DNA of 31,929 nt from a virus: positions 1 to 31,929 of the IMG/VR virus record IMGVR_UViG_3300009432_000028; one strand, 5' to 3'. Each line of letters opens with the position of its first letter. Position 1 is the stretch's first letter. The notes under the pieces were generated by a model. It was not told where the DNA came from. It was given only the letters and a program-made list of their open reading frames with translations, and did no database searches. Of this stretch, positions 1 to 31,929 are shown one piece after another. The position numbers were made by a program, and so were the translations under genes.

Positions 1-2269
1 AAGATGCTATTGACGGTCCATTTTGATACATTACATACACAAAATCAGAGCTGTGCTGTCCATAGCCATGTAAACTATTTACATTTTGACCAAGAGCGCC
101 TACATATGGAAAACTAGCTGATGCGTAATACTGCGGACCACTTGCTACATTAAATGGTAAACCTGTAAGTATCCCATATGTTCCACCCGCTCCTGACCCC
201 ATATTAGTTACAGAAACGTATGCTTGTACGTGAACGCTACGTCCAATCTTTGTGTAGGTACCAAGTTGATTGCTGTAAACTTGACCGCTAGGAGTTCCTG
301 AGCTACCTCTTAACACAGGAGTCCAATTTCCAAATTCATAATCCGTCAATTTATTAGCCGACCCAGTGCCGCCAAGGTAGACACCGCCTGATAGGTAGAG
401 GTCTTTGAATCGGCTATAAGAAACACCTAAGTCAGTTGATGCGTCTTTTGCCCCTGCGATGGATGTAGCAGGTAAAACTCCGTTGTTTGTGAAAGACAGG
501 CCATTCCCAGTTGGGCCAGCAATAGCCATAACACCTGAACCACTCCCGATACTCCCCACAGATGTGCCATTACCATAGAAACCTATAATAGGGCCTGAAG
601 CCGCCCCATCAAGTAGCATTGCCTCTCCAGCGTTAGAGATGTCTACTCTTGTGCCATTGCCTGTCTGTGGTTTTATGGCAAAGCCACCATTCCCAACAAC
701 AGAATTGCTTGTGGTATTTGCTAAGACGTTGCCCGATGATCCGATGCGCATACGTTCTGAGTCACTAGTCTCAAATATCATTGAAGACGTTGATTTATTA
801 TTTAGTACAAAATTGTTAGACGAATCTACTTCGAGGAAAGCTCTTTCTGTTCCTGCATCACGAATGCTAATTTTTGGATTTGTGTCATCAACAGTCAAAA
901 TATCAGACAAAGATGTAGATGTCCCAATCCCAACATTCTCTGAGCTATCAATAGTAATAGCCGTGGCATTAGCGTTGTCGTCGATGCCTTGGCTAGTGAA
1001 GCTGCCAGTGACAGTGACATTACCAGCGAACGTACCACCAGCAGACGCACTCACAGTGTCAGCTACAGTAAACGACTTAAACGCATACACGTTCAACAAG
1101 TCACCTGTCGCTGCCCCAGAGGCTAAGACAATGCTAGTACCTGATGACGAGTTGTAATCTGATGGATCAAGGATGACACCGTTTAGTACGACTATCTCGT
1201 TACCTGCAATGAATGAAATAGAGTTACTGTTATCATCAGCACCTGTGAACGTAGTCTGACCAGATGTAGCTGTGTACTCGTATAAGATCATTGAAGCCAC
1301 ACCAGCCGCTGAAGCAGCAATCCAGTTGGCCCCATCAAAAACTTGCATAGCATTTTGGGCCGTTGAGAAATAGAGCGACCCAGAAATCAAAGCATTACCG
1401 TCGTTATCAGTAGTCGGCTCCGAAGACTTCGGACCTAAGTAACGATCATCAAAGTTATCTAAAGCAGCAGCAGCAGACGCCGCAGAGTTAGCTGAAGCTG
1501 TGGCAGAACCAGCAGATGCAGCAGCACTTGCAGCAGCGTTGGTCTCACTGGTGCCAGCAGCGGCAGCATCGGAAGCAGCTTCAGCAGCTTTAGTTGTCGC
1601 TATGCCCGCCTGTGTGCTTGCAGTAGACGCAGAGCCAGCCGCAGCCGTCTCAGATGCAGACGCTTCGCCAGCTTTAGTTGTCGATATGCCAGCCTGTGTG
1701 GTTGCTGTGCTGGCCTGAGTAGTTGCTGTAGAAGCTGAAGTGGCTGCGTTAGTCTCTGAGGTTGCCGCTGCATTTTTGGAAGCTAGAGCAGCCGCAGCAC
1801 TTGCAGCACTCTCGCCAGCTTTAGTTGTTGAGATGCCAGCTTGGGTAGCGGCTGTGGCCGCTGATGTAGAAGCCTCAGACGCCTTAGTTGTGGCCGTAGT
1901 GGCACTTGTGGCAGCTTCGCCGGCTTTAGTAGTCGAGATTACGGCTTGATTAGTTGCTGTAGTAGCGGACGCTGACGCGTTTGTTTCTGCCGTCTCCGCG
2001 TTGGTCTCAGCCGTCTCAGCATTAGTCTCCGCAGTTTCGGCAGAGGTCTTGCTCGCGTCAGACGCAGAGGCGCTAGTGGCCGCATTAGAGGCCAATGAGG
2101 ATGACTGGACGGCGGATGCCGCCGCAGATACCTTTGAGGCTTCAGCGGCAACTTTAGAAGCCAGCGCGGCAGCGGCGTTGGCCGCTGACTGCTCAGCAAA
2201 TTCTGTTATGTTGTCAACTTCAGTTGCGCTCGTCATGCCCGCAGACTGAGTCCATTGTGTAGTCGTCAT
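1..2269 (-). CDS. Tail fibre protein, 3' end beyond window edge
   Basis: The frame is open from an ATG at 2269 to the left edge (756 codons, no stop), so the C-terminus is missing. The protein starts [12 protein letters not shown]. Residues about 20-265 are rich in Ala, Ser, Thr and Glu with seven-residue repeats, expected to form a helical or fibrous shaft. Near residue 270 comes a segment with FDDRYLG and, shortly after, [15 protein letters not shown], common in phage tail fibres. Residues about 628-650 carry [18 protein letters not shown] followed by DYEFGNWTP, a widespread fibre C-terminal signature. The ATG overlaps the adaptor stop as ATGA, so it is the last gene of the head operon in this window. 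The distal part probably contacts the host surface. Family assignment comes from recognised motifs; the receptor is unknown. Confidence 0.88.
1587..2044 (-). repeat. Heptad-coding 21-nt periodic repeats in the fibre gene
   Basis: Four copies of a roughly 30-nt unit (encoding ISTTKAGE-like text) start at 1587, 1671, 1818 and 1923. The spacings are 84, 147 and 105 nt, all multiples of 21. At about 1982-2044 three tandem 21-nt units encode ETAETNA three times. The period of seven residues suggests a coiled-coil shaft. The copies are imperfect, so repeat number may vary by recombination. Confidence 0.75.
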
Positions 2270-2877
2270 TGGCGCGGTACTCCCATGTTAAGAGGTCCGG
2301 CATGTTGCTGCCCCTTGGCGTTTTCTGCGTTTAACTTATCCAAGCCATTCTGGTAAAGCGAAGCCCAGACTTGCGTGCGTGCGTCGTCCGCCAAGTATGG
2401 GGCCGAGTGAATTAGGGAGCCATACAACAAAATGTCAGGCGCGTCGCTTAATAGCCAGTTCGTTGGCGAGGCGTCGCTAAGTGACGGCACGCGCGCATAG
2501 TATAAAAGGTTTACATCTGTTGGCGCGTTTGGAGTGGGATAAATTTCAATCTGGTCTGCGGATAACCGCACAAACTTAGGCTCTCCTGCGGCATTGCTTT
2601 GCGCACGCCGCTCGGACATGTCGCCTGCTGAAATCGTTTTCAGCATCTTTCCAGAGGTCAGTGTTATCAACTTTATTTCGAGCCAGTCGTTGGGCAGGTT
2701 TTCGTAGCGCTCATCGAGTGATGTTGTGACGCGCTTTTCCTGCTTCCAGTGACGCAATTCACGAGAAATATGTGCTTCAGCCAAAGAGACAAACGTCGGG
2801 ATTACAGCCACAAGGTCATCTCGATTTAGCCAGTTGGCGATGCTTGTCTTTAAGCCATCATATGTTGTTATGCTCAC
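2266..2877 (-). CDS. Head-tail adaptor protein, SU10-type
   Basis: A 203-aa protein. The start [19 protein letters not shown] followed by a region like [17 protein letters not shown] is typical of the SU10-like phage adaptor family, which forms a ring under the portal and links head to tail. The chosen start is a GTG at 2877: it overlaps the previous stop as GTGA and has AAGGGCGGG upstream. A longer reading from 2928 would add residues unlike the family. The stop overlaps the fibre ATG (ATGA). Its place between the capsid gene and the tail fibre supports the role. The family is recognised by its N-terminal pattern, not by a search. Confidence 0.8.
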
Positions 2878-3173
2878 AGCGTGCCCGCCCTTGTTCTGAA
2901 TACTTGGTTGTCGCCGTCGTTCATCCACTTTTTCAAGGCTTTTGGATCGTCAGCTATACCTTTGCGCTTCAGCTCATAGTACACTGAAAGTGGGATCGTG
3001 GCCACCTTATTAAGATCGCCATGTTTGTTCGGTGTGTCGTTGTACTGACGCTTGTTCGCCTGAACGATAGCGGAGACATTCTGCTGTGTCTCAACAACGT
3101 ATTCACCATTGCCTGTGACGTGCCAGTATTTCGTAATGCCGGTGGCGTCGTCTTGGCTGAAAATTCTCTTCAC
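2874..3173 (-). CDS. Small conserved virion-region protein, function unknown
   Basis: A 99-aa basic protein starting with GTG at 3173, preceded by a near-perfect AGGAGG six bases upstream. It lies between the major capsid and adaptor genes and overlaps the adaptor start by 4 nt. It contains a stretch like HGDLNKVATIPLSVYYEL and a C-terminal ALKKWMND segment. I recognise the type from other podovirus-like head operons but know no function. It might be a head completion or capsid-associated protein; this is inference from position only. No signal peptide or membrane segment is seen. Confidence 0.75.
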   Translation of the reverse strand: MKRIFSQDDATGITKYWHVTGNGEYVVETQQNVSAIVQANKRQYNDTPNKHGDLNKVATIPLSVYYELKRKGIADDPKALKKWMNDGDNQVFRTRAGTL

Positions 3174-3222
3174 AGTTACCCTCCTAAAGTGATCGGGGCG
3201 ACCGAAGCCGCCCCATCATAAC

Positions 3223-4188
3223 TTATGATGTAGTCAAGTCGAACACACCAGCGTGTGCCTGCTCGTTCAAGACCTTCAGTCCAAATTCAGCCAGAACCAT
3301 TGATTTCTCAGCATCGCCTGTGCGTGAAAGTTCGATCTGCTGGATCGGACGCAGGAAGCATACAGATGCATACTCAGGGTCAAGCAAGAACGCGTCACGC
3401 TCACGCATAAAGCGGTTTGGTGTCACAGAAAGTGTACCAAAATCAGATAGATAGACGTCAGCAGCGCCGATAATGGTTGTTGGGCCATCGGAAGGTGCTT
3501 GGTAACGCTGAGCCGCAATACCTGCGAAGCCGGATACAACAGTTTTGTTGTGTGGACCGACCATCAATACGCTTGGCTGACCGCCCGCTGTGTATGCCAG
3601 TTGCATGGCGTTCTTCACCATTGCTTCTGTCAAAGCGCGCTGCGTGCCATCTGTACGTCCGTCGGAGCCATCTCCAGTTGGGGAAACGCCGTCTGTACCG
3701 CCGCCAGTGGAGAAGTTGTCGTTGGTTGCGATCCATGCACCTAAGCCCGCAGTTTCGCGTGCAGTTGAAGAGTTGCCAGCAACTTGAGCATTGTTATCTG
3801 TCAACGTGGCTTCAATGTCACGGCGTAGCTCCTTGCCACGCTTTGCAAGCTGGAAGCTGAGTTCGTCGTTACGGCCTGCCAAGTCTTGTGCAGACATGTT
3901 GCCAGCTACAATGGTTGTTCTGCGAAGGATGTGGGTATAGTTGCCTACGCGACTGGTGGCAGATGTTGCATCAAATGATGATACATCGTCGCCGTCGATT
4001 ACAGCGGTTGTGGAAGTTGCTGCAAGCGTGTCTGTCTGCCACTCAAAATACGTGTTGGACACGTTTTCAGAGCCGATGTTTGACTGCAAGGGCACTTCTT
4101 CTGGTGAGACGTTTGAGATGATGTCACTCAGGCTCTCTTTTATGCCTTGGGCTGAAAAAGAGGTGAATGTATTTGCTACGATAGCCAT
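3223..4188 (-). CDS. Major capsid protein, SU10/DUF5309 type
   Basis: A 321-aa protein expected to form the HK97-fold shell. Recognisable family segments include LQSNIGSENVSNTYFEW near the N-terminus, a central region with RRTTIVAGNMSAQDLAGR and RGKELRRDIEATL, and a C-terminal block with SDFGTLSVTPNRFMR and LSRTGDAEKSMVLAEFGL. These match the SU10 major head protein family (DUF5309). An ideal AGGAGG lies six bases before the ATG, fitting high expression. No separate N-terminal protease target or decoration domain is seen. It follows the scaffold-like gene with a 9-nt gap, the usual order for head genes. Confidence 0.92.
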   Translation of the reverse strand: MAIVANTFTSFSAQGIKESLSDIISNVSPEEVPLQSNIGSENVSNTYFEWQTDTLAATSTTAVIDGDDVSSFDATSATSRVGNYTHILRRTTIVAGNMSAQDLAGRNDELSFQLAKRGKELRRDIEATLTDNNAQVAGNSSTARETAGLGAWIATNDNFSTGGGTDGVSPTGDGSDGRTDGTQRALTEAMVKNAMQLAYTAGGQPSVLMVGPHNKTVVSGFAGIAAQRYQAPSDGPTTIIGAADVYLSDFGTLSVTPNRFMRERDAFLLDPEYASVCFLRPIQQIELSRTGDAEKSMVLAEFGLKVLNEQAHAGVFDLTTS

Positions 4189-4197
4189 GATGGCCTC

Positions 4198-5202
4198 CTA
4201 AAGTAGAGATTTGATTGCAGCCGCAGCATCATTGACACGGCCACTTTGACGTACGCGCTGTAGCGCTTGTTGTTGCTCGCCCTTGGGTCTCGGCTGTGTC
4301 GCTCGGCTTCCGCTCTTCAATGTCTTGGACGCTTGCTGTTTCGGCTTCTGTTTTGCCGTCTTCGCACGCGTTTGTCCGCGATCATATAGCATTGCCTTAC
4401 GCGCTAGTTTCACAAGCGTTGCATTGGTCAAGCCGCTAATATCTTGCTCACTGAAACCTTCCCGAACCAAGAAATCTTTTAGATCGCCTGCTTCTTTTGT
4501 GGCGACTTTTTTGTCACGCCACTCTGGGATCATTTCAGGCAAGACCTCACGCTGCTGTTCAACAAATTGCATCTGCATGTGCTTCACCTTTTGCTGGTGT
4601 AGCTGTTGCATCCGCTGCTGTTCAGCGTGTACCGCTTGCAGTTGAGCATTGCGCTCTTCGTTCTGCTTACGCCACTGACGTTCTGCCTTCGCTGCCATCG
4701 TAGGGTCTGCATCATACAGAGTGTCCCAGTCTGGCTCCTGTTCGACCGATTGCTCTATCCGCTGCTGTAGTGCTGGCAGCATCTGAGCGTATTGGGCACG
4801 CTCTCGATCAATCTCTTCTGCTTGCGTTTCGACCTCACGGGTGCGATCTGCAAGCGCCTGAGTTTTACGAGTATAATCTCTATGCCTAAGTTGTCCGCTT
4901 TTTAGCTCTTCAACGGTAATCTCTTCGCCGTCTATATCGACAGTTGCCGACATAAGGTCAAAGGATGCGTCGTCAAACTCTTCAGCTTCGTCCTCTGCTT
5001 CGAGTTCGCCTTCATCATATTCGTCAGATTGCTCTTCTGAATACTCTTCCGGCATTTCGGCTTCATCCATAGATTGCTCTACGGGTTCAACCTCAAGCGC
5101 ATCAGGCTCTGTCACGTTATCCTCTTGAGGCGAGATCATGGCTCTGATTGCATTCTGTGCGGTGTTCAGATCAGTCCCTAGTGGGTTGCTGGTGTCTGAC
5201 AT
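4198..5202 (-). CDS. Putative capsid scaffolding protein
   Basis: A 334-aa protein directly upstream of the capsid gene. Residues about 30-85 are very acidic (Glu/Asp runs such as EEYSEEQSDEYDEG). The middle, about 110-230, is Gln/Glu/Arg-rich and predicted to be a long coiled coil. The last 60 residues are basic (KQKPKQQASKTLKSGSR). An acidic N-terminus, central coil and basic C-terminal tail are typical of phage scaffolds, whose basic tail binds the capsid protein. AGGGAG precedes the ATG. The call rests on composition and position; no scaffold protease is visible nearby. Confidence 0.72.
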   Translation of the reverse strand: MSDTSNPLGTDLNTAQNAIRAMISPQEDNVTEPDALEVEPVEQSMDEAEMPEEYSEEQSDEYDEGELEAEDEAEEFDDASFDLMSATVDIDGEEITVEELKSGQLRHRDYTRKTQALADRTREVETQAEEIDRERAQYAQMLPALQQRIEQSVEQEPDWDTLYDADPTMAAKAERQWRKQNEERNAQLQAVHAEQQRMQQLHQQKVKHMQMQFVEQQREVLPEMIPEWRDKKVATKEAGDLKDFLVREGFSEQDISGLTNATLVKLARKAMLYDRGQTRAKTAKQKPKQQASKTLKSGSRATQPRPKGEQQQALQRVRQSGRVNDAAAAIKSLL

Positions 5203-5223
5203 GCGTCTACTCCCTATTATGCG

Positions 5224-5466
5224 CTATTTTGACTTTTTTTCAATAGCTGCATTATCCTGCATTGCACGCAGCTTCTGGCCTACCGCCTGAACGCCGCGCA
5301 GTTTCATGTAAATGCCCTCGCGGGCCTCACTATCGCTGGCCGAGGTTGTCTTAAATTCCTCCCAGCAATCCTGTTCGATCTCACCCAGAAAGCGTATGAG
5401 ATCAGTGTCACGTAGAAGACGGGAAGCCTCGTTCCCGTCGTCAATTATTTGCTGCTTAGATTTCAC
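5224..5466 (-). CDS. Small protein of unknown function between portal and scaffold
   Basis: An 80-aa charged, probably helical protein (MKSKQQIIDDGNEASRLL when read from the GTG). I prefer the GTG at 5466 because AAGGA lies about 8 nt upstream; an in-frame ATG at 5475 has AAGG touching it, too close for ribosome binding. It overlaps the portal stop by 11 nt. No motif is recognised. Small genes in this position in other phages are sometimes head-assembly cofactors, but nothing in this sequence proves that. Confidence 0.65.
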   Translation of the reverse strand: MKSKQQIIDDGNEASRLLRDTDLIRFLGEIEQDCWEEFKTTSASDSEAREGIYMKLRGVQAVGQKLRAMQDNAAIEKKSK

Positions 5467-7579
5467 GCGTAGCATCCTTAATTATGTCAGCTTGCGCCTT
5501 CATGACTTCGCGGTTGATCGCCATGTCCGACTTGATCTTAGCCACGTTGAGCTGCGTGCCATACTTGGCCTGCATTTCTTCGGCCTTGACGTATAGCTCC
5601 GCTTCAAGTTCGTCGCGCTTGCGATCATCGTCCATTATCATCTTTTCACGCCCAAGCTGCAACTCGGCAGCCTTCTTCTGCATGTCCGCCTGTATCTGCT
5701 GGATTTGCACCTGTATCAACTGCTCATTGATGTCAGGTTTATCTTGCGCTGGCGGCGGCTGGAATTGCGCTGGGTCTGCCCAGAATTGCGAGGTATCCTT
5801 GAAACCTGCAAGTTCTGTCATTGCCTTCAGCGTATTGGACAACTTGTTGATGTCGGTCAGCGGGTTCTGTGGACCCATCGTCGCCATCGCTTCCTTCTGC
5901 ATCTCGCCGATCTGGCGGAGCATCATCATGCGCTCAGTGTCGGAACCTCGGCCCAGAGCCACGTTGATAGTGACGTCCATGTTTGAGTTGAATGCGCGTG
6001 GGTCGATTGGCACAAATTCGTTACTCAATCGGACCATGCGCTCGCGATCTTGGTGCGTCGTAATTAAGTGTAGCACAAGTTGATACATGCGCTTGACGCC
6101 GGTCTCAGCAAAGATGCGGGCGATCAGCTCAATGTGCTGCTGTGCTGCGCTTACAGTGGCAGCAACGGCTGTCGCCGTGGATGACTGCAAGGCGTTAGCA
6201 TCAAGCCCAGCAGACGCCTTTGAGATGCCTGTGCGGGCCTCTTTAACCTGATCCATGTATTGCAGGACCGGAAACGCCTCACGACCGACAAACGGCATAG
6301 ACAGTGGCTGCACCTGACCGGCAGAACGCTGGCGGATGATCGCGCCAACCTCTGTGGAAAGAACGTCATCCATGTTGACCATTCCCTCGGTCACAGCAAT
6401 GCGTGGGTGGATGGACATCGCCAAGCTGTCAAGCGTGTTACGCATGATGGATGACTTGATGCGCTGAATATCCATCACGGTCTCAGCGACGGAATGTCCA
6501 AAGAAGTCATGCGCCTCTGGATCGGGGCACATTGTGGCGAACGGTGCCATCGTGCATGGCTCATTCATCAGAATTTTGTTGCCGTCGCCTGCTGTGCAAA
6601 TTTTGCGCAGTTCAGCGATGCCGTCGCCATCATAATCTACTTTGATGTAGTTCTCGACGTAGAGAACCTTCTTCATCGCAGGATCGTTGCGCTCATTCAT
6701 CTCGTTGGACAGCGCCTTGTTGCGCGTGTAGCGCTCGACGTTGGTTGACATGTCTTCGTGCGCAGAGCCTAGTTTCGACACTTCGTCGTAGTCATACCCC
6801 ATCGCGACAAGCTCTGAGACGGTGACAATGCGGCGGTGCGCAACGTAGTCAGCCTGCTCGACCGACTTAGCCTCGCGTGAAATCAGAAACTCTTCCGGCG
6901 GGACAGCCTCAACCTTCACGCGACCGTCTGGGTGCGTGTATGTGGCGCGAACGGAATGCTCCATAGGCGGTTCCATAATCATGCCGGTCATTTCGTCCAT
7001 CATAGGCTCGCCGACAGGCGTGGACGCCGTGATTTCGATTTCGACATCTGGGTCAGACATCAGAGCGTTCAGAGACGCGTCATCAAGGCCGCTCATGTCG
7101 TACGTCTCAAACTTAGTCTGGTCATCCCAGTAAACTTTGATGATGCCAACCTTGCGCACTAGGGCATCCATAAACGCGCTGTGCATTTCGAGGAAGCCGT
7201 CGTTGTCGCGGTTTATGATAAAGTTGGCGTAGTCGGTGGCTTGCTTAGCGCTCGCAACGTCCTCTGGACCCTGCGGGACAAACTCAACAGTGCGGTCTGT
7301 GCCGTGGAAGATACGCATCAAGGACGGCATAATCGCCTGTACGGTATCACGTACGTCCATTGAGACGACTTGGCTGCGGCCCTCTTCCTCATTTCCAAAT
7401 GGATCGCCGCGATAATATTGCGTCGCCGTTGCGCGCATCGGGCTAATCCAGTTGTCAATGTAGTCGATTGCGTCGTCTATCTCTTTGCCGACGATGCCTT
7501 GCAGCTCGTCGTCCTTCATCACGTCTGGGTTTAGCTCTTCTTCGAGAGCCGACACCATCTGGTTAATTTCATAGTCCAT
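5456..7579 (-). CDS. Portal protein, P22-like
   Basis: A 707-aa protein. The N-terminal half has the P22-type portal pattern: IDDAIDYIDNWISPMRATA, YYRGDPFGNEEEGRSQVV, then DVRDTVQAIMPSLMRIF and a long body with an FFGHSVAETVMDIQRIKS segment. Residues about 605-700 are strongly charged and Gln/Lys/Glu-rich, a likely C-terminal helical barrel or coiled coil. The length fits P22-like portals, which form the dodecameric DNA entry ring. AAGGA precedes the ATG. It lies upstream of the scaffold and capsid genes as expected. Unlike many phages, three genes separate it from terL. Confidence 0.9.
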   Translation of the reverse strand: MDYEINQMVSALEEELNPDVMKDDELQGIVGKEIDDAIDYIDNWISPMRATATQYYRGDPFGNEEEGRSQVVSMDVRDTVQAIMPSLMRIFHGTDRTVEFVPQGPEDVASAKQATDYANFIINRDNDGFLEMHSAFMDALVRKVGIIKVYWDDQTKFETYDMSGLDDASLNALMSDPDVEIEITASTPVGEPMMDEMTGMIMEPPMEHSVRATYTHPDGRVKVEAVPPEEFLISREAKSVEQADYVAHRRIVTVSELVAMGYDYDEVSKLGSAHEDMSTNVERYTRNKALSNEMNERNDPAMKKVLYVENYIKVDYDGDGIAELRKICTAGDGNKILMNEPCTMAPFATMCPDPEAHDFFGHSVAETVMDIQRIKSSIMRNTLDSLAMSIHPRIAVTEGMVNMDDVLSTEVGAIIRQRSAGQVQPLSMPFVGREAFPVLQYMDQVKEARTGISKASAGLDANALQSSTATAVAATVSAAQQHIELIARIFAETGVKRMYQLVLHLITTHQDRERMVRLSNEFVPIDPRAFNSNMDVTINVALGRGSDTERMMMLRQIGEMQKEAMATMGPQNPLTDINKLSNTLKAMTELAGFKDTSQFWADPAQFQPPPAQDKPDINEQLIQVQIQQIQADMQKKAAELQLGREKMIMDDDRKRDELEAELYVKAEEMQAKYGTQLNVAKIKSDMAINREVMKAQADIIKDATREI

Positions 7580-7600
7580 TAGTTCAGTTCCTTTGTCGGT

Positions 7601-9352
7601 CTACTCATTGAAGGCGCGCCAGTATTCTGTAAATTCGTCAATTTCATCAACCATCTGCCGATCCGCTTCTGATACGATGTTTCCGTGAGACATCAAGAAT
7701 GATCTCTGGTCTGATGCTGCTGCGCTTGGCTTAACACCATCAAGCAAACCGCGACGCATGTTAAAAAACTCAGGGAATGTAAGAGCTGCCGGAACCTGCA
7801 CCGGCAAACTGCCATCATACTTGCCCGCAATAGATGTTGGGTAAATAGGATGCATTGCAGTAGGAGATATTCCTTGGTTAAGGTTCGGGCTACCCAAGTT
7901 CAGCCCCGTGTCAAAAGGATTGGCGTACAACAGATCAGGATCAGTCTGCGCCAAACGCATCTCGCCAATAGATAAACCCGCATCGCGGAATTTTGCGTTA
8001 TCCATAGCCTGCCAGATGGCGCGGCGATTTGATCCGTTCATATTTCCGATATAATCGTCAACACCATCCAAGAGACCTTGCCAGTTCCGGCGCGAGGTGC
8101 CACCAGAAATTAGATCATCGAACGGAAAGTCTTTATCGGTAAAGTCTTTAGATGCTCGCAACCTATCCGCCAGAAGCTGACGCATTTCAGGATCGACATC
8201 AAGGTCGCGGATGTATTCTCTGGCAAGTTCATTAGTGGCAAAGTCTGAAGATTGCGCACCCATAGAAGTGTAAATCATTCGCGGGTTGAGGCCATCTTGC
8301 GATGCCCTGTTGAGAGAGGCAAGCAATGGGCTGGTCACGCCTTCATCGGATGCCCATATCTCTTCGTTAAGTTTATCACGTATAAATCCAGAGCCGCCGA
8401 ACAAACTTTGCGGTTTTCTTAATTCCTGACCAGCATACCCTAATATGTCGCGATCCGCGACAACACGGTCCCCGAACGCCGCAACAAGCCCATCGCCCAG
8501 CTTGATGGTGGTCTCTTTGCGAGGGTTGGCAAAGCCACGAACACGACTGTCTACAACTTGATCTTCAACAGGCGTGTTCATACGCACGTTAGATGCTGGG
8601 TGGTTGTATGTCAGGCCGGTTTTCTTATCAGGCTTGATGTTGCTGATCCGGTTGCCGGCAGCGTCAAATTGCGATGCAAGCGCTTTAAGTGCGTCCGGTT
8701 TGGCACGCCCACGCTCATCACGCAGGCCAATGTTAGCCTCAAGGCGTGAAATCTCTTTCGGGTCGTAACCTCGAACCGGTTTTCGCGGAATATCAGCGCT
8801 CAATCCGCGAGCCTCGCCGCTACGCTGGAAAACTTCGCCGATGCCTTCAAGGTCGCCAGATGCGATTGAGCGGCCAAGGCCGATTGCATCCGCCGTACGA
8901 GCGCCAACATCTACGTTGCCCGCAGCACGGACAGCGGCGCGACCGACGCCAGCAGCCGGTATCACGCCAGTCATCGCAACTAGGTCGCCGGTGTAGGCGT
9001 CATTTGCGGCACGGATTTGCTCCATTGTCGCGCTCTTCAGCTCAACGCCTTCTGGCAGGTATCCCGCAGCACCTTTGGCTGCGCGGCCTGTTGACTGTGC
9101 TACATCCGTTATAACACCCTTTGCGGTGCCGATTGGGTCGGAAAGTAAGCCCTTTGCGCCCTCAAGCATGCCGGAGCCAATCTGCTTGGCAACGCCTTTA
9201 GGGTTCTCGAATAATTCGTCCTTAAAACGCTCGCCGGCGCTGCGGTATCCGTCCTCGATGCCGATCACGTTGTCCAATATCGAGTAGCCGATGTTGCCGG
9301 CGTCGCGAAGAGGTCCGCGCAGGTTTGGCGGGATGTAGCGCTCTAAAAGCAT
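7601..9352 (-). CDS. Large virion-module protein, function unknown
   Basis: A 583-aa protein with no enzymatic motif I recognise. Residues about 40-160 contain repeated Gly/Ala-rich segments (GVAKQIGSGMLEGAKGL, AAGVGRAAVRAAGNVDVG) that could be amphipathic or membrane-interacting helices. The remainder is mixed with many Asp/Arg residues and may be globular. Its ATG overlaps the transglycosylase stop as TGATG, so the two are coupled and may act together, for example as internal proteins that help DNA cross the cell envelope. That role is inferred from pairing with the murein hydrolase and position next to the portal. Confidence 0.7.
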   Translation of the reverse strand: MLLERYIPPNLRGPLRDAGNIGYSILDNVIGIEDGYRSAGERFKDELFENPKGVAKQIGSGMLEGAKGLLSDPIGTAKGVITDVAQSTGRAAKGAAGYLPEGVELKSATMEQIRAANDAYTGDLVAMTGVIPAAGVGRAAVRAAGNVDVGARTADAIGLGRSIASGDLEGIGEVFQRSGEARGLSADIPRKPVRGYDPKEISRLEANIGLRDERGRAKPDALKALASQFDAAGNRISNIKPDKKTGLTYNHPASNVRMNTPVEDQVVDSRVRGFANPRKETTIKLGDGLVAAFGDRVVADRDILGYAGQELRKPQSLFGGSGFIRDKLNEEIWASDEGVTSPLLASLNRASQDGLNPRMIYTSMGAQSSDFATNELAREYIRDLDVDPEMRQLLADRLRASKDFTDKDFPFDDLISGGTSRRNWQGLLDGVDDYIGNMNGSNRRAIWQAMDNAKFRDAGLSIGEMRLAQTDPDLLYANPFDTGLNLGSPNLNQGISPTAMHPIYPTSIAGKYDGSLPVQVPAALTFPEFFNMRRGLLDGVKPSAAASDQRSFLMSHGNIVSEADRQMVDEIDEFTEYWRAFNE

Positions 9353-9870
9353 CAGTCCAATAGCCCCCTTGGCCTTCTACGTGGTCGTGGTGACGTCAAA
9401 GTGCCGAGATTGTCAGGCAGGGGCGATCCGAAGATGTCCTTGTAGTCTTTGCTCAACTTTGTCGAGTATTCACGCGCCTCACGGGTGCCCATGTTGGCAG
9501 CGGAAGAACCCGCATCAACGTAGCCCTTGACGCCTGCATTGTACGCAGTCAGAGAGCCTTCGGTGTCGTTGTCAAACACGTCCATCAGCTCGCGCAGATA
9601 AGGCCGGCCAACAGCCATGTTGAGGTCTGGGTTTTTAAGGAGCTGGATCGCCATGTCCTTGGTCTCGTCTTCCGGCTCGATCTCAAAGCCGGCATCGCGG
9701 GCAACGTCAAAGATGCTCGGCACGTTGCGGCGTGGGGATTGCATGAAATCCTTTGGCATGATGCCCATAAGGCCCACAGCGCCACCATCCGATATGGCAT
9801 CGGCGCGTCCACTGCTTTCGCGACGGATCAGAGCCTCAACAAGTTTGTCGAAAGTAAGTAAGTCGTCCAT
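9352..9870 (-). CDS. Virion-associated lytic transglycosylase-like protein
   Basis: A 172-aa SLT-family-like protein. Residues 15-35 give LIRRESSGRADAISDGGAVG, with the candidate catalytic Glu18 in the RRESSG motif, followed by GLMGIMP; a later LTAYNAG motif completes the lysozyme-like fold pattern. There is no signal peptide, and the gene sits within the head operon rather than the lysis cassette, so it probably travels in the virion and makes a local hole in peptidoglycan during DNA entry. The C-terminus is basic (PRPRRRPRGLLD). It is coupled to the next gene by TGATG. Confidence 0.82.
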   Translation of the reverse strand: MDDLLTFDKLVEALIRRESSGRADAISDGGAVGLMGIMPKDFMQSPRRNVPSIFDVARDAGFEIEPEDETKDMAIQLLKNPDLNMAVGRPYLRELMDVFDNDTEGSLTAYNAGVKGYVDAGSSAANMGTREAREYSTKLSKDYKDIFGSPLPDNLGTLTSPRPRRRPRGLLD

Positions 9871-9884
9871 GAGTTAATGCCCCA

Positions 9885-10550
9885 TTAGCGCACAAAAGTC
9901 CCGCTGCCGAGAGGATCGCGTGCAGAGTTATAAATACCTTGATTTGCAATTCGAAGCAGCTCTTCTATTGGCATCGCACTTATTGGAAGCGCATGGACGG
10001 GAGATGTGGCGACTGGATCAAACTGATAAGATGCCGGCGCAAAATCGGTTGCGCTTAAATCTCGCGGCGGGGCGCTGATGGCTGTGCCGCCTGCGATCTG
10101 TGATGGCTGCGCTGCGCTTGTCTGGGTGCCGGCGGCAAGTGCCTGCGCCTCGGCCATGCGATCCTCGTAACCCATTGGCTGTAATCCAAGCATGTTGGCT
10201 AAAATAGAGTAGCCGTTAGCACCACGAAAGTTGTTGCCCTCGTAGCCCATTCCGCCGCCGTCACGAATATCTTGGAAGAAACTGTAGTTTTTAGCTCCGC
10301 GCGGCGTTGCCTTGCGGTACGTCTGCTCCTGCATTTGAGCTGCGCGTGTTGGCGCTGGGGCGTTGGCGCTGATCTCCGCCTGACGCGCGTGGTATCCGCT
10401 AGGAGCAATATTCATGGCATTCGCCATTGCGCTCAGAGGTCCGCCGCCTTGAAAGGTATCGCCGGTTGCAAGTTTACCGCCGCCGTCGAACATGTCTTTG
10501 ATGCCATCGTAGCCAAAGAAGCTGCCCTTTTCTTCGTCTTTCTTTGCCAT
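9885..10550 (-). CDS. Uncharacterised virion-module protein
   Basis: A 221-aa protein beginning MAKKDEEKGSFFGYDG. I chose the ATG at 10550 because GGAG lies 5 nt upstream; a start at 10580 would add ten residues without a ribosome site. It is Gly/Ala/Met-rich, and two paralogous-looking segments repeat: GGGPLSAMANAMNIAPSGYHAR near residue 35 and NGYSILANMLGLQPMGYEDR near residue 110. The duplication suggests a repeated short module. It is the first gene after the terL terminator. No function is recognised; a minor internal or assembly protein is possible. Confidence 0.65.
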   Translation of the reverse strand: MAKKDEEKGSFFGYDGIKDMFDGGGKLATGDTFQGGGPLSAMANAMNIAPSGYHARQAEISANAPAPTRAAQMQEQTYRKATPRGAKNYSFFQDIRDGGGMGYEGNNFRGANGYSILANMLGLQPMGYEDRMAEAQALAAGTQTSAAQPSQIAGGTAISAPPRDLSATDFAPASYQFDPVATSPVHALPISAMPIEELLRIANQGIYNSARDPLGSGTFVR

Positions 10551-10599
10551 GTTCGCTCCGCGTGTGTGATTTCTTAGCATAATACACTATTTTCTGCGC

Positions 10600-10633
10600 A
10601 AAGAAACCCCACGCGCAGGGAATACGCGTGGGG
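10600..10633 (-). terminator. Intrinsic terminator downstream of terL
   Basis: On the minus strand a perfect 9-bp stem, CCCCACGCG with CGCGTGGGG (10607-10615 pairing with 10625-10633, 9-nt loop), is followed at once by TTTCTTT. It would end transcripts from terL. A second 6-bp hairpin, GAGACG/CGTCTC, lies at 10636-10653 just before it in the transcript. Confidence 0.75.
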
Positions 10634-10725
10634 TCGAGACGGTGGGACGTCTCAGCGGATCGGGAGGGGTCCGCATAATCGAGCTAACATTATTTTACGC
10701 ATAGAGCAAATTAGCGTTTTCACGT

Positions 10726-12150
10726 TTAAACGACGCCGCGTATCGAGCGTCGTATCGGCTTATTCCACGATCCGGACGAACTACGGCCAAACGCCATCGT
10801 CGTATGCTGGTTGGCCAAGCAAAGGCAGACAGCATCAGCACGGTCAGGCGAATTGACGCCGCGCTTCTTCATCGCCTCCTTGCCCTCAACCTGCATCTTG
10901 CCCGATGAGGTAAAGTGATACCGTGGGGCCGCAAGGTCGGCATACAGGCCGTCGTCTTTAGGCAGACGCACATCCATGCCCTCAAGCCACTCCTTCGCCT
11001 TGAACCACAGCTCAGCACGCAAATTCAAATACGTCTCCTTCTGAGAGCTACGCTCGGACACGTTCAAGCCACGCGCCGGTAAATCCAGCTCGCGCAGACG
11101 ATCCAAAACGCCAGCGCCAAAGCCGTTGCTGTCAACGATGATCTCAACGGGACGCTTCGACGGGGGCAGGATGTCATATTCCGCCTTCACAGCGCCGGTG
11201 AGCTGCATAAGGTCCAAGTTGCGCCACGTTGTCAGCGGATGGATCACCGGACCCTGCCTGCGCGCCAGAACGGAGCTGTCGTTGCCCTGCCTCGCAACAT
11301 CCAAACCCCACACCGCAGGCGTGTCCTCATCAATCTTGATGTCATTGGCCATCGCATGCTCGATCAGTGACACCGGAATAACCGTATCCTCTTCGGACGG
11401 GGGGAAGTTCCCAAGAACACGCACATGGTACGCGGGGCTGTCCTCGCCGTACCGCTTCTTCATGTCCTCAACGAAATCCTCGCTCACACGAGCACTGGCA
11501 ACGCAGCTCACATGCATCGTGTGCCAGTCCTCGCGAAGTCGCGTGTGCGTATCGTAAAAGAAGCCAGTATTACGCGTCGGATTGCCCGTCAGAACCGTGG
11601 TGGCGCTGTGGCCTGACATCGAACCAGACGCAGCCTCAAATACAGCGTTCGGAACACCAGACGCCTCATCCGCAATCAGCAATACATTCTGGCTGTGAAC
11701 ACCGGCAAGCGCTTCCGGCTGCTCAGCACGGGACGTCCTGCACGAAATAAACGTGCTCTCTGGGCTGCTCTTCAGCTCAATGCGGTCAGACTTTATCTCA
11801 AGCAAGTCGTTAAACGGTGGCTTCAAACGCTTGGCCACGTTCTTCATCTCAGCAAAACAGGCGTCAAAAAGCTGCGAGCTGGTGGGGGCCGTTACAACCG
11901 TCTTGCTCGGAACACGCATCAAAACGTGCCAGACAGCAGCAATGGCAACTCCCGTAGACTTGCCGACACCGTGGCCAGATCGAACGGATATGCGGCGCTT
12001 GTCTGGGTCAGCAATAGCGCCCAACAACTCAACCTGCCACTCGTCAGGCTCAATGCCGATCACCTCGCGGGCGAAGGCAACGGGGTCGCCGTGGTAGCGC
12101 GTCATCAATTTCAAAAACGGGTTATCTGTAGAATTTTTTTGCGGGGTCAT
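10726..12150 (-). CDS. terL: Terminase large subunit
   Basis: A 474-aa packaging motor. The ATPase domain has Walker A SGHGVGKS (58-65), Walker B VLLIADEA (156-163, catalytic Glu162) and coupling motif LTGNPT (187-192). The RNase H-like nuclease domain has WGLDVARQGND (Asp284), IIVDSNGFGAG (Asp340) and SPDRADA (Asp436/Asp439). All key acidic residues are present, so both activities should be intact. The ATG follows AATAGGTGTTAAC; the AGGT is a modest ribosome site and overlaps a GTTAAC palindrome. Unusually, 304 nt separate it from terS, and a terminator follows it. Confidence 0.95.
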   Translation of the reverse strand: MTPQKNSTDNPFLKLMTRYHGDPVAFAREVIGIEPDEWQVELLGAIADPDKRRISVRSGHGVGKSTGVAIAAVWHVLMRVPSKTVVTAPTSSQLFDACFAEMKNVAKRLKPPFNDLLEIKSDRIELKSSPESTFISCRTSRAEQPEALAGVHSQNVLLIADEASGVPNAVFEAASGSMSGHSATTVLTGNPTRNTGFFYDTHTRLREDWHTMHVSCVASARVSEDFVEDMKKRYGEDSPAYHVRVLGNFPPSEEDTVIPVSLIEHAMANDIKIDEDTPAVWGLDVARQGNDSSVLARRQGPVIHPLTTWRNLDLMQLTGAVKAEYDILPPSKRPVEIIVDSNGFGAGVLDRLRELDLPARGLNVSERSSQKETYLNLRAELWFKAKEWLEGMDVRLPKDDGLYADLAAPRYHFTSSGKMQVEGKEAMKKRGVNSPDRADAVCLCLANQHTTMAFGRSSSGSWNKPIRRSIRGVV

Positions 12151-12454
12151 GTTAACACCTATTGCTGGGATCAGGGGGGCGGGGACGTGTGATTAGGTCA
12201 TTAGCAATTGCACCCCGCCGAAAGTTTTGGCGGGGGGGGTCAAATCGGCATTTTCTGGCATCTGGCAAGGCGAATGACCTATAAGCACCATTATGTTAAT
12301 AAACGGATTCAATGAAATCAATGACTTAGCTAAACTGGACCTATGCGGCACCGCGAAATCGCTGGAATAGGACAACATTGTTGACATGAATGAGGTGCCC
12401 TGATACCGCGCGCGCACGCGCATCCGATTGTGCGCCAATGTGCGGTTTTGCCGT
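12151..12454. other. terS-terL intergenic region with GC-rich hairpin
   Basis: About 304 nt with no convincing gene. It contains a perfect 7-bp hairpin CCCCGCC/GGCGGGG (12213-12219 with 12229-12235, 9-nt loop), not followed by a T-run on either strand, so not a normal terminator. A minus-strand frame from an ATG at 12387 to 12193 could encode 64 aa but has a weak ribosome site and no recognised motif. The position next to terS makes a packaging (pac) or late-control site possible; this is inference. Confidence 0.4.
12293..12321 (-). promoter_or_regulatory. Candidate sigma70-like promoter for terL
   Basis: On the minus strand TTGATT (12316-12321) and TAACAT (12293-12298) are separated by 17 bp, each matching 4 of 6 consensus bases. 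Transcription would start near 12286 and read through the hairpin into terL. Support is only pattern and position in the one large gap of this gene run. Confidence 0.3.
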
Positions 12455-12931
12455 TCACGCATCATCAGCGTCATCAGCATCATCCAGCATTGCAACGGGC
12501 GTCACGTCTTCAGCTTCACCCTCCAACACTTCACCAAGCAGCATCGCAGCCTGCGCATGCAAGTCTGTCACGCTGATGTTGATCGACACGTCACGCTGCC
12601 TCGTATCATACTGCACGTTCAGCTTGGACGCGATCCACTTATCCGTATCCACCTTTAGCCTGTCAGCGTTCACAGTCGCAGGCTCAGTCTCCTGCGCTGT
12701 CCTCACTGCCCGACTTGCGTAGAAGTGCGCAGCCTCTGTCAGTGCGGCCTCGTATCGACCGCGACGACCGTTCACACCGTCGAGCCACTTGTACCACAGC
12801 TTATGCCCGACGTTCATCTGCTTGCAGAGGTCGCGCATGCTTGTGCCTGATGCCAGCTCCTCGAATATCTCGTCCTCGCCACGCGTATCGAGCGCAGCGA
12901 GTTTCTCTTTTGCTAGTTCACTTCGTGCCAT
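12455..12931 (-). CDS. terS: Terminase small subunit (putative)
   Basis: A 158-aa protein. Residues about 20-55 look like a helix-turn-helix (EIFEELASGTSMRDLCKQMN, then KLWYKWLDG), as in small terminases that recognise the packaging site. A central helical region follows, and the C-terminus is acidic and repetitive (DDADDADDA). AGGA precedes the ATG. It lies upstream of terL on the same strand, the usual order. The family is assigned from size, HTH-like start and position. The acidic tail could contact terL or the portal; this is inference. Confidence 0.75.
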   Translation of the reverse strand: MARSELAKEKLAALDTRGEDEIFEELASGTSMRDLCKQMNVGHKLWYKWLDGVNGRRGRYEAALTEAAHFYASRAVRTAQETEPATVNADRLKVDTDKWIASKLNVQYDTRQRDVSINISVTDLHAQAAMLLGEVLEGEAEDVTPVAMLDDADDADDA

Positions 12932-12942
12932 AGTCTATCCTC

Positions 12943-13545
12943 TCAAAATGGTATCTCATCACCGCCCAGATCGAAGTTCACCGGCTCGTCTGGCCGCTTC
13001 ACTCTGGTCACGCTTGCCTCTGGGAACGCCTTGAATGCCTCGGCGGTAAACTTCTCTGTCCAGTCATGCTTCAGCAGCCTTGCAGCGTCCTCGAACGCAT
13101 ACACGACCCACTCAGGATGCTTCCTGCGCAACTCGCTGACGCCCGACGCCGCAAAGCACGTAACATGCCCGCCAAGGTTCACACAGAAACCGTCAGGCAG
13201 TAGCGGCTGATGTCCCGCAGCAATCGCCTCGCTCTCCAGCACATCCCACGCCCGCATAAGCTGCGTTGCAATCTGATTGGTGCCAACAACATCATTTGCG
13301 TAGACCTTCTCGTACAGCGCATCGTATGCCGCCTCAAACCTACCCGCCAGCTCTGGTGACACAAGATCGGGCAGCGTATCACCCCAGCGCTCGGTCTTAG
13401 CCTTCGCCTTTTCATCGAGCGGGCGTAACTGGCCCCAGACGCCAGCACTAATTACCTTCGCCTCTCCCTCGGTCGAGAACGACCCCTTCGCCTTCAGCTC
13501 CTTGTGTGTCGGACGCTTCTTCGCCGCTACCTTAACCTTTGCCAT
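12943..13545 (-). CDS. Unknown protein with SSB-like C-terminal tip
   Basis: A 200-aa protein with a basic N-terminus (MAKVKVAAKKRPTHKELKAK) and a mixed central body with two Cys (about 129 and 138). The last residues are FDLGGDEIPF, close to the acidic DDDIPF tip by which bacterial SSB proteins recruit replication and repair partners. The body does not look like a normal OB-fold SSB to me. It lies in the replication block just downstream of the CCACAG repeat region. It may bind DNA or recruit host SSB-binding proteins; both are inferences. GGGAGAG precedes the ATG. No known family is recognised. Confidence 0.7.
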   Translation of the reverse strand: MAKVKVAAKKRPTHKELKAKGSFSTEGEAKVISAGVWGQLRPLDEKAKAKTERWGDTLPDLVSPELAGRFEAAYDALYEKVYANDVVGTNQIATQLMRAWDVLESEAIAAGHQPLLPDGFCVNLGGHVTCFAASGVSELRRKHPEWVVYAFEDAARLLKHDWTEKFTAEAFKAFPEASVTRVKRPDEPVNFDLGGDEIPF

Positions 13546-13578
13546 GATCCATCTCTCCCACCTCTATTACATTAAATC

Positions 13579-13718
13579 TTTCCACAGTCATTCTCCCCCA
13601 ACGCATCCCCTTCCTCCACAGTACCCTATACATAGGGGTACACTGTGGTGGAGAGAATACGGGCTAATATTACCACGGTGCCGCACGTCTTCCACAGTCC
13701 CGCAAAACAACTGTGGAA
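13579..13718. promoter_or_regulatory. CCACAG/CTGTGG inverted-repeat cluster
   Basis: Within 140 nt of non-coding DNA the core CCACAG or its complement CTGTGG occurs five times (13582, 13616, 13643, 13692, 13711). One pair forms a perfect 9-bp hairpin, TTCCACAGT/ACTGTGGAA, at 13690-13698 with 13710-13718. Another forms an imperfect longer hairpin at about 13611-13653 built around GTACCC/GGGTAC. CTTTCCACA at 13579-13586 and its preceding base is one mismatch from a DnaA box (TTWTNCACA). It may be an origin, an operator or a control site for the gene at 12943-13545. Confidence 0.5.
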
Positions 13719-13722
13719 CGCC

Positions 13723-14142
13723 TCACGACAGCACCTTAAACGCAGACACATCAAAGTATGCCATCGGCTCTATGTCTTGTGGATCGTTGCGACGTGTCGA
13801 TCCGCCCGTCCGTATATCCATGTCGTTAGATGGCAGCCTGCATATGCCTGCGGCGTCGCTCCACTGCACCGCAAGGAAGCACGGCAGTCCGGTCGCCTGC
13901 GTCAGCGTGTTGGCCATCATCACCTTGTAGAGCGAGATCATGTAGGTCGGGTATTGCAGCATCTTTGTTTTTCGCTGCCTCGCCTCTATGAATGCCACGG
14001 CGCTGCCGCCTCTGGTTGCCATGAAGTCGAGCGACAGCTTGATCGGCATCTTTGTGAGCTGGCAATTAAACTCCGCCTCTATGATGCGCGCCAAGGCTTG
14101 CTCGTTGTCCCTGTCCTGCTGGCTCTCGTATAGCGGCCTCAT
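13723..14142 (-). CDS. Putative PD-(D/E)XK-like nuclease, unproven
   Basis: A 139-aa protein. The ATG at 14142 overlaps the upstream stop as ATGA, which fixes the start (MRPLYESQQDRDNEQALAR). A segment reading LSLDFMATRGGSAVAFIEAR, then QRKTKMLQYPTYMIS, resembles the core of small PD-(D/E)XK or Holliday-junction-type nucleases: an Asp, a beta hairpin, then Glu-Ala-Arg/Lys and a helix. The usual Lys is replaced by Arg or lies shifted, so activity is uncertain. It is translationally coupled to the TOPRIM-helicase gene and could process replication intermediates. The fold is inferred by eye. Confidence 0.6.
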   Translation of the reverse strand: MRPLYESQQDRDNEQALARIIEAEFNCQLTKMPIKLSLDFMATRGGSAVAFIEARQRKTKMLQYPTYMISLYKVMMANTLTQATGLPCFLAVQWSDAAGICRLPSNDMDIRTGGSTRRNDPQDIEPMAYFDVSAFKVLS

Positions 14143-16334
14143 AGTCCCGCCTCTGCTCTGGTGATCCACTCACCCACCGACACGATTGTGACGTCCCTAC
14201 CTGCGCGCTTGTCAGCAAATTGTTCGAGGCGTAGCACGCCGGTCTGTATCCATTTTTCCGCGATTGCCTTGGCCCTCGCCTTTTCCGACTTCTTATCAAT
14301 GTCCAGCTCAAGCGCGCTGGCGACAGCTATGCCAACCCATCGCTTGCTGCGCACGTTTTCGCGGTACGGGTCGCCGTTCTCTTCAGCTTCACCCACTGCG
14401 CGCTGAACCAGCATCGCGTGCTTGGCTGTCACACCGTCGAATAAATCTGGCATTTTAAATGGCACACACACGCCGATGTACTCTTCGTTTGGGAGCTGCA
14501 CGCCGTGCATGCGCCTGTAGACGGCCTTCGCTGCCGGCGGTGCGAGATTATTCTTGCCATCATCCACGCGGAATATGCCCCTCGCCTCGATCTCGCTGAC
14601 GCCCAGCTTCATCGCGTCCTCTTCGCTGACCTTGTTGACAACTCTCGCTGCTCTTGCTGCTGACAACAGGCTGCCGGCCCCACGTATACTGTCAGCATTC
14701 GCGTCTTCGCCGTTGCTCTTGCGGACGTGGTGCGTCAAAACCATCGCGCAGTCTGTCTTGTCACAGACCCAGCGCGCAGCGGAGACGGCGGCATTCATCG
14801 CCACGTTATCGTTCTCGTTAATGTCGTTCGCACCGACCCACGGATCAATGAATACCATGCCAATGTTGTGCTGCTGTATCTTGTCGGACATGTACTGCAC
14901 CATTTCGTCGTTCGTCTGGACACCGTCACGGCCTTGAAGCGCAAACTTTATCTGCACATCGCGGCCAGCATCCACGAACAGACGCCCCTCAATGTCTTCC
15001 GCCTTGACGTTGTAGTGCATCATGGCGGCTGCGATGCGGCGCTGGGCCTCCTCCATCGGGTCTTCCAAGTTGATGAGCCAGCAGTTTGTGCGCTCACGTA
15101 CAGGCTCGCCAAGCAAGTCTCGGCCCGTGCAGATCGCCAAAGCCTCGACAATTTGCAGGCTGGTCTTGCCCACGCCGCCCTGAGACGCCAACACAGAGAC
15201 ATACGAACGTATATACGCCGTGTCATACACCCAGCGGCGCTTCGGTATCAGCGCCGGATCAATCGGCGTGAACGCGGTCGGCCACTGCCTCTCGCTCTCC
15301 ATTTTCTCCTGCACAACGACGGACACGGGTTTTGCGCCGGCAAGTGCCTCACGCAGCTTGTCCTCGCCTGCCTCACGCAGATAATCATTGGCATCTTTTA
15401 CATTCTCAACGCCAAGCATGTCGAAGCGCACGACGTGGACCGTCGTTGACCCGTCGCCCTGCAATACGTCGGCGCACTTATCAACGTCGAGGTCAGGATC
15501 GGCGCAGATCGTCACGTCGGACGCCCGTGGCGGTGTGTATGTGGACATGCCGGCCTTGCCGAACGTGCAGACAACGATTGCGTCGTCGCGCACAGCCTGC
15601 CTGACGCTCAGCGCATCCTCTGGCCCCTCAACAATGCAGATCGGCTTATCGCCTTGCGCTTCGCCCACTTGCATTACGTTTCCGGCAATAACACCGCGCG
15701 AATACTTGCTAATGCCATTTACTTCGCGCTTTCTGCCTTCCGGCGTTAAAAGCACGCTCTGGATGCCCTCGACCACACCCTCCGGTGTAGTTGCGGCAAA
15801 GATGATCGCCGGCCCGTCGTAGGCGTTCGGGCTAAACTTAGCCACGCCATCCGCTGTAGATGCTCTCAGGCCGCGCGAGTTCAGATACAGCAGCGCTGGT
15901 CGTACCGCGTCTGTGTTCTCGCGTGTGATCGGCACAGCACGATCCCAAGCATCACTGGCCTTGCGTATCTTGTCTGCACGGGTTTCGTCATCGCGTGCGA
16001 TTAAATCTTTCTGAGCCAGACGCGTCACAAGGCGATCAAGTTCGCTGGTCACGTATGGCGTGCTGTCTGAGTTCTCAAGTTCCTTTGGGTTTTCGCCCCC
16101 ACGCTTAAACCCTGAACCGATTGTCATCTTTGTCTCAATGGCATCCAATCCAATCTGCTTAGCGGCTGCGTGCAGAGACATGATCGCGCTGTCGATGCTT
16201 GCCGGCGCAAGGTGGGCGTGACGCCCGATTGAGAATGCAGCCTTGTTTAAGTTTTCGTTTCTCCCGCCAGCCATTGAAGCAATAACGTCAGTGACCGCAC
16301 CGTCTAAAACCTTTTTGAAGTATGCTTCGGACAT
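14139..16334 (-). CDS. TOPRIM primase-helicase (RepA/RecA-like ATPase)
   Basis: A 731-aa protein. Residues 1-70 carry a motif common in phage and plasmid primases (MAGGRNENLNKAAFSIGRHA). The TOPRIM domain spans about 230-330: VEGPED (Glu236), then CADPDLDVD (Asp279/281/283) and a VKDANDYL motif. The ATPase domain spans about 365-600 with Walker A ASQGGVGKTS (383-392), Walker B VFIDPW (Asp497) and HHVRKS (535-540). No Cys/His zinc finger is visible, so primer synthesis may use another N-terminal element. It is the main replication enzyme in the window; the polymerase is presumably from the host. AAGGGAAAAAG precedes the ATG. Confidence 0.88.
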   Translation of the reverse strand: MSEAYFKKVLDGAVTDVIASMAGGRNENLNKAAFSIGRHAHLAPASIDSAIMSLHAAAKQIGLDAIETKMTIGSGFKRGGENPKELENSDSTPYVTSELDRLVTRLAQKDLIARDDETRADKIRKASDAWDRAVPITRENTDAVRPALLYLNSRGLRASTADGVAKFSPNAYDGPAIIFAATTPEGVVEGIQSVLLTPEGRKREVNGISKYSRGVIAGNVMQVGEAQGDKPICIVEGPEDALSVRQAVRDDAIVVCTFGKAGMSTYTPPRASDVTICADPDLDVDKCADVLQGDGSTTVHVVRFDMLGVENVKDANDYLREAGEDKLREALAGAKPVSVVVQEKMESERQWPTAFTPIDPALIPKRRWVYDTAYIRSYVSVLASQGGVGKTSLQIVEALAICTGRDLLGEPVRERTNCWLINLEDPMEEAQRRIAAAMMHYNVKAEDIEGRLFVDAGRDVQIKFALQGRDGVQTNDEMVQYMSDKIQQHNIGMVFIDPWVGANDINENDNVAMNAAVSAARWVCDKTDCAMVLTHHVRKSNGEDANADSIRGAGSLLSAARAARVVNKVSEEDAMKLGVSEIEARGIFRVDDGKNNLAPPAAKAVYRRMHGVQLPNEEYIGVCVPFKMPDLFDGVTAKHAMLVQRAVGEAEENGDPYRENVRSKRWVGIAVASALELDIDKKSEKARAKAIAEKWIQTGVLRLEQFADKRAGRDVTIVSVGEWITRAEAGL

Positions 16335-16357
16335 CTTTTTCCCTTTTTTTGTTAGTT

Positions 16358-16382
16358 TAGGGGGCGCAGCGTGCGCCCCCTA
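16358..16382. repeat. Perfect 10-bp GC-rich hairpin between two replication genes
   Basis: TAGGGGGCGC (16358-16367) pairs perfectly with GCGCCCCCTA (16373-16382) around a 5-nt loop. In the minus-strand transcript it is followed by A-rich sequence and the primase ribosome site, not a T-run, so it is not a classical intrinsic terminator. It could be an RNA-stability or processing element that sets the ratio of the upstream and downstream proteins. Confidence 0.7.
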
Positions 16383-16388
16383 GTTGCC

Positions 16389-16952
16389 TTAGAAGCCGAA
16401 GTTATTATCCGCTGGTGCTGGAGCTGCTACTGGCGCTGCAACTGGTGCCGCTACTGGCGCTGCGTCTTCAGATGGCTTGTCGATCCACTTCGCAATATTG
16501 AAGCCGACATCATATGACGTGCCCTTGCCGATCAAGACCGGCGTGGACGATGTGATCTGCACGACAGGCACTTTCCCCGCTGCAAACTCTGGCGACTTTT
16601 CCGCCTCGTTGTATAGCTTGGCGATAAACTGACCCAAGCCATAGGAGTTCCCGCTAAATGTTGCAGGACGACCATCAGATATCCAGCAGCTCACCTCGAA
16701 GCCGTTCTTGTGGCTGTCGCTTGGGCGTGGCGTTGCCTGTGAAGGGCTGGGCCAAGGCTGCCAATCGCGAACACCTACATCAATGTGAAGCCAGCCGAAT
16801 GTGACGTTGGCGATGTCTATTGCTAGTCCGCGATCCATGTCGATGTTTTCATCGCCTGCATCTGTCTTTGCCCACCAGCGATTTTGCGGTAGGTTTGCGC
16901 GCACATAGTTGCTTGCGCCTGCTGTGTCGTTTGATCCGAATGAGATTGGCAT
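16389..16952 (-). CDS. Putative ssDNA-binding protein
   Basis: A 187-aa protein starting MPISFGSNDTAGASNY; AGGAG lies 6 nt before the ATG at 16952, so longer frames reaching 17198 are rejected. The body (1-155) is rich in beta-type and aromatic residues (NRWWAKTD, FGWLHIDVGVRDWQPWP), suitable for an OB-like fold. Then comes a flexible linker APVAAPVAAPVAAP and a tip ADNNFGF ending in Phe, an arrangement like SSB proteins. It sits between the RecE-like exonuclease and the primase-helicase. The assignment rests on architecture and context; direct homology is not shown. Confidence 0.5.
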   Translation of the reverse strand: MPISFGSNDTAGASNYVRANLPQNRWWAKTDAGDENIDMDRGLAIDIANVTFGWLHIDVGVRDWQPWPSPSQATPRPSDSHKNGFEVSCWISDGRPATFSGNSYGLGQFIAKLYNEAEKSPEFAAGKVPVVQITSSTPVLIGKGTSYDVGFNIAKWIDKPSEDAAPVAAPVAAPVAAPAPADNNFGF

Positions 16953-16965
16953 GTGTGTCTCCTGA

Positions 16966-17757
16966 CTAAGTTGCCGTAAAGGTGAATGAATAGGACGGGA
17001 TTTGGATCGTTTGCAAGTCACCAAATCCATATTCCCAGACATTCGTTTTAAGCGCTTGGTGATATTTCTCCAATGCGCATTGCACTCCAGCCGCGCCTTC
17101 GTCGAGCGACTGGTGGTCCAATTCGTAGACGCCGACGGGGTAAGGTGCATCCTTGCCCACGGCGATAAAGATAAACCGATCCACTTCGTGGCCATCATTT
17201 AGCATGCAGCGACGATAAAATTGGTCCTGTAAGTGATAGCCAAAGTTGGCACATTGCTTAGCAAAGCCATATGGCGATGGGTCGATTGTAGTTTTCAAAT
17301 CTATGACGGCGGCAATGTCTTTGCGCCATCCGTCGGGGCGGCAGCGCATATCAACGCCGGTTGCCTCATCATGTGAGAATATGCTTGCCTCAACCAGCAG
17401 ATCGCCGCCCAGCAACTCCATTGCGGCTGCGTTTGACCGCACTGAGTTCGCCATGTCCACTGCGATCTGGTAATCTCCCTCAGTCAGCAGGATCGCGCCC
17501 TCTTCGGCTGCGGCTGCATACTGATCTTTCCAAGCACTGCCCCTGCGTGTCTCTGTTCCGCACCAGACTGTGCTGCTTAAATGCGGCTCAAGAACCAGCG
17601 TGTGAACCGCTGTGCCCAAATCAAACGCTGTCGTCACTTTGCGCTTGGCGTATTTGAAGTGCGCCGGCGACTGCATCGCAATCGTCTTGGCTCCCGATGC
17701 GCTCAGCGCTGGATCGAGGTGGTACACTTCATTTGTTTGGTCGGTTTTAACTGGCAT
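16966..17757 (-). CDS. RecE-like 5'-3' exonuclease (PD-(D/E)XK)
   Basis: A 263-aa protein. Motifs in order: GTAVHTLVLEP (His52), VEAS (Glu123), RPDGW (Asp142), VIDLKTT (Asp153, Lys155) and QDQFYRR (Gln177, Tyr181). These are the signature of the RecE/DUF3799 PD-(D/E)XK exonuclease family, which digests duplex ends for single-strand annealing recombination. I start at the ATG at 17757, preceded by GGGGA; a TTG at 17778 is less likely. It overlaps the RuvC-like gene by 11 nt. No RecT/Beta-type annealing protein is recognised nearby, unless the next gene does that job. Confidence 0.85.
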   Translation of the reverse strand: MPVKTDQTNEVYHLDPALSASGAKTIAMQSPAHFKYAKRKVTTAFDLGTAVHTLVLEPHLSSTVWCGTETRRGSAWKDQYAAAAEEGAILLTEGDYQIAVDMANSVRSNAAAMELLGGDLLVEASIFSHDEATGVDMRCRPDGWRKDIAAVIDLKTTIDPSPYGFAKQCANFGYHLQDQFYRRCMLNDGHEVDRFIFIAVGKDAPYPVGVYELDHQSLDEGAAGVQCALEKYHQALKTNVWEYGFGDLQTIQIPSYSFTFTAT

Positions 17758-18196
17758 TAGTTTCCCCGAACTTGGCAATGAGCAGCGCTTCGGCGCGGTG
17801 TTCGTGCTTTTTAAGTTTCAGTTGCTCGGAAAGTGCCGGAAACCATTGCTGTGCTAAACGCCGTGCGGCGTCCTTATCTTTTGGCAGCGCCAAGTCACGC
17901 TTCCACTTTGCTGGCGACACCAGCGAGAACGGCACCTTGGACAGCGCGCATGTGCTGCTAATCTGACCGAAACCGTAGCCCAGCTTGAAAGTTGATACGA
18001 CGCCTTGGCGCGGCATTGCTTGCTGACGCTCAATATATATGTGATCCACTTTCTCAACCGACTTGATAATGTCCATCAAGGCAAGGACGTCAACGCCGCC
18101 TTCGCTGTACGTTGGAAGGTCGTGAACCTCTGCCCAGTCGTCGCCGACTAGCGCCACGCCACCTGTGCGGTATCCGCAATCAATCCCGATGATCAT
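17747..18196 (-). CDS. RuvC-like Holliday junction resolvase
   Basis: A 149-aa RNase H-fold protein. It begins MIIGIDCGYRTGGVAL with candidate catalytic Asp6, has IYIERQQAMPRQG with Glu56, and a C-terminal KKHEHRAEALLIA segment with Glu136, matching the phage RuvC-like pattern in which the last acidic pair is partly Glu or His. It would cut branched DNA before packaging. AAAGGA precedes the ATG. It is part of the replication and recombination operon and overlaps both neighbours. Confidence 0.85.
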   Translation of the reverse strand: MIIGIDCGYRTGGVALVGDDWAEVHDLPTYSEGGVDVLALMDIIKSVEKVDHIYIERQQAMPRQGVVSTFKLGYGFGQISSTCALSKVPFSLVSPAKWKRDLALPKDKDAARRLAQQWFPALSEQLKLKKHEHRAEALLIAKFGETNAS

Positions 18197-18344
18197 CAGG
18201 TGTTTTCCTTTCTGTCATAAGATATTCTTTCAACGCCAGCTCGACGATGAGCGACATGCTCATGCGACTGCCATCGCTGTATGCGTGCAGCGCGTCGTAG
18301 ACATCCTGACGAATGCGCGGCCCGATTTGCTTCAATTTATCCAT
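18180..18344 (-). CDS. Small ribbon-helix-helix (CopG-like) protein
   Basis: A 54-aa protein, MDKLKQIGPRIRQDVYDALH onward. The short beta segment IGPRIRQDVYDAL followed by two helices (SRMSMSLIVELALKEYL) is the ribbon-helix-helix pattern of small DNA-binding repressors. GGAG lies 6 nt before the ATG at 18344; an in-frame ATG at 18356 is possible. It is the first gene of the leftward replication operon and borders the divergent control region, so it may regulate itself and the lysis promoter. That role is inference. Confidence 0.75.
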   Translation of the reverse strand: MDKLKQIGPRIRQDVYDALHAYSDGSRMSMSLIVELALKEYLMTERKTPDDHRD

Positions 18345-18454
18345 TTCACTCTCCATCGTTAGCACGGTGTTAACAGGTGTGTTCAACTAGCGCAAGCGCC
18401 TTGTGTGTGTTAATCTGTAAAAAAGTTCACACCTTAAATCCATGAGGACTACAC
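18345..18454. promoter_or_regulatory. Divergent control region between replication and lysis operons
   Basis: This region separates leftward and rightward genes, so it should hold two promoters. A GTTAAC palindrome is at 18369-18374, inside the longer GGTGTTAAC that also occurs, inverted, at the terL start. AGGTGTG (18375-18381) and CACACCT (18428-18434) form a 7-bp inverted repeat. On the minus strand TTGAAC-17-GCTAAC is a weak promoter-like pair. No strong plus-strand promoter is evident. The RHH protein encoded next door is a natural candidate to bind here. Confidence 0.45.
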
Positions 18455-18502
18455 ATGCGCCTGATTAAAATTATCAACATCAACGTCAAAGCTGTCTTAT
18501 AA
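18455..18502 (+). CDS. 15-codon leader peptide coupled to lysis cassette
   Basis: ATG at 18455, reading MRLIKIININVKAVL, with stop TAA at 18500-18502 that overlaps the next ATG as TAATG. GAGGA lies about 7 nt before its start, whereas the next gene has no ribosome site of its own. This suggests that ribosomes load here and reinitiate downstream. The peptide is short, basic and hydrophobic. It could also be a real toxic or membrane-active peptide; size makes it uncertain. Confidence 0.45.
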   Translation: MRLIKIININVKAVL

Positions 18503-18735
18503 TGGAGATGGCTTCTCTTTGGAGTGTCGGATTGACCGCTGCGCTTGGCTTTATTGCGTGGTGGGCGAAGGGTCAGCAGGATGAGTTGGCGCGTCTGCGG
18601 ACGCTTTTAAATAGGACGAGGGAAGAGATGGCCAAGGAATATGTGACCAAATCTGACAGCAACCAAGTGCTGACGCAAATCATGAGTAAATTTGACAGGC
18701 TGGAAGAAAAGATCGACCGCCTAATGGAAAAATGA
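18502..18735 (+). CDS. Small membrane-anchored coiled-coil protein
   Basis: A 77-aa protein with one hydrophobic segment at about 6-21 (WSVGLTAALGFIAWWA) followed by a charged helix from 24 to the end with heptad character (IMSKFDRLEEKIDRLMEK). The topology, a single N-terminal membrane anchor and a coil, fits small inner-membrane proteins of lysis cassettes, such as i-spanin-like or holin-accessory proteins. It is translated after a 15-codon leader (TAATG) and overlaps the next gene by ATGA. No family is recognised. Confidence 0.7.
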   Translation: MEMASLWSVGLTAALGFIAWWAKGQQDELARLRTLLNRTREEMAKEYVTKSDSNQVLTQIMSKFDRLEEKIDRLMEK

Positions 18736-19205
18736 TTGACCCAATTACAGCGGTCGGATTGGCGACCTCGGCTTTTAATATTCTGAAACAGGGTATTAGC
18801 GCCGGTAAAGATATTCAAGAGATGTCTGGCACATTGGCAAAATGGGGGTCAGCGTTTTCTGACTTTCAGTATGCTGAAGACAAAGCCAAGAACCCGCCCT
18901 TCTATAAGATGATGACCGACAACTCTGCAAACGCCATTGAGATATTTGCGCAAAAGAAGAAAATGCAAGAGATGCGAAAGCAGATCAAAGACCATATATC
19001 ATGGACGTATGGCCCGTCAGCGTGGGAAGAAGTTTTGTCTATTGAGGCAGAGATGAGGCGCATCCGCAAGGAAGAGGCGTATAAAAAGCAAGAGTTTATA
19101 GACAACGCTATTAATTTTGCTGTTGGTGCTGCTGTCTTCATTGCCGCTGCTGGCGGTGCTGCAACTGCGCTGTATTATTTTGCTCGTTATCAAGGGAAGT
19201 TGTGA
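18732..19205 (+). CDS. Predicted membrane protein of lysis region
   Basis: A 157-aa protein. Residues 1-20 are moderately hydrophobic (MIDPITAVGLATSAFNIL), the middle (about 65-120) is a charged helix, and residues about 127-150 form a clear membrane segment (FAVGAAVFIAAAGGAATALYY). I have the impression of similar proteins near endolysins of marine phages but know no function. It starts within the previous stop (ATGA) and its own stop overlaps the next ATG (TGATG). A role in holin regulation or envelope disruption is possible from context alone. Confidence 0.7.
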   Translation: MIDPITAVGLATSAFNILKQGISAGKDIQEMSGTLAKWGSAFSDFQYAEDKAKNPPFYKMMTDNSANAIEIFAQKKKMQEMRKQIKDHISWTYGPSAWEEVLSIEAEMRRIRKEEAYKKQEFIDNAINFAVGAAVFIAAAGGAATALYYFARYQGKL

Positions 19206-19369
19206 TGTGGATCTTGGTTTGGATGCAGCTATCCTCTGTCGTTAGCCACTTTGAAATTGGTCAGTACACATCTGAGATTGAATGTCTTGACCATAAGAAA
19301 AAAGCATCTGTACTTGTAACCAAGAACAACGAATACCTTCATTGTTTTAGAATTAAGATTGAGGGCTAA
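19205..19369 (+). CDS. 54-aa small protein, possible membrane or secreted
   Basis: The frame runs from an ATG at 19205, overlapping the upstream stop as TGATG, to TAA at 19367-19369. The N-terminus is hydrophobic (MWILVWMQLSSVV), then a soluble part with two Cys (27 and 47). This could be a short signal or anchor followed by a periplasmic domain, as in o-spanin-like or regulator peptides, but there is no lipobox. Tight coupling to both neighbours supports a real gene. Confidence 0.6.
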   Translation: MWILVWMQLSSVVSHFEIGQYTSEIECLDHKKKASVLVTKNNEYLHCFRIKIEG

Positions 19370-19370
19370 T

Positions 19371-19496
19371 ATGAAAGATGCAGAAATTATTAGTCTGTTT
19401 GATAAGAACCTAGAAGTTGTCATTGAAGGGCTGGCTGCCAAGTCGGGTCGCAATTTCGCAGAGGTTTTAAAACTCTTGCAATCGAAAAGGAATTGA
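19371..19496 (+). CDS. 41-aa small soluble protein
   Basis: ATG at 19371 with GAGGG upstream, stop TGA at 19494-19496. It reads MKDAEIISLFDKNLEVVIEG onward, ending in basic residues (LLQSKRN). It is predicted helical with no membrane segment. It lies one base after the previous stop and one base before the next ATG. Codon use looks normal and the ribosome site is good. Function unknown. Confidence 0.6.
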   Translation: MKDAEIISLFDKNLEVVIEGLAAKSGRNFAEVLKLLQSKRN

Positions 19497-19497
19497 T

Positions 19498-19809
19498 ATG
19501 ACACAGTTCGAGAAAGCTGACCTAAACAAAGACGGAAAGATCGACGAGGTTGAGTGGCAAAAGCTGGCCCTTGAGGATCGTTGGCGAGAGATGAATGACA
19601 ACGACGCTAAGCGCGACACACAGCGCCGCCTGACCACAGCTTGTGCTGCTGGTATGTTGTTGTACCCTTTTGCTATCGTAGCGGCCTCTGCACTTGGCTT
19701 AGATAGTGCTGCTAAATTAATCGCTGATATTGCTACTGTGTATGTTGTTGCTGCGTCAGGTGTTGTCGCTGCTTACTTTGGATTTAATGCGATGGAGTCT
19801 AAGAAATGA
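19498..19809 (+). CDS. EF-hand, two-helix membrane protein (holin candidate)
   Basis: A 103-aa protein. Residues 8-19 form a canonical EF-hand calcium loop (DLNKDGKIDEVE: Asp8, Asn10, Asp12, Gly13, Ile15, Glu19). After a charged linker, two membrane helices follow at about 48-67 (AAGMLLYPFAIVAASAL) and 75-97 (IADIATVYVVAASGVVAAYF). Size and two-helix layout match class II-type holins, and it lies in the lysis cassette upstream of the endolysin. AAGGA precedes the ATG. I recall similar EF-hand membrane proteins in marine phages, mostly unnamed. Calcium binding and pore formation are inferences. Confidence 0.7.
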   Translation: MTQFEKADLNKDGKIDEVEWQKLALEDRWREMNDNDAKRDTQRRLTTACAAGMLLYPFAIVAASALGLDSAAKLIADIATVYVVAASGVVAAYFGFNAMESKK

Positions 19810-20150
19810 TTGGTGCAATAGTAACTAGCGTTGTCGGTCTAGCAACTAGCGTGATCGACGGCAAGACTGCTGTTAAGAAAGCGGAAGCTGAGACTAAGAT
19901 GAAGATCGCCACTGGTGAAATCTCTTGGGAACAGTCTGCAATCGAAGCAAGCAAGGATAGTTGGAAGGATGAGGCGTGGACAGTTTGCTTTATTGGAATT
20001 GTCGCTGGCAGTTTCTTTCCACCATTACAACCGTACATGGCTGAAGGCTTTTCCAACTTGGAAAAAGCACCAAGCTGGTTTCAATGGGCTATGTATGCAA
20101 GCATCGCCGCAAGTTTTGGTATCAGGACTATGAAAGGGTTTAAGAAATGA
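19806..20150 (+). CDS. Putative holin-like membrane protein
   Basis: A 114-aa protein. An N-terminal weakly hydrophobic segment (MIGAIVTSVVGLATSVI), a charged middle, and hydrophobic segments at about 58-75 (WTVCFIGIVAGSFFPPL) and 90-107 (WFQWAMYASIAASFGI) are seen. The layout is reminiscent of three-helix holins of gene-transfer agents and related phages, but the match is by eye. It overlaps both neighbours (ATGA at each end) and directly precedes the endolysin. It may be the holin, with the EF-hand protein as antiholin or partner, or the reverse. Confidence 0.65.
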   Translation: MIGAIVTSVVGLATSVIDGKTAVKKAEAETKMKIATGEISWEQSAIEASKDSWKDEAWTVCFIGIVAGSFFPPLQPYMAEGFSNLEKAPSWFQWAMYASIAASFGIRTMKGFKK

Positions 20151-20764
20151 GCAACGCAATGAAACGGCTTCAGGAGAAAGTCGGCGTCGGTGCTGACGGA
20201 GCCTTCGGCCCGAACACCGCGCGTGCAATCTGTAAGCACTATGGTCTGTCGCCCAAACGTGGCGCTCACATCTTGGGTCAGTCTCACCACGAAAGCGCAG
20301 GGTTCAAGCGTGTCAGCGAGGGTCTGTATTATTCAACGCCAGAACGCATCCAAGCTGTGTGGCCGTCACGCTTCAAAACAGTGGCTGACGCAGAGCCATA
20401 CGCAAAGAACCCCAAGGGTCTCGCAGATAAGGTATACGGCGGTCGTATGGGCAATGATGGCGAGGGATACAAGTGGCGTGGCCGTGGCTTTCTACAACTC
20501 ACCGGCAAAGACAACTATTCACGATTTGCCAACGACATGGACCTTAACATCGTCTTGGATAATCCAGACTTGGCGGAGGAAGAATATGCGTTTGACACTG
20601 CGCTGTGGTTCTTCAAATCCAATAAGCTGTTTGACATCGCCGATCAGGGTGTGACCGATGCGGTCATCCGCAAAGTCACCAAGCGCGTAAACGGCGGCAC
20701 GCACGGATTGTCGGATCGTGAAAAGCAGACCCACATGATTTACAAGTGGCTTGCCGACACTTAG
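20147..20764 (+). CDS. Endolysin, GH19 chitinase-like with peptidoglycan-binding start
   Basis: A 205-aa protein. Residues 5-30 look like a short peptidoglycan-binding repeat (LQEKVGVGADGAFGPNTARA). The GH19-type catalytic domain follows: QSHHESAGF with candidate catalytic Glu49, SEGLYYSTPERI with Glu58, GRGFLQLTGKDNYSRF, and RVNGGTHGL. These match phage GH19 endolysins that cleave the glycan backbone. No signal peptide is seen, so release would need a holin, which the upstream genes can supply. It is coupled to the previous gene by ATGA. Confidence 0.9.
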   Translation: MSNAMKRLQEKVGVGADGAFGPNTARAICKHYGLSPKRGAHILGQSHHESAGFKRVSEGLYYSTPERIQAVWPSRFKTVADAEPYAKNPKGLADKVYGGRMGNDGEGYKWRGRGFLQLTGKDNYSRFANDMDLNIVLDNPDLAEEEYAFDTALWFFKSNKLFDIADQGVTDAVIRKVTKRVNGGTHGLSDREKQTHMIYKWLADT

Positions 20765-20824
20765 GCGCGGCGCTATTATGACGTGTGGCTGGGTTTTATT
20801 TTCACTCAATCAAGGTTGAGCGCT

Positions 20825-21208
20825 GTGCAGCAAGATTTAACAACCCAGCCATACGACCATATCAGCATTGGCCGTGCTGGCGAGTTCATGGCGGCTTACA
20901 AGCTGCAAATGAATGGTTTGGAGGTCGCACACATAAACGGTACGTGTGACCTTCACGCAACGCTTCCATCAAAGCGTGTTTTGCGGGTCGAGGTTAAAAC
21001 GTCTGCAACTATCTCACAATATGGCAGCTACAGGTTCCACCGTGGCGGTTCTGACGCTGATATTTTTGTGCTGTGCGCTCTCAAGCAGGGTTTGCTGCGA
21101 GTAATGCGTTCAGACGAAATGGGCGGCAAAATGACAATTACCCTTCGGCCCGCTGACTTTACACAACAGGCCGAAGACGAGGATATAGCGGGTCTGTTTT
21201 TGCTTTAG
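20825..21208 (+). CDS. PD-(D/E)XK-like nuclease protein
   Basis: A 127-aa protein read from GTG at 20825, which has AAGG upstream; a GTG at 20783 or TTG at 20816 could also serve. The sequence has ISIGRAGEFMAAYKLQMNG, then INGTCDLHA and RVLRVEVKTSA. The Glu...Asp...Glu-Val-Lys spacing is the core of restriction-like or Holliday-type PD-(D/E)XK domains. It follows the endolysin but probably acts on DNA rather than in lysis. Its stop overlaps the opposite-strand gene by 4 nt. Substrate unknown. Confidence 0.65.
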   Translation: MQQDLTTQPYDHISIGRAGEFMAAYKLQMNGLEVAHINGTCDLHATLPSKRVLRVEVKTSATISQYGSYRFHRGGSDADIFVLCALKQGLLRVMRSDEMGGKMTITLRPADFTQQAEDEDIAGLFLL

Positions 21209-21519
21209 TCTCGGCGGTCATCTATTCCGTTGCCGTCGATCTCATAGCTTAACAGAAAAACAATGCAACAGGCTGCGTGCGCGAGGTGTGACATACCAGT
21301 CTCCCCGTCTGCCTGCTCGCCATCCCAGAACGACAGCATGTGCCTCTGTGCAGCCGCATACATTCTCGAATAGCTCATGCCGCCATTCTCTTGCCAGTTG
21401 TGGTCTGAATACTTTTCAGCTCCGTATCCCAACACCTCAGATATGGCCAAGATTGCTTGCGGTGGGAATAGGTCCACCCGTGGCTTGCCGGCGTCGTGCT
21501 TTACTGATTTATTTTCCAT
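21205..21519 (-). CDS. DUF5664-type dATP/dGTP pyrophosphohydrolase-like (MazG-related)
   Basis: A 104-aa protein starting MENKSVKHDAGKPRVDLFPP, chosen because AGGA precedes the ATG at 21519; an ATG at 21534 is possible. Motifs GKPRVDLFP, EVLGYGAEKYSDHNW and a helical part with RHMLSFWDGEQ and HLAHAACCIVFLL match the DUF5664 family of phage all-alpha nucleotide hydrolases, related to MazZ of 2-aminoadenine phages. No PurZ or DatZ partner is seen here, so general dNTP-pool adjustment is more likely than base modification. It overlaps the upstream HTH gene by 11 nt. Confidence 0.8.
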   Translation of the reverse strand: MENKSVKHDAGKPRVDLFPPQAILAISEVLGYGAEKYSDHNWQENGGMSYSRMYAAAQRHMLSFWDGEQADGETGMSHLAHAACCIVFLLSYEIDGNGIDDRRD

Positions 21520-21871
21520 GCTTAGCTTCCTCATAAGCGTCTTGCACTATTTCTGCTATATAAGGCGCGATTTCGGTGTAACCTACCGCCTCGCTCTCAG
21601 CAAATAGCCATTCTAGCTGCTCAACAGACAATGCGTTAATGATCTGGCCGATGTATCCATAAGTAAGCGGAGAGCTGTTACGAACGGTAGTTTTGTTGCG
21701 CACCTTCTGATTGCAATGGCCTGATTTGCGCCCCCTGTTGATGGCACCGCTGACAACGCCTTGATTAAGGTTGAGCATCTTTGTGATTTCACGTTGAGGG
21801 ATATTCTGGTTGCTGAGCTTCCAGATGTCTTTGGTGTGCTGCTGGATCGGGTGGCGTTTGTTCTTAGTCAT
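21509..21871 (-). CDS. Helix-turn-helix DNA-binding protein
   Basis: A 120-aa basic protein. Residues about 14-45 form a likely helix-turn-helix (DIWKLSNQNIPQREITKMLN, then GVVSGAINRGRKSG), similar in style to small phage regulators with sigma-region-4-like or resolvase-like HTH units. A second, acidic helical part (about 75-117) could mediate oligomerisation. It overlaps both neighbours in a run of small leftward genes. It may regulate early genes; no target is known. Confidence 0.65.
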   Translation of the reverse strand: MTKNKRHPIQQHTKDIWKLSNQNIPQREITKMLNLNQGVVSGAINRGRKSGHCNQKVRNKTTVRNSSPLTYGYIGQIINALSVEQLEWLFAESEAVGYTEIAPYIAEIVQDAYEEAKHGK

Positions 21872-22058
21872 TTTCTGCGTCCCTAAATTCTTTAAGTTCT
21901 TTTGCCATCTGCTTCTTGTCCGCCATGCTGATGATGTCGCGATCTCTCAGGCGCGTTATGTCATCGCGCTGGCGGGCAACCTTGCCCTGAAGAACGCTGA
22001 TTAACGTGCGAGCCGAGTTCAGATTATTTTCCAACATTATGATCCGGCGATCGCTCAT
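21864..22058 (-). CDS. Small coiled-coil protein
   Basis: A 64-aa charged helical protein (MSDRRIIMLENNLNSARTLI onward) with heptad-like Leu, Val and Ile spacing and many Arg and Asp. GGGAGG lies before the ATG, which overlaps the upstream stop as ATGA. It overlaps the HTH gene by 8 nt. It may be a partner of the neighbouring regulators, but no function is recognised. Confidence 0.65.
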   Translation of the reverse strand: MSDRRIIMLENNLNSARTLISVLQGKVARQRDDITRLRDRDIISMADKKQMAKELKEFRDAEND

Positions 22059-22507
22059 CGACTACCTCCCGACCACCTGATCCTTGTGATCATCAAGTCT
22101 CGCCGTATAGTGGCTTCCGAAACGCCCAATTCAATGGCGGCGGCTTGCTTGGTAATCATTGTGCCGGCCAATTCTTGAAGGCGATCCCGACGCGCCGAAA
22201 TGTCCTCTTGATACGCTGTCACCTTGACTGCACTTGCACGCAGTCTAACATTCAGCAACGAGCAATCTGCTCGGATTGTGGTCTGTACGACGCGCTCCAA
22301 CTGTGCAGCTTGCGGAACAGTAAAAACGCCTTCCTCTGCGTAAACCTTTACACGCTCCCGACGCTCATTTGTAAGTTGCGCTCGGCGAGCTTGGGCTAGT
22401 GCCGTTGCCTGACGCCACTTGGGAGGGTTGGGGATGCGATGATCGTGCAACGCCTCGCGCAGCATTGCCATGCCAAGTTTTTCTTCGGCACGTTCTGCCT
22501 TGGTCAA
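22055..22507 (-). CDS. HTH-containing regulatory-type protein, TTG start
   Basis: About 150 aa when started at the TTG at 22507, which overlaps the upstream stop as TTGA, matching the coupling seen elsewhere; it then reads MTKAERAEEKLGMAM. A frame extending to 22711 exists, but its first part lies over another small gene and looks non-coding. The N-terminal part is Arg-rich helical. The C-terminus holds a helix-turn-helix (MITKQAAAIELGVSEATIRR). It could be a DNA-binding regulator. The exact start is uncertain; an ATG at 22558 is an alternative. Confidence 0.55.
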   Translation of the reverse strand: MTKAERAEEKLGMAMLREALHDHRIPNPPKWRQATALAQARRAQLTNERRERVKVYAEEGVFTVPQAAQLERVVQTTIRADCSLLNVRLRASAVKVTAYQEDISARRDRLQELAGTMITKQAAAIELGVSEATIRRDLMITRIRWSGGSR

Positions 22508-22686
22508 CGCCGGAGGGATCGCTTCAACATCTCCAAGAGCGCACGCATCTCCTCGCATTGCTGTTTCAAATTTGGGCGATCCTTCACTGAGCTTCGATCC
22601 AGCATGATGTCGTTGATCCGCATCAAGCGATTGAGGATGATTTGCGACTGCTCCGCCATGTGATCTGATTGTTTCGCATTGTACAT
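22504..22686 (-). CDS. 60-aa small helical protein
   Basis: ATG at 22686 with GGAG upstream (8 nt), reading MYNAKQSDHMAEQSQIILNR and ending LLEMLKRSLRR. It is charged and probably helical. It sits in the run of tiny overlapping leftward genes and its stop overlaps the next start by 4 nt. No motif is recognised. Confidence 0.6.
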   Translation of the reverse strand: MYNAKQSDHMAEQSQIILNRLMRINDIMLDRSSVKDRPNLKQQCEEMRALLEMLKRSLRR

Positions 22687-22714
22687 TATGCTCTCCGATT
22701 ACGTTTACCATTGC

Positions 22715-22864
22715 TTATTCAACCTCTATTTCGCCGCTACCGTCACATAGCGGGCATTCCTCCATAAGACTGTAGACGTCGCCCACATCTCTACTTGCAC
22801 TCTGAGGCGCATAGTAATCCACCTCGACCTCGCCACTTCCACCGCACTCTGGGCACTCGATCAT
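22715..22864 (-). CDS. 49-aa double zinc-finger mini-protein (DnaJ-type CxxCxGxG)
   Basis: ATG at 22864 with a strong GGGAGG upstream, stop at 22715-22717. It contains two CxxCxGxG-type zinc motifs: CPECGGSGEVEV at residues 4-15 and CPLCDGSGEIEV at 37-48, joined by a 21-residue linker. This is the cysteine-rich repeat of DnaJ-type zinc fingers, here making up nearly the whole protein. It probably binds one zinc ion with four Cys. Its ATG overlaps the upstream stop as ATGA. It may act as an adapter to host proteins; function is unknown. Confidence 0.75.
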   Translation of the reverse strand: MIECPECGGSGEVEVDYYAPQSASRDVGDVYSLMEECPLCDGSGEIEVE

Positions 22865-22983
22865 GGCTTACCTCCCTCTGGACGCGCCTGTGGACGCAGT
22901 GAGCACTCAGGCAGGCGACATTCTGTGGCTGCGTTGTTCGCTTCAAAATACACGACAGCGGCCAAGATCGCTGCGGCAACCAT
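22861..22983 (-). CDS. 40-aa peptide with N-terminal hydrophobic segment
   Basis: ATG at 22983 overlapping the upstream stop as TAATG, ending in TGA at 22861-22863, which overlaps the next ATG. It reads MVAAAILAAVVYFEANNAAT, then a polar tail with two Cys. The first 13 residues could be a short membrane anchor. Double coupling supports translation, but the size limits certainty. Confidence 0.5.
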   Translation of the reverse strand: MVAAAILAAVVYFEANNAATECRLPECSLRPQARPEGGKP

Positions 22984-23069
22984 TACAAGCCACCCGAAAA
23001 GAACAGCGGGATGCTGACTAGGGCGCACAGAAATACAAATTCTGCGGTGCGTTCGATCATTTTTTTCAT
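22983..23069 (-). CDS. 28-aa single-span membrane peptide
   Basis: ATG at 23069 with AAGGG upstream, reading MKKMIERTAEFVFLCALVSI and ending in a hydrophobic tail; stop at 22983-22985. A short charged N-terminus followed by about 18 hydrophobic residues fits a membrane peptide. Its stop overlaps the next start (TAATG). It is the first gene of the leftward small-gene run, directly after a GTTAAC-containing control region. Confidence 0.5.
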   Translation of the reverse strand: MKKMIERTAEFVFLCALVSIPLFFSGGL

Positions 23070-23142
23070 TGTGTTTTCCCTTGTTTGTTTGCCTATACCG
23101 TTAACCTAAAGTTAACAGAACAGACATACAACCCCCTAAAGC
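23070..23142 (-). promoter_or_regulatory. Candidate promoter/operator with tandem GTTAAC palindromes
   Basis: Two GTTAAC palindromes at 23100-23105 and 23111-23116 are 11 bp apart, about one helical turn, typical of a dimeric regulator. They lie just upstream of the first small leftward gene. A weak TATAGG -10-like element is near 23092. The leftward transcript would start downstream of the terminator at 23143-23192. Confidence 0.4.
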
Positions 23143-23192
23143 AAAAAAAAGCCCCCAATCGTGCAGTGCGAAACCTGACACGTATCGGGGGC
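23143..23192 (-). terminator. Strong intrinsic terminator of the structural operon
   Basis: On the minus strand GCCCCC (from 23192) pairs with GGGGGC (23151-23156), with an inner CGTG/CACG stem (23160-23163 with 23179-23182), and is followed by eight T at 23150-23143. It should end transcripts from the structural genes at 31,443-23,484. Confidence 0.85.
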
Positions 23193-23307
23193 AGTTGAGG
23201 CAATGTGAAAAAGGCTAAACACATCTGCAACAATGTTAGCTTGGCCAAGTTTGCATTTCAAGTGTCTCGCTGGTAAAAGTTAACGAGCATTTAACGGAGG
23301 ATAACTT

Positions 23308-23487
23308 ATGCTAAACGATAAGCAGATCAATCTGGTACACCTGTTGAGCCAGCCACACCGCATCTCAAATCCGCGCGCAATGATGAAAGCGTGCGAAGAC
23401 GCGGCCAAATTGATCGAGGAAATGGACGCAGAGCTTGACGCGCTCAAGAAACCCAAGCGCGCCAGCAAAGCTAAGTCTTCTTCTTAG
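23308..23487 (+). CDS. 59-aa small protein on plus strand
   Basis: ATG at 23308 preceded by GGAGG (7-nt spacing), stop TAG at 23485-23487. It reads MLNDKQINLVHLLSQPHRIS, then a helical acidic part (EEMDAELDALKK) and a basic Ser/Lys tail (KRASKAKSSS). It is isolated between two leftward blocks, with a GTTAAC at 23279-23284 in its leader. Its stop overlaps the stop of the opposite-strand gene by 4 nt. Basic tail and helix suggest possible nucleic-acid or protein binding; no family is recognised. Confidence 0.65.
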   Translation: MLNDKQINLVHLLSQPHRISNPRAMMKACEDAAKLIEEMDAELDALKKPKRASKAKSSS

Positions 23488-25703
23488 CGAGCGCCGAACA
23501 AGGTTTGCATCGCAGGCGTGAGGGCAATAGCACCCGCAGTACCTGCACGCTTGCCACCTTCATAAATGTTACGGCCTCGCTGCAACTGTGGCGCGGCTTT
23601 TTGCAGCTCAAACATTTGTCGCGTCAGATCATCCAAGTTGCCTTGGCGTGAAAGTGGCTGGGCAATCTCGCCCATCAGAGCTTCAAACGCTTGCTGCTGA
23701 GACGGTGCGTCAGACGCCTGACGTCGGATGCTCTCGATCAACCCCGTCACCGGACCACGCTCGCCCATCAACTCAGCAGTTGACTGACCAACTCGATCCT
23801 TGGCAGCTTCCTGCGCCATCTTACGAACCTGAGTTTTGCTGTTCTGAGCAACACCGGCCCGCATGGACATAACGGAATAAATTTCATCGAGCTGGGCAAT
23901 AAATGGCCCCGCTTCATCTCCTAAGATTGTTTCCAACTTTGTGATGCCTGATCTGGACAACATGTCCTTGAGCGGCTTGATCATCTCGCGGACGTCTTGA
24001 TTTGGGTCAGTTAGAGACGCTTTGGTTTCAGCCATGACTTCATCAACATAGCTTCGCACGCCTTGCTTCAGAGCAGAGACTTCAGACGCGGGCATATCTT
24101 TCATCGCCTGCTCCATGTCATACCGTGAAACTTTGTTTCCCTTAAAGGCGTCCACGCCTGTTTGGAGTGCTTCGCGAATGCCGATAACGTCGCCGGCCAG
24201 CTCACGCGCCTCACCGTATTCTGGCACAATACCGTCAGTAGTTTTACGAATTTTGGCGGCAAGCGCCTTGGCAGTTCGCTTGTCTTCAGGTGCCGCAGTT
24301 GGGCTGACGTTATTCAAGGCTCGCGTCATGTAGTCGATCTGACGGACATCGGGCAGCGTCTCAAAGCCAGCCACGTTCCCAGCATCGTCGATCTGAGCCA
24401 TGATTTGCGCTGATGGCTGACCCTCTCGGCGCATTAGCTTTTCTGCGTTGCGGATGATGTCAACGTCTACACGCTTTAGCAGGCTCTCTAGCTCCTTACC
24501 TGCGTCACCAGAGTAGTCAATCGCCGCCTCATATGCGGCATCATACAGCTCACCACGTTGGCCTGCTGTAGACTGCATCAAGGCGTCCTCGACAGCCTGT
24601 GCTGCCTGCGGCCCGCCAAGCGTGTCGTCGAGCAGCTCGTTAAATTGTGTTCCCGCCTTACCGGCGACTTCGTCAATGTTCTGGCGAGCAATCGCTGCGC
24701 CTTCGCTAGTGGATGACGCCGCCAAGTCCAACAAGTTGCGTGTTGCTGGGCCTTGCATTCCAAGTGAGGCGTACTGCCCAGCACGCTGCATTGCTTCCTC
24801 TGCAACTGGTGCATCCATACGGGATGCTTGGCTAAGTAAATCAAGAGCCTCGCCTTTTGTGCCCAGCTCCTGCGCAATGCCGCGAGCGTCTTTAGTCGCA
24901 AGACGCGACCCGATTGCGCCTGCGCCTGCGCCCACTAATGGCCCAAGCGGCCCAAACAGTGCGCCAGCCGCGCCGCCAAACTTTGCACCTGTCGTGGCGC
25001 TTTCGATGCGCTCCTCTTTCGTCTTACCTTCGCCTGACCCGTAAACAGCGCCCTCAAGCGCTCCGAGACCTGCGCCGAGACCCGCACCGGCCACGATGCG
25101 AGGCGCTAAAGACGTTCCGAGTGGGGCAGCGACAACGGCAGGCGCTGCAACAGCCGCAGCTAATCCGGTGCCCAGTCCCACCCCTGCGCGTGAAGCCATA
25201 ACTGTTTTTGGCGCTACAATCTCACGAGCCTCTTGAGCTGCACGCGTCGCGCTTGCGGCGTCCTCACCAAACACGCTGCCGACAGCCTCATCAAAGTAAG
25301 AGCCGAAGAAGGGGACGCCCTTCAATGCGCTTGCGCCTCGCGCCACAAGTTCACCAGTCTGGTCAATAATGTCTTCTGCAAATCCACGCTTGGATACGCT
25401 ACCTGCGTCACCGCCGGCAGCGCGTATTTCAGCAATGCGTTTCGGATCGCTAGTGGCGTATCCGCTGTTGACGTAGCTCTCCCTGCCAGTCTCATCATTT
25501 TTAACTATGCGACCGCCGTCCTCAAACCTGTCTATTATTGACGTGCCAGACGGTGCCTTCTGAGGCTTCAGCCCCAAAGCACTGTAAAATTCCCCATAGT
25601 CCATGTCAGAATAAAACTTTGAGTGGAACGCCTTGGCAAAATCATCATCTGACATGTCATCATAGTCAGGGTACTTACTACGAAGTTCTGTAATGTTGGC
25701 CAT
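23484..25703 (-). CDS. Large internal virion / DNA-ejection candidate protein
   Basis: A 739-aa protein starting MANITELRSKYPDYDDMSDD; the ATG at 25703 has GGGGA upstream, better than a TTG at 25730. Residues about 155-275 are long Gly/Ala-rich hydrophobic stretches (GLGTGLAAAVAAPAVVAAPL, GAAGALFGPLGPLVGAGAGA) that could insert in membranes. The rest is charged and helical. Large proteins with glycine-zipper-like segments beside nozzle and fibre genes are typical of podovirus internal proteins that form a trans-envelope channel. This is inference from composition and position. It is the last gene before the terminator at 23,143. Confidence 0.72.
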   Translation of the reverse strand: MANITELRSKYPDYDDMSDDDFAKAFHSKFYSDMDYGEFYSALGLKPQKAPSGTSIIDRFEDGGRIVKNDETGRESYVNSGYATSDPKRIAEIRAAGGDAGSVSKRGFAEDIIDQTGELVARGASALKGVPFFGSYFDEAVGSVFGEDAASATRAAQEAREIVAPKTVMASRAGVGLGTGLAAAVAAPAVVAAPLGTSLAPRIVAGAGLGAGLGALEGAVYGSGEGKTKEERIESATTGAKFGGAAGALFGPLGPLVGAGAGAIGSRLATKDARGIAQELGTKGEALDLLSQASRMDAPVAEEAMQRAGQYASLGMQGPATRNLLDLAASSTSEGAAIARQNIDEVAGKAGTQFNELLDDTLGGPQAAQAVEDALMQSTAGQRGELYDAAYEAAIDYSGDAGKELESLLKRVDVDIIRNAEKLMRREGQPSAQIMAQIDDAGNVAGFETLPDVRQIDYMTRALNNVSPTAAPEDKRTAKALAAKIRKTTDGIVPEYGEARELAGDVIGIREALQTGVDAFKGNKVSRYDMEQAMKDMPASEVSALKQGVRSYVDEVMAETKASLTDPNQDVREMIKPLKDMLSRSGITKLETILGDEAGPFIAQLDEIYSVMSMRAGVAQNSKTQVRKMAQEAAKDRVGQSTAELMGERGPVTGLIESIRRQASDAPSQQQAFEALMGEIAQPLSRQGNLDDLTRQMFELQKAAPQLQRGRNIYEGGKRAGTAGAIALTPAMQTLFGAR

Positions 25704-25707
25704 TAAT

Positions 25708-26676
25708 TCATTCCCCTTTGCGTATGCCAAGTGGGTCGGACATATTGGACCCTTCTGGCTTGTAATACGTTTCTAGTGGTATCTGCTCTCCCGCCTTGCG
25801 GCGGTTGTTGAGGTCAATGTAGAATTGAAACTCTCTCAAGGCTTCGATAAAGTCTTCTGGCTTTTGAGCTTGACTTAGTCTCGTTTGAGCCTGCTCGGCC
25901 TTGGTGCCCTCCATCTCAGTAATAGAACCCGCGCCTTTTAGAGCTTGGAATGACTGTAAGAACGCGTCGCCTCTAATTTGGTCAACTCTTGCCCTTACGC
26001 GTGCTGCGTCCGCATCAAGCCCAAGTTCCGCAAGAGGCTTACGAAAGAAGCCCTCGATGCCAAGTGCTGCTGATAGGTTTGGATCTTTTATAAGCTGGTC
26101 AATTCTTCCGATCAAAGCATTGCCCTTTGAAATCTCAAGCTCGACGCCCACTTTGCGCTCAACTTCGCCAAGCATCGCCTGACCAGTCGGGCCATCTATT
26201 AAGCCCTGTGCCATTGCCCTTAAAATTGCCTCACGCCCTCCAAGGCCGCCACCAGCCTCGTTTCCGAACAGACTGCCCATCATTTGGTTGCGTGCAAGTG
26301 CAGCCTGACGCTTGCGCTCCATGTCAGCGCGGTTAGTAATGTCGTCCATCATGCCACGCACAGCGGTTCCCTCTTTACCCTGCAAGGCGAAGCCGGCATC
26401 TTTTAATGCCGCAAATCCCATCATCGTGCGCTGACCGCGTGACAAGTTCTCAAACGGGTCTTGCGGGATCGGCGTTTCCAAAAGCCCCATCAGAGCCTGC
26501 TGATTGCTGGCCATCGGTGCCGCTGCTGTCGCGGAAACTGGTGTCTGCAAGCTAAGCGCCTCAGCGTCGGGTTCCAAGCCCAGTAAAGCCCTGTCAGCAG
26601 GATTTGCAATATCACCTGCCTTTGCGTTCGGTATGCCAAGGCGGTCAATGTCGTCTTGTGTTAATGCGTATGCCAT
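25708..26676 (-). CDS. Putative DNA-transfer / internal virion protein
   Basis: A 322-aa protein. The C-terminal part contains GDAFLQSFQALKGAGSITEM and TKAEQAQTRLSQAQ, a pattern I recognise in phage proteins of the ejection module. Residues about 75-160 are Met/Gly-rich and helical. AGGAG precedes the ATG. It lies between two other internal-protein candidates. No enzymatic motif is seen. The ejection role is inferred from neighbours and from that shared segment. Confidence 0.65.
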   Translation of the reverse strand: MAYALTQDDIDRLGIPNAKAGDIANPADRALLGLEPDAEALSLQTPVSATAAAPMASNQQALMGLLETPIPQDPFENLSRGQRTMMGFAALKDAGFALQGKEGTAVRGMMDDITNRADMERKRQAALARNQMMGSLFGNEAGGGLGGREAILRAMAQGLIDGPTGQAMLGEVERKVGVELEISKGNALIGRIDQLIKDPNLSAALGIEGFFRKPLAELGLDADAARVRARVDQIRGDAFLQSFQALKGAGSITEMEGTKAEQAQTRLSQAQKPEDFIEALREFQFYIDLNNRRKAGEQIPLETYYKPEGSNMSDPLGIRKGE

Positions 26677-26685
26677 CTTCCGCTC

Positions 26686-27600
26686 CTACTTAAATATTCC
26701 AAAGCCCTGCGGCCCCATGCCCATGCCGAATGATCCGGCTGCACTAAGGTAATTGCCCATTCCGCCGGATGACGTCATGCCGGAGCTTGAGCCTGAACCG
26801 ATTGTTGTGCCGTACCCAGTCGGGATGCCTGACGCTGCGCTCAGCAGAGAGTTCAATCCTGACAGTGGGAAGTCTTGCTCGCGTGCAAATTCGCTGAACA
26901 TCTGGTCCAAGCGTGCCTGATCCATAGATCGTGCTGTTTCGCCTGCCTGCATCTGGGTGCCAAGAACCGCCTTCTGCGCTTCCAAGCCTTGACCCGCTGT
27001 TGCGCCTAGACCGCCAGCACCTGTTGCACGAATGCCCGCCGCCTGCATCTGGCGAGCCATGTCAGCCTGTGCCGCAGCCTGCGCATTCTGGAAGCCGGCC
27101 TGCATTTGGTTGGTCACAAGGTCCGACGCCTGCTGGCCGTAAGCCTTTCTGGTTTCGGCTTCTGCTATACCATGCCGCGACCCGCCAAAGGCGTTAGCAG
27201 AGGATGCCTGCGCGCCGAGCTTATTCATTGCTTGCTCTTGCGCCCCACCCAATGTGCGCAGAGATGCGTCTATCACGTTTTGCTGATACGGAGACATATA
27301 TGCGCCAAGGTCAGTGCTAGATAATTGGCCAGCTTGCATTTGCCCAAGGTCGCCATAAATATCAGCCGCCTGTCCGTATTGCTCTGTGCCAGCCTGCAAT
27401 CCGCCGTAACCCTCAAGGGCACGCTGCTGTAGAGGCGTCATGCCTGCAATGCGCTCGCCTTCGTATGGCGTAAATTCTCGCTCAGCAATTTCCGTTGCGC
27501 GTGGCAATATCTGCTGGCGCAGGAAATCCTCTTGGAATTGAGGCATCGACTGTGTCGAGCTTGATTGCTCAGTTACGTTTGTTGTCTCTTTAGAACCCAT
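26686..27600 (-). CDS. Putative internal virion protein, Gln/Ala-rich
   Basis: A 304-aa protein rich in Gln, Ala, Gly and Met. A central block reads AYMSPYQQNVIDASLRTLGG, then ANAFGGSRHGIAEAETRKAY, a recurrent pattern in phages with short tails. The C-terminus is Gly/Ser-rich and ends GFGIFK. It is probably helical in the middle with a disordered tail. It overlaps the GNAT-like gene by 1 nt (TGATG). A role as a minor head or ejection protein is inferred from context. Confidence 0.68.
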   Translation of the reverse strand: MGSKETTNVTEQSSSTQSMPQFQEDFLRQQILPRATEIAEREFTPYEGERIAGMTPLQQRALEGYGGLQAGTEQYGQAADIYGDLGQMQAGQLSSTDLGAYMSPYQQNVIDASLRTLGGAQEQAMNKLGAQASSANAFGGSRHGIAEAETRKAYGQQASDLVTNQMQAGFQNAQAAAQADMARQMQAAGIRATGAGGLGATAGQGLEAQKAVLGTQMQAGETARSMDQARLDQMFSEFAREQDFPLSGLNSLLSAASGIPTGYGTTIGSGSSSGMTSSGGMGNYLSAAGSFGMGMGPQGFGIFK

Positions 27601-28052
27601 CAGTCCAACTCCATCACATAGTGTGTGTAGACTTCACGAAATGGTGATTTGTCCACGTATTTCTCAAAACCTTTTCGGCCATCGGCCTCTATCGCGCAAA
27701 GATCGGCATCCAGTGCAATCTTTGATAAAACTTTTATCGCATCATCCATCCACTGACCCATTCGGCTTCCGCCCATAAATTCAATCTTCAGGGTGTCTCT
27801 TTGAGGGTGTCGGACGACGCACGTAGTAAGCGCAGCAACCAACTTGTCCTCGACGAAAACGACCCACATGATTGCGCCGCCACCTCTTATGTCATCCTCG
27901 ATGTCATCCAAGCTGACATTGTCAGACTGACGTGACACCGCCGGTTCAATTAGTGCCATACCCTGTGGCAAAAATTCGTCGTAGTCATCCTGCAAGACAG
28001 GCAAGACCGTAACGCGCGGCTCTAAGTGCAACTTTACAACATTACTTGTCAA
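27600..28052 (-). CDS. GNAT acetyltransferase-like protein
   Basis: A 150-aa protein. It has the order of a small GNAT fold: an N-terminal helix region (LIEPAVSRQ), a strand pair with IMWVVFVEDKLVAALTTCVV, then LKIEFMGGSRMGQWMDDAIK and a C-terminal IEADGRKGFEKYV. The acetyl-CoA loop (usually Q/RxxGxG/A) is poorly conserved (MGGSRMGQW), so catalytic activity is doubtful. Such proteins occur among virion genes of short-tailed phages with unknown role. The start is a TTG at 28052 with GGGGGC upstream and is uncertain. Confidence 0.6.
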   Translation of the reverse strand: MTSNVVKLHLEPRVTVLPVLQDDYDEFLPQGMALIEPAVSRQSDNVSLDDIEDDIRGGGAIMWVVFVEDKLVAALTTCVVRHPQRDTLKIEFMGGSRMGQWMDDAIKVLSKIALDADLCAIEADGRKGFEKYVDKSPFREVYTHYVMELD

Positions 28053-28083
28053 ATTGACAGCCCCCGCTTGCAGTCATCAGTTG

Positions 28084-28440
28084 TCACCACGAACCTCCAA
28101 GATGAGACGTACGTGACCATATTGCAGTCGTGCCGTCGTATGTGCCATTGCAAATGTAGATATAGTTTGTGTCCCAGCTAATTAAACCAGACTTGTCACC
28201 CGCCGAACCCGCATTTGTCGGTGGCACACCCACCTTTACAACAACCTCAACAAACTCATTGCTGCGACTTACCACTGGGTAGCCAGCTACCTCATCCCAC
28301 AGCAAAATGCCGTTCTCAGACGGATTATCATCAGAGGATTTCGTAAATAAACGAGGAAGCTGTCGCGATAGGTAGCTGGAAAGCTGCCTGCCCCATTGCT
28401 TCCAATCTGGGCCAAGTGGCGGCAGTACAGGCGCGGGCAT
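28084..28440 (-). CDS. Small virion-module protein
   Basis: A 118-aa protein. The N-terminus is Pro-rich (MPAPVLPPLGPDWKQWGRQL). The C-terminal half has AGSAGDKSGLISWDTNYIYI followed by DGTTAIWSRT, a beta-rich segment I recognise in many phage structural proteins, often near tail or fibre genes. It could be a small tail or fibre accessory protein. Its ATG overlaps the nozzle stop as TAATG. Function is not established. Confidence 0.65.
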   Translation of the reverse strand: MPAPVLPPLGPDWKQWGRQLSSYLSRQLPRLFTKSSDDNPSENGILLWDEVAGYPVVSRSNEFVEVVVKVGVPPTNAGSAGDKSGLISWDTNYIYICNGTYDGTTAIWSRTSHLGGSW

Positions 28441-29918
28441 TAGCGCTTACCCATTGGTTTAGCATCAATGCGCATTGTTCCGACTTTCCAGTCGGCCAGC
28501 CTATCACCCTCGATAAGCATTCGCGCCTGACGACCAGAGAACCTAACCGACGTAGGGTTGGCTGGATTATATGGACCGTGCGTGCGCTCCACGTCATTCG
28601 GGTGGAAACGTGTCTTAAAGGACACATCAACGTCGCCCTGAGATTGCTCGTCTGGTATTAGCTTGTTCACGCTCATGATCTGATCGCCCGTACCCAGTAA
28701 AATCGGGCCAGTCTCAGCAAATATTCTTTCTCCGTCTACGTTAAGTCCAACCTCATGCTCTTTAAGGTCAGACGCCTCAGTGGTCATAAATGGATGCTTG
28801 AACACGCCGCGCTGAACGCCTGACGTTCGGTTTAAACTACCGATAAGCCAGTGGCGCTCTTTGTAATCAAATGCAACGTAACTGTCGATTTCGAGGCTAT
28901 TACCAGAGCAATAGAACCACCAGATTTCTCCAAATTGGCCATTATTAAACGCCCAAATTTTGGATTGCTGCGCCCTGTTCATGTCTCCAAATACAAAATC
29001 ATGCACTTCGCATGGCAACTCCTGCACAGCGTTGCCGTCAAACATGTAGAAGCCACGCTGGCCCATCCAGAACACACCGGCGTCCACGTCAGCCGCGCAG
29101 CGCCGTGAAATAGCCCCGCAGGACGTGCCTACACGCTCGAACCCGTAAACGTACGGCGGCCCCTGATAGCGCCCCGTGTGCGCATCTACGTCAGTTATGA
29201 CAAGTGTCTGACCCTTGGTGCGTATTGCCAGCATAATCTGACCAGAGGTTTGCAGCTCAATATCGCCAGCTTCGTTTGTTGCTGCTGGAGTCCAGAGCGT
29301 GTTATTTTCTCTGTCGCACCACGAAATTTTACGAGGATTGCCCCCCGACCCCAACGCCCACACAAAGCGTTCTTCTGTAACAATGATGCCGGAGTTGGAT
29401 GTCGGCGCGTTGGCCACAACGGCTGCGTCTGTTCCCGTGTTTAATTGCCACTCAAGAATGCGGCCATCTTCGACGTTACAGGCGATCAAATACTCGCCAT
29501 AATTGTCTAGGCTCCACGTTGTTGCCTCGGAGTAGTTCCCGTAATCTGGACGAGATTGTCCGTAAAATCCAGTGCCGTAAAAGCCGTACCCGTATCCAGT
29601 CTCAACTTCAGCATCAGCGCGGCCCGTGGCCAAGTTGGACGGGGCAACGTCGTATACTGTGTTTGATCCCGTCATAACGCTCAGCTCAGTGTGAGAGCCG
29701 CCTGCAAGCCAAGCCGTGCCGTCGTTGGCTTCCCACGAATGCATTCCGCGCGTCGGGTTTGCGCTGAAGCCAGTCTTGCGGTCCTGCCATCCGCCAATCG
29801 GGCGAAGTGAGCCGTCACGCCAGCGGACCAAGCTGCCATCACGCCAGCGTCCAGTGGCGTCTAGGTCTGTGCCGTTGCGGTAAAATCCTGCCGGAACCTT
29901 TAGTGGAATAAGTGCCAT
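28440..29918 (-). CDS. Tail nozzle-like protein (tail tubular B / stabilisation type)
   Basis: A 492-aa protein starting MALIPLKVPAGFYRNGTDLD at 29918, where TAATG overlaps the adhesin stop; the longer open frame to 30128 gives Arg/Trp-rich text typical of a shadow. Repeated beta-blade-like segments (GRWRDGSLVRWRDGSLRPIG, DNYGEYLIACNVEDGRILEW, FWMGQRGFYMFDG) suggest a propeller, as in nozzle proteins of short-tailed phages. It would close the tail tube below the adaptor. The call is supported by sequence style and context. Confidence 0.78.
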   Translation of the reverse strand: MALIPLKVPAGFYRNGTDLDATGRWRDGSLVRWRDGSLRPIGGWQDRKTGFSANPTRGMHSWEANDGTAWLAGGSHTELSVMTGSNTVYDVAPSNLATGRADAEVETGYGYGFYGTGFYGQSRPDYGNYSEATTWSLDNYGEYLIACNVEDGRILEWQLNTGTDAAVVANAPTSNSGIIVTEERFVWALGSGGNPRKISWCDRENNTLWTPAATNEAGDIELQTSGQIMLAIRTKGQTLVITDVDAHTGRYQGPPYVYGFERVGTSCGAISRRCAADVDAGVFWMGQRGFYMFDGNAVQELPCEVHDFVFGDMNRAQQSKIWAFNNGQFGEIWWFYCSGNSLEIDSYVAFDYKERHWLIGSLNRTSGVQRGVFKHPFMTTEASDLKEHEVGLNVDGERIFAETGPILLGTGDQIMSVNKLIPDEQSQGDVDVSFKTRFHPNDVERTHGPYNPANPTSVRFSGRQARMLIEGDRLADWKVGTMRIDAKPMGKR

Positions 29919-30916
29919 TAAGACGTAGCTCCATAAATTGTGCCGTTGTTGGTCAGCGTGGAGGTGCCAAGGATGGCCTTGCCGCCCGCGCCGCCACCGC
30001 CGGAACCAGCCTGCCCCCAAAAGCCACCAGCGTTGCCGCTTGCCGTACCTGTAGAGCCACCCGTCAAAGCACGGCCACCTGCCGCACCGCCTTGCCGCCA
30101 ATAAGATGCCTGTAATCGCCCTGCGCAAGCGCCGCTAGTGTAAACAAAGGAAGTTCCACCTGCGAATGCTCCACTACCACCGCCACCGCCGTAGCCGTAA
30201 CCCCTTGATAGAATTGCACTTCGTGTGTCAGTAGTATTGGTCGGCCCACTACAACTGTGGCCAATAGTGCTATCGGTATAGATACCGCCGTAGGCATGGC
30301 CGCCTGTCCTTGATGATGTGTCACCAAAGGCACCACCCTGCCCCGCACCGCCACCGCCCGTATAGCCAGTAAGCGTTCCGGATGACCCCACAGATGTGTA
30401 GGTGTAAGACCCACCGCCGCCGCCGCCGCCGCCCGCAATGTAGGCACCTGAGTTATTGGTAATAGACACAGTGTTGCTAGTGGTAATTTGTATGGCAGAA
30501 CCGCCAGCTTGACTAGCACCGCCGCCCATTCCGATAATGTTACCGTTGTTTACTACGGTTACGCCACCAGCAAAACTGCCCGCAAGAACAAGACCACCCG
30601 TAGATGTCGTGTCTGAGTAGCACCAAACTCCTGAGTTGACCGTAACTGAAAGCGGGGTACTCTGGTCCCAGCCATCCGTAATAGCCAGCGCTCGAACATC
30701 TGCGTTTCGTGTGTTAGCTGCAATGGTAAAGGCGTATGAGTTTGACGCTCCGTAGAAGTCGCTAATGTCTATGGCACCGCTCGTGGGTACACTTGTCGCG
30801 CCAGATGGAATATAAGTTCCGCTGCGATAATATTCAGACATGCTGATTGGGTTGCTGCCACCAAATTCAGTCTGGATGTTTGACAGGGAGACCGCCCCTG
30901 ATGCCTGTATCGCCAT
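29918..30916 (-). CDS. Glycine-rich receptor-binding adhesin
   Basis: A 332-aa protein. Residues 1-57 (MAIQASGAVSLSNIQTEFGG, then MSEYYRSGTYIP and IDISDFYGAS) are a short docking module common in marine-phage structural proteins. Residues about 160-325 are very rich in Gly, with runs such as GGGGGGGG and repeated GGGGAGQGGAFG-like segments, resembling polyglycine-II sandwich adhesins (for example gp38 of S16-like phages). Between runs lie variable loops that could contact the receptor. TAATG overlaps couple it to both neighbours. The receptor is unknown. Confidence 0.75.
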   Translation of the reverse strand: MAIQASGAVSLSNIQTEFGGSNPISMSEYYRSGTYIPSGATSVPTSGAIDISDFYGASNSYAFTIAANTRNADVRALAITDGWDQSTPLSVTVNSGVWCYSDTTSTGGLVLAGSFAGGVTVVNNGNIIGMGGGASQAGGSAIQITTSNTVSITNNSGAYIAGGGGGGGGSYTYTSVGSSGTLTGYTGGGGAGQGGAFGDTSSRTGGHAYGGIYTDSTIGHSCSGPTNTTDTRSAILSRGYGYGGGGGSGAFAGGTSFVYTSGACAGRLQASYWRQGGAAGGRALTGGSTGTASGNAGGFWGQAGSGGGGAGGKAILGTSTLTNNGTIYGATS

Positions 30917-31443
30917 TAGATAGTTCCGTAAGCAGTAACGTCACCAACAACAGTAAGGTTGCCAGAGGCGTCCAGTTTCATCTTATTCGCGCCGCCAGTT
31001 GCAAAACGCAAGACGCCGCCACTTTCGGTAATTGTCCAATCGCCAAAATCAACTGTCGTGACGTTTACTGTTCCAGTGAATGTCGGGTTGGCTGTAATCG
31101 CATTGAGCTGAGCCTGAATGCCGCTGGTTACGCCATTAACGTAATTGACCTGAGCTGTCGTAGCTGTAACACCGGCCAAGACGTTGAGTTCGGCTGTTGT
31201 TGCCAGCGATCCTGACAATGAGTTCAACTCTGCCGCCGTTGCCGTAACGCCGGCCAATGTATTGACCTCTGCCGCCGTTGCCGTAACATTGACGCCGCCA
31301 ACTGTCAGCGTGCTCAGGTTTGGCGCAACCGTGCCAGAGGTGCCATTTAAGGCATTAACAATGGTATCGAGGCCAGTGTTTACTGTTGCCCCCCATGTGT
31401 CCTCGCTTCCACCTACGGTTGGTTTTGTAACGCTAATTGCCAT
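30916..31443 (-). CDS. Fibre-associated repeat protein
   Basis: A 175-aa protein. Residues about 50-110 have repeated units such as VTATAAEVNTLAG, VTATAAELNSLSG and ATTAELNVLAG, the TAAELN/NxLAG repeat of phage fibres, likely forming a helical or trimeric stem. The rest is beta-rich (FTGTVNVTTVDFGDWTI, then SGNLTVVGDVTAYGTI). AAGGA precedes the ATG. It lies directly upstream of the adhesin gene and may be its stalk or an attachment protein. The repeat family is recognised; the role is inferred. Confidence 0.75.
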   Translation of the reverse strand: MAISVTKPTVGGSEDTWGATVNTGLDTIVNALNGTSGTVAPNLSTLTVGGVNVTATAAEVNTLAGVTATAAELNSLSGSLATTAELNVLAGVTATTAQVNYVNGVTSGIQAQLNAITANPTFTGTVNVTTVDFGDWTITESGGVLRFATGGANKMKLDASGNLTVVGDVTAYGTI

Positions 31444-31501
31444 CTATCTTTTCCTTTTAAGGCGGTGCTTGGCTTACCATACACAGGTTTTGCGGTTATT
31501 G

Positions 31502-31929
31502 CTAGACAGCAGCCGCTACTACAGCTTCTGGTGTACCATCGACTACAGCCTGTGCCGTATCACGCTCTGATACATCAACAGTAATCAGAGGGTTCTCAAT
31601 GGTTTCCTCGGTAGGCTCTGCGTCCATGTCATCTGAGTACACAGTGCGTGTGACTGTAGCCTCAACAGCTTCAACAGCAGTAACGGTTATAACATCGTGC
31701 ATAACATCGACCATTTCCTCTGCGTCTTCGTCCCACACCTGTTCACCTGTAGGCTGGCTTTCGACTACCTCTGCACGACCTACTGACACGATGTACTGTG
31801 CTAGTCGGGTTGTGGCTGTACGGTAAGCTGCAAGCTGTTGGTTGAAGGTATAAGTTGCTACGTGCGTATCAATAGCTGCTTGCTTATCGGCATCCACAGG
31901 TTCTACCTTTGGGTGTGCAGCTTTTACAT
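31502..31929 (-). CDS. Fibre-region protein, 5' end beyond window edge
   Basis: The frame is open from the right edge to a TAG at 31502-31504 (142 codons visible). It reads VKAAHPKVEPVDADKQAAID at the edge, then an acidic helical part and Val/Thr-rich segments (TVTAVEAVEATVTRTVY, ENPLITVDVSERDTAQ). Internal GTG at 31897 is probably not the start. Similar proteins occur next to fibre genes in marine phages, by impression. Its frame is the same as that of the fibre at the left edge if the window closes into a circle. Function unknown. Confidence 0.6.
   Translation of the reverse strand, partial: VKAAHPKVEPVDADKQAAIDTHVATYTFNQQLAAYRTATTRLAQYIVSVGRAEVVESQPTGEQVWDEDAEEMVDVMHDVITVTAVEAVEATVTRTVYSDDMDAEPTEETIENPLITVDVSERDTAQAVVDGTPEAVVAAAV

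Follow-up and report, generated by a model that had tools for sequence, protein, structure and literature searches.

A small EF-hand protein with two predicted membrane helices as a candidate lysis membrane protein of mostly aquatic phages

According to our analysis, the gene at 19498..19809 (+) in the viral record IMGVR_UViG_3300009432_000028 (IMG/VR), the whole 31,929-nucleotide stretch of which is referred to here as the window, encodes a 103-aa protein in which a predicted EF-hand calcium loop is joined to two putative membrane helices. The protein belongs to a large, previously undescribed family of small EF-hand hairpins carried by mostly aquatic phages; a survey of the literature that excluded most subscription journals returned no account of an EF-hand holin or of an EF-hand/two-transmembrane (two-TM) family, and the TP-84 and Acinetobacter papers that contain both words, EF-hand and holin, proved unrelated. 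We think that the protein acts as a lysis membrane protein, either by forming holin-like pores itself or as a partner of the holin candidate encoded by the adjoining phrog_2524 gene (probability of about 0.6), and the gene context gives moderate support to such a role. Binding of calcium by the predicted loop is probable, while gating of lysis by calcium is speculative and, in our judgment, rather unlikely.

The assignment of the window protein (MTQFEKADLNKDGKIDEVEWQKLALEDRWREMNDNDAKRDTQRRLTTACAAGMLLYPFAIVAASALGLDSAAKLIADIATVYVVAASGVVAAYFGFNAMESKK, the translation of ORF 19498-19809 on the plus strand) to an EF-hand group relies on its match to Pfam EF-hand_5, at 26.4 bits versus a cut-off of 25.9, and on its relatives in IMG/VR. 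The loop, DLNKDGKIDEVE, spans residues 8 to 19 (19519..19554, +) and reads D8-L-N10-K-D12-G13-K-I15-D16-E-V-E19; all six coordinating positions (1, 3, 5, 7 through the backbone, 9, and 12) are present, as are Gly at position 6 and Ile at position 8, which, with the EF-hand_5 score above cut-off, bears out the canonical loop proposed at these residues in a preliminary description of this DNA. The PROSITE pattern PS00018 is seldom met by chance: among all 294 stop-to-stop ORFs of 50 codons or more in the six frames of the window (30,622 residues) it occurs once, at residues 8 to 19 of this protein, and shuffling the 103-aa protein 200,000 times produced it in 105 cases. No second EF-hand per chain was found in the window protein or in the relatives read; a second EF-hand in the same chain is usual but not required.

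With the window protein as query, a scan of IMG/VR identified 358 of its candidates as relatives, and the loop is present in all 80 of the relatives that were kept. A second scan used only the membrane half (residue ~35 onward) to avoid circularity, and 154 of the 157 relatives reached in this way and not truncated before the loop retain the strict loop, the exceptions being a Gln at position 12 in L188 and the loss of the loop in L310 and L325. In 36 second-scan loci the loop at first seemed to be missing, but this was mostly an artefact of the strict pattern, position 9 being a Glu or Gln that PROSITE permits, and only 2 of these loci fail the PROSITE pattern. Among 81 representatives, obtained by clustering at 80% identity the proteins that match the PROSITE loop (a filter that excluded only a few), Asp at position 1 and Glu at position 12 are constant, with variable ligands at position 3 (Asn/Asp), position 5 (Asp/Asn/Ser), and position 9 (Ser/Thr/Asp/Glu). 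In a 70-member alignment, strict invariance is limited to D8, G13, E19, and D36, followed by the near-invariant D40, Q42, R43, and V90, and residues 10 and 12 alternate between N/D and D/N, respectively. The conservation of Asp8, Asp12, and Glu19 in homologs, which had been singled out beforehand as a check, is therefore found for D8 and E19 without exception and for residue 12 as either Asp or Asn. EF-hand_5 matches 62 of the 70 members at an E value of ≤0.1, and the family profile retrieves calmodulin and other EF-hand proteins from the PDB via the loop region.

At the nucleotide level, the position 1 Asp is encoded by GAT in 177 cases and by GAC in 113, and the position 12 Glu by GAA in 158 and by GAG in 132. 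In the closest group, loop positions 2, 4, 7, 10, and 11 vary most, whereas the ligands are fixed or nearly so. Fixed ligands, drifting codons, and varying non-ligand positions are the pattern expected under selection on metal ligands, and, as far as sequence comparison can establish it, the EF-hand of this two-TM protein is genuine rather than a chance motif, with its ligands held under strong purifying selection. Members of the family are found in marine and freshwater phages, and distant forms in Sinorhizobium phages; the link to seawater phages made in the preliminary description is too narrow for a large family that is not peculiar to this phage and extends to freshwater and, more distantly, soil phages. 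One locus (L062:207-506) encodes an apparent mosaic, with an EF-hand and linker of the type seen in L080 fused to a membrane half of the window type, which suggests recombination between the two halves. Another relative (L161, PAJM01000045.1) lies in a bin labeled Euryarchaeota, probably because a viral contig was assigned to the wrong host during binning.

Hydropathy indicates two hydrophobic segments in the window protein, at about residues 45 to 65 and 73 to 97, and AlphaFold, run on the 70-sequence alignment (mean pLDDT, 82.7; pTM, 0.51), predicts helices at residues 3 to 7, 17 to 65 (19546..19692, +), and 69 to 102 (19702..19803, +), the last of which contains the second membrane segment (TM2), so that the two membrane helices earlier described as joined to the loop are recovered by both approaches. 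Since the helix from residue 17 to residue 65 is unbroken and predicted with good confidence, the exit helix of the EF-hand is predicted to pass straight into the first membrane segment (TM1). The entering helix comprises only the five residues 3 to 7, in a block with a pLDDT of about 60. Between the loop and the D-x-Q-R motif at the membrane edge the spacing is 29, 31, 32, or 36 residues; the step from 29 to 36 amounts to seven residues, about two helical turns, and would fit a rigid connection. Lys and Arg are more abundant on the outer flanks than in the central turn in 70 of 70 members, which suggests under the positive-inside rule an N-in/C-in topology with the loop in the cytosol. Fold searches added little: in a second look at the PDB, the helical hairpins matched unrelated coiled coils with Z scores below 7, which is uninformative, and the single clear match in BFVD was an unnamed 84-aa protein.

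The gene lies in a lysis cassette, as previously described. Its stop overlaps, in an ATGA (19806-19809), the start of a gene for a 114-aa membrane protein (19806..20150, +; phrog_2524, E = 1.8e-27), the stop of which in turn overlaps, in a second ATGA (20147-20150), the start of a gene for a 205-aa GH19-type endolysin (20147..20764, +; phrog_181, E = 1.1e-50; PF00182, E = 1.9e-5, just below cut-off). The cassette is headed by a gene for a 77-aa TM and coiled-coil protein (18502..18735, +; phrog_462, E = 3.3e-10; neighbor cluster 33), followed by one for a 157-aa protein with a C-terminal TM (18732..19205, +), which matches phrog_32327, a PHROGs family of unknown function. Although phrog_2524 itself is unnamed in PHROGs, its family profile aligns with a cluster of PF11351-type holins that occupy the equivalent place (hhalign probability, 79%; pairwise E = 1.6e-5), one member of which matches PF11351 (GTA_holin_3TM) at E = 5.6e-20, and this distant homology points to a holin candidate in the window other than the EF-hand ORF. 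On homology, the phrog_2524 gene is deemed the better holin candidate of the two, and the EF-hand protein is consequently more likely to be one of two membrane proteins of the cassette. The AlphaFold model of the phrog_2524 protein is poor (pLDDT, 62.5). The earlier reading of the EF-hand protein as a holin candidate finds only partial support: it is a small membrane protein of the cassette, but none of the curated holin families of Pfam, PHROGs, or NCBIfam matches it above cut-off, and it has a better candidate as its neighbor.

Similar arrangements recur in many other phages. Being a 103-aa two-TM protein encoded near an endolysin is a holin-class trait, and the endolysin, at +2 in the window, lies at +2 in 111 and at +3 in 42 of 318 loci (153 together), at +1 in 2, and at −1 to −5 in only 4. 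The endolysins beside EF-hand genes are of the GH19, M15, and GH108 types. In 135 of the 318 loci the +1 gene belongs to a holin family (97 phrog_2524, 38 PF11351-type), with a 4-base overlap in 61; Rz-like spanins adjoin the EF-hand gene in other loci. Genes of the phrog_32327 type (neighbor cluster 1) number 145 in the 318 loci and are mostly at −1 to −3. Neither a recognized lysis gene nor a T4-like neighbor was found for 18 of the 81 representative clusters, some of whose contigs are short. Gene order thus indicates an association of the family with lysis that is strong but not universal.

In some individual genomes the EF-hand gene takes the place of phrog_2524. HMO-2011 has the gene order KSQ..WRTKSGKPS gene, phrog_2524, 37-aa ORF, lysozyme, TerS-like gene, and the roseophages CRP-1 and CRP-345 have flanking genes of the HMO-2011 type with the EF-hand gene in the phrog_2524 slot; between these homologous flanks, then, either of two unrelated proteins may occupy the slot. 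CRP-1 and CRP-9, both roseophages, have the endolysin directly behind the EF-hand gene and after it a gene for a lipoprotein-plus-TM, u-spanin-like protein, the last two being swapped in CRP-345. In Limnohabitans phage DC31 it stands two genes ahead of an L-alanyl-D-glutamate peptidase, and in CRP-810 it precedes a PF11351 holin. No relatives of phrog_2524 or PF11351 were detected in the whole genomes of DC31 and CRP-345 or in the lysis regions of CRP-1 and CRP-9. Only where such a neighbor is absent, as in CRP-1, CRP-9, and CRP-345, is the EF-hand protein the lead holin candidate; among the CRP-345 CDSs screened, two hydrophobic segments are otherwise predicted only in the u-spanin-like gp68, in a 56-aa protein, and in a 180-aa protein of the tail region.

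A serious, if tentative, alternative is that the downstream phrog_2524 or PF11351-type protein is the holin and that the EF-hand hairpin forms no hole but sets the timing as an antiholin or regulator, by restraining the holin or by releasing it upon calcium entry. The position of the EF-hand gene immediately upstream of a holin-family gene, often overlapping it in an ATGA, speaks for this, as do CRP-6 and CRP-13, where an unrelated small TM protein (phrog_10198) is encoded directly upstream of phrog_2524 and replaces the upstream partner as if the pair of holin and small TM protein were modular; phrog_2524 and its small TM partner look like a modular two-protein membrane unit. It fits less well with CRP-1, CRP-9, CRP-345, and DC31, which have an endolysin nearby and no relative of the putative holin detected in the whole genome (DC31, CRP-345) or in the lysis region (CRP-1, CRP-9). 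The pairing of phrog_2524 with the phrog_10198 'SLPDPS' protein refers to L338:1224-1822, L339:3289-3842, and L340-L419; a phrog_2524-like motif is near the latter protein in 52 of its 80 loci. A common origin of the EF-hand protein with this partner was tested by sequence comparison and is unsupported.

If the EF-hand protein acts in host lysis, as we favor, it would do so as an inner-membrane hairpin with one cytoplasmic EF-hand. Free calcium is sub-micromolar in the bacterial cytosol and about 10 mM in seawater. An N-in/C-in placement would put the loop in the cytosol, at low free calcium; the site would then stay unoccupied for as long as the membrane holds, and a feed-forward trigger is plausible on that basis. 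In an N-out protein, the calcium site would be permanently loaded. A membrane leak or a drop in proton-motive force would let calcium enter and bind to the loop, the calcium-bound loop might alter the packing of TM1 via the unbroken exit helix, and repacking of TM1 could render triggering faster or more cooperative. Unpaired EF-hands usually bind weakly, and the single hand with its short, low-confidence entering helix counts against the calcium reading. That members are calcium-gated holins or triggers, in which a cytosolic EF-hand would respond to calcium entering as the membrane first fails and push TM1 into a lethal state, is in our estimate unlikely.

It is quite possible, although we would not expect it, that bound calcium (or magnesium) steadies the N-terminal part of the protein or assists hand pairing in oligomers, with no gating. 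EF-hands normally pair and here are single, which makes pairing between subunits plausible, and the loop is constant despite differing hosts and habitats; a structural site in the predicted cytosolic loop, however, would be mostly empty before lysis unless its affinity were high.

T4-like phages that infect SAR11, OM43, and Sinorhizobium have the EF-hand gene between gp51-like and tape-measure genes, as seen in HTVC008M, Melnitz, and Sinorhizobium phages phiM12/phiN3, and it is chiefly for this reason that we do not call the whole family holins. T4-like tail genes are neighbors in 57 of the 318 loci, and the gp51/tape-measure neighborhood is found in 19 of the 81 representative clusters. The Sinorhizobium members keep D1, D3, D5, G6, and E12, but their position 9 is Val or Ala. 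In a tree of the 81 representatives, many forks of which are unresolved given the short sequences, lysis and T4-tail contexts are interspersed, and the starred branches force at least 9 and at least 4 context changes, with constant architecture. That the protein serves virion assembly or infected-cell physiology, acting in T4-like phages with the baseplate hub or the tape-measure protein and lying near lysis genes by chance, would account for this conserved placement, but it is distinctly unlikely given the interspersed contexts with unchanged architecture and the recurrence of lysis contexts in which the endolysins and spanins differ and are unrelated to one another. The EF-hand genes of Melnitz and HTVC008M (L084:3980-4309 and L085:3974-4306) adjoin the tape-measure gene.

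As for known families, sub-threshold matches to Holin-X (PF07332) were found for 10 of the 70 members, with the CRP-1 protein scoring 15.4 bits versus a cut-off of 28.4. In the Pfam search PF11351 did not match the EF-hand protein, and a common origin with the neighboring holin families is unsupported (hhalign, 11.6% for the PF11351-type cluster and 5.7% for phrog_2524). The SLATT two-TM domain (NF033634) has a similar layout of a helix and two TMs and gave sub-threshold matches in 6 of the 70 members, but this identity was dropped, since the window protein scores 16.2 bits versus a cut-off of 41 and no defense-system context was seen around EF-hand genes. Part of the family is already clustered in PHROGs, as 27 of the 70 members match phrog_27150 (best E = 9.8e-10), as does CRP-1 gp56 (E = 9.2e-12), and gp165 of Sinorhizobium phage phiM12 does so end to end (E = 1.9e-96); that entry, however, mentions no EF-hand and no function, and the window protein matches it at only E = 0.27. 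Class II (two-TM) holins are likewise small, with two helices, predicted N-in/C-in, and encoded in the lysis cassette upstream of the endolysin, whereas the EF-hand protein bears an EF-hand and often lies beside another holin candidate; at most, then, the family works like a class II holin, and it falls outside every curated holin family. The calcium-dependent phage endolysin LysGH15 is reported to use an EF-hand-like calcium site as well (PMC4022735), its calcium dependence residing in a soluble CHAP enzyme domain rather than in a membrane hairpin.

If calcium gating were to hold, many aquatic phages would possess a calcium-coupled lysis switch, and the T4-like phages that infect SAR11 and OM43 bacteria would gain their missing holin. 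The usual picture of a holin is that of a timer governed by how much of it has accumulated and by the membrane potential, and an ion-sensing domain conserved across a large family of membrane proteins from lysis cassettes would give this timer a physiological input. Through this family, hundreds of genes annotated as 'hypothetical protein' also acquire a label and a set of residues that can be tested. The Melnitz paper names no holin and proposes that a phage CsgG pore might act like a pinholin (PMC9004378), and the EF-hand protein, carried by both Melnitz and HTVC008M, may be offered as an alternative inner-membrane candidate.

Several neighboring genes deserve mention. Two tiny ORFs take up the space ahead of the EF-hand gene in the window, one at 19202-19369 (55 aa, hydrophobic near its N terminus and containing two cysteines, similar to neighbor cluster 3, which is at −1 in 67 loci) and one at 19371-19496 (41 aa). 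The phrog_32327 protein carries the motif 'MIDP..A.GLATSAFN..KQG', and its relative in CRP-345 is encoded ~22 kb away near tail genes. CRP-207 gp73 (L086:3292-3873) is annotated as a 'putative lysozyme' but reads as a TM and coiled-coil protein, which makes the annotation look doubtful. The gene following the endolysin in the window (20783-21208; phrog_5018, of unknown function) recurs downstream in related loci, where it forms neighbor cluster 31 (15 genes).
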